A stretch of 64,000 nucleotides of DNA. Origin: an uncultured Colwellia sp. GTDB lineage: Bacteria > Pseudomonadota > Gammaproteobacteria > Enterobacterales > Alteromonadaceae. Below, in pieces: positions 1 to 64,000 of the stretch. The position numbers were made by a program, and so were the translations under genes. The notes beneath the pieces are model-generated. The model was not told the DNA's origin. It made no database searches and worked only from the letters and a program-made list of their open reading frames with translations. The stretch covers positions 124,001-188,000 of the forward strand of contig CAJXQI010000003.1 of NCBI GenBank assembly GCA_913058395.1, read 5' to 3'. Within the stretch, counting starts at the first letter, position 1. Each line of letters opens with the position of its first letter.

Positions 1-65
1 GAGCACTAATGACTTACTTATTCTAAAGCTTGGAAAAGCATGTTGGGATGTAGATTGAATCTCTA

Positions 66-443
66 TTAAGTATTACTTCGTAATTGCCAAACACATGCCA
101 GCGTAAGCAGAGCAAAGAAAACAGGGTCTGACCAACCCAAGCTAGAAAACGTACCAATAAAGCAGGCGTATGTAGTAATAGCAAAACCTATGCTGTTAGT
201 TAATGCCAAACTTAGTAGTAACTTTTTAATCGCCTGACTCTTTGCTTCAATCTCGCGAAACATAAAGGCTACAATGCCTATTCCCGCAAGAAATATACTG
301 TTGTGTTGCGACAAAAAAAGTGAATATTTGTCGTTAATTTCTAAGCCATATAATGGCCACAGTAGCGTAGGAATAAAAAATAAAGCAAAAGCAAAGATAA
401 AATAAATTGTGCTATGTATGGTCAAAAATGTTTTGATGCTCAT
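66..443 (-). CDS. small four-helix membrane protein, function unknown
   Basis: A 125-residue protein that is mostly hydrophobic, with about four predicted membrane segments (roughly residues 7-30, 47-62, 72-95 and 103-120) and a short polar loop (EIEAKSQ) after the second. The length and pattern resemble small DoxX/DUF4345-like inner-membrane proteins, but I cannot place it in a family. It lies 42 bases downstream of the ydhR-like gene on the same strand, so the two may be co-transcribed. A stress or redox context is suggested only by that neighbour. Confidence 0.6.
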   Translation of the reverse strand: MSIKTFLTIHSTIYFIFAFALFFIPTLLWPLYGLEINDKYSLFLSQHNSIFLAGIGIVAFMFREIEAKSQAIKKLLLSLALTNSIGFAITTYACFIGTFSSLGWSDPVFFALLTLACVWQLRSNT

Positions 444-485
444 TTGCTGCTCCTGTTTAATTTTGTAGATAAACCAGCAAAAAGG

Positions 486-791
486 TTATTTAAATGCACC
501 GTGGTTGATGCTAGTTAAACTTTCATTTACATCAAAAATTTTACTGATAACTTCATTAACGCCGAAGCTTTTAAGGCGAGCAGCGTGCATGGCTAAATAT
601 GCCAAAGCTGTTTCTTCACTTTCAAATAAATAGATACCGCCGCCTTCTTTATCTTTTTCACTTTCTGTCCAAATTTTCCAAATAAAGCCTGGTTCTTGAT
701 TAATAGACTCGGCAAGATCTTTTAAAGTGCTTGCCATTTCATCACCAAATGGGCCGTTAAATGCGAAATGTAGTTGTAGTAATTTTTTCAT
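486..791 (-). CDS. ydhR: YdhR-family putative monooxygenase
   Basis: A 101-residue protein closely resembling E. coli YdhR along its whole length: the N-terminal [16 protein letters not shown] block, the central [17 protein letters not shown] block, GGIYLF, and the tail [12 protein letters not shown] all match the family. YdhR proteins are small dimeric ferredoxin-like alpha+beta barrels grouped with antibiotic-biosynthesis-type monooxygenases; the physiological substrate is not known. It is transcribed away from the LysR gene at 908, and that divergent arrangement makes the LysR protein the likely regulator (inference). The ATG at 791 fits the usual family start. Confidence 0.9.
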
Positions 792-907
792 GGTATTGCC
801 TCTATTTGTCTATGTTGAGTAACGTCGTTTTAATAAACACCATTTTACTCGTAAAAAATGTACAATAAAGTTCATAATTTACTGCTTATATGTGGAAAAA
901 ATAGACC

Positions 908-1810
908 ATGAGATTAAAGTCAACAATCGACCAATGGCTAACATTAATTGAAATAGATAATGCTGGTAGCATTCAAGCGGCAGCGTTACGACTCAATAAA
1001 AGCCATACCACGCTAATGTATGCGGTAAGAAAGTTAGAAGCGCAAATGGGCGTAAACCTACTTTATATTGAAGGCCGAAAGTCGGTACTTACTGAACATG
1101 CTCAAACTCTGTTGCGTCGAGCGAAGCCGATGATAGAGCAAGCACGAGAGCTTGAAGTAATAAGTAAGCAATTGTCACAAGGTGTAGAAGCAGAAATTAT
1201 TATAACGATTGATCATTTGTGTTGCCGAAGTTGGTTATATCAGCCACTTCAGCAGTTTTTATCAGTTAATAGTGCGACATCAATTCAAATTCGTGAAACT
1301 TCTTTAACGAGTACTAAAAATGCGGTAATTGAGAAAAGTGCCGATATTGCGCTTGTTAATATTCCGGTAGCAAATCATTTAGCAGAGGCGTTTGGTATTG
1401 TATATATGGTGCCTATTGTGGCGCGAACTCACGCACTCGCGTCTAAGCCAAAGGTTTGTAATGATGACCTATTAGTTGAAACGCAAATTGTTGTTCGTGA
1501 TTTGGGGGCTGATAACTCGAATGAAGAAGAAAATGCAGGTTGGTTGAAGGCTCAGCGTCGAATTACTGTTGATAGTTTTGATCATGCCATTACCGCGGTT
1601 TTATCTGGTTTAGGCTTTTGTCGGGTACCCGAACATATGTTAGAAAAGCTGAATAATAAGGTAACGGCGTTGGAAATTCAGGGCGGCTCTCGCTTTCAAA
1701 TTCCGGTGCATCTTGTCGCGCCAAAAGAAGCGAGTACGGGGATTGCTGCCAAGCAGCTTTATGAAATTTTACTCGCCGATGCAAGAAAACGCTTAGCGTC
1801 TGCCGATTAA
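908..1810 (+). CDS. LysR-family transcriptional regulator
   Basis: A 300-residue protein of standard LysR length. Residues 1-60 form the winged helix-turn-helix (AGSIQAAALRLNKSHTTLMYAVRKLEAQMGVNLL), and residues about 90-295 form the effector-binding domain. It is divergent from the ydhR-like gene, with 116 bases between the two start codons, the usual place for a LysR target promoter. An 8-bp stem hairpin follows the gene. The ligand cannot be told from sequence. Confidence 0.92.
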   Translation: MRLKSTIDQWLTLIEIDNAGSIQAAALRLNKSHTTLMYAVRKLEAQMGVNLLYIEGRKSVLTEHAQTLLRRAKPMIEQARELEVISKQLSQGVEAEIIITIDHLCCRSWLYQPLQQFLSVNSATSIQIRETSLTSTKNAVIEKSADIALVNIPVANHLAEAFGIVYMVPIVARTHALASKPKVCNDDLLVETQIVVRDLGADNSNEEENAGWLKAQRRITVDSFDHAITAVLSGLGFCRVPEHMLEKLNNKVTALEIQGGSRFQIPVHLVAPKEASTGIAAKQLYEILLADARKRLASAD

Positions 1811-1895
1811 ACGTTACCGCTATCTGGGCAATATTTAATTGCTTAGTAATGGACTGAAAGTAAAGGCAAATTGAATGGTATAGATAAACATAAAA

Positions 1896-1918
1896 AAGGG
1901 ACGCAATTAACGTCCCTT
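1896..1918 (-). terminator. rho-independent terminator of the metalloprotease gene
   Basis: A perfect 8-bp stem (AAGGGACG / CGTCCCTT) with a 7-base loop. Read on the minus strand, the second arm runs straight into a run of six T, which makes it a terminator for the metalloprotease gene ending at 1949. On the plus strand the tail is weaker, so any effect on the LysR transcript is uncertain. Confidence 0.8.
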
Positions 1919-1948
1919 GGTCATTTTATGGTTTATTCATTGGTATTG

Positions 1949-4900
1949 TTAAGGAAAGGTGATCAGGGTATTGCCTTTAGAAAAGAAAAAGCCACCACCG
2001 TTGTCTGCACCTAAATTGCTTTGACAGCGGTTAACGTATCGATTGCCACGGTTGCCGCGGTAACCAACACCCATCCACTTTGATGTTGGACGGTAACAAA
2101 TTTCTCGGCTGACGCCATCTTCCCAAGTTACCATAACAGCATCGCCGGAATTGCCTAAGCTCGTGTCAATAACTTGATAGCGAGCATTGCTGAATCCAAA
2201 GGTGTCTTCAATACTCAAATCGCTATTGATTTTACATTGGTTATCAACAACAAAACCCATTACGGTGCGGTTGTCAAAGTGTGTTCTACAAACCGCTAAT
2301 TCACCTTGTTGAGTTGATGCGACGTAAGGGGTTAACGCTGCTGTAGGAAACACCCAAGCGTTATCTTCAGGGAATTGGTAAATATACTGCTGCATGGCGT
2401 TATCACTGTTGTGCAACCAGCGACTACCATTGTCACCAAGCATTTCAGCTTGTTCACAGCGTTGACCGTTGAAGCTATAACCTACCGTGTCGTTATGTGA
2501 ACACAACTGCACTAGCTCGTCGTTATCGTGAAAGAAGCTAATATTCTCGCCAGGTAAATTAGCATCGGCGCGAATAACTTGATATTCATCACTATGGAAG
2601 TTGTACTCGCCATTTAAACGATTATTAGCGCCAAGCTCACATTGGTTAAGCTCGTTAACTAAGCCGTAGTGTGCCTTGTCATTTGCTTCAAAGCGACAAA
2701 CCGTTTTTTCGCCTGCACTTGTTGGTAGTTTAAAAGCTAATTGTGACGTAGAAGGCGTAAGCCAAATATCATCAGTTCTTAGACTATATTCCCACATTAC
2801 TTTAGGACTATTACTGTCATAACCAAAGTACCAACCTTTCCCTGTAGCTTTCATGACACCACGGTCATGCTGCATACATTGGCCGCCATATGTACTAAAG
2901 CCGACACCAGCTACGTCTGCCTCAGGGCGGTAACATACTTCAAGGTCTAATGGTTCAGTAAACCAAGCACTTTCTTGCACGGTAATTTTTACGGCTGAAA
3001 TTTTTCGTTTAGCATTTATGTCTACCACTTGGTATTGCGATGAAGCAAAACCTTGCGCACCTTTCCAGATATTATTAGCGCCGATAGTACACTTGGCGTC
3101 ATCAACATAACCTAAAAGTTGTGTGCCCAGAATACTCATACGACAAATAGCGTTTTCACCATGGTCAAAGCTAACCGTTAAAGGTGTAATGTTTGCTGAT
3201 GGTAATACCCAGCCTTCATTTTCAGGTAACTGATCTAAGGTGTCACGTGATTGTGTTAGATATTGATTACCACTTGAAAAACCCCAACCTTTGCCATTGC
3301 TAGCGGTCATATTAGAAACACATTTACGCCCTCTAATAAAGCCAACACCAGTGAAGGGGTCTTCATTGCGATAACAAATTTGTAGTTCTTCACCAGTTTC
3401 AGGCAAAGTGATCATCACTTTGTCGTCTATTTGACTGATTGTGTCGCGGTTAAAGGTTAGGAAGCTCTCAGAACTAAAGCCTGCAATACCGTTGTAGCTG
3501 TTTAACTCGCCAATCGTACAAGTATTATTTTCGACAAAACCTAGCAGTGATTTAGTTGATAAATCTTTTTTCACCGCATGGAAATAACACAAGGTTTTCG
3601 TATCGCCATTAATATCGACACTAAAAGCTTCACTACTATTGGTATTGCCTGTGATGGCACCATCAAACAGAGGCAATGCGTCAACTAACGCTGCTCGTGC
3701 TTGTTCGTGTTGCGCTTGTTCAGCAGCAAATTTTGCTGGTGTTGGATCTGAAAATACAGAAATATTAATAGGTAATATCAGAGGTTTAGTACTGGCTTGA
3801 TCAAAATAGTCAATTTGAGTTAATGGCAATGAACCGGTATACGTTCCTTCAATTAATTGTGGGTTATCTTCTAGGGTTACACTAATGCGTAAATTGGCAT
3901 CAAACGATTGCTGATGTCTCGTTGAACAACCAGCAGCATCTTCCATTGGTTTCCATTCACAGCCTGGGTAGTGTTTGTCTCCCCATGCTTGCACTACCAG
4001 AGTTTCACCATTTTCTGCTGTTACCGGGAATCTAAAGCTGGTTTTACTGCCAACATTTAATACTGGCGCTGTTGGCCCAACAACGTCAGTAGCGACATCA
4101 GTAATAATGCCAGAGCTAATATTCTCACTCATGTCTGGAATGAAAAATGTTGATGAACCTAGTTCTATTGCTCCGGTGTCTTGCGTTTGATAGCTTAAAT
4201 TCGCCATAAACTCTTGGTCGGTAAGGCGAGCATTAAATAAAATTTTATCGTGAGCAGTTTTAGCAATATCAAATGTTATTTTACTACCGTCAATACGAGT
4301 CTCACCGAGTGAAATTTTTGCATCATCGTAAACAACATTTATCCAGTCAATGCCATTAAATTCAGCATCGGCTTGTTGGTAAAGTGTTAAGCCTTCAGCT
4401 TCATCAAAATGCAAAAAGAAATCCATATCGTGGTTAGTCGGCTCATCGCCTGAAGCAACCCGATTAACCGTACCGTTTGCAATTAGCTTTTGCATTTCAG
4501 CACGTACCGGATTATCCCAGCCGTATGCCATACCTGAATCATGATTGAAGCCCATGGTGTGGCCATACTCGTGGCTAAATGTGCCGTAATGTGAAGTATA
4601 AATATAATCGGTAACGGTAAATGAGCGATCTAAAGTATACGCTGCTAATGCTAACCAACTACTACTGGCCAAGCCTGCAGCTTTGTGGGCTTTACGGTAA
4701 TTTTTTGGAATATCATAGGTGGCTGTTTTATGCCACTTTGATAACGTTGAGCTTTTGGATTCATCACGCTCAGACCAAAAATAATTTTGGTAATAGTCAT
4801 AAGTTTCAGCGCGGGCATAAAACTTCATCATGTTACGTTGAATATCAGCGTAAACGTCAACCCAAATATCTTTTTCAACACTTTCATTAAAGCCATTAGC

Positions 4901-5326
4901 GTTAGGTGAATAAACACCGTAAGGCTCTAAACGTGTCAGTGTTGTTTCTGCTGATAATGAAATATCGGTTAATGCAACAGTAACTGTTGTACGTGGTTGA
5001 ATTGCTTGCTTTATCGTGACACCTGTACCGTCAATAATAGCGTTTAAATCGCTAAACATGCGTACGGTGTTATTGCGAATGACAAGTTCACCATTGCCAT
5101 TTACCGTTAAAGTAATATCTTTAACACTTGATGGACCACGTAAATCAGCAACGATGGCTTCTTCAGTGATTAGACTAAATGACGTTGTTAATAGTGTGGT
5201 TGGGGTTAAGTTTGGTGCCTCTATTTTTCGTTCAATAAATTCCGCTTGAACAGGTAAAGCTAATGGTGCAAGTATTGCCGCAGTAATTAATAAACGGCTT
5301 AGTTTTTTTTCTGCCCTAATAAACAT
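1949..5326 (-). CDS. secreted zinc metalloprotease (metzincin-like) with four C-terminal repeats
   Basis: An 1125-residue exported protein. Residues 1-28 look like a signal peptide ending VQA. The zinc site is HEYGHTMGFNH at residues 252-262 (H252, E253, H256, H262) followed by D263, the metzincin-type HExxHxxGxxHD pattern. The spacing also recalls the M66/StcE group, so I leave the exact family open. From about residue 575 to the end there are four related units of roughly 115-150 residues. Each starts with a (V/I/L)C(R/Y) block, then a G(F/Y/L)V...C block, and has a second half with CYR, GVG and a further Cys. The even number of cysteines suggests disulfide-bonded surface or adhesion domains. 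It stands alone, with its own terminator. Likely substrates are extracellular proteins or glycoproteins (inference). Confidence 0.82.
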   Translation of the reverse strand: MFIRAEKKLSRLLITAAILAPLALPVQAEFIERKIEAPNLTPTTLLTTSFSLITEEAIVADLRGPSSVKDITLTVNGNGELVIRNNTVRMFSDLNAIIDGTGVTIKQAIQPRTTVTVALTDISLSAETTLTRLEPYGVYSPNANGFNESVEKDIWVDVYADIQRNMMKFYARAETYDYYQNYFWSERDESKSSTLSKWHKTATYDIPKNYRKAHKAAGLASSSWLALAAYTLDRSFTVTDYIYTSHYGTFSHEYGHTMGFNHDSGMAYGWDNPVRAEMQKLIANGTVNRVASGDEPTNHDMDFFLHFDEAEGLTLYQQADAEFNGIDWINVVYDDAKISLGETRIDGSKITFDIAKTAHDKILFNARLTDQEFMANLSYQTQDTGAIELGSSTFFIPDMSENISSGIITDVATDVVGPTAPVLNVGSKTSFRFPVTAENGETLVVQAWGDKHYPGCEWKPMEDAAGCSTRHQQSFDANLRISVTLEDNPQLIEGTYTGSLPLTQIDYFDQASTKPLILPINISVFSDPTPAKFAAEQAQHEQARAALVDALPLFDGAITGNTNSSEAFSVDINGDTKTLCYFHAVKKDLSTKSLLGFVENNTCTIGELNSYNGIAGFSSESFLTFNRDTISQIDDKVMITLPETGEELQICYRNEDPFTGVGFIRGRKCVSNMTASNGKGWGFSSGNQYLTQSRDTLDQLPENEGWVLPSANITPLTVSFDHGENAICRMSILGTQLLGYVDDAKCTIGANNIWKGAQGFASSQYQVVDINAKRKISAVKITVQESAWFTEPLDLEVCYRPEADVAGVGFSTYGGQCMQHDRGVMKATGKGWYFGYDSNSPKVMWEYSLRTDDIWLTPSTSQLAFKLPTSAGEKTVCRFEANDKAHYGLVNELNQCELGANNRLNGEYNFHSDEYQVIRADANLPGENISFFHDNDELVQLCSHNDTVGYSFNGQRCEQAEMLGDNGSRWLHNSDNAMQQYIYQFPEDNAWVFPTAALTPYVASTQQGELAVCRTHFDNRTVMGFVVDNQCKINSDLSIEDTFGFSNARYQVIDTSLGNSGDAVMVTWEDGVSREICYRPTSKWMGVGYRGNRGNRYVNRCQSNLGADNGGGFFFSKGNTLITFP

Positions 5327-5648
5327 ATGGACGTCCTTCTGATAGGTAAAAAAGTGAGTTTTTTTGTTCTGTGGGGGCTTTTTTACTTAACGAACATGAC
5401 CTTATAACACTGCTATTATGTGGAATCTAGTAAACTTTTGATGAAGACTAAAAAATTGTACTAAAGTGTTGTTTTTGCAACATCTTTGTTACACTTGTAA
5501 TGAAATAACGGTGTTTTTTCTTTTAAAGAGGGCTAGTAAGTGTTTGTTTAATCGGGTCTAAAAAATACTAAAATGAGGTGACTTATAATGTGGAAAATAT
5601 CAGAGATGTAACTATCTACATCATTACATCTCTTGTTGTTAAAAATCG
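5327..5648. other. intergenic region upstream of the metalloprotease
   Basis: Two structures are visible. A 9-bp inverted repeat (GTAAAAAAG at 5346-5354 and its complement at 5378-5386) lies in the presumed 5' leader of the metalloprotease. A 10-bp perfect hairpin at 5602-5643 follows the membrane-protein gene. No open frame of note and no recognised RNA family was seen. Confidence 0.5.
5602..5643 (-). terminator. hairpin ending the ECF sigma/membrane-protein operon
   Basis: A perfect 10-bp inverted repeat (AGAGATGTAA / TTACATCTCT) with a 12-base loop, starting six bases beyond the stop of the membrane-protein gene at 5649. On the minus strand the following sequence has only a short T-rich stretch, so it is a probable but not ideal terminator. 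Confidence 0.5.
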
Positions 5649-6290
5649 TTACACTCTTAAGGCTTCCATATCGGCAATTATTTCTTCGAGTTTTTTAAAT
5701 TCACGGACATAAATTGGTTTCATATCTAGCTGGTAAATGGCACCAGCAAAGTAAGACAATAAAAATGCAATAAACATCACTGCACCGGTAAAAATAATGG
5801 GAACACCAAATAAAACTGGCACATTTGGAAAGTCTATTTGAAAGCCGGCAATAATAGACAAACCAATATTAGAAAAGCCAAGTTGTGCAATACAAGCCAA
5901 AAAAAATGCCGGGTAAACAAACTGGTAAATTTTAGTGTATTGTTGGATCAAGCCTTTTAACCAGGCATCAAATGATTTGATGTATTGGTAGCTGCTGGTA
6001 TTTTTATCCATTCGTTCTAACTCAGCCAATTGCTTTTTGCCAAGCCAGACAAGTGCCAATAACATAGAGGCAATAAACAGCGCTAAAGCGGGCATACCAA
6101 AGGCGCTTAATATGACCAATACTGCGAATGCGCCGATGGCAATAGCAATAATATTCCAGCGAAATGTTCGTTTTAATTTATCAACAATATTTTGCGACTT
6201 TTGGTTATACAAATCATTAATCTTTGGTGCAATTAATGCCTTGTCGTCGATAAAACCTTGTTGCCAAATTGTTTCTATTGATTTAGTCAT
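5649..6290 (-). CDS. membrane protein paired with an ECF sigma factor
   Basis: A 213-residue protein with a charged N-terminal region of about 45 residues and two pairs of hydrophobic segments (about 47-63, 67-85, 124-150 and 160-190), then a charged tail. Its ATG follows directly on the TAA of the sigma-factor gene with no gap, so the two are translationally coupled. By position it could modulate the sigma factor, as anti-sigma proteins do, but no known anti-sigma domain is recognised and this role is inferred from context only. Confidence 0.7.
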   Translation of the reverse strand: MTKSIETIWQQGFIDDKALIAPKINDLYNQKSQNIVDKLKRTFRWNIIAIAIGAFAVLVILSAFGMPALALFIASMLLALVWLGKKQLAELERMDKNTSSYQYIKSFDAWLKGLIQQYTKIYQFVYPAFFLACIAQLGFSNIGLSIIAGFQIDFPNVPVLFGVPIIFTGAVMFIAFLLSYFAGAIYQLDMKPIYVREFKKLEEIIADMEALRV

Positions 6291-6785
6291 TTAATTGCTC
6301 TCCATATTGAGTATCTTATTGAGTCGCTGTTTTATGCGGGTAATACGAACACCGATGTTATTGGCATTTGTTCCGATAATATCGGCAATTTCTAGGTAAC
6401 TTTTCTCTTCCAAATATAACAATATCAATGCTCTGTCAGTTTCCGTTAATTGTCGGATAGCTGCATAGAGTTGATTAATAGATTCATCAGCGAATGTTTT
6501 GCTGTCAGCAACCGCTTCTGCAGGTAAAGTGTCAGACGCAAAATGCTGATAATGACTGCCTTTCTTCTTTTTTAAATATGTTAAACAAACATTTAAAGAA
6601 ATTTTATATATCCAAGTAGACCATTGTGATTTTTCTTGAAAACTGTCGTGGCTGCGCCAAACTTGCAAGCAAACCTCTTGATAGTAATCTTCAAAATCTT
6701 CTTGAGAGTTGGTATACGCTCGACAAATTTTTATAATAATGCCGGCGTATGGCAGTATAAATGCGGTGTAAAAATCACTTCCCAT
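6291..6785 (-). CDS. ECF-family RNA polymerase sigma factor
   Basis: A 164-residue sigma-70-family protein with the two ECF domains. Region 2 includes EDYYQEVCLQVWRSHDSF and WSTWIYKISLNVCLTYLKK (residues about 30-75). Region 4 ends in a helix-turn-helix, LEEKSYLEIADIIGTNANNIGVRITRIKQRL (residues about 125-158). It directly precedes the membrane protein, forming a two-gene operon. The upstream promoter region (6786-6888) is short and T-rich. The inducing signal is unknown. Confidence 0.9.
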   Translation of the reverse strand: MGSDFYTAFILPYAGIIIKICRAYTNSQEDFEDYYQEVCLQVWRSHDSFQEKSQWSTWIYKISLNVCLTYLKKKKGSHYQHFASDTLPAEAVADSKTFADESINQLYAAIRQLTETDRALILLYLEEKSYLEIADIIGTNANNIGVRITRIKQRLNKILNMESN

Positions 6786-6888
6786 GGCTTATCGCTTTCA
6801 TTTTTTTATTTTTTATAATTCATTAGTGGCAAAAAACAGAAAACATTACACCCATGCGACAATTTTTTAATGATGTGAAATGCAGGAT

Positions 6889-7626
6889 TTATTTACCGCC
6901 GGCAATATCGATAAAAGTGCCCGTAACATAGGAAGCTTCATCGGATAAAAGCCAAGCAATGCTATTGGCAACTTCTGTTGCGGTGCCAGCACGTTTTAAG
7001 GGAATTTGTGGACTTAGGCGCTGAACTCTATTTGGCTCACCGCCATCAGCATGCATTTCGGTGTCAATAAAGCCGGGACGCACGGCATTCACTCTAATAT
7101 TTCGTTCGGCTAATTCTAAAGATAAACCTTTAGTTAGCGAATCCATCGCACCTTTAGAGGCTGCGTAGTCAATATACTCACCAGGAGCACCAATTCTCGA
7201 AGCGGCAGATGAAACATTGACGATAGCGCCGCCGTTAGGCATTTGTTTTATCGCTTCTCGACAACACAGGAAGCAGCTAGTGACATTGGTGATTAATACC
7301 TTATTGAAACGTTCTACAGACAATTCAGCTAAGGTTGATTGGGTAAATAAAATACCGGCATTGTTAACCAAGTGAGTAACGGCGCCGTATTGTTGTTGTA
7401 CTTCGGTAAATAGTGCCTGTACATCGGCTTCAACGGAAACATTAGCAGCAAAGGCGAATGCGCTGCCACCTTGTTGTTTAATAGTGTTAACTACTTGCTT
7501 GGCGCTTTCTTCGCGGTTGCGATAATTGACGCAAACTGCATAACCTTGTGACGCCAATAATATAGCAGTAGCAGCACCAATTCCTCGCCCTGCACCGGTA
7601 ACAATTACAACTTTTTCCATCATCAT
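6889..7626 (-). CDS. short-chain dehydrogenase/reductase (SDR)
   Basis: A 245-residue classical SDR. The cofactor motif VTGAGRGIG is at residues 9-17, NNAG at 88-91, and catalytic Tyr154 and Lys158 (YAASK) follow a Ser pair near 139-140. It ends IDIAGGK, as FabG and glucose-1-dehydrogenase-like enzymes do. It probably reduces or oxidises a small carbonyl/alcohol with NAD(P)H; the substrate cannot be assigned. Three ATG codons lie in a row at the start, so the true start may be a few bases later than 7626. It appears monocistronic. Confidence 0.88.
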   Translation of the reverse strand: MMMEKVVIVTGAGRGIGAATAILLASQGYAVCVNYRNREESAKQVVNTIKQQGGSAFAFAANVSVEADVQALFTEVQQQYGAVTHLVNNAGILFTQSTLAELSVERFNKVLITNVTSCFLCCREAIKQMPNGGAIVNVSSAASRIGAPGEYIDYAASKGAMDSLTKGLSLELAERNIRVNAVRPGFIDTEMHADGGEPNRVQRLSPQIPLKRAGTATEVANSIAWLLSDEASYVTGTFIDIAGGK

Positions 7627-7711
7627 TCTCAGTTATTTTATTGCTCATCAGAGTATGTCAGTTAGCTCATTTTTGCGAGTTATTTACTTGGCGATCAATT
7701 TTTAAAATACA

Positions 7712-7979
7712 ATATACCCAAACCACTCGAAGATGCAGTTTCAGAGTTAAGCTAGGAAATCAGAGCAAGGCGCAGCACGCAGGTAATGGTTACTCCCTTA
7801 TCAAGTACTGCAACGCTGAACTGGTTTTCTAGCTTAGCTCCCATAGGGCAAGGCGATAAAGGGTCATCTCCGGCGTTATTGATTTCGACAATGGAATAAC
7901 CATTCTCGTCAATCAATGCCTTGGTGCTAACCCTTTCTCGGCTTGCTGAATCCTGCATCTTCGAGTGGCTTGGGTATAT
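7712..7979. repeat. MITE-like dispersed repeat, copy 1
   Basis: A 268-bp element bounded by inverted repeats of about 26 bp: ATATACCCAAACCACTCG at the left matches the complement of the right end CGAGTGGCTTGGGTATAT with one mismatch in the part shown. A second copy, about 90% identical by eye, lies at 31601-31866. It has no transposase, so it would be a non-autonomous element. An open frame across it on the minus strand is explained by the repeat and is not called as a gene. No convincing target-site duplication is seen for this copy. Confidence 0.85.
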
Positions 7980-8112
7980 ATGTTGGAAATATTGAGGTAT
8001 GTCACTTTTTAATGAGAAACATTGGCTATTATCAACTGTGTGCTTGCTGACCTTTAGTAAGCAATGGTAAAAATACAATCACTTCTAAGGTACAAATATC
8101 AAGGACCTGTTT

Positions 8113-8574
8113 ATGAAAAAATTTTTATTCCTCTGTAGCGTTTTATTGTCGACTTTGTTGATGCAATCATCAGTACAATCACAAGAACAAACTGCTGATA
8201 AACCAGATCGTAAAATCACTGTTCAGGTTAATATCGCCGCAGATTTAATGCCTAATGATGCTGATGATTGGGTGCTATATGTTTATGCCTCTAAACCTGG
8301 AGCACGTTTACCACTAGCGAACTTCAAAGGTAAACTATCACAGCTTCCTAGTGAAATAGTGCTGCACCAAAGTATGTATTTATTGCCACATTTAACCTTA
8401 CAACAAGCTGAAAGTGTGGTGATTGTCGCGAAAGCGACAAAGAGTAAAAATCCACATCAAAAGAGCCCTGACGATATTATCGGTTATTCAACGCCAGTTA
8501 ACTTCAACAGTGGCCCGCACCAGTCAGTGACTATGAGCATTGATCAACACGACAAAGCCCTACCTAAGAAGTAA
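8113..8574 (+). CDS. secreted orphan CcmH/CcmI-type C-terminal domain protein
   Basis: A 153-residue protein with a signal peptide (residues 1-23). The rest matches the Ig-like C-terminal domain of cytochrome c biogenesis CcmH/CcmI: ITVQVNIAADL, VLYVYASKPGARLPLANFKG, LPSEIVLHQSMYL, VVIVAKATKSKNP and the final VTMSID, all in the same order. In normal CcmH/CcmI this domain follows a membrane and TPR part, which is absent here. No ccm genes are nearby, so a direct role in haem ligation is not supported by context. It is flanked by a MITE and an IS element. Confidence 0.75.
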   Translation: MKKFLFLCSVLLSTLLMQSSVQSQEQTADKPDRKITVQVNIAADLMPNDADDWVLYVYASKPGARLPLANFKGKLSQLPSEIVLHQSMYLLPHLTLQQAESVVIVAKATKSKNPHQKSPDDIIGYSTPVNFNSGPHQSVTMSIDQHDKALPKK

Positions 8575-9002
8575 CAAACAACTAAAATCACATGGTTTTT
8601 ATTGATTAGCGAGGTTAAATATGTGGATCGTCACCAATCACGAGAATTCTTGAGCAGGGTTTTCTAGGCTGTAGCTAGATTGAGATAAATTAATTGAAAT
8701 TTTTACGTCAAAAGTCGTGAGAAAATTATAAAAAACGCCACAAAAAATAAGGAAATTTAAAAAATCCAAAGCTATGTCTTGAATGATCACTTATAGCCAA
8801 CTGCGGACATTAGCTTTCGAGTTAATAGCAGCAGATCAGAGATTCTAAAGCTTCATTTTTAACTTAAAAAATCACATCTATTCACAATTGAATTTATGCC
8901 TAAAACTTTTACATGGCGTTAGATCTAAAATCCCTATAGCGGACATAAGAATTATTAAAATTCCAAACGAAATTAGAGTATTAATTCTAAGGCGGTAATG
9001 AG
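8575..9002. other. AT-rich intergenic region with probable repeat relics
   Basis: No open frame of note. Short words such as GCGGACATTAG and GCGGACATAAG occur at about 8804 and 8939. The first also occurs, inverted, near 16551. TGTGGATCGTCAC at 8622 recurs inverted near 16672. These shared words suggest a decayed dispersed repeat into which the IS element at 9003 inserted. I cannot define its ends. Confidence 0.35.
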
Positions 9003-9059
9003 ATGGTCCGCCTCCCCTAATCTACACTTAGGGCAGACTATTAAATGAGGAGAATCATC

Positions 9060-10082
9060 ATGTCTACTATTAACATTCTTGGAATTGATATAGGAAAATC
9101 TACCTTTCACCTTGTTGGCCATGACTTATCTGGACAAGAGGTTTATCGCAAAAAATTTAGTCGTCCGAAACTAATTCAATTTCTTTCTATTTCAGAGATA
9201 ACAACTATTGCTATGGAAGCTTGTGGTGGCTCTCATTGGTTAGCAAGAAAGTGCCAAGAGTTTGGACATAAAGTACTACTCATACCGCCGCAGTATGTTA
9301 AGCCATATGTCAAAACAAACAAAAATGATTTCATTGATGCTGACGCCATAGCTGAAGCAGCGACTCGCCCAACTATGCGTTTTGTCAGCGTTAAAACTGA
9401 ATCATCTCAAGTGATATCAGTCATTCAACGAATACGCTCAAGCTATCTAAAAGACAGAACGGCATGTATGTCGCGTATCGGATCAATTTTATTAGAGTTT
9501 GGCATGGCTTTTCCAAAATCTCATGCAAAAATGAAAACATTATTCCAATGGCTAGCTGAGCATGGCGAGCCAATACCACCAATGTTGCTTTTAGAATTAA
9601 GAGACCACCATGACTTTTACCTAAAACTTAATCAACTTATTTTAACTCAAGATAAAAAGCTCAAAGAAATTGTGAACAACGATGAACGAGCTCAACTACT
9701 CAAAACGGTCCCTGGAGTGGGAGTTCTAACCGCTAGTCGTTGCTTATCTGATATAAGTAACGTTGCTGATTTCAAAAATGGGAGGCACTTAGCCGCCTGG
9801 ATTGGCTTGGTGCCTCGTCAGTTTACAACGGGAGGAAAGCCTACATTACTAGGTATAAGCAAACGAGGGAATAAAGGCTTACGTGAATTATTCGTTCACG
9901 GTGCAAGAGCTGTTCTTGTTAGGCCTGAAAAAGCTGTAGCTATTTTCGGAAATTGGATATTAGAATTATTATCGAGAAAACCATTTAACGTCGTAGTAGT
10001 CGCTTTAGCGAACAAACTAGCACGTATCGCATGGTCGGTACTTTCAACCAAACAAGCATTCGAAGTTAGAGTGCAAGCCTGA
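9060..10082 (+). CDS. IS110-family transposase (IS1111-type DEDD recombinase)
   Basis: A 340-residue recombinase. The N-terminal RuvC-like DEDD domain shows GIDIGKSTFH (Asp10), AMEACGG (Glu) and NDFIDADAIAEA (Asp pair). The C-terminal transposase domain shows TVPGVGVLTA, AAWIGLVPRQ and GISKRGNKGLRE, whose Ser is the family's conserved catalytic serine. The start at 9060 is chosen because GAGGAG lies seven bases upstream; an in-frame ATG at 9045 lacks such a site. No frameshift or internal stop is present, so the element may be active. Confidence 0.92.
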   Translation: MSTINILGIDIGKSTFHLVGHDLSGQEVYRKKFSRPKLIQFLSISEITTIAMEACGGSHWLARKCQEFGHKVLLIPPQYVKPYVKTNKNDFIDADAIAEAATRPTMRFVSVKTESSQVISVIQRIRSSYLKDRTACMSRIGSILLEFGMAFPKSHAKMKTLFQWLAEHGEPIPPMLLLELRDHHDFYLKLNQLILTQDKKLKEIVNNDERAQLLKTVPGVGVLTASRCLSDISNVADFKNGRHLAAWIGLVPRQFTTGGKPTLLGISKRGNKGLRELFVHGARAVLVRPEKAVAIFGNWILELLSRKPFNVVVVALANKLARIAWSVLSTKQAFEVRVQA

Positions 10083-10298
10083 TTTGCAAATGATGATAAA
10101 GATGACACAACGGTTAGACCACTGGATTGAAGACCTGTGGGGCGGAACAGCAACTTTATAAGTGTGCTTTGGCGCTTTTGAGGACAATCTAGCGCGGATC
10201 TCATCGTGGAGCTGGGGCTAATATATTGGTAACCCAAAAAGACTCCGAATACATTAGCGCAAACCAACTACGTTATCGATATTATTACTTGCAATATT
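10083..10298 (+). ncRNA. candidate bridge (seek) RNA region of the IS1111-type element
   Basis: The 216-base non-coding right end between the transposase stop and the right inverted repeat. In IS110-family elements a structured guide RNA is encoded in a non-coding end, and in the IS1111 subgroup this is the right end. The asymmetry here (short left, long right) fits that. I did not fold it and have not proved its boundaries, so this is inference from family and layout. Confidence 0.45.
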
Positions 10299-10470
10299 GA
10301 GGCGGACCATACATTCGCCCCCAAAGTGAGATATATCTTAAAAATAACTTCTCAATCTATGATTAGTGTAGTGGCCGCTGATGGTTATGCGCTTCAGAGT
10401 TGAATCTGCCAGATAGAAATATATAATTATTCAACGTGGTTAGTAAGAACAAATCTATCACTTTTGCCCA

Positions 10471-12435
10471 TTATTTCAAGTAGGTATATCCATCTAAACA
10501 GTTTTCATAAAAATCAATCCAATTAACGCCTTCACGTGGGTTGATTTTTCCACGCTGAATTTGTTTATCAATTTCTTTTTTTACGATCTGAGCCATAATT
10601 TCAGGCGTGTATTGCATGGTAGATAGTACATTTTTTACAGAAGACCCTTTTACCACTTCTTCTATATAAAAGTCCTTGGGATCATCGTCGTAACTGACAA
10701 TGTGCACTTCATTTAAACGGCCAAATAAATTGTGCATATCCCCCATAACATCTTGATATGCACCCGTTAGGAAAATACCAATATAATAATCTTCACTGTT
10801 TTTTAATGTATGTAATGGGATATGTTGTGCGACAGTATCATCGCCAATAAACTTATCAATTTTTCCATCGCTGTCACAAGTAATGTCAACAAGACTACAC
10901 AGCTTAGTTGGCTTTTCATTTAACCTAGATATAGGCACGATAGGCAATACTTGATCGATAGCCCAAGAGTCTGCTGCTGACTGGAATACTGAAAAATTGG
11001 CGAGATATTGTGATGACAACATTTCAGGGATTTCTTTTAATTCTTCAGGCACAAAGTCTTCATTTTGCAAAAGTTGACCAACCTGATTTAATATTCGCCA
11101 GTAGATAGTTTCTATTTTTGCTAACTCATCAAGGTTTAAAACACTCAACTTAAATGCTTGCATCGCTTGTTCTTTTAGTTGAGTCACATCGTTATAAGAC
11201 TCTTGGAAATTATCAACCGAAAGGTTATCTTCTATTTCACGAATATTGGCGACGATAATATGCTCACCGGTTTCTTTACGCGTATTGTATAACTTCCCAC
11301 TTGGTTGAATTTCGCCGATAATTTTTGTCACTACGCAAGAGTGGTGCGCAGTCATTGCTCTGCCACTTTCACTGACAATATGTGGATGTGGCACAGACTC
11401 TAAATCACAACTTTGTTTAAAGCCGTAAATAATATCAGCAATATATTCTTCTAAATTATAATTACAGGACGAATCATTGGTTGATTGTGAACCGTCATAA
11501 TCAACCGCTAAACCACCACCAACATCAACATATTCAAGTGGTACACCTTGCTTGACCAATTGTGTATAAATGAGTGATGATTCTTGAACGGCTTCTTTAA
11601 TGGCGCGGATATCGGTTAATTGGCTACCAATATGAAAATGTAATAGCTTAATAGTATCCTTTAAACCTTCTTGGTCTAGCAAATCAATCGCGTTAAGAAT
11701 TTCAGCAATGCTTAAGCCAAACTTAGCTCGCTCTCCACTAGAGTTTTCCCATTTTCCACGACCTTTCACCATCATTTTTACGCGCAAGCCTATTAAAGGC
11801 TTAATATCGAGTGATTTTGATAATGAAATTAGACTGGTTAATTCACTAAATTTTTCAATAACAATTATCGTTTTTCGGTTTATTTTTTGTCCTAACAAAG
11901 CCAGTTTTAAATATTCTTCGTCTTTGTAGCCATTTAAAATAGTGAGAGAGTTTTTGTTGGTGTTATAAGCTAACGCGGCAATAAGTTCAGGCTTTGAGCC
12001 TGCTTCTAAGCCGTAATCGAATCGTTTACCGGCACTGACAATTTCTTCAATGACTTCACGCATCTGGTTTACTTTCACCGGAAATACGCCAAAATATCGA
12101 CCTTCGTAATCCGCTTCTTCAATTGTCTTTCTAAACGTTCGGTTTAATCGTTCAACTTGAGATCGTAATATATCGTGAAACCTGATCACGACCGGAAAGT
12201 CGATACCTTCAGCAGCAATCTCATCAACAACTTCTTGCAAATTAATAGATAGATCTGGCTGGTCGTAACGAGGGGTTACTGAAATACTGCCATGCTCACC
12301 GATACCAAAGTAGCCGTCTCCCCATCGATTAACGCGGTAGATATTTTCCGAAGAATCGATGCTCCAATTTTCTGTAGTATCTTTGGTTGCGCTATTGGTC
12401 TTAGTATTGGTAATTGTATTTTGTTGTACTTTCAA
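10471..12435 (-). CDS. speA: biosynthetic arginine decarboxylase
   Basis: A PLP-dependent fold-III decarboxylase that converts L-arginine to agmatine and CO2 in the cytoplasm. It is about 654 residues, close to E. coli SpeA (658). Visible landmarks are the PLP-lysine segment FGVFPVKVNQM, the HIGSQL block, YVDVGGGLAVDYDG and the C-terminal HNLFGRLNE block. There is no in-frame ATG before the conserved NWSID region. I place the start at TTG 12435, two bases after the speB stop and nine bases after GAAGAG. A TTG at 12462 would overlap speB by 25 bases and has no good ribosome site. It follows speB in a two-gene operon. Confidence 0.93.
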   Translation of the reverse strand: MKVQQNTITNTKTNSATKDTTENWSIDSSENIYRVNRWGDGYFGIGEHGSISVTPRYDQPDLSINLQEVVDEIAAEGIDFPVVIRFHDILRSQVERLNRTFRKTIEEADYEGRYFGVFPVKVNQMREVIEEIVSAGKRFDYGLEAGSKPELIAALAYNTNKNSLTILNGYKDEEYLKLALLGQKINRKTIIVIEKFSELTSLISLSKSLDIKPLIGLRVKMMVKGRGKWENSSGERAKFGLSIAEILNAIDLLDQEGLKDTIKLLHFHIGSQLTDIRAIKEAVQESSLIYTQLVKQGVPLEYVDVGGGLAVDYDGSQSTNDSSCNYNLEEYIADIIYGFKQSCDLESVPHPHIVSESGRAMTAHHSCVVTKIIGEIQPSGKLYNTRKETGEHIIVANIREIEDNLSVDNFQESYNDVTQLKEQAMQAFKLSVLNLDELAKIETIYWRILNQVGQLLQNEDFVPEELKEIPEMLSSQYLANFSVFQSAADSWAIDQVLPIVPISRLNEKPTKLCSLVDITCDSDGKIDKFIGDDTVAQHIPLHTLKNSEDYYIGIFLTGAYQDVMGDMHNLFGRLNEVHIVSYDDDPKDFYIEEVVKGSSVKNVLSTMQYTPEIMAQIVKKEIDKQIQRGKINPREGVNWIDFYENCLDGYTYLK

Positions 12436-12437
12436 GG

Positions 12438-13370
12438 TTATATGCTCTTCGGTTCTAAACAAAGTAATAGTTCGCGAACAACCTTCGCGGCAAAGACATC
12501 ACTATTTCCTGTGCTGTCAATTTCTGGTGATAATTCAACTACATCACATCCAACAAAATGCTTGTTTTTAAAATGCTTACAAAGACTGATGAAGGAGTGA
12601 AAATCTTCTCCTCCTGGCTCGGGCGTACCAGTACCAGGAAAGTAACTTGGATCGAAATAGTCTAAATCTAAGGTTAAATAAATAGGAATATCTTCAGGAA
12701 TATTTTCAACAGCCAACAGAAATTCAGCTCTACTTGCTTTTAACGAATTATGTTGTTTCATCCAATCATATTCTTCTTTAGTACCTGAGCGAATACCGTA
12801 TTGAATTAACTGATGATCTTGACCAAAATGGTCGGTTATACGACGAATAATTGAGGCGTGTGAGTGATGGTAACCAAGATAACCATCACGTAAATCAGCA
12901 TGAGCATCTAAATGCAAAACAATCAGGTTTGGGTATTCAGTTAAATACTTTTTAATAGGCGCGTATGACACTGAATGTTCACCACCTAGCGTCATAATTC
13001 GAGCATTATTTTTAGCTAAAGCAATATCACCAAACAACTGTTCAAAGGCCTTGTTAGCATCATTATAGGCGTTTTCAACATCAGTAGACTGGCTCTTTTC
13101 ATTGATTGATAAATCAATGGGTAAATTGCCCATATCGACAAACGATATCTCATTAAGGTCGGCATCTAAATATGGGGAATATGACTCTATCCCATCAGAA
13201 ACGGCACGTAGTGCATTTGGGCCAAACTTTGCGCCTTTTCTAAAACAGGCGGTGCCATCAAACTCAAATCCGATAATATGGGTAGTATTAGGGTAAATAC
13301 CCAGTTTTTCTTCTGCGCCTTCAAAAGAGATAGGGGCAGAAACTAAACCAACATTAATTTGCTTTAGCAT
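12438..13370 (-). CDS. speB: agmatinase (agmatine ureohydrolase)
   Basis: A 310-residue ureohydrolase that hydrolyses agmatine to putrescine and urea. The manganese ligands are visible: GGEHS (His132), DAHAD (Asp155, His157, Asp159) and LDLDYFDPSYFPGTGTPEPGG-type segment (Asp235, Asp237). The length is normal. It is the first gene of a speB-speA operon and divergent from speD, with 218 bases between. Agmatinase rather than arginase is supported by the neighbouring speA and by the GTPEPGG block. Confidence 0.93.
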   Translation of the reverse strand: MLKQINVGLVSAPISFEGAEEKLGIYPNTTHIIGFEFDGTACFRKGAKFGPNALRAVSDGIESYSPYLDADLNEISFVDMGNLPIDLSINEKSQSTDVENAYNDANKAFEQLFGDIALAKNNARIMTLGGEHSVSYAPIKKYLTEYPNLIVLHLDAHADLRDGYLGYHHSHASIIRRITDHFGQDHQLIQYGIRSGTKEEYDWMKQHNSLKASRAEFLLAVENIPEDIPIYLTLDLDYFDPSYFPGTGTPEPGGEDFHSFISLCKHFKNKHFVGCDVVELSPEIDSTGNSDVFAAKVVRELLLCLEPKSI

Positions 13371-13588
13371 AGAAATTTATCACTCAATTTTTCACTAAAT
13401 TTATTTTGCGTAATTATCCAAATTTATTACATAATGTATAGCTTTTTATCAACAAGAAGACAAAAACACAGCATAAGAAGTGAAAAAAATAGTGTTGTTT
13501 ATTTATACAACAATAGTTAAATTATTTTATTGATTTAATCAGAAAAATTTGTAAGATAACGCACCATTTTTACAATAGGAAGCTCATA

Positions 13589-14551
13589 ATGTTTTTTGAA
13601 GGTTCAGAGAAAAAAGCTGAGATTCTGATCGACTCAAAACAGCTTTCTTTACTTGATGATATAAACGATGAGTTTTGGTCAGCCTTGGTTGATTGCAGCC
13701 AAGCAAAAATATTATCATCAATCAGTAACGAATATTGCAAAGCCTTTTTGCTATCAGAGTCTAGCTTGTTTGTATGGCAGGATAGAATTTTAATATTAAC
13801 TTGTGGTGAAACCCAGTTGGTTAAAGCCGTTGAATATTTTATTCAACATATTGGCGCACAAGCAATTAAGCATCTTACATATCAACGTAAGAACGAATAT
13901 TTTGCTAATGCACAGCCAAGCTGTTTTGGCGACGATATCAAATTAATTAATCAGCTAATGCCAGGTAAAGCTTATCGTTTCGGTGAAATGGATAGCCACC
14001 ATAATTATGTCTTTCATTTAGATAATGATTTTATCGCTGATGCAGATGACATTACCTATGAATTTTTGGCTTATCAAATATCGAAAAAAGCTTCACAGCA
14101 TTTAACGCAAGAAAACCTAACCAGCAAAGAAATACGTCAATTTCTCAGGCTTGATAGCCTATTGCCTAATTTTATTATCGATGATTTTGTTTTTTCGCCT
14201 TATGGTTATTCGCTAAATGCTATTTACCAGCAGCAATATTTAACTATTCATGTTACCCCACAAATGGACAGCAGTTATATTAGTTTTGAATCAAATATTG
14301 ATTTACTTAAGTTGGTACCAACATTGATTGATATTTTAGGGCCTAAATCATTCGATTTAATGAGTTTTAACGAAAATGAATTTGAAGCAAAGTTAACGCA
14401 ATACATACCAGAGCAATATATAAGTAAATCAAAAGTAAGTAAGCAATTAAATAACGGGTATTTAGTTAATTTTGCAAATTTCATACTACCACAAGAAACA
14501 TTTTTAGAGCCTATTGAGCTCGATATTTCAGGAGAAAATCATGCACTCTAA
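13589..14551 (+). CDS. speD: S-adenosylmethionine decarboxylase, eukaryotic-type
   Basis: A 320-residue protein of the eukaryotic class of pyruvoyl AdoMet decarboxylases, not the short bacterial SpeD. By comparison with the human enzyme: FFEGSEKKAEI at 2-12 supplies Glu4 and Glu7, LSESSLFV at 55-62 holds the self-cleavage site Glu57|Ser58, TCGET supplies Cys72, and GYSLN and TIHVTP supply Ser208 and His221. All expected catalytic residues are present. The product, decarboxylated AdoMet, feeds the spermidine synthase whose gene overlaps the end of this one by 11 bases. Some bacterial homologues of this fold have changed substrate, so activity is likely but not certain. Confidence 0.9.
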   Translation: MFFEGSEKKAEILIDSKQLSLLDDINDEFWSALVDCSQAKILSSISNEYCKAFLLSESSLFVWQDRILILTCGETQLVKAVEYFIQHIGAQAIKHLTYQRKNEYFANAQPSCFGDDIKLINQLMPGKAYRFGEMDSHHNYVFHLDNDFIADADDITYEFLAYQISKKASQHLTQENLTSKEIRQFLRLDSLLPNFIIDDFVFSPYGYSLNAIYQQQYLTIHVTPQMDSSYISFESNIDLLKLVPTLIDILGPKSFDLMSFNENEFEAKLTQYIPEQYISKSKVSKQLNNGYLVNFANFILPQETFLEPIELDISGENHAL

Positions 14552-15398
14552 TTTATGGGTTGAAGAAACATTCCAAGACTTTTTAGGCATTAAATTCAAG
14601 GTTGAAAAAGTACTTTTTTCGGGTAAAAGCGAATTCCAAACCGTTGATGTTGTTGAAACTAAAGGTCATGGCAAAATGCTCCTTAATGACGGTTTAATTA
14701 TGGTAACTGAAAGGGATGAATTTGCTTACCATGACATGATCACGCATGTTCCTTTGTTTGTTCACCCAAGTCCTAAAAATGTATTAGTGATAGGTGGTGG
14801 TGATGGTGGCACAGCAAGAGAAGTGATACGCCATGCATCTGTTGAGAAATGTACCATGGTTGAAATTGATGCCATGGTAGTTGATGCCTGTAAAGCACAC
14901 ATACCGCAAACATCTGCCGTGCTTGATGATGAGCGCATTCAGCTAGTTATTGGCGATGGTGTGCAATTTGTTAAAGAGACTACCGAAAAGTTTGATGTAA
15001 TTATCGTTGATAGCACTGACCCAATTGGTCCTGCTCAACCATTATTTGGTGAAGCGTTTTATCAAGATGTTTTTAACTGCCTTGCAGATGACGGTATTGT
15101 AGTCTCTCAAGGAGAGTCTTCTTGGTATGCTATGGATATTCAAGAATCCTTATTAAAAGTGTTAAATAATGTCTTCCCTAAAAGCTACTTGTATAGTTTT
15201 AGTAATTTAACTTACCCAGGTGGTTTATGGAGTTTTACTTTTGCGTCTAAGCAATATCACCCAGTTGATGACTTTACACCTGAACGTGTTGAACAATCTG
15301 GCTTAACGTTTGATTATTATAATGCGCCCCTGCACTCTGCTGCATTTTCATTACCAAGCTTTGTTATTAAAGGTTTGAATGGATTAATTGATAATTAA
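14541..15398 (+). CDS. speE: spermidine synthase (polyamine aminopropyltransferase)
   Basis: A 285-residue aminopropyltransferase that transfers the aminopropyl group from decarboxylated AdoMet to putrescine. The Rossmann motif VIGGGDGGTARE is at about 84-94, and the catalytic loop VDSTDPIGPA has Asp157 and Asp160. YPGGLWSF near the C-terminus is also typical. The start at 14541 is supported by CAGGAGA upstream and overlaps speD by 11 bases, showing translational coupling. Confidence 0.95.
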   Translation: MHSNLWVEETFQDFLGIKFKVEKVLFSGKSEFQTVDVVETKGHGKMLLNDGLIMVTERDEFAYHDMITHVPLFVHPSPKNVLVIGGGDGGTAREVIRHASVEKCTMVEIDAMVVDACKAHIPQTSAVLDDERIQLVIGDGVQFVKETTEKFDVIIVDSTDPIGPAQPLFGEAFYQDVFNCLADDGIVVSQGESSWYAMDIQESLLKVLNNVFPKSYLYSFSNLTYPGGLWSFTFASKQYHPVDDFTPERVEQSGLTFDYYNAPLHSAAFSLPSFVIKGLNGLIDN

Positions 15399-15587
15399 TA
15401 TCGGCTGAGATCTAATAATGCGCCTACATATTAACTGATTGGAATATCGGCCTTAGCATCAATTTTTTGTAGCATATTTATTGTTTATATTACTTAAATA
15501 GAAATAATAAACCCCATACTTACAAAAGAAAGAGTGAGGTTTACATATAAAATTAGTTATATTGATTAGCTCTAGGTCTTGTTAGGT

Positions 15588-15905
15588 TTATTGCGAACTG
15601 CTCACCTTTGAGCTTCCGTGTAAACTATGAAATGGTTTATATACCGTTAATCGTTTGTATTTTTGCCATAACAGTTCTATTTTATTTTGCCCTTCACTTT
15701 GTTCTCTGCACATTTGAGAAAATTGCTTTTCTATTTCATTTGCAGGAGTACAAATTTCTTGCTCTAACATACGCAAACGCCTCCCAATAGAGGTTAAAAT
15801 TTCAGCCTCTACTATAGTAAAGTCTCCTGACTTATTAAAACCACGCGGGAAGTTTACATCATCGTAAAAAGGGCTTTCAGCAGTAAATCCGTGAGATAAA
15901 ATCAT
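15588..15905 (-). CDS. maoP: MaoP/YifE-like DUF413 protein
   Basis: A 105-residue protein matching the DUF413 family: FYDDVNFPRGFNKSGDFT near the N-terminus, an acidic central helix region, then ELLWQKYKRL before the KPFHSLHG block. E. coli MaoP (YifE) helps organise the Ori macrodomain of the chromosome with the maoS site. Family membership is clear; whether this copy does the same job is not shown. The gene stands alone, convergent with speE. Confidence 0.82.
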   Translation of the reverse strand: MILSHGFTAESPFYDDVNFPRGFNKSGDFTIVEAEILTSIGRRLRMLEQEICTPANEIEKQFSQMCREQSEGQNKIELLWQKYKRLTVYKPFHSLHGSSKVSSSQ

Positions 15906-16531
15906 TACAACCTCTGTTAACAGTATTTGTCTTTTGGCGGATTATGCGACTAACTAACTAAACTGTAAAACAAATAATTATTATCGAAACGATAAGAATA
16001 AAAACATTGGTTATTGAGTATTAAGTTGATTAATTTGGAGTGGAATTTAAGGCATACAGTCATTATTTGAGGATGGTAAGCTAATACTATTTCCACCAAA
16101 ACAAAATAATTAGAACGACACATATGACGATGAAAAGGTATTTTCTAACAATTGAATTATAAAATTGAAAAACTCTTAGCTAACCGTTGTCTACTTTTGA
16201 TAGCAAGTTATTACATATCCACGAACAACTGCAATAGTGATAGAATTGCTAGCAATTCATAGGTATGGTCAACATCTCCTGACATACTAAAGATTTCTCA
16301 AAAAAACATTGGGGTTAATGTCAGCAATATTGAAACGGCAGCCATTGTGCTTATCTCACTTTGCGCCCCAAACCGCCATAGAATCATAAAAATTTATTAT
16401 CTAAAATCATATTAATCTAAAGTCAGCTTTCAGAATTTTCAATCAAATTTGAGTCTTGGTTTTTCAAATTTTAATATAGCAATTTAGAAGATACTCATTA
16501 TCTAATTTATAGCAGTTTTGACGGAGTTGAT

Positions 16532-16581
16532 GTCAGCAAAGATAAGCTAAGGCTAATGTCCGTTATCGTATCTTTGCTGAC
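16532..16581. repeat. 13-bp perfect inverted repeat (hairpin)
   Basis: GTCAGCAAAGATA at 16532-16544 and its exact complement TATCTTTGCTGAC at 16569-16581, with a 24-base loop that contains the word AATGTCCG also found inverted near 8800. There is no T tract, so it is not a typical terminator. It may be the end of a dispersed repeat. Confidence 0.55.
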
Positions 16582-16747
16582 CTTATTGGATCATTGACGA
16601 GTTACAAAAATAAACTGAGGTGTAACTTAAATGTTAAATTACCTCATCGTGTGACGCATTTCTTATTATTTGTGACGATCCACAAATATTAGACCTTGCT
16701 ACTCAATAAATTGGCAAAAACATAAACTTTAACTTAGTTTTTCACCC

Positions 16748-16769
16748 TCGCTTTAACCTCGCTTTAACC
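16748..16769 (+). promoter_or_regulatory. tandem direct repeat upstream of the efflux operon, candidate response-regulator site
   Basis: TCGCTTTAACC occurs twice in direct succession (16748-16758 and 16759-16769), 34 bases before the first start codon. An 11-bp period places both units on one face of the helix, as OmpR-family dimers prefer. The operon encodes its own OmpR-family regulator, so autoregulation is plausible (inference). Confidence 0.5.
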
Positions 16770-16803
16770 CCTCACTCGCTACACTTTCGCCATATTTTTA
16801 ATT

Positions 16804-18162
16804 ATGGGGCGAATTGTGAAGTTTTCACCAGTATTTATTATCTCGCTAAGCTTTTGTTTTATTAGTGCATGTTCAACATTTGAAGATGTAACTTTTGATC
16901 AACAAGCAAGCAATCAACTAAAAGATTTAGCGCAAACTAGTATTGACGTTAGCAACGAACCACAAGCTATCGCCTTATCTGAGTTACTTGCTATTGATGA
17001 AGCCAATGCCTTAATTGCCAGTGCCATGGCAAATAACCCAAGCTTACAACAAACTTTATTGACCTTAAAAACTGCAGAGCAACAATTAACGGTTACTTCA
17101 TCGTCGCAATGGCCAAGTATTTCAGCAGGTTTAAATGCCAATAAAGCTGAGGCGAGTACGGCAAATTACAGCGCTAGTGTTGACGTTGCCTGGACCCTTG
17201 ATATTTGGCAGCAACTTGCCAACGCTAGCAGTGCTGAGCAAGCAAACGTTGCTGCCAGTGTTTATGCCTACCAAGGTGCGAAAGACTTGTTAGCGGCTAA
17301 TGTTATGCAAGCTTATTTAGGCTTAGTACAAACGAGTCAGTTAATTGCTATAGAGACAGCGCGTGTTAGTTCTTATCAAACTAACGAGCAAGTGATCATT
17401 GACCGCTATCGCAAAGGGTTAATTGAGTTAAATGAACTCGATACCGCCAAATCGTCAACACAAAGTAGCCAAGCAACCCTGGTTGATTATCAGGCGCAAT
17501 ATCAACAAGCCTTAAGAAATATCGTGCTATTAACCGGCGTGACGGAAAATTCACTCAGCTATCGAGAAGTTTATCCTGAAGTGATGATGCCACTTGATAA
17601 GGTTTCTGCGCAAAACTTAGGCCGACGCCCTGACTTGCAGCAGGCGTATCAAAATATTATTGCCAACCAGTATCAACATAAAGTGGCGTATAAAGCCTTA
17701 CTACCGAGTTTGTCGTTAACAGGCTCTATTACCAATAGTGACGCTAACTTACATGACGCACTTTTTGGCAGTAATGCTTGGCAATTGCTCGGGCAATTAT
17801 CAGCACCAATTTTTAATGCCGGCAAGCTGACAAGCGAAGTAGAAATCGCAAAATTTTCCGCTGAAAAAAGCTATTGGAATTTCCAAGAAAAGTTACTTTC
17901 AGCCGTTAATGAAGTCGATAACGCCGTTGCTCAAGAACAAGCTATTAGCAAACGCTTAGTGCTGACTGAATCAGCGCTAGCAAGCGCTAAGCGCAGCGAG
18001 CAAACGTATACCTCTCGCTATCGTCAAGGCACAGTGTCATTAATCGACCTACTACAAATTCAACAACAAACATTTTCATTACAAGCACAAGTTACGCAAT
18101 TAACTTACGAGTTATTAAACAACCGCATTACCTTAGGGCTTGCGTTAGGCTTAGGAGTATAG
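16804..18162 (+). CDS. outer-membrane efflux lipoprotein (TolC/NodT family)
   Basis: A 452-residue outer-membrane factor forming the exit duct of a tripartite RND pump. A lipoprotein signal with lipobox ISAC (Cys near residue 21) precedes two repeated alpha-helical barrel domains with the usual (Q/N)-rich helices and the RRPDLQQA and SLIDLLQIQQQ blocks of NodT-type proteins. First gene of a five-gene operon; the adaptor gene starts three bases later. Confidence 0.92.
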   Translation: MGRIVKFSPVFIISLSFCFISACSTFEDVTFDQQASNQLKDLAQTSIDVSNEPQAIALSELLAIDEANALIASAMANNPSLQQTLLTLKTAEQQLTVTSSSQWPSISAGLNANKAEASTANYSASVDVAWTLDIWQQLANASSAEQANVAASVYAYQGAKDLLAANVMQAYLGLVQTSQLIAIETARVSSYQTNEQVIIDRYRKGLIELNELDTAKSSTQSSQATLVDYQAQYQQALRNIVLLTGVTENSLSYREVYPEVMMPLDKVSAQNLGRRPDLQQAYQNIIANQYQHKVAYKALLPSLSLTGSITNSDANLHDALFGSNAWQLLGQLSAPIFNAGKLTSEVEIAKFSAEKSYWNFQEKLLSAVNEVDNAVAQEQAISKRLVLTESALASAKRSEQTYTSRYRQGTVSLIDLLQIQQQTFSLQAQVTQLTYELLNNRITLGLALGLGV

Positions 18163-18164
18163 GT

Positions 18165-19337
18165 ATGCCAATTATCAATAAAAAATCACTTGCTACTGTG
18201 GCAGGATTAACCAGTATTTTTCTCGCCATTACTATCAATGGTGCCTTGTCTGCCAATCAGCAAAAAACACCGCCGCCAAAAGTAGCACCACAATATCCAG
18301 TAGTGTCGGTCACGGCAGTTGCTGCTATTAGTCAACGTGCTGAAGTGACCGCTTATGGTGAAGTTAAATCGCGAAATCAATTAGCACTAACCTCACAAGT
18401 GAGTGGCCAAATTACCTATTTGTCAGATAAATTTTTAACGGGTAACACCTTTAAAAAAGGTGAATTGCTGGCAGAAATTGAACCGATAGTTTATCAACAG
18501 GCATTGGCAAATGCGCAAGCAAATTTAGCGGATGCTGAATTAGCCTTAGCACAAGAGCAGCTTAATAGCCGCCAAGCGGAAGAAGAGTGGCAACAATCAG
18601 GTTTAGCTAGCGAACAAGCTTCAGATTTAGTCTTGCGTAAACCACAATTAGCGGTAGCAAAGGCAAAATACGCAATGTCGCTAAAAGAAGTAGAAAAAGC
18701 ACAATATGACTTAGCACAAAACAAGTTACGCGCGCCATTTGATGCCTTAGTGGTTTCAAAACAAGTGCAAGTGGGTAGTAATGTACAAACGGGCACAACC
18801 TTAGCGGATTTATATGACATTTCATTATTTGAAGTGGCTTTGCCGTTATCGGCACAACAATGGCAATTATTGCCGAAGACGATAAATGACTCACAGCAAA
18901 TAACGGCTATAGAAGTTCAATTAACCGATGAGTCAACGCAGCAGCAATGGCCAGCCGTAGTTGACCGAGTTGAACAGCATATTGATTCGCAAAGTCGTCA
19001 ACGTTCATTAGTTGCCGTTGTTAAACAGCCAATTGCATTAGCGCAGCCGTTATTTCCAGGCTCGTTTGTTAAAGCCAATATTCATGGTGAACAAATTGAG
19101 CAGCTGTGGCAATTACCGGCGTCGGCTCTCGTTGATAGTAATACGGTGTGGCAGGTAAATGATGACGGCTTACTCGATTATTTATCGATAAACGTGATGT
19201 TCTCACAAAACAATGCCGTTTATGTTCAGCCAATTGATAAAAACGTTACAAGTAAAGCTGTCAATATTGTTAATCGCCCGCTCGCTAGCTACTTAAAAAA
19301 TATGAAAGTTGAAGCGAAAGTAGAGGAGTTGCTGTAA
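18165..19337 (+). CDS. RND efflux periplasmic adaptor (HlyD/AcrA family)
   Basis: A 390-residue membrane-fusion protein. An N-terminal hydrophobic segment (about 9-28) anchors or exports it. Next come a biotinyl-lipoyl-like half (LTSQVSGQITYLSDKF), a coiled-coil hairpin rich in Ala, Gln and Glu (about 105-185), the second lipoyl half (LRAPFDALVVSKQVQVGSNV) and beta-barrel domains. Its stop overlaps the start of the permease gene (TAATG). It links the permease to the outer-membrane factor. Confidence 0.93.
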   Translation: MPIINKKSLATVAGLTSIFLAITINGALSANQQKTPPPKVAPQYPVVSVTAVAAISQRAEVTAYGEVKSRNQLALTSQVSGQITYLSDKFLTGNTFKKGELLAEIEPIVYQQALANAQANLADAELALAQEQLNSRQAEEEWQQSGLASEQASDLVLRKPQLAVAKAKYAMSLKEVEKAQYDLAQNKLRAPFDALVVSKQVQVGSNVQTGTTLADLYDISLFEVALPLSAQQWQLLPKTINDSQQITAIEVQLTDESTQQQWPAVVDRVEQHIDSQSRQRSLVAVVKQPIALAQPLFPGSFVKANIHGEQIEQLWQLPASALVDSNTVWQVNDDGLLDYLSINVMFSQNNAVYVQPIDKNVTSKAVNIVNRPLASYLKNMKVEAKVEELL

Positions 19338-22300
19338 TGACACCTGCACATCACCAACGCGGTATTATCGCTTGGTTTGCTGGCAATTCAGTTGCCGCAA
19401 ACTTGCTGATGCTATCAATCATCTTTCTTGGCTTAATGTCGTTTAATCAATTACGCAAAGAGGCATTTCCGCCGTGGGCGACTGACTCTATTCGTATTTC
19501 GATGACCTATGATAGCGGTGATGCCAAGCTTTCTGAGGAAGGTATTGCGATAAAAATTGAAGAAGCACTAGCAACAGTACAAGGCATTAAACGGGTTACT
19601 TCAACCTCAAATGCCAATGGCAGTAATGTCACGGTTGAAGCAACCTCAAGCTATGATCTTGATATTTTATTACGTGATGTAAAAGCCAAAGTAGATGCTA
19701 TTTATAATTTTCCTGCCGCGGCGGAAAAGCCAAGCATAGAGAAAATGACGCAATTGAATCACGCTTATTCAATTAAAATTTTTGGCGATAGTGACCGTAC
19801 CGCATTGCAAGCCATTGCCGAACGTCTAAAAGTTGATTTACTCGCGCAGCCATCAATCTCAAATGTGACGATAAAAGGCAAAGCTGAGCCGATGATGTCG
19901 ATCGAGCTTGATGAGCAAAAGCTACAGGCTTACAACTTATCATTTTCAGATGTTGCTGATGTGGTTAATAGTGAATCATCTACCGCTATTTCCACCAGTT
20001 TACGTAATGCCGACAAAGTTGTGCGTTTAAAGGTGGCTGAACAAGCTTACCAACAAAAAGAATTTGCCAATATTCCCTTAGTTACTTTGGCTGATGGTAG
20101 CCAAATACTCTTAGGTGATGTCGCGAAAATTAACGATGATTTTGCTGATGATGTTTTTGTGGTTGGTCGTTATAACGGACAGCCCGGTATCGGCGTGGAA
20201 ATTAACGTTGATGACAACGGCGATGTATTAAAAATTGTTGAGCAGGCTAATAATATTGTTAGTAAGTGGCAAGAAAGCGCTTTGCTACCACAAAATGTTG
20301 TCATGGAAACATGGAATGATGGCGGCACCTTAATTCGTGATCGTTTAGCGCTATTAGTTAAAAATGCTTTATCAGGTATTGCGTTAGTTTTTATCGTTTT
20401 AGCAATATTTCTAAACTTACGTGTCGCATTTTGGGTAACGGCAGGCTTACCTTTTATTTTCTGCGGTACGCTATTCTTTATGACCGACAGTTTTACCGGC
20501 ATGACCATAAATGAAATGACCACGTTTGGTTTTATTCTCGCGCTCGGTATTGTGGTTGATGATGCTGTGGTGGTCGGCGAAAGCATTTACGCAACGCGAA
20601 AAGCGCAAGGCGACTCAATTAAAAGTACCGTTGTTGGCGCACAAAAGGTCGCTGTGCCTACGATATTTGGTGTGTTAACAACGGTGGCGACTTTTATCGC
20701 TCTGGCTAATGTTGAAGGCGGCATGGGGCAAGTGTATTCGCAGTTTGCCGTTATCGTAACGATTTGTTTATTGCTGTCTGTGGTGGAATCTAAGTTAATT
20801 TTACCATCACATTTAGCGCATTTAGACACCCACAGAACAACGAATACAAGCGGTTGGAAAAACATTTGGCCACGTATTCAAGACACTGCCGACAATAGCC
20901 TGCAGTGGTTTAGCGACCGTATCTATCAACCAGCAATTAAATGGGCGGTAAATTATCGCTATGGTGTGCTATGTGGTTTTATTGCTATTTTCATTTTAGT
21001 GATAGGCATGCCAACTAACGGTGGTGTGCGTGTGGCATTCTTCCCTGATATTCCAGGTAGTGTAATTGAAGCCAGTATATCGATGCAAAATGATGCTAGC
21101 TTTGGTCAAACCAATAAAAACTTAAATACGCTTGAGCTTGCGGCGCAAAGCACTGACCAAGAATTAATGGCAAAATATGGCCAGCAAGGCACGGGCATTG
21201 ATACCATTGAAGTGATCGGTGAAAGTGATTTAGCAGGCTCAATTGTTGTTGAACTTGATGAAGGTGCGCCTTATGGCTTAAATGAGTTTGCACGTGTTTG
21301 GAAAATGCAGGTAAAAACGCCAGAAGGGGTGAGAAAATTAGATATTCGCTCGGGTTTTGGTGGTGGTGATAACTTTAAAGTTGAGCTGAAAGCGTGGAAT
21401 ACCGAGACCATCCGCGTTGCAGGGCAGGAAATAAAATCGGCGATATCAGAAGTCGCTGGCGTTAGTGGTATTGATGACAACTTTGATTCAGGACAAGCGC
21501 AATTACGGTTTGAATTAAACGAGCAAGGCTTAGCGTTAGGGTTGACCACACAAGCTTTATCTCGTCAGGTGCTACAAGCATTTGGTGGTGAAATTGTACA
21601 AAGCTATCAACGTGGTAAAGATGAAGTGAAAGTCAGAATTCGTTACCCTGAAAAACAACGCCAAACCGTTGATGATGTGATGAAAGCTAATGTTCGGTTA
21701 ACTGATGGCCAAGTGGTGCCATTGGCTTTAGTGGCAACGGTAAGCTCTGAATATCAACAAAATGATATTACCCGTATTTCTGGCTTGCCGGCGGTATATG
21801 TCAGTGCGCAAGTTGATAAAGATGCTATTTCTTCTAATGAATTAGTGCTTGAGCTAGAAAAAGAGCTTATTCCTCGTTTAGAAAACAAATACCCAGATCT
21901 GGCCATTCATTTTGCCGGAGAAGCGGAAGAGCAAGCGGAAACCACAGATTCAATGACACGCTTATTCATTATGGCCATGGCGGCAATTTATATTTTATTA
22001 GCCATTCCATTGCGTTCATACGTGCAGCCAGTGATTATTATGATGGCGATCCCATTTGGCTTAGTGGGAGCAATTTTAGGCCACTGGTTAAATGATATGG
22101 TACTGAGTGTTTTATCTTTTAATGGTATTGTTGCCTTAAGTGGTGTGGTGGTAAATGATAGTTTATTGCTAGTCTCGCGCTTTAACTCCTTGAAGCAGCA
22201 AAAAGCGAAAGTCTCAGAAGCTATTATTGAAGCTTGTACCGGACGTTTACGCGCAGTATTGTTAACCTCAATAACGACTTATGCGGGTTTAATGCCGTTA

Positions 22301-22501
22301 TTAAGTGAAACGTCAACGCAAGCTCAGTTTATTATTCCTGCAGCAGCGTCATTAGGATATGGTATTTTATTTGCAACCTTTATTACCCTGTTATTGGTGC
22401 CGTCATTACTGATGATGCATCAAGATGCAATAAACTTAATCGATCGCTTAAAACAAAAATTCACTGCAAAACGTCGAGAGGAATTGATGCATGAGCATTA
22501 A
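19337..22501 (+). CDS. RND multidrug efflux permease (AcrB-like)
   Basis: A 1054-residue inner-membrane proton-driven pump of normal RND length with twelve expected membrane segments in two halves. The proton-relay aspartates are in GIVVDDAVVVGESIYA (middle of the first half), and the matching second-half segment is FNGIVALSGVVVNDSLLL. Periplasmic porter segments follow the first helix of each half. This is the drug/hydrophobe-type branch rather than the metal branch, since the CusA Met triad segments are absent. Substrates cannot be told. It ends overlapping the response-regulator gene by 11 bases. Confidence 0.94.
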   Translation: MTPAHHQRGIIAWFAGNSVAANLLMLSIIFLGLMSFNQLRKEAFPPWATDSIRISMTYDSGDAKLSEEGIAIKIEEALATVQGIKRVTSTSNANGSNVTVEATSSYDLDILLRDVKAKVDAIYNFPAAAEKPSIEKMTQLNHAYSIKIFGDSDRTALQAIAERLKVDLLAQPSISNVTIKGKAEPMMSIELDEQKLQAYNLSFSDVADVVNSESSTAISTSLRNADKVVRLKVAEQAYQQKEFANIPLVTLADGSQILLGDVAKINDDFADDVFVVGRYNGQPGIGVEINVDDNGDVLKIVEQANNIVSKWQESALLPQNVVMETWNDGGTLIRDRLALLVKNALSGIALVFIVLAIFLNLRVAFWVTAGLPFIFCGTLFFMTDSFTGMTINEMTTFGFILALGIVVDDAVVVGESIYATRKAQGDSIKSTVVGAQKVAVPTIFGVLTTVATFIALANVEGGMGQVYSQFAVIVTICLLLSVVESKLILPSHLAHLDTHRTTNTSGWKNIWPRIQDTADNSLQWFSDRIYQPAIKWAVNYRYGVLCGFIAIFILVIGMPTNGGVRVAFFPDIPGSVIEASISMQNDASFGQTNKNLNTLELAAQSTDQELMAKYGQQGTGIDTIEVIGESDLAGSIVVELDEGAPYGLNEFARVWKMQVKTPEGVRKLDIRSGFGGGDNFKVELKAWNTETIRVAGQEIKSAISEVAGVSGIDDNFDSGQAQLRFELNEQGLALGLTTQALSRQVLQAFGGEIVQSYQRGKDEVKVRIRYPEKQRQTVDDVMKANVRLTDGQVVPLALVATVSSEYQQNDITRISGLPAVYVSAQVDKDAISSNELVLELEKELIPRLENKYPDLAIHFAGEAEEQAETTDSMTRLFIMAMAAIYILLAIPLRSYVQPVIIMMAIPFGLVGAILGHWLNDMVLSVLSFNGIVALSGVVVNDSLLLVSRFNSLKQQKAKVSEAIIEACTGRLRAVLLTSITTYAGLMPLLSETSTQAQFIIPAAASLGYGILFATFITLLLVPSLLMMHQDAINLIDRLKQKFTAKRREELMHEH

Positions 22502-23165
22502 TGTATTATTAGTAGAAGATGATATTGATTTGGCTGCTACGGTTGTTGATTATTTAGAAATTGAAGGTGTTCGCTGCGACCATGCAGCGAATGGAATTCA
22601 AGGTTTATCGCTAATTGGAGCCAATGATTATCAAGTTATTTTACTCGATTTGAATTTACCAAAACTTGATGGCTTATCGGTTTGCCAAAAAGTTCGAGAA
22701 AATAGTGATGATACACCAATTTTAATGCTCACTGCCCGTGACTCACTCGGTGATAAAGTCGCAGGCTTTGATGCGGGTACAGATGATTACTTAGTAAAAC
22801 CTTTTGAAATTGAGGAACTTTTAATTCGTGTTATTGCCTTATCTAAACGCCGTAGCGGTCAAGCAAGTACCTTAAATGTTGATGAGCTAACACTAGCGTT
22901 AAAAGCACGTAGCGCTACTTATGCAGGAGACAACATTAAGCTAACGCCGATCACGTTCAAGTTACTTGAAAAGCTAATGCGAGAAGCAAATAAACCTGTG
23001 TCTCGTGCTGCCTTAATGCAAGCTGTGTGGGGCGATGAACAGCCTGATAGTAATAGCTTAAAGGTACATATTCACCATCTTAGAAAACAACTTGAGAAAG
23101 TTGAGGCTAATTTGGTTATTGAAACCGAAACCGGTTTTGGTTTCGTTTTACGCGCAAAGCAATGA
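22491..23165 (+). CDS. OmpR-family response regulator of the efflux operon
   Basis: A 224-residue two-domain regulator. The receiver domain (1-120) has the acidic pair VEDD, phosphoacceptor Asp53 (LLDLNLPKLDG), the Thr of MLTARD and the Lys of LVKPF. The C-terminal winged helix (about 130-222) shows LTPITFKLLEKLM and VHIHHLRKQLEK. It overlaps the permease gene and is followed by the sensor kinase gene, so pump and regulator are co-expressed. Confidence 0.94.
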   Translation: MSINVLLVEDDIDLAATVVDYLEIEGVRCDHAANGIQGLSLIGANDYQVILLDLNLPKLDGLSVCQKVRENSDDTPILMLTARDSLGDKVAGFDAGTDDYLVKPFEIEELLIRVIALSKRRSGQASTLNVDELTLALKARSATYAGDNIKLTPITFKLLEKLMREANKPVSRAALMQAVWGDEQPDSNSLKVHIHHLRKQLEKVEANLVIETETGFGFVLRAKQ

Positions 23166-23185
23166 TAGGAAATAGAGCGATATAA

Positions 23186-24448
23186 ATGAGTATTCGAACC
23201 TATATTTTTGCCCTGCTGACCAGCTTTGTGTTGCTGATTGCAGTAATATTATCTTATCAAAGTGCCCGACTTTTTATTGGCTCATTTGATATGGTCATAG
23301 AAGATATGATGCTACAAATTGGGGAAGAATACCCTAACAATGGCAAGGTGGAACAAGTAGTTCTTGAGTATCATGTCACCACTGATTGGCAAAAAGTACC
23401 GCAACCAGTACGAAATTACTTCCCCATTATCCCTGAAGAAACCGAAGAGCTGCATTCTAAGTTTGTTGACTGGGCATATATTGCGCCACCGAAAAAAATA
23501 TACTCTTTATTAGTGTTAAATAGAGACGGTAAGCAAGTCTTTGTGTCACGGTATAATGAAAATATTCATGATGAAATGGCTTCAGAGCACGAGGATGATT
23601 TTTTTATTGATCCTATGGTGATCATTATTTTGGTGGGTTTATCCGGTATCATAATTTTTATCTTAGTACTGCTTTACGTGTTTAAGAAAATTGCGGTGCC
23701 GATGGAGTCATTACAAACATGGGGTAAGCAATTAAAATTGACTGAGCTAGGTAAAGCTCGCCCTGACTTTAGGTTTAAAGAGCTAAACGACTTAGCTGCA
23801 CTGATTCATGACAACCTTGCATCAGTTGCGGATTCTGTTGAACGTGAACAAACATTCTTAAGCTATGCCAGCCATGAACTTCGTACACCTATCGCGGTGA
23901 TGAGAAGCAACTCCGCTCTCTTGGAAAAGGTAAACCCGTATCCGTCAGAGAAAGAACGAGAAATTCGCGATCGTATTCAACGTGCAAGTTTTACCATGAA
24001 GTCGATGACTGAAACCTTACTGTGGTTAAGCCGTGACGGTAATGCTGATATGCAAATTGAAAACACTAAACTAGGAGTTTTGGTGAGCAACGCGCAGACA
24101 GAATTAGCATATTTGTTAGCGGGTAAAAATGTTGCAGTGAATGTTTGTACCGATCAAAGCTCAGTGCCGCTAGCGTTAGTGCCTAGTATGATTGTACTTA
24201 ATAATTTGCTCAGAAATGCTTTTCAACATACTCAATGTGGACAGGTTGATATTCTACAACGTGGTAGTGAAGTTATTATTAATAATATTGAACATGATAG
24301 TAACGACTTCAATGGACTCGAAGAAGAGCTTGGTTTTGGCTTAGGGATGCAACTGGTTGAAAAGTTAACAACGCAGTTTACATGGCCATTTTCCGTTAGC
24401 CAAGGGCAGAATGGTTACCATGTTACGGTGAACTTTAAAGCTGAATAG
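23186..24448 (+). CDS. sensor histidine kinase of the efflux operon
   Basis: A 420-residue inner-membrane kinase. Two membrane segments (about 6-28 and 144-166) enclose a periplasmic sensor of about 115 residues. A HAMP-like linker follows, then the H box SYASHELRTP (His230) and an ATPase domain with NNLLRNAFQHT as N box and GFGLGMQLVEKL as G2 box. The D-x-G region (around EHDSND) is less typical. It would phosphorylate the regulator encoded 20 bases upstream. The signal is unknown. Confidence 0.92.
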   Translation: MSIRTYIFALLTSFVLLIAVILSYQSARLFIGSFDMVIEDMMLQIGEEYPNNGKVEQVVLEYHVTTDWQKVPQPVRNYFPIIPEETEELHSKFVDWAYIAPPKKIYSLLVLNRDGKQVFVSRYNENIHDEMASEHEDDFFIDPMVIIILVGLSGIIIFILVLLYVFKKIAVPMESLQTWGKQLKLTELGKARPDFRFKELNDLAALIHDNLASVADSVEREQTFLSYASHELRTPIAVMRSNSALLEKVNPYPSEKEREIRDRIQRASFTMKSMTETLLWLSRDGNADMQIENTKLGVLVSNAQTELAYLLAGKNVAVNVCTDQSSVPLALVPSMIVLNNLLRNAFQHTQCGQVDILQRGSEVIINNIEHDSNDFNGLEEELGFGLGMQLVEKLTTQFTWPFSVSQGQNGYHVTVNFKAE

Positions 24449-24454
24449 TGACGC

Positions 24455-24509
24455 AGACAACCTTTGATAATCTATAACTTTAAGCTGTTTAGGTATAGTA
24501 AGGTTGTCT
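24455..24509. terminator. 10-bp inverted repeat between convergent genes
   Basis: AGACAACCTT at 24455-24464 and its exact complement AAGGTTGTCT at 24500-24509, with a 35-base loop. It starts just after the kinase stop codon. The long loop and lack of a T tract make it an uncertain terminator. Confidence 0.35.
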
Positions 24510-24541
24510 CGCTAACTCAGTCGCTAACTCAGTCGCTAACT
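24509..24541. repeat. 12-bp tandem repeat, 2.75 copies
   Basis: TCGCTAACTCAG repeats at 24509-24520 and 24521-24532, with a partial third unit at 24533-24541. The last unit runs into the stop codon of the LptA-like gene on the minus strand. It is likely a replication-slippage product. Confidence 0.7.
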
Positions 24542-24881
24542 ACTTGTAGGTAAACGTTACTTTATCCATTTTCGCAACAAGGCCTTGTTGTGATGGCGTA
24601 AAGGTAACTCGTTGAGTTTTTGCGACGGCATTATCAAGAATAATTTCTACGTCACCTTCCATTATTGTGGTATTTTTCTGTAAAGAAACGTGGCTCGACT
24701 TCGTTGATAAGTTGCCATTAGCAAAGGCAATTCTAACGTTGCCGCTGTAAGTGTGAAGTTTACTGTCTTGAGAAATAGTTTGTCTTTTGGCAGTAATTTC
24801 CATTTCATTTGCCACAACAACATTTGATAAAGCACTTGATAAGACTACAGTTAATAGCGTTAATGTTTTAAATAATTTCAT
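24540..24881 (-). CDS. small LptA/OstA-like periplasmic protein
   Basis: A 113-residue protein with a signal peptide (about 1-24, ending VVA). The mature part, with MEITAKRQTISQDSKLHTYSGNVRI, EGDVEIIL and AKTQRVTF blocks, follows the beta-jellyroll pattern of the LptA/OstA domain that binds lipopolysaccharide in the periplasm. True LptA is longer (about 180 residues) and sits with lptB and lptC, which are absent here, so this is a short paralogue of unknown role. Convergent with the efflux operon. Confidence 0.7.
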   Translation of the reverse strand: MKLFKTLTLLTVVLSSALSNVVVANEMEITAKRQTISQDSKLHTYSGNVRIAFANGNLSTKSSHVSLQKNTTIMEGDVEIILDNAVAKTQRVTFTPSQQGLVAKMDKVTFTYK

Positions 24882-25074
24882 CTTGATTCCCCATCTAGAT
24901 TCATTAAATACTGCTTAAGCTCATCTACACCTTACTAAATTTTTAGCTGAATAACAGCGTTAATTTAAATCATCATAATAACTTCATAATTGAAATCGAT
25001 TTATTTTTTTTTCGCGGCTAGCTTACCTAGCTAAATTTGAAATTGTTAACTAAAACGTGTCAAAAGTTAACGTG

Positions 25075-25722
25075 TTAATGATTAAATTTACCCTGCTTAA
25101 GGTAGCAAATAACTTGTTTTATTACGTCATCGTTTCGCATCATAAATACATGGGTGGTTGGCATTTCAATGTGATCATTCATGCCATCAACTTTTGTGCT
25201 TTCAACCGAAACTTTACCGTCGTCAGTATCGGGAATAAGTGATGACAATATTAAGTTAATACTTTGCGTGCCGGCGATAATACCAACATCGAAATTCGCT
25301 TTGCCAAGTTGGTTTGGCAAGCTTAACGCGCCAGTGCCTAATTGTGCTCCAGCTTCGCCATTTACGAAACTAAAGCCCGGTAAATGGCTGAGTTTATCAA
25401 CAATTTCTGTGCCTTTATTTGGTGGCCCAAGCATCACCACTTTATTAAGGTTTTCAATACTGTGGTTACTAAGAAATTGTCTGACTAATATGCCGCCCAT
25501 GGAATGAGTGACAAAACTAACGGGTAGATCTCCACACTGGGCTAAGGCATCTGTAATGGTTTGTTCTGCTAGTTCTTCAATCGAGTAAGCGCGAGAAGGG
25601 TAGTCGATATTAAGCACGCGATAGCCTTCATCAGTTAATCGCTGTGCTATTTTGTCCATCGAATGTGCAGAGCGTGCTAAACCATGCAGTAAAATTACGC
25701 ATTCAGTTGCTGGTGTGGCCAT
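25075..25722 (-). CDS. alpha/beta hydrolase (lipase-like)
   Basis: A 215-residue alpha/beta hydrolase. It starts with the VILLHGL oxyanion segment (9-15), has the nucleophile elbow THSMGG with Ser74, and shows GPPNKGTEIVD as in PGAP1/lipase-type hydrolases. A likely catalytic His is in the PTTHVFMM segment near the C-terminus. No signal peptide is visible, so it is probably cytoplasmic. Substrate unknown. It lies 46 bases after the phospholipase D gene and may be in the same transcript. Confidence 0.85.
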   Translation of the reverse strand: MATPATECVILLHGLARSAHSMDKIAQRLTDEGYRVLNIDYPSRAYSIEELAEQTITDALAQCGDLPVSFVTHSMGGILVRQFLSNHSIENLNKVVMLGPPNKGTEIVDKLSHLPGFSFVNGEAGAQLGTGALSLPNQLGKANFDVGIIAGTQSINLILSSLIPDTDDGKVSVESTKVDGMNDHIEMPTTHVFMMRNDDVIKQVICYLKQGKFNH

Positions 25723-25768
25723 ATTTCACTTCCCATATAAGCGTTTTTACGAATTAACTTTCTTGCCA

Positions 25769-27340
25769 TTAAAGTATGCTTTTCGGCACAATGCGACGCA
25801 GCTTTACTTTTAACCTTTTCATAAAGCTTTCTTCGCTGTCAGGGTTCCAATCTAAGGTAATTGCCCAAGCATTTTCTGGCTGCATTTCTTCTAACATACC
25901 TTGCTTAACTTCTTGAGCAATTTTCTTTGACGGAATAATGACAAAGTTTTCAGTATTAAGGTTAGCACTGCGTGGGTCAACGTTATAGGTGCCAATAACG
26001 CTGGTATGGTCGTCAATCACCATTGATTTAGCGTGCAAGCCAAAAATAGGTGCTTGCTGTAACTGCTCATGCATCACTTCTGACATAATTTTTTGGCGAA
26101 TTTTTGCGTCAGGCTTAAATTCAAAAATTTGTGCGCCGGTTTTTAGTAGGGCTTTTCGGTCACGTTGATAACCGCTAAATGCTTCAAGGTTGTCGTTCGA
26201 CGCCAAACTGTTAGTCAATATTTTAACATCAACACCTCTATCTACTAAGGCTTTGAGAATTTTTCGTGTTGCTTTAGTCGTGATCAAATAAGGCGTTTGT
26301 ATTACCACATTGCTTTGGGCGCTTTGCAGTAAAGACACCAGTTTTTCAGTAGATAAGCCGCCACCGGCTAAAAATTTATTGGCATTGTTTTTACCGGGAA
26401 TATCTGAAATATACTCTACGTTTTCTAACCACTGTAATTGCTGTTGCTGTTGAATTTTTGCAATTGCTAAGGGCATTTCCTTAACTTTTTGTCTAACTGA
26501 AGGTGCGAAATTTTCTGGGTTACAGGCATATTGGTGTAGGGCAGTAAAGTCAGGAACATAGTTTGCCGCTTTTTTCGTTTTCACTAAATCAGCGACATCA
26601 ACACTTAACTTACTTTGCCAAAATTGGTCGAATGAGGTTTGAATTTTGCTAGTAATTCCGCCAACAAGTAGTACATCGCGATCACGGAAATTGAATTGAT
26701 GATCATAACCAAAATATTCATCTGCGACGTTTCGACCGCCGGTAATAGAAACTTTACCGTCAACCGTAAAAGTTTTGTTATGCATACGTTGATTTAATTG
26801 ATGAAAGTCAGTGGTTAGGTTGATGACTTTATCGAAAATGTTTTTACCAATATTGGCCATCGGGTTATAAATTTTAATTTCAATGTTTTCATGTGCAGTC
26901 AGGGTAAGCAATTCATCGCCACTGGCGTCAACCATAATGTCATCAACCAGTACTCGCACTTTAACACCACGTTCAGCAGCTTTTACTAAGTAGTCGGTCG
27001 CGATTAAGCCAACGTTGTCAGTTGAGAAAATGAAATATTGCACATCAATGGTATGCTCGGCATGTTCGGTTAACCAAGCTCGTGAAAGCATGGCTTCAAT
27101 GCCTTGTTCGAGTACATAAACGCCGGTTTTATTCTGCATTTTATTGCTAAAAGGGGCTAAATACTTAGACAGCATCGTGTTGTTAGTTGCTGGAATAGCC
27201 GCGCAATAGTCGTTTGACGATTCTGCAATTCTAACGGTTTGTGCGCTGCAAGCGAAAAGCGTACAACTAAGTAGCAAACTTAGCAGGGCTTTGCTAATCG
27301 TTGGCATTGTTCGAGCTAAAACTTTATGGTTATTTTGCAA
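25769..27340 (-). CDS. phospholipase D-family lipoprotein (cardiolipin-synthase-like)
   Basis: A protein of about 523 residues with two HKD motifs: HNKTFTVDGKVSITGGRN and HAKSMVIDDHTSVIGTYN, the two halves of a PLD active site. The N-terminus carries a lipoprotein signal with lipobox LFAC. Such proteins act on phospholipids at the envelope; ClsC-type cardiolipin synthases are the nearest familiar group. I place the start at TTG 27340, eight bases after AAGGA. The frame is open further upstream but would run into the XRE gene. An ATG at 27307 is the alternative. Confidence 0.85.
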   Translation of the reverse strand: MQNNHKVLARTMPTISKALLSLLLSCTLFACSAQTVRIAESSNDYCAAIPATNNTMLSKYLAPFSNKMQNKTGVYVLEQGIEAMLSRAWLTEHAEHTIDVQYFIFSTDNVGLIATDYLVKAAERGVKVRVLVDDIMVDASGDELLTLTAHENIEIKIYNPMANIGKNIFDKVINLTTDFHQLNQRMHNKTFTVDGKVSITGGRNVADEYFGYDHQFNFRDRDVLLVGGITSKIQTSFDQFWQSKLSVDVADLVKTKKAANYVPDFTALHQYACNPENFAPSVRQKVKEMPLAIAKIQQQQQLQWLENVEYISDIPGKNNANKFLAGGGLSTEKLVSLLQSAQSNVVIQTPYLITTKATRKILKALVDRGVDVKILTNSLASNDNLEAFSGYQRDRKALLKTGAQIFEFKPDAKIRQKIMSEVMHEQLQQAPIFGLHAKSMVIDDHTSVIGTYNVDPRSANLNTENFVIIPSKKIAQEVKQGMLEEMQPENAWAITLDWNPDSEESFMKRLKVKLRRIVPKSIL

Positions 27341-27389
27341 TGATACATTCCTTATAAAACACACGAAGACGTTTTTAATTATTCTAAGT

Positions 27390-28130
27390 TTAGCTTTTAA
27401 CTCGTCTAAGTTTTTGAAAGTGCGGTAATTCCCATGGTCGCATCGCCAATAGTAACCCAATATGCTGGCGGTTTTCTAATGGTAATGCTGCATCTTCCTG
27501 ATTCAGCTGCGCGACTTCTTTTTTCAATTGATTTAACTTGCGTTTGATTATGTCGATGGAGGTTTGGCTGTAAGTGCCGCGAATATAAAACCTGAAGCTA
27601 TTATCTTCAGTAAAAGGTGTTGCAAGAAAAGTCGCAATGCCGTCTTTAGTCATGAACTTTTCAAGTGGTCCGTGCGGTATCCACTGAAAATCTTGAGCAA
27701 TTAATACTTTATATTGGTTGTTTGGCAATAGCTCAATCATTTTCAAACGATCTAACTTTGCCAATAGTTGAATACATTCAAATTGGTCAATTTCATAATG
27801 TTGAATAATTTCATCAAACGACCAACCGTCGCGCACACAGGCGGCTACCAAAATCAGTTTAACGTCGCTTACTAGCTCTAATTCTTGTTCGGGTGACAGT
27901 TGACTGAGTTTCTTTTTTTGCTGTTCTACCAAAACAAATAAGTCTGATAAATTGATATTCAGCACGGTACAAATCTCTTCTAACCGAGCCAGACTGAATT
28001 GTTTTAATGACAACATGCGTTTTACATTGGCTTCGCTCATCGCTAAGTGCTTTGCCAAGGTTTTATAGGTAATATGCTGCTGTTTTAGCAAAGCTTTTAA
28101 AGTTGCACAAACATCATCTAACTGACTCAA
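27390..28130 (-). CDS. XRE-family transcriptional regulator with effector domain
   Basis: A 246-residue protein. Residues about 18-62 form an XRE/Cro helix-turn-helix (ITYKTLAKHLAMSEANVKRM, then FSLARLEEICTVL). The remaining 180 residues show a second winged-helix-like part (WSFDEIIQHYEIDQFECIQLL) and an uncharacterised C-terminal part. It precedes the phospholipase D gene on the same strand and is divergent from the gene at 28248, so it may control either. Confidence 0.82.
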   Translation of the reverse strand: MSQLDDVCATLKALLKQQHITYKTLAKHLAMSEANVKRMLSLKQFSLARLEEICTVLNINLSDLFVLVEQQKKKLSQLSPEQELELVSDVKLILVAACVRDGWSFDEIIQHYEIDQFECIQLLAKLDRLKMIELLPNNQYKVLIAQDFQWIPHGPLEKFMTKDGIATFLATPFTEDNSFRFYIRGTYSQTSIDIIKRKLNQLKKEVAQLNQEDAALPLENRQHIGLLLAMRPWELPHFQKLRRVKS

Positions 28131-28247
28131 AGTATTAAATTCCTATACCTTTGGTATTGATAGTTAATACATTAACTCTTTAGGTTTATTTATACAAACC
28201 GTTAGGCATACTCAATATCGTTTTTAACACTCATTAAGGAAGTTCAG

Positions 28248-28583
28248 ATGAAAACACGTAATCTTGTTTTAACGATGATATTAACAGTAACGAGTATGCA
28301 GTCTTTCGCTAATAGTGGCGCGTCAGAAAACGGCAGTGCGGCAAGTAAACATTCGGCATTAGCAGCTTCACATGGTACCGCAGCAAGTGCGCAAGTTGGC
28401 AGTGCCGTGATAGCTATACCGTTAATGGCGGCTGGCGCTGTAGGTCAAGCTTCGGGGCAGTTAGGCACAAAGTTAATGGAAAGTGCGATTGCTGATGAAC
28501 CGTTAACTATAACCGAAAAAACCATCACGATAACGCCTTCACCTAAGCAAATGATGAAAATTTCTAGCACTGAGGAGTTATAA
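28248..28583 (+). CDS. small secreted Ser/Ala-rich protein paired with DUF2145
   Basis: A 111-residue protein with a signal peptide (about 1-21, ending SFA). A Ser/Ala/Gly-rich stretch follows with a repeated HSALAASHGTAASAQ pattern, then a hydrophobic Gly/Ala helix (SAVIAIPLMAAGAVGQASG) and a Thr-rich tail. It starts after AAGGAAG and ends one base before the DUF2145 gene, a strong sign of a functional pair. Function unknown; the Gly/Ala-rich helix could insert in a membrane. Confidence 0.7.
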   Translation: MKTRNLVLTMILTVTSMQSFANSGASENGSAASKHSALAASHGTAASAQVGSAVIAIPLMAAGAVGQASGQLGTKLMESAIADEPLTITEKTITITPSPKQMMKISSTEEL

Positions 28584-28584
28584 C

Positions 28585-29388
28585 ATGGCGAAGTTAACGG
28601 GGTTTATTACTGCTATTTGCTTGTTTTATTCACAATTAACTTACGCAGGTAGCGCACAAAAAACTGATATTCAATTACCCATCGAGCAGGTAGAAGTTTT
28701 TGCTAAAAATGTTGAACACTATGCCGCCAACGAAGGGGCTAGAGCATTTATTATTGGCCGCGTTGGCCGCGCAGAAGCAGAGTTGCCTAAAGGTATAAAG
28801 TTTACTCATACGGCGATAGCGGTTTACTCACAAATTAGTCTAGAATCGGGTGAAAAGGTTAACGGTTATGCCATTCATAACCTTTATCAAAAAGAAGGTG
28901 AACTTGATAAAAGTGAATTGGTGATTGATTATCCTATAGATTTTTTTTGGGGAGTAAACGCACTTAAAGCAGGGATTATTATTCCTACTGCTGATGTGCA
29001 ACAACGGATAATTGAGGTGATAGCAACGGGCAAAGATAAACAATTACATAATGAAAATTATTCAGTGATTGCTAATCCGTTTAATAATCGCTTTCAAAAC
29101 TGTACCGAGCACACGTTAAACATTATTAACGCTGGCGTTTATCAAACCACAGATATTGCCGCTTTAAAGATTAATGCTAAGCAGCACTTTACAGCGCAAC
29201 GGGTAAAAATAAACCCAATGAAGTTAATGTTAGGCAACTTGTTTGTCGATGATGTTTCAACAAAAGATCATAGTGGTAAAGTAAAAACTACAACGTTTAC
29301 GACCATTGGCAAGTATCTACAAGAAAATGATTTATTAGCCAAAGCCGTGGTGTTAGAAAATAATGGAAAAACGACTAAGTTGTTATAA
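28585..29388 (+). CDS. DUF2145-family exported protein (NlpC/P60-like fold suspected)
   Basis: A 267-residue protein with a signal peptide (about 1-21). Landmarks are the ARAFIIGRVGRAEAELPKGIKFTHTAIAVYS-type region (about 52-83), YAIHNLYQ and FQNCTEHTLNII (about 171-182). This matches DUF2145, in which a conserved His and an N-C pair suggest a cysteine-peptidase-like fold. No activity is established for the family as far as I know. Translationally linked to the preceding small protein and followed by a good terminator. Confidence 0.75.
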   Translation: MAKLTGFITAICLFYSQLTYAGSAQKTDIQLPIEQVEVFAKNVEHYAANEGARAFIIGRVGRAEAELPKGIKFTHTAIAVYSQISLESGEKVNGYAIHNLYQKEGELDKSELVIDYPIDFFWGVNALKAGIIIPTADVQQRIIEVIATGKDKQLHNENYSVIANPFNNRFQNCTEHTLNIINAGVYQTTDIAALKINAKQHFTAQRVKINPMKLMLGNLFVDDVSTKDHSGKVKTTTFTTIGKYLQENDLLAKAVVLENNGKTTKLL

Positions 29389-29395
29389 AAAACAG

Positions 29396-29428
29396 TAGCG
29401 ATAGGTTTTTGACCAATCGCTATTTTTT
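29396..29428 (+). terminator. rho-independent terminator after DUF2145 gene
   Basis: Stem TAGCGAT/ATCGCTA plus GGT/ACC with one A-A mismatch, loop TTTTG, followed by six T (29423-29428). It lies eight bases after the stop and between convergent genes. Confidence 0.82.
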
Positions 29429-29472
29429 GTTGTTTTTCGTCAGGCCTTACTTTTCAGGCATTAATTCAGGCA

Positions 29473-30438
29473 TTAATCTTTAAATCGCACTGTTGACTGC
29501 CGCGTTCTATCAACGTGCAATTGTGTAACGTCAGGGCGAGAGTAATGACCAACAGGATCAAAATTTTGCCGCTCTTCTCGTACCTTTTTGTGGTCAATAA
29601 TAGCGGTATATAAGCCTTCCTCAGCAATTTGTGGTTCTATCAACCATTCACCATCAGGGCCAGCTAAACAAGAAGCGCCATTAGCAAGGTGTGACTTATC
29701 AATGCTCGCTAAAATATCGTCAAGATAAGGGGTATCGGCGGGGAAGTCTTCTGGGCGCATTAAGCCACTGGCAGACATGACAAAACTACGACCTTCTTTG
29801 GCAATAAATCGGGTAATATCATGGGTGTTATGTTCACCACCAGGCCAAATGGCGACATGTAAGTCTTCTCCTTGGCCATATAATGCGGCGCGTGGTAGCG
29901 GCATCCAGTTTTCCCAGCAATTCAAACCACCAACAGTAAACTCACCTAACGAATGAACACGTAAACCATGGCCATCACCCGGTGACCAAGTTAATCGTTC
30001 TTCATAGGTTGGCATTAATTTTCTATGCACTGAGCCAATTTCACCGCGTTTATTGATATAAACCATTGAGCAGTAAAGGCTATGGCCGCCTCGGTCACCA
30101 GCGCGCTCAATAATCCCTAAATATAACGCAACATCGGCGGCTTTTGCTGCCGCGCAAATACTATCTAAATGTCCTGAAGTAATAGAAACCGCTTGCTGCA
30201 TATAGTGTGCATGTAATGCTTTTTGATCGGGAGCGTTAAAGCGAGCGCCGTGGGTAAGCTCAATCCAAAATGGATAACCGGGCAATAAGGCTTCACCAAA
30301 GGCAATTAAGTCACACTGTTCCTTACCAGCATTAACTATTTGCTGAATAATTTTTTTAGTGGTTGCAGCGCGGTTGAGCCATACTGGGGCAATTTGTGCT
30401 AAACCAACTTTTAACGAATCTGAGTTTGCTTTAGTCAT
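29473..30438 (-). CDS. nitrilase-type carbon-nitrogen hydrolase
   Basis: A 321-residue member of the nitrilase superfamily with its Glu-Lys-Cys triad: Glu49 (AFGEALLPGYPFW), Lys140 (HRKLMPTYEER) and Cys174 (GGLNCWENWMPLPR). The CWENxMPL block is the signature of true nitrilases, which convert nitriles to acids and ammonia, rather than amidases. The natural substrate is not known. It is a single gene ending convergent with DUF2145. Confidence 0.88.
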   Translation of the reverse strand: MTKANSDSLKVGLAQIAPVWLNRAATTKKIIQQIVNAGKEQCDLIAFGEALLPGYPFWIELTHGARFNAPDQKALHAHYMQQAVSITSGHLDSICAAAKAADVALYLGIIERAGDRGGHSLYCSMVYINKRGEIGSVHRKLMPTYEERLTWSPGDGHGLRVHSLGEFTVGGLNCWENWMPLPRAALYGQGEDLHVAIWPGGEHNTHDITRFIAKEGRSFVMSASGLMRPEDFPADTPYLDDILASIDKSHLANGASCLAGPDGEWLIEPQIAEEGLYTAIIDHKKVREERQNFDPVGHYSRPDVTQLHVDRTRQSTVRFKD

Positions 30439-30526
30439 GTAAAAAAATTTCCTTGATGATTTATCCTTGATTAAAAAATCTACTATAAATCATCAGCTAA
30501 AGAAACTACTGCTTGAATAAACACCA

Positions 30527-31483
30527 TTATTGCTCGGCTAAACGTCTACCAAATGAAACCGCGTAAGCATTACGTCGAGCTTGTAAAAGTGGGTCGGCAG
30601 ATGGTGCAAAGCCAGTTGATAAAACTAACGGGTCAAAATTAATTAGATCACATTTTCCAGCTTGTTCTGATTGTATTGCGTCAATTGTTAGCTCGGCAGC
30701 GACAATTTGTTGATGCTGACCTTGCCAAGCGATAGCGGCATTATCGACGTCATCTTCTGGGTTAGCGAAGGTGATAACCATATCCCATGTAACAGAGTGA
30801 CTTGTTAGGTTTTTCTGTAAGTTGTCGAATAAAAAATCTTGCGCTGGTTTGACGACTAACTCTTGCTGACGTTGTGGTACAAAAGACCAACGGACGGCAG
30901 TTTTCACACCTTTATCATTAACTAAATAAAAGCTGTTAACACTGTTGAAAGTGTTTGCTTCATAAGGTTTAAGTGCTTTGGTTTTTGTTGCTTGATGCGC
31001 TTTAAAGCGCTGAAGATCTTTATTACCTTGCTTAAATGCTTTTACCGCAGCAGAGCCTGCAACTTTTGCGCGCATCAATTCAGCGAATGCTTCAGGGGTC
31101 GCAACAGGGAAAAAGTCTAAAGTGTTCATCGACATCAGGTGGTTTTCATTACTGGCGGTGGTGATAGATAAGCCCATGCCATATTCCCCAGGCTTATTGT
31201 CTGCCGCTAAATACTTACCGCCTTTATGAGACAACCTGCCAATGACCTGAGCGTTTTCTGTAAATAAATTACTGTTGCTATATTGCTGAATGTTTTGGTT
31301 TTTTGGACTTAATGTTGCAGAAAAACAAAAACCTTTCGTGTGATTTCGACGCTTACCTTCTGTGACGCCAAAAAGCTTTTCAAAGGTGTCAATACCATCA
31401 GTTGCGGTTCCAGTGTTATTGGCAAATGCTGAAGGTGCTGCTGCCAATAACAAAGCTAAGGTGATCATTTTTGAATTTATCAT
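30527..31483 (-). CDS. periplasmic catalase-related peroxidase
   Basis: A 318-residue protein, much shorter than full catalases (about 480 or more), with a signal peptide (1-21). The haem-catalase landmarks are an RRNHTKGFCF block carrying the distal His and the C-terminal FDPLVLSTGFAPSADPLL segment followed by ARRNAYAVSFGRR, where the Tyr would be the proximal haem ligand. This fits the catalase-related peroxidases, which remove peroxides outside the cytoplasm. The gene is divergent from a MarR/OhrR-like regulator, and a long palindrome lies just upstream, so peroxide-responsive control is likely (inference). Confidence 0.82.
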   Translation of the reverse strand: MINSKMITLALLLAAAPSAFANNTGTATDGIDTFEKLFGVTEGKRRNHTKGFCFSATLSPKNQNIQQYSNSNLFTENAQVIGRLSHKGGKYLAADNKPGEYGMGLSITTASNENHLMSMNTLDFFPVATPEAFAELMRAKVAGSAAVKAFKQGNKDLQRFKAHQATKTKALKPYEANTFNSVNSFYLVNDKGVKTAVRWSFVPQRQQELVVKPAQDFLFDNLQKNLTSHSVTWDMVITFANPEDDVDNAAIAWQGQHQQIVAAELTIDAIQSEQAGKCDLINFDPLVLSTGFAPSADPLLQARRNAYAVSFGRRLAEQ

Positions 31484-31518
31484 TTTTGTTACTCTTGAGT
31501 TGTTGTAGGTTTTATATT

Positions 31519-31568
31519 ATTGTATGTACACGAACTATTAGTCAACGAATAGTTCGTGCACGTACAAT
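31519..31568. promoter_or_regulatory. long inverted repeat, candidate MarR-family operator
   Basis: Two 21-base arms (31519-31539 and 31548-31568) around an 8-base spacer, complementary at 19 of 21 positions. The inner core is CGAACTATT ... AATAGTTCG and the outer ends read ATTGTA/TACAAT, similar to OhrR-type boxes. It lies 35 bases upstream of the peroxidase start codon on the divergent side. Confidence 0.65.
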
Positions 31569-31600
31569 AATGTGCAGGCAAAATTGACAGTGTTTTTATC

Positions 31601-31866
31601 TATACCCAAGCCACTTGAAAATGCAGTTTCAGAGTTAAGCTAGGAAATCAGAGCAAGGCACAGCACGCAGGTAATGGTTATTCCCTTATCAAGTGCTGCA
31701 ACGCTGCACTGGTTTTCTAGCTTAACTCCCGCAGGGCAAGGCGATAAAGGGTCATCTCCGGCGTTATTGGTTTCGACAATGGAACAACCATTCCTTTCAA
31801 TCAATGCCTTGGTGCTAACCCTTTTTCGGCTTGCTGAATCCTGTATTTTCAAGCGGTTTGGGTATA
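31601..31866. repeat. MITE-like dispersed repeat, copy 2
   Basis: A 266-bp copy of the element at 7712-7979, in the same orientation, with TATACCC ... GGGTATA ends and imperfect terminal inverted repeats. The bases TATC flank it on both sides, which may be a 4-bp target duplication. It ends 26 bases before the marR start codon, just upstream of that gene's ribosome site, and separates marR from the palindrome at 31519. Confidence 0.85.
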
Positions 31867-31892
31867 TATCTATTTTGAAGTAGGAGAGTTTC

Positions 31893-32318
31893 TTGTCTGT
31901 TGCCAAATTAAATGAACAACTATGCTTTGCGTTGTATTCAGCGTCGAATCACCTAACCAGTATTTATCGACCATTATTAGAGCCACTAGGCTTAACGTAT
32001 ACGCAGTTCATCGTACTGATGGCGTTGTGGGAAAAAGATAATATTTCGATAAGTGAATTGGCAAAAAGTGCCAAGCTCAGTAAAGCGACTATGACCCCGC
32101 TCTTAAAGCGTTTAGAACAAAAAGAGTTAATTGAACGCCAAATGTTAGCGGGCAATGAACGACAAAAAAATATCGCACTAACTGATGCCGGTAAATTGTT
32201 ATCGCAGAAGAGTTCAAAGATTACTGAACAAGCATTTTGCATGAGTAAGTTGTCAAAAGAACAAGCGGAAACGGTTATTGAAATTTGTCATCAGCTTGTT
32301 AACCCTAGCAGTGAATAA
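31893..32318 (+). CDS. MarR-family regulator, OhrR-like
   Basis: A 141-residue MarR protein. The winged helix is at about residues 45-105 (ISISELAKSAKLSKATMTPLLKRLEQKELIER, NERQKNIALTDAG). The N-terminal EQLCFALYSASN has Cys11 where OhrR regulators carry their peroxide-sensing Cys. The start is TTG at 31893, six bases after AGGAG. It is divergent from the catalase-like peroxidase. It is probably a peroxide-sensing repressor of that gene (inference). Confidence 0.87.
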   Translation: MSVAKLNEQLCFALYSASNHLTSIYRPLLEPLGLTYTQFIVLMALWEKDNISISELAKSAKLSKATMTPLLKRLEQKELIERQMLAGNERQKNIALTDAGKLLSQKSSKITEQAFCMSKLSKEQAETVIEICHQLVNPSSE

Positions 32319-32417
32319 TTAGCACTCATTCTTTTCAATTTATATTAAATGAAAGTGCGCTAAGTGTCTGCTTTACGGGTTTTTAGGCTGTAATTTAATA
32401 AAAATGAGGAATGAATT

Positions 32418-32546
32418 ATGTCAGAGCAATGGTTAACAAGTTTAATAACAAAAACACCACAAGAAGGTTATGAACTAGCTATTAAACTATCGAGAATGGG
32501 GCATATACCAAATTGTTCAATTAATTACTCACTTAACGAGAATTAA
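32418..32546 (+). CDS. possible 42-residue protein
   Basis: A short open frame starting MSEQWLTSLITKT, with a good ribosome site (TGAGGAATGAATT before the ATG). It has a mostly helical amphipathic composition and one Cys. No family recognised. Its end runs into the decayed repeat at 32541, so it could be the remaining N-terminus of a longer gene. Confidence 0.35.
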   Translation: MSEQWLTSLITKTPQEGYELAIKLSRMGHIPNCSINYSLNEN

Positions 32547-32660
32547 AAGGCTTAGAGGCAAGGCACTGATTGCAAAGAATGGTTATTCCATTGTTAAAAT
32601 TAGTAACGCAGCGTATAAAGCTTTTAAACTCGCACTTTGTGAGCTCATTAGCAATCTGAT
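32541..32660. repeat. degenerate relative of the MITE-like repeat
   Basis: The segment with CAAGGCACTGATTG, AATGGTTATTCCATTGTTA and TAGTAACGC aligns to the complement of the middle of the copies at 7712 and 31601 over about 50 bases with roughly ten differences, and then diverges. The terminal repeats are missing. It appears to be an old partial copy in inverted orientation. Confidence 0.5.
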
Positions 32661-32703
32661 AACGGCTCAAAATAATTAAAATATAGAAAAACTATAATTT
32701 GAC

Positions 32704-32913
32704 TTATTTTGTTTGTTCTAAGCTCGCTAATGTAGCTTTAAGTTGATTAATTAATTGGTCAACTTGGTATTCATATACCCAGCCGTCAGATGCGGTAAGA
32801 AGCAAACTTAGGCCAGATTATAGCGAAAACTCAGAAAACCTAATTGCCTCTTCACAAGTTATCGCGACTAATTTTCAAACTGTGTCTGCCGCTAATAATT
32901 ATTGGCGAGACTA
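32704..32913. pseudogene. possible C-terminal remnants of two lost genes
   Basis: On the minus strand an open tail without a start ends TLASLEQTK and stop at 32704-32706. On the plus strand an open tail ends TVSAANNYWRD and stop at 32911-32913. Both look like normal protein C-termini but lack start codons and known domains. They overlap, so at most one may be real. Low confidence. Confidence 0.25.
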
Positions 32914-32941
32914 GTTTAAAATTTACTGTTTTTAAAAAACA

Positions 32942-32974
32942 AAAGCCCATTATTAGTGTTTAATAATGGGCTTT
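32942..32974 (-). terminator. strong bidirectional terminator after the secreted nuclease/phosphatase gene
   Basis: A perfect 14-bp stem (AAAGCCCATTATTA / TAATAATGGGCTTT) with a 5-base loop. On the minus strand TTTTGTTTTTT follows, and on the plus strand TTTATTTATTT follows. It lies 26 bases beyond the stop at 33000. Confidence 0.9.
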
Positions 32975-32999
32975 ATTTATTTAAATTATGACGTTAAAA

Positions 33000-33899
33000 C
33001 TACAGCGCTAATTCTACCGAAATAGGGCAGTGGTCGCTAAGCGTTTGGCTTATTTCTCGGCTATATTTTTGCTCGAATACTAATTGCTCAAACGAGTTTT
33101 CCACATAACGAGCTTTTGCTTTCGGGTCTAAAATAATATGGTCGATATAGTCTTTGTAATAGCCGCCCCAACATCCTGACTCAGCTTTAATGGTTGGTGT
33201 CCAAAGTGCTTCTGCACCTTCATCATCAATTGCCTGCCATAAACCCTGAATTTCAGTGTGGTTTAAAGCAATATCACGAACAAAGCGACGGTTAAAGTCA
33301 CCAAGTAACATAAATGGAACGCCTTCTTTAGCACGGGCATCAATCCAAGCTTCTAATGGAACTGCTTGCTTTGCTAGCTCAGCACAGGCCGTTTTAGCAT
33401 ACTCTTCTTTTTTATTGCTGCTTGGCATTTTAGCAATGCTGGCTTGGTCTAAGGCTTTATCAAAACAACCTGATTTCATATGCACAGCTAATAAGCGTAC
33501 GCTTTTACCGTTTTTAGTTAAGGTAACGTCCATGCCACGACGAGCCAAACCTTGGTCAAGTTCAACGTATTCAATACCTTTAGCTTTATAACCGCTGCTT
33601 TTTCTTACCGCAACGCCAACGCGTTGCACCCAGTCTTTAGTGGTGAAAAAGAATTCATAATCATCACCTAAAATTTTTCTAGCCCACTCGGCGCTTTCAA
33701 CTTCTTGCATGGCAATAACATCAGCATCTAACTGTGTAGCGTAGCGAGCAAGCTCTTTATAATCAGCATCGCTGCGTTTGTTGTATTCGTGCGAGCCTAA
33801 CCAAGCGATATTCCAAGAAGCAACTTTTAAGGTTTCAGCAAAAGTTGTTGCGCTTAAAAAAGCTAGTGCGACTGTACAAAGGGTAATTAATTTTTTCAT
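33000..33899 (-). CDS. secreted endonuclease/exonuclease/phosphatase-family protein
   Basis: A 299-residue protein with a signal peptide (1-21, ending TFA). The EEP catalytic blocks are in order: ASWNIAW (Asn), MQEVE (Glu), AVHMKSGC (His), LGDFNRR (Asp, Asn), YIDHIIL and TLSDHCPI (Asp-His). This is the DNase I-like fold, and the secreted form suggests a nuclease or phosphodiesterase acting in the periplasm or outside, perhaps for phosphate or DNA scavenging (inference). Monocistronic with its own terminator. Confidence 0.88.
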   Translation of the reverse strand: MKKLITLCTVALAFLSATTFAETLKVASWNIAWLGSHEYNKRSDADYKELARYATQLDADVIAMQEVESAEWARKILGDDYEFFFTTKDWVQRVGVAVRKSSGYKAKGIEYVELDQGLARRGMDVTLTKNGKSVRLLAVHMKSGCFDKALDQASIAKMPSSNKKEEYAKTACAELAKQAVPLEAWIDARAKEGVPFMLLGDFNRRFVRDIALNHTEIQGLWQAIDDEGAEALWTPTIKAESGCWGGYYKDYIDHIILDPKAKARYVENSFEQLVFEQKYSREISQTLSDHCPISVELAL

Positions 33900-34064
33900 T
33901 ACATCATTCTAGATAATAAATCGGGCAACTAGTGTAACCACTGTTAACTCAAATTCAAGTAATGTATGCAAAGAACGATTGTTAGATGACAGGCATTGGC
34001 TCAATACTTCAGTAATCGTTATGCTTGCCGATAAAAAATTATCATCATAGTTAAAGGATTACAT

Positions 34065-34517
34065 ATGAAAATTTTATCATCAGGTGAAATTAATATTTCT
34101 GCGCCAACACCGCCTATGAGCAGTGTTGTAAATAGCACTGAAAAAAAGATCGAAGAAGCTCAGCCAGGTGTGCATGTTTCTATTTCCCAAGCAGCAAAAG
34201 ATAAAAATGCCGCAGAGTCTAAGCAAGTGGAAAGTGAGTCGGCAGATAAGAAAAACGCTGATGAACCACTCAGGTTTGATGGCACAAAACTTAATTCATC
34301 AAAAACAGAAAAAGAGCCATTGTCAGCTGAAGAAAAGCTAGAGCTTCGTATTGAAGAAGTGAAAGAAAAAATAAAAGAACTTCAAAAAGAAATTCAAGCA
34401 TTAAGGGCTGGCGACAGTGCAAAAGCGCAAGAAAAAGCTGAAATTCTTACTCAGCAGCTTCAGGCATTATTGCTTGAGTTAACGAGCTTAATGGAGCAGA
34501 AACTTGAGTCTAAATAG
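34065..34517 (+). CDS. coiled-coil protein of unknown function
   Basis: A 150-residue hydrophilic protein with no signal peptide or membrane segment. Residues about 1-85 are Ser/Lys/Glu-rich and probably disordered, with a VHVSISQAAKD block. Residues 88-145 form a clear heptad coiled coil rich in Glu, Lys, Leu and Gln. AAAGGA precedes the ATG. No family was recognised. It is followed by the TonB gene 170 bases later, apparently under a separate promoter. Confidence 0.7.
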   Translation: MKILSSGEINISAPTPPMSSVVNSTEKKIEEAQPGVHVSISQAAKDKNAAESKQVESESADKKNADEPLRFDGTKLNSSKTEKEPLSAEEKLELRIEEVKEKIKELQKEIQALRAGDSAKAQEKAEILTQQLQALLLELTSLMEQKLESK

Positions 34518-34639
34518 AAGTTGTAGACCGTTCATCATAGATATTAAAATATCTTAAAAATTTAAATTAAATTAATTTAACCCCTTTTATAGTTCCCCAT
34601 CGTTTTAATAGTAAGACAGGAATTGGCCACTGACTTAAC

Positions 34640-34651
34640 GTGTGATCACAC
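34640..34651. promoter_or_regulatory. perfect 12-bp palindrome upstream of tonB
   Basis: GTGTGATCACAC, 39 bases before the TonB start codon. It shares the TGTGA/TCACA half-sites of CRP but with no 6-bp spacer, so it is not a standard CRP site. The responsible factor is unknown. Confidence 0.4.
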
Positions 34652-34690
34652 CTCTTTTAATCGAATACTATTGAACATTGAGGAACGACT

Positions 34691-35305
34691 ATGAAAAGAA
34701 TATTAACGATAACATCTATTGCGGGTGCAACTACATTTGGCTTATTTGCTTTTATGGCATTTTTGGTTAACAACGACCAAGTCGTACCGCAGGAATCATT
34801 ACCTGATGTAATTGTGGAATTTGCTCAGATTCCTGACGAGCGCCCAGCAGAGGTAAGAAAACCTTTTCAAAACAATCCGCCACCAGCGCCTAAGCCTATG
34901 CCTAGAACCTTTGAAGCGCCAACAGAAACCAGTGTTGATGGTGAGTTTGATTACGGTAACCCAGTAGTTCAAATTGCTAGTGCTGGGCCTAGTTTAACGA
35001 TGGGTGGAGGCAGTCGTGATAGTGATGCTCGCCCCGTTGTGCGTATTAACCCTAAGTACCCAACTGGTGCAGCTCGTGATGGAGTTGAAGGTTGGGTGAA
35101 GTTACGCTTTGATATCAACGAGATTGGCGGTGTAACTAACATAGAAGTGATTGACGCAGAGCCAAAGCGTGTATTTAATAAAGCCGCTAGGCAAGCGTTA
35201 AGAAAATGGAAGTATCGTGCAAAATCAGAAGATGGTAAAACTATGGTGCAAAAGGGTTTAACCGTACAACTTGATTTCAACATGAACCAACAAAGCTCAA
35301 CTTAG
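34691..35305 (+). CDS. TonB-type energy transducer
   Basis: A 204-residue protein with an N-terminal membrane anchor (about 4-27), a proline-rich periplasmic linker (NPPPAPKPMPR) and a C-terminal TonB domain (about 112-200: PVVRINPKYPTGAARDGVEG, then ARQALRKWKY). It would couple inner-membrane proton force to TonB-dependent receptors. No exbB or exbD is adjacent. It begins a cluster with an ECF sigma gene and a second TonB-domain protein, possibly one transcript. Confidence 0.85.
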   Translation: MKRILTITSIAGATTFGLFAFMAFLVNNDQVVPQESLPDVIVEFAQIPDERPAEVRKPFQNNPPPAPKPMPRTFEAPTETSVDGEFDYGNPVVQIASAGPSLTMGGGSRDSDARPVVRINPKYPTGAARDGVEGWVKLRFDINEIGGVTNIEVIDAEPKRVFNKAARQALRKWKYRAKSEDGKTMVQKGLTVQLDFNMNQQSST

Positions 35306-35369
35306 TTAAACTACGCTCAACGTGCTTCAGTTTAACTCAGCATACTATCAGTACAATTAGGATGAAAAT

Positions 35370-35936
35370 TTGCAGTTACCGTCAATGATCAAAGGCTGGT
35401 ATAACCCCACCACTAGCCCAGAAAAGTTGCTGGCAAACTATATCTCAACTGGCAAAAACAAGTACTTGTCTTTGCTAGTTGAGCAATTTAATTTGTCGAT
35501 TTATCACTATTTATTGAGCCAATCGAATAAAGAGTTAGCTGAAGACGTGGTACAAACAACTTGGTTAAAAGTTATGAAAAGCCATAGTGCTAGCCAACAA
35601 CAAAGTAATGTGAAAAGCTGGTTATTCACCATTGCCCGTAATACTTTAATTGACGAATTTCGCCGTCAACAAAAATGGCAAAGTCAGTTACTAGATGAAA
35701 ATAAAATGCTGACAGTTAATTTGGAAAAGTCACTGCAAGAAGCTGATAGGTTAACGCAGTTCAATGCCGCACTTGGACAATTACCCTTTTTACAACGAGA
35801 AGCGTTTATTTTTCAGCAAGAAGGTTTTTCGTTGAATGAAATTGCCGAATTAACTAACGACAGTTTTGAAACGGTGAAAAGCCGTTTACGTTACGCCCGA
35901 AATAATTTAAGTCATTTGTTAGGAACATCATCATGA
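35370..35936 (+). CDS. ECF-family sigma factor linked to TonB proteins
   Basis: A 188-residue sigma factor. Region 2 contains ELAEDVVQTTWLKVMKS and VKSWLFTIARNTLIDEFRRQ (about 50-100). Region 4 contains LPFLQREAFIFQQEGFSLNEIAELTNDSFETVKSRLRYAR (about 135-180). The start is TTG at 35370 with AGGA seven bases upstream; an ATG at 35385 has no site at proper distance. Its stop overlaps the next start (ATGA), so it is coupled to the TonB-domain protein at 35933. Confidence 0.9.
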   Translation: MQLPSMIKGWYNPTTSPEKLLANYISTGKNKYLSLLVEQFNLSIYHYLLSQSNKELAEDVVQTTWLKVMKSHSASQQQSNVKSWLFTIARNTLIDEFRRQQKWQSQLLDENKMLTVNLEKSLQEADRLTQFNAALGQLPFLQREAFIFQQEGFSLNEIAELTNDSFETVKSRLRYARNNLSHLLGTSS

Positions 35937-36649
35937 GCGTGGATAAATTTGATAAAGAACTCTCGAACCTTTATCAACAAAGCAAACAACAAACCGACGC
36001 GCCAACGGTTGATTTAACCGGTGCAACTAAGCCAACAAATTCACCTCGTTCACCTTGGCACATGTTGGCGTTATTAGTCGCCGGTGGTGCTGCCTCGTTT
36101 GGTATTATGGCCGTCATCACCAACTTTGCTGAACCACCTTCGCATGGCGATGTACATGGTACTAGTGAGCAATACAAACAGCATTCAGTGCGTATAGTTG
36201 AAATTACCGAAGTAAAACCCGAAGAGTTAGTGCTACCGCCACCAACGCCGCCGTTACCACCTAAACCAGAAAGTAATGCGCCTAAAGCCACCAGTGAAGT
36301 TGCTACACCAACTACAGCGATTGCTAAGCCAACATTGGCAATGAATATTCCTACCGCTGATGACGTTAATGTACCAACATTTAGTCAACCTGCGCTTAAT
36401 ATAAAACCGACACACAAAGTGATGCCGGAATATCCGAAATCAGCACTTTACTCACGTAAATCTGGCAAGGTTAAACTGCAATATCGTATTTCATATTCAG
36501 GCAAAGTTATTGATGTTAGTGGTATGAACAAGCACAGTGACCGAGCACTAGAGCTTTCAGCCAAGAAAGCTTTGAGCCTATGGCGTTACCCTGAAGAAGC
36601 GGGTGGTGACAAGTTTTTGGAAATTGAGTTTGAGTTTAATTTAGAGTAA
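35933..36649 (+). CDS. anti-sigma-like/TonB fusion protein
   Basis: A 238-residue protein in the position normally taken by an anti-sigma factor, overlapping the sigma gene by four bases. Residues 1-41 are a short polar cytoplasmic part (KFDKELSNLYQQSKQQ), 42-64 a membrane segment, about 100-116 a proline-rich linker (LPPPTPPLPPKPE), and about 150-238 a TonB C-terminal domain (HKVMPEYPKSALYSRKSGKV, then KKALSLWRYP). The combination suggests one protein that both restrains the sigma factor and contacts outer-membrane receptors. The TonB domain is clear; the anti-sigma role is inferred from position and layout. Confidence 0.75.
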   Translation: MSVDKFDKELSNLYQQSKQQTDAPTVDLTGATKPTNSPRSPWHMLALLVAGGAASFGIMAVITNFAEPPSHGDVHGTSEQYKQHSVRIVEITEVKPEELVLPPPTPPLPPKPESNAPKATSEVATPTTAIAKPTLAMNIPTADDVNVPTFSQPALNIKPTHKVMPEYPKSALYSRKSGKVKLQYRISYSGKVIDVSGMNKHSDRALELSAKKALSLWRYPEEAGGDKFLEIEFEFNLE

Positions 36650-36807
36650 GTAGAGCAAATGAGTGTATTGTTGACTTTGAAGTAACTTAAACTAATTCTA
36701 AAGCTGGAACAACGATTGACAGTATTTAACTAAATACATCCTGTGCGCTATTTAGCTTTGATGTACTAACTATAATAAAATTTATTTATTAAGAAGAACT
36801 GAGAGAA

Positions 36808-36827
36808 GCCCAAAATAATTTTTGGGC
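36808..36827 (-). terminator. hairpin after the PIN-like protein gene
   Basis: A perfect 8-bp stem (GCCCAAAA / TTTTGGGC) with a 4-base loop between convergent genes, 17 bases past the stop at 36844 on the minus strand. The T-rich tail on that side is short (TTCTCTC), so efficiency is doubtful. Confidence 0.45.
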
Positions 36828-36843
36828 AAAACCACTTAAATTA

Positions 36844-38964
36844 TTATTTCTTGATTATCTTAAATGATAAAAAACGGGAAAAAGCAGAAATAGGTTTATC
36901 GAATAAAAGTTGTGGAGCAACATAGGTATAGCAAAAGCCAATAATAATTGCGAAGATCGAAGCATTTTCTTTTGATACATAACCAACTACAAATTCGCTA
37001 CTGTATGAATTTAACATATATATAGTGACACAGCCTAATATTACAATTATGAGCTTAAAAACTAGCTCTATAGATTTTTCATATCTTTTTCTACGCTTAT
37101 TTAGGTTCTTTCTATTTGTCGCAGCCATTTTTTCTTTCAATTTTGCTACTTCATCAATTAAAGCCCCTTTTTCTTGACCTATTTCTTTTAAACTATTCTC
37201 AGCTTCTAAAGCTCTTATTTTCTCGGCTCTTGCTTTACTAGACTCTTCAGACGCCACTAATTTTGCTTGTCTTTCGCTCTCTTTAATTAGCTGCATTTCA
37301 TTTATTAGAAAACTTTCATTTTCAGAGTTTTCCTGTATCTTTCTAGACTGCTGAGATATTGCTTTTCGGGCCAAAGAAAGTTTTTCTTCCGACTTATTTA
37401 CCTTTTCTAAATGGCCATCTATCTCTTTTTGAATTGTATCTTCAGCTTTTTTTACGTACGAAGAAAAAGACTTTTTAGTAATAATATCCGTATTACCGCC
37501 AACTTCTTGTACCATGGTGTGTAATAGTCGATCATTTGTCACGACACGTTCAAAAAGCTCAGATGAATCTTGGTCTAACTCATTAAAAAAACTTTTAACT
37601 TTAGTTATTAATAGAGCATGACCTCTCATAGCTTTTGAACAATTTGTTAATAAAGATAACGATGACAAATTTTTATCACTTTTTGTTCCGGTCAATACCC
37701 ACATTAGAACTGCAAACTTTCTTTCTGATAAAATAGGAGACATCTCATAAGTTTTGAAATTTCCATGCTCCTGTAGGGTTCTAATAGAGTCTTTAATTAA
37801 TCTCTCATTCGGTGTTATTAAAAATGACTTTGATTCTGCAAATGATTTAAAACTGTGATAATTATAATCGCTTACAACGTGTAGAACTGCTTCAACATCA
37901 TGCTCCATTGTCTCCTCAACTTTAATCCAAGAAAGGTTTTCACTTAAACGAGACCTAAATGAAGAAAATGTCTGACTCTGATCTCTTTTAGTAACGTTTA
38001 TGAGGTTACTTCCTAAGTTAAAGCCTATTTTCTTTAACAGGTAAGTTAAGTTGCCTTTAGCAGCTTGCATTTTAGAAAGTTGATTCGGATTTTTCATTAA
38101 AAACCTAGTTAAATGACTTGGGTTTCTATGTTTTTCAATATAGCTTTTTAAACCATACATAAGTGTTTTTTCGGCTTCCTCAATATACGCAGCTGTAGTT
38201 GTGACTATTCCTCCATTTTCTGTTACATACTTAATTAACTCTCTAGTACAATTAACTAAATATTCCTCATGAAATCCAAGTGCGTTAATTAAAAGAGGTG
38301 CATCTATATAGAATTTTTTATCTTTAATATTTTCAATTTCAACACTCGGTTCTCTAATACTTAAGACAACTTCAGCAAGAACAGCTCCAGAATAAGCACT
38401 TTCTAATACTTGATATTCTCTGCCTTTAGCTTCATAAAACATAGCTATGGTTTGGCCGAAAGCGTAGTCTAAAATATCTTCAAAATTTGTTTCTAAACTT
38501 TGGTCTTTTTCAATTATAGAATTAGCTAGTCTTCTACTAAATTCATTTTCATAGTCAATGGCAGGCTCTGGAATGTTTGCATTTGAAAAGAAGGCTTTGG
38601 ATGTTTTTTTATAAACATTTATTATTTCTTGAATTACAGTGGAAATTTCGTCACTTTCTTCCGATGTATTGTTAGAATAAATACAAATTTCATATTCATT
38701 TTTTTTTGTATTACGATTCTCGCCAATACTTCGAAGCCATTTTTTTTCAATTAACTTATCTGCAATATCCTCTGCGACATATGGATGCATATCTATCCCA
38801 TAAACGTCTGAAACATTTTTTGCAATTTCTTCAGGTTGATACTTTTCCCCATTTTTCTCTTCTAGTAATGGCTTTATAAGAGGAATAATTGATGAGGTGA
38901 TATCCCTAGTGTGGCTGAACTCTTCATTTACGAGTGCATAATGAAAAAGATGACTTGAATACAT
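36844..38964 (-). CDS. membrane-anchored coiled-coil protein with PIN-like nuclease domain
   Basis: A 706-residue protein. Residues about 15-95 look like a winged-helix part. Residues about 215-400 show PIN-like signatures in order: FYIDAPLLINALG (Asp221), AYIEEAEKTL (Glu262/263), HDVEAVLHV (Asp356) and FLITPNERLI (Asn386 where many PIN proteins have Asp/Asn). Residues about 510-640 form a long coiled coil, and two membrane helices lie near 648-665 and 676-695. The gene is alone, is more AT-rich by eye than its neighbours and has no clear homologue that I recognise, so recent transfer is possible. Possible roles include RNA cleavage in stress or phage defence. The PIN assignment comes from motif reading only. 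Confidence 0.65.
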   Translation of the reverse strand: MYSSHLFHYALVNEEFSHTRDITSSIIPLIKPLLEEKNGEKYQPEEIAKNVSDVYGIDMHPYVAEDIADKLIEKKWLRSIGENRNTKKNEYEICIYSNNTSEESDEISTVIQEIINVYKKTSKAFFSNANIPEPAIDYENEFSRRLANSIIEKDQSLETNFEDILDYAFGQTIAMFYEAKGREYQVLESAYSGAVLAEVVLSIREPSVEIENIKDKKFYIDAPLLINALGFHEEYLVNCTRELIKYVTENGGIVTTTAAYIEEAEKTLMYGLKSYIEKHRNPSHLTRFLMKNPNQLSKMQAAKGNLTYLLKKIGFNLGSNLINVTKRDQSQTFSSFRSRLSENLSWIKVEETMEHDVEAVLHVVSDYNYHSFKSFAESKSFLITPNERLIKDSIRTLQEHGNFKTYEMSPILSERKFAVLMWVLTGTKSDKNLSSLSLLTNCSKAMRGHALLITKVKSFFNELDQDSSELFERVVTNDRLLHTMVQEVGGNTDIITKKSFSSYVKKAEDTIQKEIDGHLEKVNKSEEKLSLARKAISQQSRKIQENSENESFLINEMQLIKESERQAKLVASEESSKARAEKIRALEAENSLKEIGQEKGALIDEVAKLKEKMAATNRKNLNKRRKRYEKSIELVFKLIIVILGCVTIYMLNSYSSEFVVGYVSKENASIFAIIIGFCYTYVAPQLLFDKPISAFSRFLSFKIIKK

Positions 38965-39341
38965 ATAATATCCTTCTAACTATAGGTAAGAACTAAACGT
39001 TGATTTTTTAATGGTGATAATGATGCGTTATTTTCAATGATATTATTCAATTGATAACGACTCTACCATTCTAAATATTGTGTATTGTTTCTAAGCACTT
39101 ACCATTAGTGAATAATACAAATTAATGCTTAAAGAAAGGACTATACGTACTTTTGTACAAAAATAACATTACAAGGCATGACACGGATCATACAAGTAGC
39201 GTCTTTATTAAAAAAGGTAAGGAATAGAGCAGCGCATTAACGCTTTAAATGCGTATAGAGTGACGAGATTGGGTGAACTATAATCACTTAGAGGTCAGTT
39301 TCTAAATTTATTTGGTACCGACTTATAATTACTCATCTCCG
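38965..39341. other. intergenic region upstream of the PIN-like gene
   Basis: AT-rich with many stops in all frames. I see a short inverted repeat (CGCATT ... AATGCG near 39234-39254) but no gene, terminator or recognised site. Confidence 0.4.
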
Positions 39342-40805
39342 CTATTTTGGAACTTCACTTTCTAGCAATGCAATTTGTTCCTGAGATTTTTTCGATGTGG
39401 GAGACATCTTTAGCACCAATCGGTAGCTTTCAATTGCTTTACTTTTATTACCTACATCAACCCAAGTATCCGCTAAGCTTTCACGTGCATTAACTGAGTT
39501 TGGGTATTTAGAGGTCAGAAACTCAAAAGCAGGTATTGATGACTTAGCGCCGCTGCCATATTTAAGCGCATAAGCACGATAAAGCATGAAGCGTTCTATT
39601 GAGGATGAGTCACCCTTAAAAATAGTTGATAAGCTGTTGAATATATCGTTTAGACTGTCGATATTGTTTTCAAGAGCGGCGCTGATAAATTGTTCTTTAA
39701 GCGCTGCCAATTTAAATTTTTCTGGCGCAACAATCGACATAACACTTTCGGCTAAAACATCAGTCCAAACGCTAAAGGCATTGCCATTGGTGACATATGC
39801 GATGGTGTAATTATCCTCAGGGTTGTCTGGTGTAAAATAGTGACGTAATTTAACTCTATTCCCTCCATCATGCCCAACATGTGTGTAGCCATCTTCAAGT
39901 GAGTATTCAAAGCCAAAGGCATAACGACCATCTTTGCCATTGGTTAGTTGCATCGGTTGCCATAACTGCTGCAAAGCTTTCTTACTAACAAACTTGCCTG
40001 TTAATAAGGCGGTAAGAAACGTTGTTAAGTCGTCAGGTGTTGAGTACAAAGCTGAGTGGGCAAAAGTGTATTCTGGCCAGTCGATATCAATGTTTCTTTT
40101 GATGCTACCATTATTACCTTGGTAGCTTGTTACCATATTTTTAATGATGGCTTTGGCACTTGCATGACCAGTATTTTTTAATGCTAAAGGACTAACAATG
40201 ACGTCTTGAACAAGCTGCTGATATGTTTTGTTGCTTACCGTTTCTAAAATTGCAGACAGCATTAAAAAGTTTGTATTGTTGTAGCTATTTCTGGTGCCAA
40301 TTTTAAAATGCTCTGGTTGATCAACAAGAGACAAGAAAACTGACTTTTTATCAGCTAAAAAATGATTGTTTTTCATCGCGGTATCAAAATAACGCGGGAC
40401 GCCAGATGTATGGCTCAATAAGTGTTCTAGGGTGACTGTTTGCCATCTAGTTGGAAGATAAGCTAAATATTTACGTACCGAATCGGTTAGTGCCAAATTA
40501 CCATTTTCAACTTGTTGCATGAGCAATACACTGGTGAATAACTTAGTGACTGAATAGCTTGGAAAAAGGTGTTTATTGTTAATGGCGACATCTAATTCGA
40601 CATTAGCAAAACCGTGATGTCCTTTATATAAAGGTTGATGATTTTTTAGTATCACTACTGATTGGCCGACAACACCATATCGTTCGCTATTTTTCACTAG
40701 CTGTAGATCTAGCGCTTTTTTGATAGACGGTAACATTTCAGCAAAAACGTTGACGGGGCTAGTTACCAATAAAGCCAATATAAAAAATGAGTAGATAAAT
40801 CGCAT
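39342..40805 (-). CDS. beta-lactamase-fold serine hydrolase with TPR-like tail
   Basis: A 487-residue exported protein with a signal peptide (1-22, ending VFA). The class-C/DD-peptidase motifs are SVTK (Ser85, Lys88), YNN (in NSYNNTNFL) and HVGHDGG. From about residue 370 the C-terminus has a TPR-like pattern (PNSVNARESLADTWVDVGNKSKAIESYRLVL). Such hydrolases range from esterases to peptidases; the substrate is unknown. The start at 40805 has AAGGA six bases upstream and gives a proper signal peptide; the frame is open further but without support. It is followed on the same strand by nothing close. Confidence 0.85.
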   Translation of the reverse strand: MRFIYSFFILALLVTSPVNVFAEMLPSIKKALDLQLVKNSERYGVVGQSVVILKNHQPLYKGHHGFANVELDVAINNKHLFPSYSVTKLFTSVLLMQQVENGNLALTDSVRKYLAYLPTRWQTVTLEHLLSHTSGVPRYFDTAMKNNHFLADKKSVFLSLVDQPEHFKIGTRNSYNNTNFLMLSAILETVSNKTYQQLVQDVIVSPLALKNTGHASAKAIIKNMVTSYQGNNGSIKRNIDIDWPEYTFAHSALYSTPDDLTTFLTALLTGKFVSKKALQQLWQPMQLTNGKDGRYAFGFEYSLEDGYTHVGHDGGNRVKLRHYFTPDNPEDNYTIAYVTNGNAFSVWTDVLAESVMSIVAPEKFKLAALKEQFISAALENNIDSLNDIFNSLSTIFKGDSSSIERFMLYRAYALKYGSGAKSSIPAFEFLTSKYPNSVNARESLADTWVDVGNKSKAIESYRLVLKMSPTSKKSQEQIALLESEVPK

Positions 40806-40962
40806 GAGAGTCCTTCTCGCTAAAAATACTTTACTGATACTTGAACCGATAAAGTTGAGCAGTAATGATACAGAAACTTTCAAAGCAGTAAACTAAGATA
40901 TTTGTATTTATTCTCAAGTGGTTACTACTGCTCGTTAGGTTTGCTTATTAGTAACTAATGAT

Positions 40963-42483
40963 TTACTGCTTCAATATTTTCGTTTTAACGAAAGTAAGCC
41001 CGTCATAAATTAAGCCAGTAGGTTTATTTTCTAACATTTCGAACTGAATGTATTGTCCAGAGGTCGGTCGAAACTTAACTCGCATTTGATCTTTTTCTCT
41101 AAAGGGTGTCGCTGATGAGTGCAAGTTACCCCATTGTAAGAAAAATTGCTTGTTGCTGACCACAATATCAATATTTCCAGCAAGTGGGTGATGATAAGTC
41201 CCGGTATATTGCAGTTTATCTGCGCTTAGTAACCAAGGTGAAGTGGTGTAGTTATTTTCTTTGGTTAGCATTTTCTTTCGATAGTTAAATGCCATGCTTT
41301 TTAACTTAACGATTTTTGCATTAATGCGTGCTTCAGCACCTTTTTCGTCAAGTAATTTACTATAAATAAAATCGGCGATAAGGTCGGTTAATTTATCATT
41401 TAGCATGCCTTCATTGTTAAGAATAACAATGCCAATTTTTTGTTTTGGCATAAAGGACAAGTGCGGTCGAAAGCCGTCAAATGTGCCAAAATGATGATAA
41501 GTTAAATTATTTTTGTACGTGCCGGTATACCAACCGTAAGCATAGTTTGTTCGTTCGAAATCGCCTCGTTTACTATCCAATGAAGCAATGGGTTTTTGTG
41601 CAAAGTTGATTAAGTCAGAATGAATAGCGGCTGACCCTAGCGCTTTAGTGTTTAATTGTGCCTTTAAAAATTTAGCCATGTCGCTAGCTGTTGAAATAAC
41701 GCCACCAGCGGCGTGCATGGTATTGTCGCGTTTGGTGAGATATAGCGCTTTTTTAGGTGTTGAACTGAAAAACGAATAAGGTTTGGCGAGTGCCCAATGA
41801 TTATTTCTTGCTTCGCTGATATAAGCTGTACTATGCGTCATACTTAATGGCTTAAATACCGATTGTGAAACACCGTCTTGCCATGATTTGTTGAAGGTTT
41901 TCTCATACCAAATACTGACAATGTTGTAGCCCAAGTTAGTATAGTCAAACTCACCGTGCTTACTGTCTGTGCTAGGAAATAATTTAGCTAGCATCAACAA
42001 TTTTGAAGCTTTGGAATGAATTCCAGAAGTAGAAACTGCAGTAGATAATAACTTGTCGTCTAAGCCTGAAGTGTGGGTTAACAAATCTTTAATGGTTATT
42101 TTTTCAGCCTGTACTTCTTTTGCAAAGCTGATTTCTGGAAACATTTGTTTTAATGACATTGAAGCCTCGTAAGGTGAATTTTCGAGGCTTTGTAAAACCG
42201 TTAAAGCGAATAACGGTTTGGTAATTGAGGCGATGTAAAATAGCGTATCGTCAGTGGCGAGCTTTTTATTTTCAATATCAGCATAACCAAATGATTGTTG
42301 ATAAATGGTTTTCTGCTCACTTACAACTGCAATTGAGGTTGCTGCGTCAATATCGAACTCTTGCATTAGTGTCGACATAAATTGGTTAATACTTAGTGTT
42401 AATTCCGTTTGTTCTTCAGCGTTTGTGTTGATGGTAAAAAGTAATACCCATGCGATAAATACTTTTATTATCCGGTTAGTCAT
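40963..42483 (-). CDS. beta-lactamase-fold serine hydrolase
   Basis: A 506-residue exported protein with a signal peptide (1-22, ending TNA). Motifs are SITK (Ser86, Lys89), YTN (in DYTNLGYN) and HFGTFDG. A C-terminal domain of about 120 residues (beta-rich, with LQYTGTYHHPLAGNIDIVV) follows the catalytic domain, as in many esterase/peptidase relatives. The start at 42483 is supported by AGGGAA. It precedes the hydrolase at 39342 by 157 bases; the two are diverged paralogues and may share a transcript with the ECF operon upstream. Confidence 0.87.
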   Translation of the reverse strand: MTNRIIKVFIAWVLLFTINTNAEEQTELTLSINQFMSTLMQEFDIDAATSIAVVSEQKTIYQQSFGYADIENKKLATDDTLFYIASITKPLFALTVLQSLENSPYEASMSLKQMFPEISFAKEVQAEKITIKDLLTHTSGLDDKLLSTAVSTSGIHSKASKLLMLAKLFPSTDSKHGEFDYTNLGYNIVSIWYEKTFNKSWQDGVSQSVFKPLSMTHSTAYISEARNNHWALAKPYSFFSSTPKKALYLTKRDNTMHAAGGVISTASDMAKFLKAQLNTKALGSAAIHSDLINFAQKPIASLDSKRGDFERTNYAYGWYTGTYKNNLTYHHFGTFDGFRPHLSFMPKQKIGIVILNNEGMLNDKLTDLIADFIYSKLLDEKGAEARINAKIVKLKSMAFNYRKKMLTKENNYTTSPWLLSADKLQYTGTYHHPLAGNIDIVVSNKQFFLQWGNLHSSATPFREKDQMRVKFRPTSGQYIQFEMLENKPTGLIYDGLTFVKTKILKQ

Positions 42484-42560
42484 ATTTAATTCCCTATTAT
42501 AATGATGTTTCATGGTTATTTAATTAGAGGAAATCAAAGAGCTTTTTAGATGCAAAAATA

Positions 42561-42866
42561 TTATTTTTCTTCGATTAATAACCAGAAACAGTTACCAACA
42601 AAGCAGAATAGCAGCAGGCTAACAATGTAAATTGACTGTTGAGAAAATAATGTCGTTAATGTGCTTTCTATATTTAAAAAGCTAAATAACAATCCTGAAA
42701 TCATTACTGCAATTACCGAGAATATTAAGGTTACTTTTTGGCGGACTTTGGCTGACTTTTCAAGTTGAGCCATTAGTTGTGGAGTAAAGTCTTGTTGACT
42801 CAATTCGCTATGAAATTGCAGTAAGGAGTCTACATAGCTGTCTTCGTCATTTTGTGTTTTATTCAT
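42561..42866 (-). CDS. small membrane protein in ECF sigma operon, possible anti-sigma
   Basis: A 101-residue protein with a polar N-terminal half (about 1-42) and two membrane helices (about 45-65 and 76-97). It starts 16 bases after the sigma gene stop, the usual place for an anti-sigma factor. No conserved zinc motif (HxxxCxxC) is present, so the role rests on position only. Confidence 0.65.
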   Translation of the reverse strand: MNKTQNDEDSYVDSLLQFHSELSQQDFTPQLMAQLEKSAKVRQKVTLIFSVIAVMISGLLFSFLNIESTLTTLFSQQSIYIVSLLLFCFVGNCFWLLIEEK

Positions 42867-42882
42867 TTTTTTCTCCGTTCTT

Positions 42883-43413
42883 CTATTTGTTCATCGACTT
42901 TCTAACAAAGTCTTTTAGCTTGTGCTGCGCTCGATTAATGTGTGACTTAACCGTACCTAAAGGAAATTCAGTAACTTGAGTTATTTCAATATGGCTCATG
43001 CCGACACTGGTTGATAACGTGATACAGGTTCGTTCAGGTAAAGAGAGTTGTCGCATCAATTTTTCAATAGTTAAATCTTTATCAATATCGATTTTCTGTA
43101 TTTCAAAGTTATCAAAGTCGTATTCAGCTTGTTCGTGTTTTTTATAAGCTTTTTGCTGTGATTTTAAAAAGTGGTGGTAGGCAATTTTGTGCAACCAAGT
43201 GCTCAACGCAGCGTCTGCACGAAACGAACTTAGTTTTCTATATAAAGTAATAAAGGTTTCTTGGGCTAAATCATCTGCTAGCGCATGATCACCTGCAGTT
43301 AAACGGCGTAGTACTTGCCGAATGCCTGATTGATACTTAGCAACAAGGGTGCGATAAGCATGGTGGTCATTACTGACGATGACTCTGGCAATGAGTTCCT
43401 TGTCATCAATCAT
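42883..43413 (-). CDS. ECF-family sigma factor
   Basis: A 176-residue sigma factor. Region 2: DHALADDLAQETFITLYRKL and STWLHKIAYHHFLKSQQ (about 40-90). Region 4: LSLPERTCITLSTSVGMSHIEITQVTEFPLGTVKSHINRAQHKL (about 125-168). It overlaps the upstream DUF6249 gene by four bases and is followed by a small membrane protein, making a compact three-gene operon. Confidence 0.92.
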   Translation of the reverse strand: MIDDKELIARVIVSNDHHAYRTLVAKYQSGIRQVLRRLTAGDHALADDLAQETFITLYRKLSSFRADAALSTWLHKIAYHHFLKSQQKAYKKHEQAEYDFDNFEIQKIDIDKDLTIEKLMRQLSLPERTCITLSTSVGMSHIEITQVTEFPLGTVKSHINRAQHKLKDFVRKSMNK

Positions 43414-43778
43414 TGATTATTACGTGCTTTTTCTTCGTTTTGATTTATTTTCCAAAGCAGCAAGAATGCAATGGCTAAGGTAATTGGAAACGCTGCAATA
43501 GCAAAAGCGACGTTTAAGATATTGAGTAATGAGCCAGCGGTAATAACAGCAATGCCTAACGCTAGTAATGTTATGGCTCGGCGTAGGTCAATGGTATGAG
43601 AGTGGTTCACAACTCCGATTTTATCTAATACTTCAATGGAAAGGTGTTCGCCGTTGTCTAAAGCTTTACGGATAGTGGTTTGAATTTCTGCTTTGTTTTT
43701 ATGTTCAAGCCAAAGACGAGCAATGGCAATAAGGCTAATAGAAATACAAATAGTAATTGGGATCCAATAATCTGACAT
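43410..43778 (-). CDS. DUF6249-like membrane protein in ECF operon
   Basis: A 122-residue protein with an N-terminal helix (about 5-24), a cytoplasmic part (about 25-65, NKAEIQTTIRKALDNGEHLSIEVLD) and two further helices (about 68-86 and 90-110). This arrangement, at the head of an ECF sigma operon, matches DUF6249 proteins. Function unknown; a role in sensing or restraining the sigma factor is conceivable. Confidence 0.72.
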   Translation of the reverse strand: MSDYWIPITICISISLIAIARLWLEHKNKAEIQTTIRKALDNGEHLSIEVLDKIGVVNHSHTIDLRRAITLLALGIAVITAGSLLNILNVAFAIAAFPITLAIAFLLLWKINQNEEKARNNQ

Positions 43779-44082
43779 AAATTTCTCAATAAGTTGTTAA
43801 GTTATAAGGTTAGATACTGACAGATGCTAAATTGGATGCAAATTGTTATTTTATTTTTTAATTACTTGTTATTCAGTATATTACCCTCGTATTAGTTTTG
43901 AACCGAAATATGTCATAGTTCCGATAAACCTAGAGAATTCTAATCATAAAGTGACAAAAAATAACATCATTTGAATATTAATATTGAAGCTGTCCTCATC
44001 TGTCTACGCCGTACATTACCTCGCGAGTGCTAAATAAAATGACTGCTATAATTTAGACGTGGTTTAGTTATTAGGAATGTTA
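43779..44082. promoter_or_regulatory. divergent promoter region between ECF operon and DUF4382 gene
   Basis: A 304-base AT-rich region. TATAAT at about 44046 is a candidate -10 box for the lipoprotein gene, without a good -35. No operator or gene was recognised. Confidence 0.35.
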
Positions 44083-45129
44083 ATGAATAATTTTAATACT
44101 GTGCTTGTTTGTCTTATCTGCTGTGCATTGTCGGCTTGTGGAGGTTCTAGTAGTGGTTCTAGCGAAACGCCTGATGTAACGCCCATGCCAACACCTACCC
44201 CTGCAGTTGATCCTGTTGTTTCATTTTCAATTTCTGATGCGCCTTTAGATTCTGTTACCTCGGTTAATGTTACCTTCGACTCAATAACTCTAAAGTCGGC
44301 TAATGATAATCAAGATGATGACTCAGGAATTTTGTTGCCTGTGCTTGATAGTGAAGGTAATGCCAGCACAATAACCATTGATTTGATGCAGTATCAAAAT
44401 GGTGACGAAAAGCTACTTATAGGTAACACGAGTATTGCTGAAGGGGACTATAGCCATTTAATTCTAAATACCTCTGGCTGTCCGCAGAATCAAAATGGTA
44501 GTACTGAGTTTTGTTGGGTGATTGATCAAGATGGCAGAAAGCCACTGAAAACTCCTAGCAATAAGCTTAAATTAGGTGAATTTAGTGTTACTAATGTTGC
44601 AGAACAAAGCTACACCATAGAATTTAACTTACGCTCTTCTTTGGTCAGTACTGCGAATGGTGCGTCATACAACCTCAAACCTCATGGCGTTAGGATTGTT
44701 GATGCGATGACTGACAGCATGTTGCTTGGTGATGTTGATGTAAACTTGCTAACAGCAGGCGAGGGCTGTGAAGGCGTTTTTCAGGATGACACCGATCACG
44801 GCAAAGTGGTTTACCTTTATCAACATAACTTTGCTAATAATGAAACCATGGTTGATGAGTATGATGTTGATATTGTAAAAAACACTTTACCTGTTGATGC
44901 GGTAAAACCTATTGCATCAACCAATGTTAGTTTTGATAGTGAGCAAAATCGTTATTTTTATAATTTTGCCCATTTAATGGCTGGTGAATATACCGTTGCC
45001 TTTTCATGTAGCGCGATAGGTGATGACCCTGAAGAGTACGATGGCATTGTTATCGAAAATCCAGAGTCTCAAAGACATACAGTAACACTTTTAGAGAATA
45101 CGCAGCTTACACAACACTTTACTGAATGA
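44083..45129 (+). CDS. DUF4382-family lipoprotein
   Basis: A 348-residue exported lipoprotein: lipobox LSAC followed by GGSSSGSS and a Pro/Thr linker (TPMPTPTP). Residues about 45-200 match DUF4382 (FSISDAPLDSVTSVNVTFDSITL, YSHLILNTSG, LKPHGVRIV), a beta-sandwich thought to bind carbohydrate or mediate surface contact. The start at 44083 leaves AGGA six bases upstream, better than the ATG at 44077. A long hairpin follows. It is near, but separate from, the iron-receptor gene. Confidence 0.83.
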   Translation: MNNFNTVLVCLICCALSACGGSSSGSSETPDVTPMPTPTPAVDPVVSFSISDAPLDSVTSVNVTFDSITLKSANDNQDDDSGILLPVLDSEGNASTITIDLMQYQNGDEKLLIGNTSIAEGDYSHLILNTSGCPQNQNGSTEFCWVIDQDGRKPLKTPSNKLKLGEFSVTNVAEQSYTIEFNLRSSLVSTANGASYNLKPHGVRIVDAMTDSMLLGDVDVNLLTAGEGCEGVFQDDTDHGKVVYLYQHNFANNETMVDEYDVDIVKNTLPVDAVKPIASTNVSFDSEQNRYFYNFAHLMAGEYTVAFSCSAIGDDPEEYDGIVIENPESQRHTVTLLENTQLTQHFTE

Positions 45130-45139
45130 CCTTTAATGA

Positions 45140-45190
45140 AATGCCCTGATAGATTGAATTATGGTGAGTAACTCAATCTATCAGGGCATT
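45140..45190. terminator. 18-bp perfect inverted repeat after the DUF4382 gene
   Basis: AATGCCCTGATAGATTGA at 45140-45157 and its exact complement at 45173-45190, loop 15 bases, starting 10 bases after the stop codon. It is a very stable hairpin without a T tract. It may terminate, protect the mRNA 3' end, or be a small mobile relic. Confidence 0.6.
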
Positions 45191-45456
45191 AAATTATTTA
45201 GTAAATTTACACCGACCTTTACTTACATTTATACCGTCCACATTCCCCCTGAAAGTACCAACCACAAGACGACTATAGGTCTTATTATTGTGCCAGTAGA
45301 TAACAGAGTATTAGCACGAGTTTTATTATGTTCAACAACATTAAATATTAAGCTACTGCAGTCAAACATATTCCCCAATAAATAAAAGGCTCATCAATGG
45401 TAAAAATTGATGCAGAGCATTTATTTTCAAGATAATTAATTAAATTATTGCATTGC

Positions 45457-45476
45457 AAATAAAAATCATTATCATT
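45457..45476 (+). promoter_or_regulatory. candidate Fur box upstream of TonB-dependent receptor
   Basis: AATAAAAATCATTATCATT matches the 19-bp Fur consensus (GATAATGATAATCATTATC) closely in its right two-thirds, including CATTATCATT. It lies about 52 bases before the receptor start. It suggests repression by Fur when iron is sufficient. Confidence 0.72.
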
Positions 45477-45528
45477 CACGAAAAGTTACAGCATTATTTA
45501 ATCATTATATTTATAAAGGATTTAGTTA

Positions 45529-47667
45529 GTGAATTATAAAAGCTACTCTCTCATCGCTCTTTCAATTTGTGCAACTATGGCAGCTAATGCCCAAGGTACA
45601 TCCACATCAAACAATACTCAGGACATTGAACACGTTATTGTGACCGGCAGTCGTATGCAAGAAAGCATAGACGAAGTGCCAGCATCGGTTTCAGTTATTA
45701 ATAGTCAAACCATAGCGCAAGACATGCTAACTTCGGCTGAGTTGCAAACTATGCTAGCGATTCATGTACCGGGCATGGCGGCAGCAAATACGGGCACTAA
45801 CACCAACTCAGGGCAAACGTTACGAGGACGAAATGCTTTAATAATGATAGATGGTGTACCACAGTCCACCCCTTTACGTAATGGTAAGCTAGGTATTCGC
45901 TCTTTAGATCCCAGTGTTATCGAACGTATTGAAGTCATTAAAGGCGCAACGTCAATATATGGCAATGGTGCCGCTGGCGGCATTGTTAACTACATCACCA
46001 AAAATGCAAATAGTGAAAAAGCATTATCAGGGCGGGTAGGAATTAGCAGTAACTTTTCAGCAGTAAAGTTCGAAGACAGCGTCGGTCGACGCCTTGATAT
46101 AGCAATAGACGGTACGTTAGGGAAATTTGACTATGTACTAAGTTTAGTAAGTGATGAAAATGGCGTAATACGCGATTCAGAAGGCGATGCTCTCGGTTTA
46201 ACCTACGGTTTATCTGATTTTAAATCAGACAATCTATTTACCAAATTCAATTATTATGTTGATGAGTTACGTTCATTTCAATTTAGTTATAACTACTTTG
46301 AAGGGCAGCAAGATACCGACTACATTGCGGTAGAAAGTAATGTTAATGCTGGCATAAAAAGCCATGCCATTAAAAATGTAAATAACATTGAAGTGCCGGG
46401 TGATCCGCAAGGCCCACGAGGAAGCCATAACGCAAAATTACAATACCGTGATATGGAAATTTTTACTAACACAGACTTCACCGCAGACGCCTACTGGCAA
46501 AAAATTGAAAACGTATTCTTTTATTCCACGAAATTTAAAGATGAAGGCTTAGGTTTAGTCGGCGGTCAGTCGATGATCACGTCAGAAAAAGCGGGTTTAC
46601 GGTTGAACTTTAACAGTGTTTTTGACTTCGACGATATTGAAACTACGTTGATTTATGGTGTGGATGTGTTAAACGACAAAACTGCCCAGCCACTAGTAGA
46701 TGGTCGTATGTGGACTCCTGAAATGGACATGGATAATATTGCGGGTTATTTACAAACAAAAGTAATTTTTGACGAAAATTGGGTTGTTAAAGCGGGTGTG
46801 CGCCGAGAATCAATTGAAATAGGTGTTAACGATTTTAATACCTTGATGATTTGTAAGACGGGTAAAGAATGTACTGTACCGGTGTCAGTATCAGGTGGCA
46901 CACTCGAATATGACGCAACCACTTACAATATTGGTTTACGTTATAGTAATAATGAGATTTTTAGTCCTTTCATTAGTTACTCTGAAGGTTTTGATATCGC
47001 CAATGTCGGCAGTTTATTACGTAATGCTCAATTCACAGAATTAAATAAAATAGATACAGAAGCTTCAATTGTTAAAAACTCAGAAATTGGCTTTAGCAGT
47101 GTGTATGAGAAAATTCGCTTTGAAATGGCCACCTTTTATTCAACCAATAACTATGGTGGTAACATGGCTGAAGACCCTTTAACCGGGACTTATCGGTTAG
47201 AGCGAGCACCGCAAAAAATATGGGGTTATGAAGCCGCGATTGATGTTACTTTGACCGATGCATTAGATGCTGGTCTTAGCTACAGTTGGTTAGAGGGTAA
47301 AAATAAAGAAAGCGATACTTATCTTGATGGTGGCTCAATCAGTCCGCCTAAAATCACCGCTTATATTAATTATCAGGCAAGTGAAAACTTGCGTCTTGCA
47401 ATGAATTATACCGGCATACAAAGTCGCAACCGTTTTGTCGCAACAAACGGTAAATATAGCGGCAGAAAAGCACCAGTATCGTCATATAACGTGGTTAATG
47501 CTTCAGGCAGTTACACCATTAATGATGCAATAAAGTTATCAGCTGGTATCGAAAACCTGTTTAACAGCGACTATTACTCACACATTGCTCAATCACATAC
47601 CTTTTCTGGCTGGAATGTTAAAGGGAAAGGGCGCACAGTGAACTTAGGGCTGACTTATAACTTCTAA
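45529..47667 (+). CDS. TonB-dependent outer-membrane receptor, probably for ferric siderophore
   Basis: A 712-residue receptor with a signal peptide (about 1-21), the TonB-box/plug start IEHVIVTGSRMQESIDEVPASVSVI, plug landmarks (RGRNALIMIDGVPQ, ERIEVIKGATSIYGNGAAGG) and a beta barrel ending in the aromatic NLGLTYNF. Iron uptake is indicated by the Fur-like box upstream and by the PepSY membrane protein downstream. The exact ligand is unknown. The start is GTG at 45529, eight bases after AAAGGA. Confidence 0.92.
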   Translation: MNYKSYSLIALSICATMAANAQGTSTSNNTQDIEHVIVTGSRMQESIDEVPASVSVINSQTIAQDMLTSAELQTMLAIHVPGMAAANTGTNTNSGQTLRGRNALIMIDGVPQSTPLRNGKLGIRSLDPSVIERIEVIKGATSIYGNGAAGGIVNYITKNANSEKALSGRVGISSNFSAVKFEDSVGRRLDIAIDGTLGKFDYVLSLVSDENGVIRDSEGDALGLTYGLSDFKSDNLFTKFNYYVDELRSFQFSYNYFEGQQDTDYIAVESNVNAGIKSHAIKNVNNIEVPGDPQGPRGSHNAKLQYRDMEIFTNTDFTADAYWQKIENVFFYSTKFKDEGLGLVGGQSMITSEKAGLRLNFNSVFDFDDIETTLIYGVDVLNDKTAQPLVDGRMWTPEMDMDNIAGYLQTKVIFDENWVVKAGVRRESIEIGVNDFNTLMICKTGKECTVPVSVSGGTLEYDATTYNIGLRYSNNEIFSPFISYSEGFDIANVGSLLRNAQFTELNKIDTEASIVKNSEIGFSSVYEKIRFEMATFYSTNNYGGNMAEDPLTGTYRLERAPQKIWGYEAAIDVTLTDALDAGLSYSWLEGKNKESDTYLDGGSISPPKITAYINYQASENLRLAMNYTGIQSRNRFVATNGKYSGRKAPVSSYNVVNASGSYTINDAIKLSAGIENLFNSDYYSHIAQSHTFSGWNVKGKGRTVNLGLTYNF

Positions 47668-47729
47668 TGCCTCAAGCAATTAATAGCAAAGCGATGTTCC
47701 TTTTGCCAATGGTGGCTGGATGATATTCA

Positions 47730-48848
47730 GTGTTTAAGCGCTGGTTAAGGCGTATTCATCTATGCCTAGCAATATTTTTGGTTTTCTTTTTAGTTAACCT
47801 GAGTATTTCTGGGGCACTGTTGGTTTTTGGTAAAGAAATTCAGTATCAGGTGCAACCTGCTCATTGGCAGGTGTCGCCTGGTGCCGCTTTTCTGCCTTTG
47901 TCTAGCTTAGTAGCTATAGTTGAAGAAGGTAGCGAAAAGACAGTAAAACAAGTCCAATTGCAACCGCAAAAAGATAAGGCATGGCAATTTCAATTAGATA
48001 GTGGCCAGTATATTAATGTTAATCCTTTTAACGGTGAAATTCTTCACCGCTATGCTAAGCAAGATAGCTTTTATGGCTTTGTGATGGCATGGCACCGCTG
48101 GTTATTGCTGAGCGATGACACAGGGGAAAAGCCTCTTAAAGCATTGGTATCAATAGCTAGTTTTTTATTCATTGTCGAAATGGTATTGGGATTATGGCTT
48201 TGGTTTAAACCAAACAATCGTTTGCAACGCTTGAAGATAAGCATTAAGGCCAAGCCAAAGGTAAGATATTATCAATTACACACAGTAATAGGCGTGTTTA
48301 CCTTTATTCCTTTATTGCTTATCGCTTTTTCAGGCATAGCTTTTCACTGGCAAAGCCAAACAAAGATGATAATCGAAACATTGGTCGCTGAATCCGTAGT
48401 GCGCTATAACCCCCCTGTTATTGCCTCTGAGTTTAAAAAACCGCTACAGCTAGACCTTGCGTTGAGTCGTGGAATACAGAGTATGGGACAAGGCCAGTTG
48501 TATCGAATTTACTTACCGGTTAGCGGTCAAGCCTTAAAACTTAGAGTTAAAATGCCTGGTGAGTACTTTGCTTTTAGTTGGGTATCGGTAAATCCATATA
48601 CTGCCGAAGTGATTAAAACCTATGATGCCAGCAAGGCCAATTTAGCTACGCGGATTTGGAATTTTAAGTATACGTTTCATATCGGAGATTTTTTCGGTGT
48701 TGGTCTTAAGGTTTTTTGGCTACTGCTCGCCTTGCTACCAGGAGCTTTTGCCATAACCGGGCTTTGGTTGTTTATTAAAAGAACACGACAAAGCAAGGTG
48801 AAATCAATTTCTCCTTTAAAAGCTAATTTCACAATTAGCACTAGATAA
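47730..48848 (+). CDS. PepSY-associated membrane protein (PiuB-like)
   Basis: A 372-residue inner-membrane protein with about four membrane helices (about 12-33, 140-160, 187-210 and 325-350), a periplasmic PepSY part after the first helix, and conserved histidines (RIHLCLAI, AWHRWLLL, YYQLHTVIGVF, FHIGDFFG) likely to bind haem. Such proteins often follow siderophore receptors and are proposed ferric-siderophore reductases. It lies 62 bases after the receptor and begins with GTG. Confidence 0.82.
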   Translation: MFKRWLRRIHLCLAIFLVFFLVNLSISGALLVFGKEIQYQVQPAHWQVSPGAAFLPLSSLVAIVEEGSEKTVKQVQLQPQKDKAWQFQLDSGQYINVNPFNGEILHRYAKQDSFYGFVMAWHRWLLLSDDTGEKPLKALVSIASFLFIVEMVLGLWLWFKPNNRLQRLKISIKAKPKVRYYQLHTVIGVFTFIPLLLIAFSGIAFHWQSQTKMIIETLVAESVVRYNPPVIASEFKKPLQLDLALSRGIQSMGQGQLYRIYLPVSGQALKLRVKMPGEYFAFSWVSVNPYTAEVIKTYDASKANLATRIWNFKYTFHIGDFFGVGLKVFWLLLALLPGAFAITGLWLFIKRTRQSKVKSISPLKANFTISTR

Positions 48849-48995
48849 GTGTTTGGATGTCGATACCTTAGCTTTATTAAAAAAATTGGTTCTAAACTTG
48901 TCATCAGCAAAGAAGAAAAGGTGCTGAGTTAAGGCTAGGCTTTGTGGGTAATAAAAAAGCACCGAAATAACTATTTTTTATTAAATAGAGTGAGT

Positions 48996-49724
48996 TTATC
49001 GCGATGCTTTGAATCTATACCGTCCATTTCTCAGCATATGTACAGTCCAAATAAATCCTGAAAGTGCCAACCACAAAGTAACAAAAGCAAACAGCATAAT
49101 TTGAATGTTGTTAAAGCTGCCTTCATCGCCATAGTCCATAAAGTGCAGCATAAAGAAAAAGCCTGCAAAGCGTTTGTCGCTATTACTATGCCCAACTAAT
49201 CGTCCTGAGCCTTGCTCGACATAAACGCTAGTTTCTAAATCATCATTGAAATTTATCCGCCAGGTTGGATTTTTCTGTTTTGGGTAATCTGCTATGTTTG
49301 AAGTTAGTAAAGCAATGGATGTTATCTCGCCAGGACCGCTGTAACTTGCTTTGGCTATGTTTGATGCCAGTTGTTCATTAACCTTCGTTAGCTCTCCCGT
49401 TACCGCATTGACCAACAAATAACGGTTAGCAAAGTGGCGGTATAAACCTTGCTGTTGTGTCAGCAAGTAATATGGTTTTGCTAACAATTTCGATTGTGTC
49501 AGTTCTACCGTATCAGGGTAGGCTTTTAAGATTGATTCAATAGGCAGTAAATCTTTTTCAGCGACTATATGTTCAGAGGCGGCTGGCGCTTGACGATACG
49601 CGTTGCCGCGGGCTTTTTTATGATCAATAACATTGAATACTAAGCCGCTGAATACCCAAATAAGTAACTGCAAACCTATCACTAAAGATGCCCATTTATG
49701 TATTTTCTTGGTCCAGAACATCAT
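48996..49724 (-). CDS. PepSY-domain membrane protein, second of a pair
   Basis: A 242-residue protein with an N-terminal helix starting KIHKWASLVIGLQLLIWVFSG (about 7-27), a periplasmic PepSY-like part and a C-terminal helix (about 206-229). The HKW and LHFMDYGDE blocks recur in the preceding gene's product. It overlaps that gene by four bases (ATGA). Last gene of the copper efflux operon. It may form a haem- or metal-binding electron-transfer partner (inference). Confidence 0.78.
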   Translation of the reverse strand: MMFWTKKIHKWASLVIGLQLLIWVFSGLVFNVIDHKKARGNAYRQAPAASEHIVAEKDLLPIESILKAYPDTVELTQSKLLAKPYYLLTQQQGLYRHFANRYLLVNAVTGELTKVNEQLASNIAKASYSGPGEITSIALLTSNIADYPKQKNPTWRINFNDDLETSVYVEQGSGRLVGHSNSDKRFAGFFFMLHFMDYGDEGSFNNIQIMLFAFVTLWLALSGFIWTVHMLRNGRYRFKASR

Positions 49725-50524
49725 GATTCACCACCGTTATTTAATGGCTTATCTTGGCCATTAAAAGTTGCACTGTTACCGCGCTTTTTATTGTTGGTAA
49801 ATGCTGGTTTTATTACTTTAAAGTAAGTTAGCACTAAACCACTTAATACTGCGAATTGTGCCAATAATGCGATGATAAATAAAAACCAATTGCCAACGTT
49901 TTCGCCATCGTCGTAGTCCATGACATGAAAGCGAAACATCCAGTCAAACAATCGCCAAAATTCATGACGTTTAGTCACTACTTTGCCGCTATTAGCTGAT
50001 ATGTATAACGCAGGTGCGCCAAAGTTATCGAAATTCACTCGCCATGCAGGCAAGTGCCGTGAACTTAATTCAAAAGGTGGATTTTCGGTGATTAACTCGG
50101 CGTTAATGACTTCACCATCGTCAGCATAAAAGTGCTCAGCCACTGTTAAGGCTGAACGTTCATTTATTGGTGATAGCAATGTACCGTTAGTGGCATCAAG
50201 CATAAACTTTTGTTTATCAATGTTAAAACGATAAACCTCGCGGTTGATTAACATGCCAACGCTTAAGTTTTCAGCCTGTGGATATTGCTGAAAAAGTGTT
50301 TGTGTTGAGTAAGTTAAGTTTTCAGGCTTTATTTTTGTTTGATGATTAATGATCAGGCTGTCACCGTGAATATAGTCAATATCGAAAAAGACCATATAGG
50401 CACCGGTAACAGACCAAATAACAAATTGCACACCAATAAATAACATCAGCCATTTATGTACTTTATGGCTGATTTTAAATAGTTTTTGCGGCTTTCTTAC
50501 AGTTTTAATTGTGACTTTCTCCAC
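49721..50524 (-). CDS. PepSY-domain membrane protein, first of a pair
   Basis: A 267-residue paralogue of the protein encoded just downstream: HKVHKWLMLFIGVQFVIWSVTG near the N-terminus (about 21-42), PepSY-like periplasmic region, FRFHVMDYDDGENVG, and a helix near 212-235. The start shown is GTG, overlapping cusA by 28 bases and lacking a clear ribosome site, so the true start is uncertain, but the conserved region begins by residue 15. Confidence 0.78.
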   Translation of the reverse strand: MEKVTIKTVRKPQKLFKISHKVHKWLMLFIGVQFVIWSVTGAYMVFFDIDYIHGDSLIINHQTKIKPENLTYSTQTLFQQYPQAENLSVGMLINREVYRFNIDKQKFMLDATNGTLLSPINERSALTVAEHFYADDGEVINAELITENPPFELSSRHLPAWRVNFDNFGAPALYISANSGKVVTKRHEFWRLFDWMFRFHVMDYDDGENVGNWFLFIIALLAQFAVLSGLVLTYFKVIKPAFTNNKKRGNSATFNGQDKPLNNGGES

Positions 50525-53500
50525 AGAAGATAAACAGCGGGTAGCACAAGTAATGTCAATAAAATTGCGCTAACCATACCGCCTACCATCGGGGCTGCAA
50601 TTCTACTCATCACTTCTGAGCCGGTTCCTGTGCCATATAATATCGGCAATAATCCAATAATAACAGTGGCTACCGTCATCATTACAGGCCGCACACGCAT
50701 GCCCGCGCCTTGTAGAATAGCATGAGTTAATTCCTTAATAGTAAAAGGAATATTGTTAGTTTGATGTTGCTCAATAGTTTCTTTAAAAGCTTGGTTTAAA
50801 TACACCAACATGATGACGCCAATTTCGACGGCGACCCCTGCTAAGGCAATAAAGCCAACGCCAACTGCCACCGAAAAGTTAAAACCTTCAAGATACATTA
50901 ACCAAATACCGCCAATCATTGCCAATGGCAGGGTGGCAATAATAATTGCGACTTCTACAAAATTGCGAAAGTTCAGGTAGAGCAAAATAATGATAATCGC
51001 TAAGGTCAGCGGCAATACGTAAATAAGTTTCGCTTTAGCACGCTCCATATATTCGTACTGGCCTGCCCAGGTAATTGAGTAACCCGAGGGTAATACTAAT
51101 TCTTGTGCTAAGCGCTCTTTTGCTTGTTCAACATAAGTACCAACATCAATATTTTCGATATCGATTAAGCTCCAACCGTTAATACGGGCATTTTCGCTTT
51201 TGATGCTTGGTGGCCCATCTTCAACATAAACATCGGCCACATCTGCTAGCGAAATACGTTGTCCTGCTGGCGTAACAATTGGCAGTAGTTTTAATTGTTC
51301 AGGTGAATCACGATAGTCTTGTGGGTAGCGTAAATTCACCGGATAACGCTCTAAGCCTTCAACCGTTTGAGTGACGTTCATGCCACCAATTGCAGTAGCG
51401 ACCACTTGTTGAACATCAGCAATATTTAAACCGTAACGCGCAGCTTTATTACGGTTAATATCAACTTTGATATAACGGCCACCTGCTACGCGTTCGGAGT
51501 AAACAGACGCCGTTCCCGGTTGATCCTTAAGGATGTTTTCTATATCTAAGCCAATATTTTGAATGACTTTTAAATCACTACCCGCGATTTTTATGCCGAC
51601 AGGCGTTTTAATGCCCGTTGCTAGCATATCTATGCGGGTTTTAATTGGCATGACCCAAGCATTGGTTAAGCCAGGAAAACGCACAATTGCGTCTAGTTCC
51701 TTGCGAATAGTGTCTTTGGTTACGCCTGCTCGCCATTGCGCTTCTGGTTTAAATTGAATGAAGGTTTCTATCATGGTGAGTGGCGCAGGATCTGTTGCCG
51801 TTTCAGCACGTCCGACCTTACCAAATACGGTTTTCACTTCTGGAATGGTGCGGATGAGTTTATCGGTTTGCTGTAAAATTTCTCGCGCTTTACCGACTGA
51901 AATACCCGGATAGGTGGTTGGCATATACATCAAGTCACCTTCATCAAGCGGTGGAATAAATTCACTGCCAATTTTATCGAGTGGTGAAAAACCAATTAAG
52001 GTCACAATTAGCGCTGCGAACAAGGTACTTTTAGGAAAGCGTAATACGGTTTTTAATAACGGCATATAAGCGGCGATTAACGCGCGGTTGACTGGATTTT
52101 TGCGCTCAGAAATAATTTTTCCGCGAATAAAGTAACCCATTAATACCGGCACTAAGGTAATGGCTAAGCCTGCTGATGCTGCCATGGCATAAGTTTTAGT
52201 GTAGGCAAGTGGGCTGAACATTCGGCCTTCTTGTGCTTCTAAAATAAATACCGGCATAAAGCTTACCGTGATAATGAGTAAACTAAAAAATAATGCAGGG
52301 CCAACTTCAGAGGCTGATTTAGCGACAATTTGCCATCGGTTCTGCTCAGTAAGTGGTGTTTTCTCCATATGCTTATGCATATTTTCTATCATCACAATGG
52401 CACCATCCGTCATCGCGCCTATGGCAATGGCTATACCGCCCAGCGACATAATGTTGGCATTAATACCTTGAAAATACATGATGATAAAGGAAACAAGAAT
52501 ACCAAGTGGCAAGCTAATTACGGCAACGATAGAAGAACGAACATGAAATAAGAACACCACGCAAACAATGGCCACTACTGCTAATTCTTCAATCAACTTT
52601 GACCATAAGTTATCAACCGCACGCTCAATTAGGCCTGAACGATCGTACACGGTAACAACTTCTACACCGTCGGGTAAACCTTGTTGTAAACTCTTCAACT
52701 TTTCTTTTACACCAGCAATGGTTTGCTGGGCATTAGCGCCAAAACGCATAACTACGACACCACCAACGGTTTCACCTTCGCCATTAAGCTCTACAATGCC
52801 ACGACGCATTTGTGGACCTAAATTAATATCAGCAACGTCTTTTAATTGCAGTGGTACGCCTTTCGCGTTCATGCCTAGTGGAATGGCTTCTAGGTCTTCA
52901 ACGTTTTCAATATAACCTGAAGCCGTGACCATATATTCCGCTTCTGCCATTTCAACGACTGAAGCGCCAACTTCTTGGTTACCTTGCTTGATTGCGGTTT
53001 GTATTAAACTTAAAGGAATGCCGTAAGCACGCAATTTATCGGGGTCTACCGATATTTGATATTGCTTTACCATGCCGCCAATGGCCGCAACTTCGGAAAC
53101 ACCTGCTACGGTTTGTAATTCATACTTTAAAAACCAGTCTTGAATTGAGCGCAGTTGGCTGATGTCATGTTGTCCGGTTTTATCAACTAAGGCATAGAGA
53201 TAAACCCAGCCGACACCCGTTGCGTCAGGACCTAGTTGCGGCTTGGCACTACTGGGTAAGTTTGCTGCCACTTGTGACAAATATTCTAATACTCGGCTAC
53301 GTGCCCAATATAAATCGGTGTCATCATCAAATATCACATATACGTAAGAGTCACCGAAAAACGAATAGCCACGCACAGTGCGAGCGCCGGGCACTGATAG
53401 CATGGCAGTGGTTAGCGGATAGGTTACTTGGTCTTCAACCACCTGTGGTGCTTGCCCTGGATAACTGGTTTTGATGATCACTTGCACGTCAGACAAATCA

Positions 53501-53619
53501 GGAATTGCGTCAATAGGAGTATTTTTAAAAGCAAAAATACCGGTGCCGACAATCACGAGTGTTACTAGTAAGACAAAAAATCGATTGAACACCGACCAAT
53601 GAATAATACGTTCTATCAT
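50497..53619 (-). CDS. cusA: Cu(I)/Ag(I) RND efflux permease
   Basis: A 1040-residue heavy-metal RND pump. The three methionines of the CusA metal site are kept in matching segments: DLMYMPTTYPG, PLTMIETFIQF and TRIDMLATGIKTPVG (E. coli M573, M623, M672 by alignment). Other landmarks are GAMTDGAIVMIENMHKH in the first membrane half and GVAVEIGVIMLVYL in the second. It exports monovalent copper or silver from periplasm to outside with CusB and CusC, which are encoded upstream. The start is 21 bases after cusB. Confidence 0.94.
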   Translation of the reverse strand: MIERIIHWSVFNRFFVLLVTLVIVGTGIFAFKNTPIDAIPDLSDVQVIIKTSYPGQAPQVVEDQVTYPLTTAMLSVPGARTVRGYSFFGDSYVYVIFDDDTDLYWARSRVLEYLSQVAANLPSSAKPQLGPDATGVGWVYLYALVDKTGQHDISQLRSIQDWFLKYELQTVAGVSEVAAIGGMVKQYQISVDPDKLRAYGIPLSLIQTAIKQGNQEVGASVVEMAEAEYMVTASGYIENVEDLEAIPLGMNAKGVPLQLKDVADINLGPQMRRGIVELNGEGETVGGVVVMRFGANAQQTIAGVKEKLKSLQQGLPDGVEVVTVYDRSGLIERAVDNLWSKLIEELAVVAIVCVVFLFHVRSSIVAVISLPLGILVSFIIMYFQGINANIMSLGGIAIAIGAMTDGAIVMIENMHKHMEKTPLTEQNRWQIVAKSASEVGPALFFSLLIITVSFMPVFILEAQEGRMFSPLAYTKTYAMAASAGLAITLVPVLMGYFIRGKIISERKNPVNRALIAAYMPLLKTVLRFPKSTLFAALIVTLIGFSPLDKIGSEFIPPLDEGDLMYMPTTYPGISVGKAREILQQTDKLIRTIPEVKTVFGKVGRAETATDPAPLTMIETFIQFKPEAQWRAGVTKDTIRKELDAIVRFPGLTNAWVMPIKTRIDMLATGIKTPVGIKIAGSDLKVIQNIGLDIENILKDQPGTASVYSERVAGGRYIKVDINRNKAARYGLNIADVQQVVATAIGGMNVTQTVEGLERYPVNLRYPQDYRDSPEQLKLLPIVTPAGQRISLADVADVYVEDGPPSIKSENARINGWSLIDIENIDVGTYVEQAKERLAQELVLPSGYSITWAGQYEYMERAKAKLIYVLPLTLAIIIILLYLNFRNFVEVAIIIATLPLAMIGGIWLMYLEGFNFSVAVGVGFIALAGVAVEIGVIMLVYLNQAFKETIEQHQTNNIPFTIKELTHAILQGAGMRVRPVMMTVATVIIGLLPILYGTGTGSEVMSRIAAPMVGGMVSAILLTLLVLPAVYLLWRKSQLKL

Positions 53620-53640
53620 AATAATTTCCTTGGTCGAAAC

Positions 53641-55212
53641 TTAATGGCTGTTGTCGGCATCAGCGTGAGCTTCATCATGCAGAGTAATTACCGTAAATTC
53701 GCCATTTTCAATAGCAAAAGTAAAGTCGATTTCCATGCCTGCGCTCAACTGCGCTAAGGCAATATTATTAGCAATATAAAAATCTAAGGTTGCTGCAGGG
53801 CGTTGCCACTTCTCAATTGCTCCGCGACTGATATTGGCGATTCTAGTGTCGTTATCAATACTATTAATAATGCCTGTTACTTGTGCATGGGCAACTGGTT
53901 GGCTAGTGTTCTCCATATCCATATCCATATCCATATCCATATCCATATCCATATCCATATCCATAGCAGACATGCGTTTGAAGTCAGAGGTTTTACTGGA
54001 TTCTGAATCTAAGAGGAATTGTGCTGAAGTTACTATGGTGTCGCTTGCAGATAAGCCTGCAAGGATTTCAATTTGTTTGCCGTCACTACGACCTACATCT
54101 ACTGCGATTGATTTAAACTGACCATCGCCTAATGCTAGTACTACACGGTCTTGAGTACCCGTTCTTATTAAGGCTTCTTTAGGGATAACGATGGTTTCTG
54201 CGCTAGGTTTTCCGTCAATAATCACCTGTGCAAACATGTTCGGCTTCAAGGCGAAATTTTTGTTATCAAAACGCAAACGCACTTTCATAGTACGAGTTTG
54301 GCTGTCGAGAGTAGGGTAAATGTAATCTACTTTGCCTTGCCATGTTTTACCGGGTAAAAAATCCAGTGTCATAGCGACATTATCATCAACAAAAACAAAA
54401 CCTGCTTGGCGTTCTAATACCTCAGCCTCAACCCAAACTTCGGTTAGGTCGCCAATGGAAAATAGCATAGTACCTGGCTGAACATAAAAGCCTTCACGTA
54501 TTGATAAATTTTCAACCACGCCTGATTGTGGGGCGTAGAAGGTTACTTGCTGTTTCACTTTTCGGCTACGTTGTAACTCAGCAATCGCTTCATCAGGAAT
54601 ATTGAGTGCTAATAAACGGTTTTTTGCTGCCTTGATTAAACGCGTATTCTTACGTGAAAGCGCCAGTACAAACTCTTCTTGGGCATTGACCAACTCAGGT
54701 GAATACAATGAATAAATCGCCTGACCTTTTGTTACTGTTTCACCAACCGAATTGATATTGAGGGTTTCAATCCAGCCTTTAACACGTGGGTGAATATGGA
54801 CTAATTTGTCTTGGTTATAATTGACATAACCAACGGTTTTTATTTGTGTTTGTAGGTGCGAATTTTTTACTTTTTCGGTGCGAACGCCAATGTTATTGAC
54901 GATACTTGGGTTGATAGTAACCGTACCCACTTCAGCGTCATTTGCACTGCCATTCTTGTAAACAGGAACAAGCTCCATACCCATAGGAGAAAGACCGGGT
55001 TTATCGCGGCGAAAGTTAGCGTCCATCGGCGCAACCCAATACATAGGCTCAGCTTCATCTGTTGTTACTGCCATTGTATTAGCAGAGTTGCTAGCAGAGT
55101 TATTAGCGAAAAAATTAAAGCTCAACCAACCACCAAATAAGATACTCGGTATTGCGATAATAACGGCACTAGTGATGCGATTGATAAGTGTTTTTTTATT
55201 TGTTGTCATCAT
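53641..55212 (-). CDS. cusB: Cus-type efflux adaptor with C-terminal CusF-like domain
   Basis: A 523-residue periplasmic adaptor. An N-terminal anchor (about 12-32) is followed by a heavy-metal-binding segment (YWVAPMDANFRRDKPGLSPMG), then lipoyl, barrel-sandwich and beta-barrel domains (VGYVNYNQDKLVHIHPRVKG, VTFYAPQSGVVENLSIREG). Around residues 417-433 there is an eightfold Met-Asp repeat. The last 75 residues (GIINSIDNDTRIANISRGAI, then KWQRPAATLDF) look like a CusF domain, but the His and both Met ligands of CusF are replaced. It transfers Cu(I)/Ag(I) to CusA. Confidence 0.92.
   Translation of the reverse strand: MMTTNKKTLINRITSAVIIAIPSILFGGWLSFNFFANNSASNSANTMAVTTDEAEPMYWVAPMDANFRRDKPGLSPMGMELVPVYKNGSANDAEVGTVTINPSIVNNIGVRTEKVKNSHLQTQIKTVGYVNYNQDKLVHIHPRVKGWIETLNINSVGETVTKGQAIYSLYSPELVNAQEEFVLALSRKNTRLIKAAKNRLLALNIPDEAIAELQRSRKVKQQVTFYAPQSGVVENLSIREGFYVQPGTMLFSIGDLTEVWVEAEVLERQAGFVFVDDNVAMTLDFLPGKTWQGKVDYIYPTLDSQTRTMKVRLRFDNKNFALKPNMFAQVIIDGKPSAETIVIPKEALIRTGTQDRVVLALGDGQFKSIAVDVGRSDGKQIEILAGLSASDTIVTSAQFLLDSESSKTSDFKRMSAMDMDMDMDMDMDMDMDMENTSQPVAHAQVTGIINSIDNDTRIANISRGAIEKWQRPAATLDFYIANNIALAQLSAGMEIDFTFAIENGEFTVITLHDEAHADADNSH
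53917..53964 (-). repeat. hexanucleotide microsatellite within cusB
   Basis: Eight exact tandem copies of ATCCAT (plus strand), encoding (Met-Asp)8 on the minus strand. Slippage by whole units would change the length of the Met-Asp tract without breaking the frame. Confidence 0.95.
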
Positions 55213-55213
55213 G

Positions 55214-56680
55214 TTATTCCTGATTCTGCTGAGCTAATGTTGCTGGCGTAAACTTTGATGCTTGATTAGCTTTGCTAAAAACATAATTAAGTTCTAAATG
55301 CAGTTTTTGCTGTTCAACGGTAATGCCTAGGTGATCTATCGAAGCGTCTAATTCATCGATGCGCGCACGTACAATTTCACCGAAATCACCGCTGTCATTG
55401 GTGTAAGCGTTTAAAGCGATTTCGGCTTGTTGATGAAACTGTGGTAATAGCTTTTGTTCGTATAACGATTGGCGCTTGTTAAGTTGTAATAATCGACCTT
55501 TAGCAGAAGAAAAGGCGCCTAACAATTGTCGTAAGCGTAATTGTTTCTCGGTTTTAACGGCTTCAGTTTTTGAAATCGCAGCTTTTAATTGTTGGTCTTG
55601 TCGATTGGCGGTAAAAAGCGGGACATCAAAAGTGATGCCGACAGAAAATAAATCGGCACGGCTGTTATTTGCTGCATCATTGCCACGGTAGCCATAGCTA
55701 GCATTAACACCCCATTCAGGCTGATATTTTTGCTTTGCCAATGCTTTGTTAAATGCCACCGATTTAATTTTATTATCTATCGCAATAACACCTGGGTGGC
55801 TAGTAAAATAACTGACTAGTTCAGCATTAGAATATTGTCGTTTCGCCATAATTAAGGCTTTATTCTGTAAGTCAATTTGAGGTAGCTGTGTTTCAAGCAT
55901 GGTGTCAAAAGTGTTTGTTGTTTGATAGCTATTGGCTGCAGTATTGCCTTGTTCTGCATGCATTAACCATTGATTTAATTGACCAATATAGGCATTTTTT
56001 TGTTGAGCAAATTGTACTAATTTGTCATCAATACGGCTTAATTCTAACTCGGCACGAATGATATCTTGCTGTTGTGCTTGTCCGATAGTAGAAGAATAGC
56101 GCGCTTCTGCAACATCAATTAATTGTGAGAATAGACTTTTGTTTTCTGCTATTAAGGCGATGCTTTGTTGCATTTTATAGGCATCAAGCCAAAGCATACC
56201 AACGGTTAAAGCAACTTTTGCTTTGCGGTCTTGGCGCAAGAACGGATATTGCTTACTTTCTGCTTTTAACTGCTGATTCATTAAAGCTAAGGTGTCACCG
56301 CGTGGAAACATTTGGCTAACGCCAAGTTTGAACTGTGTCATTGGCTCTTGGCTAAAGCGCAGAGTGTCGGCAGCAATGTTCGCCATGCCGATAGACACTT
56401 TCGGGTCAGGCAAAGTATTGGCAGCAATACTGAGTGATTCAAGTGCTTGTTGCTGATGGCGATTGCCGGTTAGCCAAGGGTCAGCCATTTGTGCTTGCTG
56501 CACAGCTTGCACAAAACCTAGTGATTTAACGCTGTGCTTTTGTAGTGTTGCTGCTTTAACGGTTTGACTAAACGCCAACGACACGGTCACCAAAATTAAT
56601 AGTGTTGAAGTTATTAACTTTGCGATGAAATTGTCGCTTATTTTATCTTTAAGCTGTGAGTAGTAATGTAATGCTAGCAT
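55214..56680 (-). CDS. cusC: outer-membrane efflux protein (CusC-like, TolC family)
   Basis: A 488-residue outer-membrane factor: N-terminal export signal (about 20-42, ending VKA), then two helical repeats with the usual ANTLPDPKVSIGM and ARIDELDASIDHL blocks. It is the first gene of the efflux operon, and its stop is one base before cusB. The start at 56680 has AGAAGAG upstream; an earlier ATG at 56740 has none. The protein lacks a lipobox, unlike E. coli CusC, so cusC is used for role rather than strict orthology. Confidence 0.85.
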   Translation of the reverse strand: MLALHYYSQLKDKISDNFIAKLITSTLLILVTVSLAFSQTVKAATLQKHSVKSLGFVQAVQQAQMADPWLTGNRHQQQALESLSIAANTLPDPKVSIGMANIAADTLRFSQEPMTQFKLGVSQMFPRGDTLALMNQQLKAESKQYPFLRQDRKAKVALTVGMLWLDAYKMQQSIALIAENKSLFSQLIDVAEARYSSTIGQAQQQDIIRAELELSRIDDKLVQFAQQKNAYIGQLNQWLMHAEQGNTAANSYQTTNTFDTMLETQLPQIDLQNKALIMAKRQYSNAELVSYFTSHPGVIAIDNKIKSVAFNKALAKQKYQPEWGVNASYGYRGNDAANNSRADLFSVGITFDVPLFTANRQDQQLKAAISKTEAVKTEKQLRLRQLLGAFSSAKGRLLQLNKRQSLYEQKLLPQFHQQAEIALNAYTNDSGDFGEIVRARIDELDASIDHLGITVEQQKLHLELNYVFSKANQASKFTPATLAQQNQE

Positions 56681-56831
56681 TGTATTGCTCTTCTCAAATG
56701 TATCTTTGAAAGTGCGTTTATTTCTATTTGTTATCGCCATTGAAAATGACTAAATATTACTGATAAATGAAATTAAACGCTGAATATATTGTGGATGTTA
56801 GCCTAAATTTAGGCGCATTGATCCTAGGGAG

Positions 56832-57227
56832 TTACGAAATAGGAGGTTTGAATAAGTAGTTAAGAAATTGTTCTTGGGGCAAAGCAATGCTTAGGCTATT
56901 ACTTTTAGTCGATATTGGCGTGATGGTCAGTGCCATCAAACTATTGGTATAAGAATTTGGCTTGCAGCTAGTCGTTGTGCAATCACAATTTTCCTGACAA
57001 CAATCATCGGTCATGCTTGTTGTTGAGCTGTCATTCATGGCCATTTTCATTGGCATGTCCATCGACATATCCATGTTGTGCTCGGTAGAATCCATACTAT
57101 GTGACATTGGCATATCAGACATCTTCATCATATCGCAAGACATTATCACACTTGCGGATGACTGGCCAATAAGGCTAAGCATCAACATCATGATTACAAT
57201 GAACTTTGTCGAAAAATATGATTTCAC
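56832..57227 (-). CDS. Met/His/Cys-rich periplasmic metal-binding protein
   Basis: A 131-residue protein with a signal peptide (about 1-25). The next 55 residues are very rich in Met, Asp and Ser (MSCDMMKMSDMPMSHSMDS, MDMSMDMPMKMAM), and a Cys cluster follows (DDCCQENCDCTTTSC). The composition indicates binding of Cu(I)/Ag(I) or similar soft metals in the periplasm. It lies 151 bases upstream of the cusC start on the same strand and probably belongs to the same copper response. No conserved fold is evident. Confidence 0.78.
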   Translation of the reverse strand: MKSYFSTKFIVIMMLMLSLIGQSSASVIMSCDMMKMSDMPMSHSMDSTEHNMDMSMDMPMKMAMNDSSTTSMTDDCCQENCDCTTTSCKPNSYTNSLMALTITPISTKSNSLSIALPQEQFLNYLFKPPIS

Positions 57228-57420
57228 AATAGTTTTAAAACACCAATTAAATAGAATAAGTTAAATATTAACGCTCGTTAGCTTAAAGACTCAACCTGAA
57301 ATTGCAAGCATTACGCTAAGAAATCAAGATTGAAGTAAGCTTAACAAGGCTTTACTATCGACAAGTATAAACCATTTTCTTTTTCTCAACGTGTTATACC
57401 GATATAAAGGTTTTGTATCT

Positions 57421-57843
57421 ATGGACATTATGACCGAACAACTGCCCATTTCTATTCAGGTTAGTGATGATTTAGTTGCTCAAATTAATAATATTGCTGC
57501 GATTTGCAATAAGCTTGAAGCACAATTGAATTTTCATACCATGACGGCGAATTGGTATGGAGAAGAAGAAAATATACTGCTGATTAATTTTTTCTTAGTG
57601 TCTGCTTCAGAGTTTGAAAGTAGCGGTAAAGATCAAGAAACCGAGCTTGAAAAAGAATTTTTAGCGGATGATGTACTTTTACTTTCGTCATCAAATAGAC
57701 TGTTGGATTGTTATGTCGCGATCACGGCATCAGAATTATTGCTTTTGAAACAAACACCAAAATTGTTGTCAGGTTATTTGGGCAAAAAATTAACTAAAGT
57801 ATTGAATTTAATTGCTCAACAGCAAGGTTTTGAAAAAATTTAA
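57421..57843 (+). CDS. hypothetical protein
   Basis: A 140-residue cytoplasmic protein, divergent from the Met-rich gene. It has a mixed helix/strand pattern with an acidic central part (SSGKDQETELEKEFLADD) and no signal peptide, membrane segment or recognised motif. ATG at 57421 is preferred (AAAGG ten bases upstream); a GTG at 57391 in the same frame is possible. Function unknown. Confidence 0.6.
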   Translation: MDIMTEQLPISIQVSDDLVAQINNIAAICNKLEAQLNFHTMTANWYGEEENILLINFFLVSASEFESSGKDQETELEKEFLADDVLLLSSSNRLLDCYVAITASELLLLKQTPKLLSGYLGKKLTKVLNLIAQQQGFEKI

Positions 57844-57950
57844 TTGCTTTGTTCTCGCTCGTAGGTCAATAAATACGGTGTTTATAACGTTTTTTTATTT
57901 TAATTCTAATTAATTTTAAATTAAATTGAACTAACAACTACGAAGATCGT

Positions 57951-58044
57951 CTTACTTAGTAAGAGATTCTCCCTCGGTTTTTGTTTTTATTAAATTGCAT
58001 TTTATTTATGTTATACGCTCCTCACTTGAGGGGCGTTTTTTTTT
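57951..58044 (+). ncRNA. putative small RNA, tandem copy 1
   Basis: About 90 bases ending in a terminator and strongly similar to the unit at 58127-58215. The shared order is TTGAAC 29 bases upstream, a TTA(G/A)TAAGAGATTCTCCC block, CTCGG, a U-rich middle, then GTTATACGCTCCTCA and the terminator. There is no open reading frame. A U-rich body with a strong terminator fits an Hfq-type sRNA (inference). The exact 5' end is not known. Confidence 0.6.
58016..58044 (+). terminator. rho-independent terminator of sRNA copy 1
   Basis: Stem CGCTCCTC / GAGGGGCG (8 bp with one G-U pair), loop ACTT, followed by nine T. Confidence 0.9.
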
Positions 58045-58126
58045 GCCGGTAAAATGCTACTAGTTACTGCTGAAATTTTTTTGTTTTTTTTCGAAACTAA
58101 TTTGAACTTATCGTAAATTTGATGCT

Positions 58127-58215
58127 CTGACTTAATAAGAGATTCTCCCCCTCGGTTTTGTTTTTAATGTTTTTATGTATTGTTATACGCTCCTCAAATG
58201 AGGGGCGTTTTTTTT
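58127..58215 (+). ncRNA. putative small RNA, tandem copy 2
   Basis: Second copy of the unit at 57951, starting 176 bases later. AAGAGATTCTCCCC, CTCGGTTTTGTTTTTA, GTTATACGCTCCTCA and the terminator are kept, while the middle and the loop differ. TTGAAC again lies exactly 29 bases before AAGAGATT. Conservation of upstream word, 5' block and terminator, with drift elsewhere, is what selection on an RNA would give. It ends 137 bases before the CapA gene. Confidence 0.6.
58188..58215 (+). terminator. rho-independent terminator of sRNA copy 2
   Basis: Stem CGCTCCTC / GAGGGGCG, loop AAAT, followed by eight T. It differs from copy 1 only in the loop. Confidence 0.9.
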
Positions 58216-58352
58216 GCCTGAAATTTATCCCTCACTAAATGACTATTTTCTTTTAGCCATACCCTAACGTTATAACTCGCATCAATTTAGGAATGAAACT
58301 AGCTTTTATAACAAGATATACTGAGTGAAAATGTTACTAAGTTGGGAATACA

Positions 58353-60419
58353 ATGTTACGTATATTGTCGATATTATCTATCACGCTTTTAATGAGTTTT
58401 ACCACGGTTTCGGCCGATTTAATTACGCTGACAGGCAAGATTATTAGCGAGGATGGTAAGGCTATCTCTGGCGTTAAAGTTAAGCTGAGTGGAAAAAACG
58501 TACTTACTGATAAACAAGGTATCTATCAGTTATCGACGGCCGTTGAAGATACTTATCAACTTAGCTTACATAAACCCGATTACTTTTCTGCTATTCAAAC
58601 ATTCAGCCACTATGAATTGAAACAAAACTCATCGACTATTGCCGATATTACCTTAGTTAAAAAAGCGCAAAAGCGCGTGATGTTAGCCTTTGCGGGTGAC
58701 GTTATGATGGGACGTCGCTTCTATAAGCCTTACTTTGGTGATGAAGTACTTATTCATCGAGATAATAAACTTAGCGATAGCAAAGCTATTGTTCAACATA
58801 TTAAACCTTATATGAGCTTGGCTGATTACGCCGCGGTTAATTTAGAAACTCAGATTGCCGATAAGAAACCTGCTGAGCGAGCGCCAAAATCTGTGACCTT
58901 TTATTCTGAGCCTGAAATATTAGACGCACTTACGTGGGCGGGAGTGGATTATGTTTCATTGGGAAATAACCATACCTATGACTACATGGATTCTGGCTTG
59001 CATTCGACGTTAGCGTTTTTGAATAAAAGTGAATTAGGTTATTCTGGGGCAGGTGTTGATGAAAAGTCAGCACTGAAAGCACACACGGCAACAGTCAATA
59101 ATACTGAATTTTCTATGCTTGGTTATGTTGGCTGGGAAGGTAGCGCTAACCCAACGCAAACCGCGAATCATCAACATGGTGGTGCCGCTTACGGTTCAAT
59201 GGAAAACATCTTGCAATCAGTTTCTAAGCAAGTGGCTGACGATAAAGTTACTATCGTGCAATATCACGGCAGTCAAGAATATGCCAACAACCCAACAGGT
59301 GTTACGGAGCAACGTTTAAAGTCTTCATTAGATGCTGGTGCTGCGTTAGCCATTGCTCATCATCCCCATGTAACGCAAGGTTTAGAGCTATATAACAATA
59401 AACTGATTGCCTATTCAATGGGTAACTTCATTTTTGACCAAAACTTCAGCGCAACTCAACACAGTTTTATTCTTTATGTTTGGCTTGATGAAGGGAAGTT
59501 TCATCGCGCAGAAATAGTACCGTTATATGTTAAAGGCTATAAACCAACGCCAGCAACAGGTATGCATCGCTATACCGTAATGAAACGATTAACGGAGCTT
59601 TCAAAACAGCGAAATACTACTATTTCAATGTCAGGTGGCCATGGTGTTATTCAGTCAAATAATCAGCAGTCTGCAGAGCAAGAACAGCCGACGAATAAAA
59701 TGCAGCTTGCTATTGATATCGCTAGCAATGAAAGAACTACCCCACTTTATCAATTGCCGTGGAACCGCAGCATTACTCAAGTGCAAATGCCGAACTCAAA
59801 TACTGCGTACCGTTTAGGGACAAATTTAATTAACGGTAGTGATTTTGAAAGCTTCGCATTATTCGATAGCCCAGAACGTGGTTGGTTATTTGATCGCAGT
59901 GCAACGACATTGAATAACTTTGGCGCTAGTGGCAGCCATAGTTTAGCAATAACCGTTGATGCTCAATCGCCAACTACCTTTGGTATGCAAAGCTTTAGAC
60001 GAGTTTACAAAGCTAGTAGTGCCATGACCATTAAAGCTAAATTCAAGGTGCAATCACCGGTAAAAATTAACTTTTACTGGCAAGGGCGAAAGAAACGTCA
60101 GAAGCTATTTGATGCCTTTAAAAATAGCCCTAAACAGCTAATTGATACGGTAGAGCTTTCAGCCAGTAATGCTTGGCAAAATGTTGAGGTTGATTTTAAT
60201 TCGCCGCGTATTGGTTATAAAAGTTATCGCGTACTGGCAGAAATTGAATTACAAAATGGCGCAACGTCGCAAGTTAATATTGATGACTTTGCCTTAATTG
60301 AATGGCAAAGCGCTTTTAGTAAGAACCCTAAACCTAATTTTTATAACACCTTAAGTTACCAAGCAGCGTATCTTGGTGTCGATAAGGCTGTTTCTTCGCC
60401 TGTTGTTGTAAAATTTTAA
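58353..60419 (+). CDS. CapA-family metallophosphatase-like protein with carboxypeptidase-regulatory-like domain
   Basis: A 688-residue exported protein. Signal peptide at about 1-21; a beta-sandwich domain like the carboxypeptidase regulatory domain at about 25-95 (TGKIISEDGKAISGVKVKLSG); then a PGA_cap/CapA domain at about 108-380 with AFAGDVMMGR, NLETQIADK, LGNNHTYDYMDSG, VQYHGSQEY and AIAHHPHVTQG, the calcineurin-like metal site pattern. A C-terminal beta-rich module (about 490-665) resembles a carbohydrate-binding domain. CapA relatives act in poly-gamma-glutamate capsule systems, but no capB/capC is nearby, so the role is open. Confidence 0.83.
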   Translation: MLRILSILSITLLMSFTTVSADLITLTGKIISEDGKAISGVKVKLSGKNVLTDKQGIYQLSTAVEDTYQLSLHKPDYFSAIQTFSHYELKQNSSTIADITLVKKAQKRVMLAFAGDVMMGRRFYKPYFGDEVLIHRDNKLSDSKAIVQHIKPYMSLADYAAVNLETQIADKKPAERAPKSVTFYSEPEILDALTWAGVDYVSLGNNHTYDYMDSGLHSTLAFLNKSELGYSGAGVDEKSALKAHTATVNNTEFSMLGYVGWEGSANPTQTANHQHGGAAYGSMENILQSVSKQVADDKVTIVQYHGSQEYANNPTGVTEQRLKSSLDAGAALAIAHHPHVTQGLELYNNKLIAYSMGNFIFDQNFSATQHSFILYVWLDEGKFHRAEIVPLYVKGYKPTPATGMHRYTVMKRLTELSKQRNTTISMSGGHGVIQSNNQQSAEQEQPTNKMQLAIDIASNERTTPLYQLPWNRSITQVQMPNSNTAYRLGTNLINGSDFESFALFDSPERGWLFDRSATTLNNFGASGSHSLAITVDAQSPTTFGMQSFRRVYKASSAMTIKAKFKVQSPVKINFYWQGRKKRQKLFDAFKNSPKQLIDTVELSASNAWQNVEVDFNSPRIGYKSYRVLAEIELQNGATSQVNIDDFALIEWQSAFSKNPKPNFYNTLSYQAAYLGVDKAVSSPVVVKF

Positions 60420-60476
60420 TTAAATAAAATTCAAGCCAATTTAATGACAAATTGGCTAAGAGGACGTTTACAGAAT

Positions 60477-60941
60477 ATGAGTGTTGCAGAGCCCGAATTA
60501 CTAGATACATTTAAATCCCTACTGCAAAATCAACGCTTTGGCTCACAGTTGCAACTTGCCCGAGCGTTATCATTACGTGGCTTTGAGAATGTTACGCAAA
60601 CGCGAGTTTCGCGCTTACTCAATAAAGTAGGGGCAATAAAAATTCGTAATCATAATAATGATGCCGTCTACCGTTTACCTGAAAAGCAACATATACCAAG
60701 AGGTCTACAAGCAATTGATTCCGTTGTGCTTGATGTTAAACATAACCATGTTCAGATCATCATTAAAACAGTGATTGGCGCAGGTACTTTGATATCTAAA
60801 ATGATCGAAAACATGGGCGAGCAATCAGGTGTTTTAGGTTGTATGGCTAGTGATAATACCATCTTAATTATTCCCGCTGATGTTGGTAAAATTCAACAAA
60901 CTATGACAACTATTATTGAACACTTAGATATCAACTGTTAG
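60477..60941 (+). CDS. argR: arginine repressor
   Basis: A 154-residue ArgR. An N-terminal winged helix (about 1-70, including LLNKVGAIKIRN) is followed by the oligomerisation and arginine-binding domain with GAGTLISKMIENMGEQSGVLGCMASDNTILIIP. It represses arginine synthesis genes and may affect arginine use when arginine binds. The start at 60477 aligns with the E. coli N-terminus and has AGAGGA upstream at slightly long spacing; an ATG at 60444 lacks a site. It is more divergent than usual in the DNA-binding part. It might regulate speA elsewhere in the window, but no ArgR box was found there. Confidence 0.88.
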   Translation: MSVAEPELLDTFKSLLQNQRFGSQLQLARALSLRGFENVTQTRVSRLLNKVGAIKIRNHNNDAVYRLPEKQHIPRGLQAIDSVVLDVKHNHVQIIIKTVIGAGTLISKMIENMGEQSGVLGCMASDNTILIIPADVGKIQQTMTTIIEHLDINC

Positions 60942-61250
60942 CTGCTTGTTTAAGTTGTTCTTTGTTTGCTTTTTTGACAGTTTCTTTCTGTGTTTATGTA
61001 CTATTTCCCTGCTTCGTTCAAAAATTATTTTTAAGTGCCTATAAATTGGATATTAAATAATAGTGTTATCTTTCAACTGGTTGAGCAGTTGTTTTTGTCG
61101 GTTAATTTTACATTAGATACTTTTTGCTTAAGTTGTGTTGTGAATATTTTATATGTTTCATGTGTTTAACTATGTTGGCTTCTATTTTGCATTGCTGATG
61201 TTAAGTAACATTTTTATGTTGTATTCAACGAAACCGAGAAAGGTATTTCT
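60942..61250. other. AT-rich intergenic region before the PEP-CTERM gene
   Basis: A 309-base stretch, rich in T on the plus strand, without open frames of note, hairpins with T tracts or recognised sites. It ends with GAGAAAGG as the ribosome site of the following gene. Confidence 0.4.
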
Positions 61251-61982
61251 ATGAAATTTAAAATTCTACTAGCTATATTGATCACGTCAGTAACATTTGT
61301 TAGCTCAACAGTAAGTGCGAGCCTTATTCTTGGAACTGGTACGCAAGCATTAATAGGTGGTGATTTAACTGATCCAGAAAATGATGGCTTAATTGATGAA
61401 AACACAAATTATAATGCAATATTTAACGCTAACAGCGAACCAGGTTTCGGTGGTGGAGAATATTCATTTAACGTTTTCGATAATGTTTTAACCGGCGGAA
61501 ATGGCAAGTGGTGTTGTGAAGCTACAGGTGGTGACGCCAAAGATTTAAGCGATGCAAATTTATCGGGGTTATGGGTTGAAGCTAGTTTTGGTGCTTCTCA
61601 ATATATTTTAGATTCATTTACACTTTCTTCTGCTAATGATGTACCTGGAAGAGATGCAGACCAATGGCGTATTCTTGGTTCAAATGATGGTGTAAATTAC
61701 ACCTCGATATTTACCTATGATAACGATGGTCAATCTATTTGGAATCAACGTTTTCAAGTAGTTCAATTCTCAAGTGGTGTTGACTATAGTATACCTGAAG
61801 CTTATAGCACTTTTCGTTACGAAGCATATTCAACGGTTAGCGATGGTTACCACCAGTTAGGTGAAATTGAGTTTTTTGGTACTGCAGCTTCAGTAGCAGC
61901 CCAAGTACCAGAGCCTACAACCTTAGCAATTTTCTCATTGGCACTTATTGCTTTTGGCGCACGTCGTTTTAAACAGCAATAA
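61251..61982 (+). CDS. PEP-CTERM surface protein with discoidin-like domain
   Basis: A 243-residue exported protein: signal peptide (about 1-24), a beta-rich domain with a discoidin (F5/8 type C)-like pattern (DQWRILGSNDGVNYTSIFTY, then HQLGEIEFFG), and a C-terminal PEP-CTERM signal, VPEPTTLAIFSLALIAFGARR, made of the PEP motif, a membrane helix and an Arg-rich end. Such proteins are sorted by exosortase, often with exopolysaccharide production; no exosortase is in this window. Likely role in surface or biofilm matrix. Confidence 0.9.
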   Translation: MKFKILLAILITSVTFVSSTVSASLILGTGTQALIGGDLTDPENDGLIDENTNYNAIFNANSEPGFGGGEYSFNVFDNVLTGGNGKWCCEATGGDAKDLSDANLSGLWVEASFGASQYILDSFTLSSANDVPGRDADQWRILGSNDGVNYTSIFTYDNDGQSIWNQRFQVVQFSSGVDYSIPEAYSTFRYEAYSTVSDGYHQLGEIEFFGTAASVAAQVPEPTTLAIFSLALIAFGARRFKQQ

Positions 61983-62001
61983 ATAAAATATTATTTTGAT
62001 A

Positions 62002-62026
62002 AAGCTCCTTATGGGAGCTTTTTTTA
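62002..62026 (+). terminator. rho-independent terminator of the PEP-CTERM gene
   Basis: Stem AAAGCTCC / GGAGCTTT with loop TTATG, followed by a T run, 20 bases after the stop codon. Confidence 0.88.
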
Positions 62027-62064
62027 TTGCTGATAATTTCTATTGTGAAGATTAATCTTGAGAT

Positions 62065-62088
62065 AAAAAAAAGCCCTGCAAGCAGGGC
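62065..62088 (-). terminator. rho-independent terminator of the dgcN-dgcA operon
   Basis: Stem GCCCTG / CAGGGC (62073-62088). On the minus strand it is followed by an eight-T run (62065-62072), 45 bases after the dgcA stop. Confidence 0.85.
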
Positions 62089-62132
62089 AAGACATTCATG
62101 AATTAATGTCAAAGGGAACTCAAAGAGAATAA

Positions 62133-63155
62133 TTAACAAATAACCGTTGTTGCTTCTAAAAGTGTTGCGCTTCCACCCCAAAGTATTTCAGATAATGGTT
62201 GCATAACACCTTGTTCAAACTCAAAGCCATGTTGACGATCATCACTAATTAAGAGTGGACCATCTAAATCAACAAACTTGGCTCCATTTACTAATAATGC
62301 AGCAGGTGCCATGGCCAAAGAACTACCAACCATACAGCCCAACATTAAATCAAAGCCTTGCGCTTTTGCTTCTTGAGCTAATAAAACCGCTTCGGTTAAG
62401 CCACCGGTTTTATCGAGTTTAATATTCACTACCTGATAACGGCCTTTTAAGTAATCAAGCTCGGCACGGGTATGACATGATTCATCTGCACATAGCGGCA
62501 CAGGTGAAGAAAAGTTAATTAATGCTTGGTCTTGGCCAGCAGGCAGTGGTTGTTCAATAAGAACCACATTCAGTGCTTTTAGCTGCTCACAACAATGTTT
62601 TAAGTCATCAATACTCCAACCTTCGTTGGCATCAACAATAAACTCACTGTTAGGTGCTGCTTGTTGAATCGCGGTCATTTTTTCGATGATATCTTGATTA
62701 TCTAGTTTTACTTTTACTAACGGTGGATTGTTTAGTGCTGCGACGGCTTTAGCCATGGCTTCAGGGCTATCAATACTTAATGTTTGTGCGGTTATGCAAG
62801 CTTGCGCGGGTGCAAGCTGTAATAATTTTGCTACTGAAGTTCCACGCTGCTTTGCTTGTAAATCCCACCAAGCACAGTCTAGTGCGTTACGTGCGGCACC
62901 AGAGGGAAGGGCAATGATATATTCGTTGATGTTTTCAGTCGTAATTTTTTGTGCGGATAAAAGGTGTATTTGCTGACTAACATTATCAATAGACTCTTGA
63001 TAGCGCGCATAAGGCACTGCTTCTGACCAACCGGTATTTATGCCGTCACTAATGGCGACAACAACAACGTCTGCTTGTGTTTTAGCGCCACGAGCAATAC
63101 GAAAAACATTTTTCAATTGCAATTGTTGATGAGCAACCTGAATTGTTAGGTTCAT
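62133..63155 (-). CDS. dgcA: enolase-superfamily epimerase, N-acetyl-D-glutamate racemase type
   Basis: A 340-residue enolase-superfamily enzyme of the dipeptide-epimerase subgroup: acid/base lysines in LVKVKLD (Lys148, Lys150) and NIKLDKTGGL (Lys246), metal ligands Asp175 (DANEGW), Glu201 (IEQPLP) and Asp224 (ADES). On sequence alone it could be an L-Ala-D/L-Glu epimerase. Its position 11 bases after a DUF1611/DgcN gene fits DgcA, which converts N-acetyl-D-glutamate to N-acetyl-L-glutamate in marine gammaproteobacteria. Confidence 0.85.
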   Translation of the reverse strand: MNLTIQVAHQQLQLKNVFRIARGAKTQADVVVVAISDGINTGWSEAVPYARYQESIDNVSQQIHLLSAQKITTENINEYIIALPSGAARNALDCAWWDLQAKQRGTSVAKLLQLAPAQACITAQTLSIDSPEAMAKAVAALNNPPLVKVKLDNQDIIEKMTAIQQAAPNSEFIVDANEGWSIDDLKHCCEQLKALNVVLIEQPLPAGQDQALINFSSPVPLCADESCHTRAELDYLKGRYQVVNIKLDKTGGLTEAVLLAQEAKAQGFDLMLGCMVGSSLAMAPAALLVNGAKFVDLDGPLLISDDRQHGFEFEQGVMQPLSEILWGGSATLLEATTVIC

Positions 63156-63166
63156 TGTGATTTCGC

Positions 63167-64000
63167 CTATGCCAACGTTGAAACGATACTGTCAGTGCCG
63201 TCACGCAGAGGATCAGCACAAGGCAAAGAAAACTGTTCACTTAGCTGTGCACAAATACGTTGACCTTCTTCAACACTCACGCTTGAAGTATTAACGGTAA
63301 TACCAACCACCTTAACATTTGGGTTTGTCAGCTTAGCTGCTTGAAGGTTTAACGCAATGGTTGCTTCAACACTAGGAAACTGGCTTTGTGGCAAACCACG
63401 CATATGGCTGCGGTTTAAGTCGTGACAAATAACTAGTGCGTCAGGTTGTGAGCCGTGTAATAACCCTAAACTTACGCCAGCAAACGCAGGGTGTGACAGC
63501 GAGCCTTGGCCTTCAATAATATCCCAATGTTCGGCGCTGTTATTTGGAGAAAGTGACTCGGTTGCCCCTGATAAAAAGTCAGAAATAACACAGTCAATGG
63601 CGATACCTTGGCCAGCGATTAAAATTCCACATTGACCTGTAGCACGAAAATCAACATCAAAACCAAGTTTCTTCATCGACTTTTCAAGGCTTAATGAGGT
63701 ATACATTTTACCAACCGAACAGTCAGTACCAACGGTAAGTAAGCGTTTACCTGTGCGTTTTACGCCAGTACCAGTAACAAATTCGGCTTTAGGATGACGA
63801 ATATCGAGCAATTGCTGTTGGGTTTGTTGTGCTTTTTCTACTATTTCTGGAAAATCGCTTAATTTATCATGCAAGCCTGAAACGATATCCATGCCGTTGT
63901 CCATTGCTTCTAGAATATAAGGTAACCATTTCTTATCAAGTACACCGCCACTGTTGGCAAAGCCTAATATGAATGACTTAGCGCCTTTAGCAGCTGCTTG
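63167..64000 (-). CDS. dgcN: DUF1611 D-glutamate N-acetyltransferase (partial, cut by window edge)
   Basis: The reading frame is open to the end of the window, so only the C-terminal 277 codons are present; the ATG at 63904 is internal. DUF1611 landmarks: SFILGFANSGG at the edge, LLTVGTDCSVGKMYTSL (a P-loop-like segment), ATGQCGILI, WDIIEGQGSLSHPAFAGVSLGLLHGSQPDA and CHDLNRSHMRG. DgcN acetylates D-glutamate before DgcA inverts it. The two genes form an operon with a terminator after dgcA. The true start lies outside the window. Confidence 0.86.
   Translation of the reverse strand, partial: QAAAKGAKSFILGFANSGGVLDKKWLPYILEAMDNGMDIVSGLHDKLSDFPEIVEKAQQTQQQLLDIRHPKAEFVTGTGVKRTGKRLLTVGTDCSVGKMYTSLSLEKSMKKLGFDVDFRATGQCGILIAGQGIAIDCVISDFLSGATESLSPNNSAEHWDIIEGQGSLSHPAFAGVSLGLLHGSQPDALVICHDLNRSHMRGLPQSQFPSVEATIALNLQAAKLTNPNVKVVGITVNTSSVSVEEGQRICAQLSEQFSLPCADPLRDGTDSIVSTLA

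Follow-up and report, generated by a model that had tools for sequence, protein, structure and literature searches.

Two tandem units in the 64,000-nucleotide stretch of Colwellia sp. DNA analysed here (the window) are best explained as sigmaE-driven, trans-acting sRNAs that would use a C-rich 5' block to pair with the ribosome-binding sites of OMP mRNAs, those of TonB-dependent receptors being the likeliest; we put the probability of this reading at about 0.72. Judged from their sequence, the units are real and conserved sRNA genes with predicted transcripts, very probably driven by sigmaE, and it is likely that they repress OMPs. The features concerned are as follows.

57424..57843, + strand: upstream neighbour, gene for a 139-aa protein without Pfam match, kept upstream of the array in 16/17 homologous regions
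57926..57960, + strand: sigmaE-type promoter of unit 1 (-35 GAACTA 57928-57933, -10 TCTTA 57950-57954, 6 nt to the predicted +1)
57961..58044, + strand: sRNA unit 1, predicted transcript of ~84 nt (sequence, fold, and model R1 at 114.7 bits, unit 1 itself being in R1)
57961..57977, + strand: 5' block of unit 1, AAGAGATTCTCCCTCGG, proposed seed (conserved in the alignment of units)
58015..58044, + strand: intrinsic terminator of unit 1, stem-loop 58015-58036, then T-tract (fold, covariation)
58102..58136, + strand: sigmaE-type promoter of unit 2 (-35 GAACTT 58104-58109, -10 TCTGA 58126-58130, 6 nt to the predicted +1)
58137..58215, + strand: sRNA unit 2, predicted transcript of ~79 nt (sequence, fold, and R1 at 119.5 bits, unit 2 itself being in R1)
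58137..58155, + strand: 5' block of unit 2, AAGAGATTCTCCCCCTCGG, proposed seed (conserved in the alignment of units)
58187..58215, + strand: intrinsic terminator of unit 2, stem-loop 58187-58208, then T-tract (fold, covariation)
58353..60419, + strand: capA-like gene (PGA_cap), a homologue of which follows the array in 5/17 homologous regions

The first-pass annotation had described a tandem pair of U-rich putative sRNAs between a hypothetical gene and a capA-like gene; the array indeed lies between the 139-aa gene and capA, and the predicted units each have their own promoter and terminator and a conserved 5' block. As had been stated, TTGAAC (57926-57931 and 58102-58107) stands exactly 29 bases ahead of AAGAGATT (57961 and 58137) in both units, and the start-to-start distance is 176. 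Both units start with AAGAGATTCTCCC, in agreement with the shared 5' block noticed earlier, and this 13-base word occurs in the whole genome at these two places only. The terminators, which had been called strong, each consist of a 9-bp hairpin (8 bp plus a closing A-U, with one G-U pair) followed by T9 in unit 1 and T8 in unit 2, and the fold z-scores against shuffles were -2.9 and -2.6 for the two terminators/units. A repeat search aligned the units at 77% identity over 61 nt and at 75% over 44 nt. The bodies of both are U-rich, and the C-rich 5' block is mostly unpaired in the predicted centroid folds.

We searched 60 genomes with the 331-bp region at the DNA level and obtained matches in all 16 other genomes of the same genus (Cognaticolwellia/Colwellia where named; E from 7e-16 to 9e-97); the remaining 43 genomes gave no match better than E 3.5e-4. 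This conservation across all 16 genomes excludes a chance origin of the units. The homologous locus holds 1-5 units per genome (17 genomes). A script extracted 44 units, comprising 41 at the window-type locus in 17 genomes (one of the three from G008 lies on another contig, L071) and 3 at a second locus of G015, whose fourth unit was left out by the terminator filter. Among the 41 same-locus units, the mean majority identity was 0.99 for TTGAACT, 0.57 for the 16-nt promoter spacer, 0.93 for the -10 box, 0.98 for AAGAGATT, 0.91 for the CU block after it, 0.78 for the body and 0.93 for the terminator. The promoter boxes and the 5' block hardly vary, and the spacer drifts; a random 5' block, which had been named as counting against the sRNA reading, was looked for, and the block was found to be conserved in the 41 units. 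An alignment with homologues and a covariation test had also been proposed, and the terminator stem was found to covary: over the 44 units, 98.7% of the cells of the helix were paired and 5 of the 9 pairs had changed on both sides, values of which neither was attained in any of 500 shuffles. The nearest relative of a unit was in another genome for 31/42 units and was a sibling in the same genome for 11/42, so that old pairs and recent duplications both exist.

The only homologous region without the 139-aa gene upstream is L071, at a contig end, and a search with this protein matched 11 named contigs, all from Cognaticolwellia or Colwellia. Between the two sRNA units of G002 sits a gene (L064, 6507-7238) homologous to the PEP-CTERM gene at 61251 of the window, which indicates that the neighbourhood rearranges around the array. 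Elsewhere in the window, positions 53641-55212 (- strand) encode, as judged by eye, an efflux periplasmic adaptor-like protein with a Met-Asp repeat (MDMDMD) that possibly binds metal.

On sequence criteria, TTGAAC is part of a sigmaE-type promoter, which the first-pass annotation had not recognised; it had likewise missed how large the family is and how it is tied to the gshA/micA position. The consensus promoter of the homologous units is GAACT(A/T)-N16-TCN(T/G)A-N6-start. From the start of GAACT to the 5' block there are 33 nt in 43 of the 44 extracted units and 32 nt in the remaining one, where the extraction permitted 31-35 nt; TGAAC was also found at the same place in a search that required just the 5' block and the terminator and did not ask for a promoter. 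One gene of the same genome exceeds the RpoE cut-off (TIGR02939, 331.7 bits; the next ECF match has 92.3), and it is preceded by CGAACTT-N16-TCCTA-CTTTAT, with the same boxes and spacing as in the sRNA units; such a site is expected there, since rpoE is autoregulated. The E. coli micA promoter, GAACTC-N16-TCTGA, has its +1 at the same distance as the sRNA units. When up to two mismatches were allowed, the promoter pattern was found twice in the window (both exact) against 0.99 expected, a count that is not significant (2 were reached in 25 of 100 shuffles), and the promoter claim therefore rests on conservation. A scan of the genus for the exact TGAACTT pattern found two known units, missed rpoE and was set aside as too narrow for mapping the regulon. 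The window contains three further ECF-sigma-like matches, at 6309-6764 (-), 35424-35915 (+) and 42904-43404 (-).

A covariance model (R1) was then built from the 44 units with promoter and run on 147 genomes of the taxonomic family, which represent 52 genera; at E<=0.01 per genome it matched 51 genomes from 21 genera, 6 of the 51 belonging to the window's own genus. Forty regions with R1 matches (7 in the genus, 33 outside) were chosen for closer study; at E<=0.05 they yielded 121 matches, with up to 10 per array, and the weakest of the matches are doubtful. We distinguished three subtypes by eye: A (the window type), B (GAGAGACTTTATTTCCCTTAGTGTTTCATG) and C (a GAAAGC-AAAACCTCCCTGGACT-GCTTTC stem with CCUCCCUGG in the loop). 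An alignment of 126 rows, which was fitted to the model and is hence biased towards the structure, had 97.0% of the cells of the terminator helix paired and 9/9 pairs changed on both sides; the corresponding counts for 500 shuffles were 0/500 for four measures and 15/500 for the number of two-sided pairs. Related units are also present at unrelated loci; for example, the window's own genome carries extra B units near a peroxidase gene (PF00141) on C7 and, on C17, one B and one C unit flanked by gshA (PF04262) and an SLT_4 lipoprotein. A second model (R2, 126 units), run across the order, matched 25 genomes out of 295; of these, 16 lie outside the family, and their matches are weak (best E 1.1e-4, with about 3 expected by chance in 295 genomes). 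No earlier description of such arrays was among the matches listed in our literature searches, whose coverage of subscription journals was limited, and this widespread family of sRNA arrays is apparently undescribed.

Several individual loci are recorded here as observations. At L162 (G000:C7), B units at 6206-6312 and 9224-9328 lie beside a LysR regulator and a signal-peptide peroxidase gene (PF00141, KatG-like; 9443-11698), directly ahead of whose start is GGGGAATAAC, a pairing partner of the B3 unit on C17; peroxidase-like frames near B units were also seen by eye in L164, L165, L166 and L201. The second G015 locus (L080, G015:C26, 5036-5611) has four tandem subtype-B units with a diverged 5' block and the same promoter layout. 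The largest array among the 40 fetched regions is that of L182 (G100:C12, 4152-7891), with ten matches. The B units of L180, L187 and L188, in genomes of 7.5-7.9 Mb, adjoin what appears by eye to be a phage-tail-type gene cluster.

The gshA gene was found in 24 of the 40 regions by a motif search (Pfam-checked for two); 23 of these are among the 33 regions outside the genus, and one region of the present genome (L163) is among the 24. In all 24, the array is on the strand opposite gshA; its distance to the 3' end of gshA is 21-203 nt, with L181 as the exception (1007 nt; gene call broken by Ns). A lipoprotein motif is present in 21/24 of these regions and a C unit in 18/24, the C unit being the gshA-proximal copy in 18/18. 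The gene order in E. coli K-12 is luxS(-), micA(+), gshA(-), and R2 matches E. coli micA in register (27.9 bits) and places the +1 at position 2303, where micA is annotated to start. R2 also matches E. coli rybB at 24.9 bits, micA and rybB both being sigmaE-dependent, and gave no match on E. coli omrA/omrB. Since rybB is matched too, R2 recognises the sigmaE-sRNA layout and does not prove micA descent; the case for such descent rests on position, and it is not proven. Tentatively, a micA-like ancestor at gshA might have been amplified to tandem sigmaE-sRNA arrays in the family that contains Colwellia and might then have seeded new loci (that with the katG-like neighbour, and the window), while the C-rich seeds diverged; the arrays would be copy-number-tunable envelope-stress repressors for dozens of TonB-dependent receptors, with the window pair as a genus-specific branch. 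We regard this history as possible.

We compared the pairing of the sRNA 5' parts with 28 TonB-receptor and 164 other start regions of the window's own genome, with correction for SD strength and GC. The corrected P values were 0.033 and 0.012 for the window units (A1 and A2), 0.014, 0.0006 and 0.13 for B1, B2 and B3, and 0.06 for C1, the results for B3 and C1 thus lacking significance; the uncorrected values were 0.094 (A1), 0.053 (A2), 0.032 (B1), 0.011 (B2), 0.23 (B3) and 0.41 (C1). When 25 shuffled seeds were tried for each unit, none was as low for A1, A2, B2 and C1, and at least one was as low for B1 and B3. In an SD-matched subset (19 receptors vs 115), the values were 0.11 for both A1 and A2, 0.004 to 0.02 for the B units and 0.27 for C. 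A second genome, G009 (25 receptors vs 176 others), gave P values of 0.014 (A1), 0.0066 (A2) and 0.0039 (B); in the cases of A1 and B, one or more of the 25 shuffles did as well as the real seed. PF00593 matches numbered 33 and 45 in the two genomes searched. Because the start sites were assigned by a simple script, the receptors were picked from the PF00593 loci according to the length of their reading frames and the tests depend on one another, these comparisons, whose statistical support is modest, are only suggestive of preferential pairing of the sRNA 5' parts with TonB-receptor start regions in the two genomes. Among individual sites, the C seed CUCCCUGGAU has a 10-base match that covers the SD of receptor L223; CCAGGGAG is found again ahead of L279 (G009), whose N-terminus resembles that of L223. 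AUUCUCCCU of unit 1 has a 9-base match over the SD of the TonB receptor L228, which itself has matches at E<=1e-100 in just 3/17 genomes, its own included. Unit 2 pairs most strongly, over 12 nt, with the PEP-CTERM gene at 61251, a candidate that was rejected because the site is missing in the homologue inside the G002 array. A duplex ranking over whole RNAs was dropped, as A/U-rich pairing dominated it.

In E. coli, envelope damage frees sigmaE, and by analogy the same may happen in the present host. SigmaE would then transcribe both units from their predicted GAACTw-N16-TCTKA promoters, and each RNA would stop at its own terminator, with the U-tract and the U-rich body probably binding Hfq. 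The C-rich 5' block might next pair with the G-rich SD regions of OMP mRNAs, mainly those of TonB-dependent receptors, and so block translation, a step for which the statistical support is modest. Given that arrays have 1-5 copies at the window-type locus and up to 10 elsewhere, we infer that copy number may set the dose and that separate copies may drift to different seeds.

The units might also be real sRNAs that are driven by a different ECF sigma factor, or whose targets lie elsewhere, such as among secreted proteins at large. Several ECF sigma genes exist in the genome, where 14 regions match the ECF sigma model (RpoE and 13 weaker ones), so that another ECF factor could use the promoter; moreover, the pairing statistics are modest, and shuffled seeds sometimes equal the real ones. 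However, the boxes and their spacing are the same at the genome's own rpoE and at E. coli micA, and the relatives share the gshA synteny, and we consider this alternative unlikely. Control of the downstream capA-like gene through premature termination, with the units as cis-acting leaders or attenuators, is quite improbable. It would fit units that lie immediately ahead of capA in the same orientation and end in terminators, but a capA homologue is absent within the fetched ~12 kb in 12/17 homologous regions with the array still there, each unit has its own predicted promoter, and related units occur away from this locus.

A tandem sRNA trio is known in Alteromonas (PMC5864184), and the units might by the same token be Csr-type sponges that sequester CsrA, like Aln1a-c. 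Multiple GGA motifs, as looked for in a sponge, are nevertheless rare: any GGA occurs in 5/44 units and in 22/121 wider-family matches (two or more in 2/121), whereas CCC lies within the first 30 nt of 44/44 units and of 109/121 matches, which makes a sponge very improbable. Mobile or structural repeats (REP/MITE-like) with no regulatory role would account for hairpin-bearing repeats of variable copy number (1-5), some of them recent local duplicates (11/42), but not for the same upstream neighbour in 16/17 regions or for a promoter and 5' block that are conserved while the spacer drifts; this explanation is extremely unlikely.

The best-known sigmaE-dependent sRNAs are encoded by single genes of enterobacteria and vibrios. 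If the units are indeed sigmaE-driven repressors of OMPs, the arrays would extend the sigmaE-sRNA circuit to a marine group and would provide Rfam with a new family. With 1 to 10 copies and varied seeds, they would serve as natural replicates for the question of why sibling sRNAs persist, and would let seed evolution be studied against a large receptor repertoire.

An Rfam covariance search, which had been proposed as a check, assigned no named family to the window units: at gathering scores there was no match in the window or in 10 array loci, and at E<=10 the window and L177 gave sub-threshold matches only. MicA represses ompA via Hfq-assisted pairing. The units resemble MicA (RF00078) in the identical -35/-10/+1 spacing of a sigmaE promoter, in a length of ~70-80 nt with a terminator and CCCU within the 5' half, and, in 24/40 related regions, in the placement of the array at the gshA 3' end on the opposite strand. 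However, the RNA body aligns poorly with micA, the arrays are tandem and multicopy, an SLT_4 lipoprotein takes the place of the luxS neighbour at gshA arrays, and the window array sits between the 139-aa gene and capA. The Rfam MicA model likewise gave no match at gathering score in the window or the 10 array loci, and the control, E. coli micA (L257), scored 83.9 bits. A review (PMC4618604) reports MicA in Enterobacteriaceae and, as a partial match, once in Lactobacillus. RybB (RF00110) shares the sigmaE promoter, a similar length and the R2 match of 24.9 bits, but has another seed and locus, and the window units lack an Rfam match to it. One R2 match in a genome of the same order is a JA04 (RF02732) member (91.1 bits) with a GAACTT promoter; JA04 also gave unit 1 its top sub-threshold bit score, 25.9 against a cut-off of 81, which is at chance level (E 0.13). 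LhrC1-5 of Listeria have a C-rich pairing motif. As described in PMC4132741, they are multicopy sibling sRNAs induced by cell-envelope stress. They differ in being LisRK-controlled and in coming from a Gram-positive bacterium. Aln1a-c of Alteromonas, three highly expressed tandem sRNAs within 404 bp, likewise come from a marine gammaproteobacterium (PMC5864184), but they are CsrA sponges in which A(N)GGA abounds, and the window family seldom has this motif. Finally, the published sigmaE-sRNA promoter of Rna01 from Actinobacillus pleuropneumoniae, as given in PMC9577009, is GAACTT-16-TCTTA with 6 bp to the start, the same layout as in the window units.
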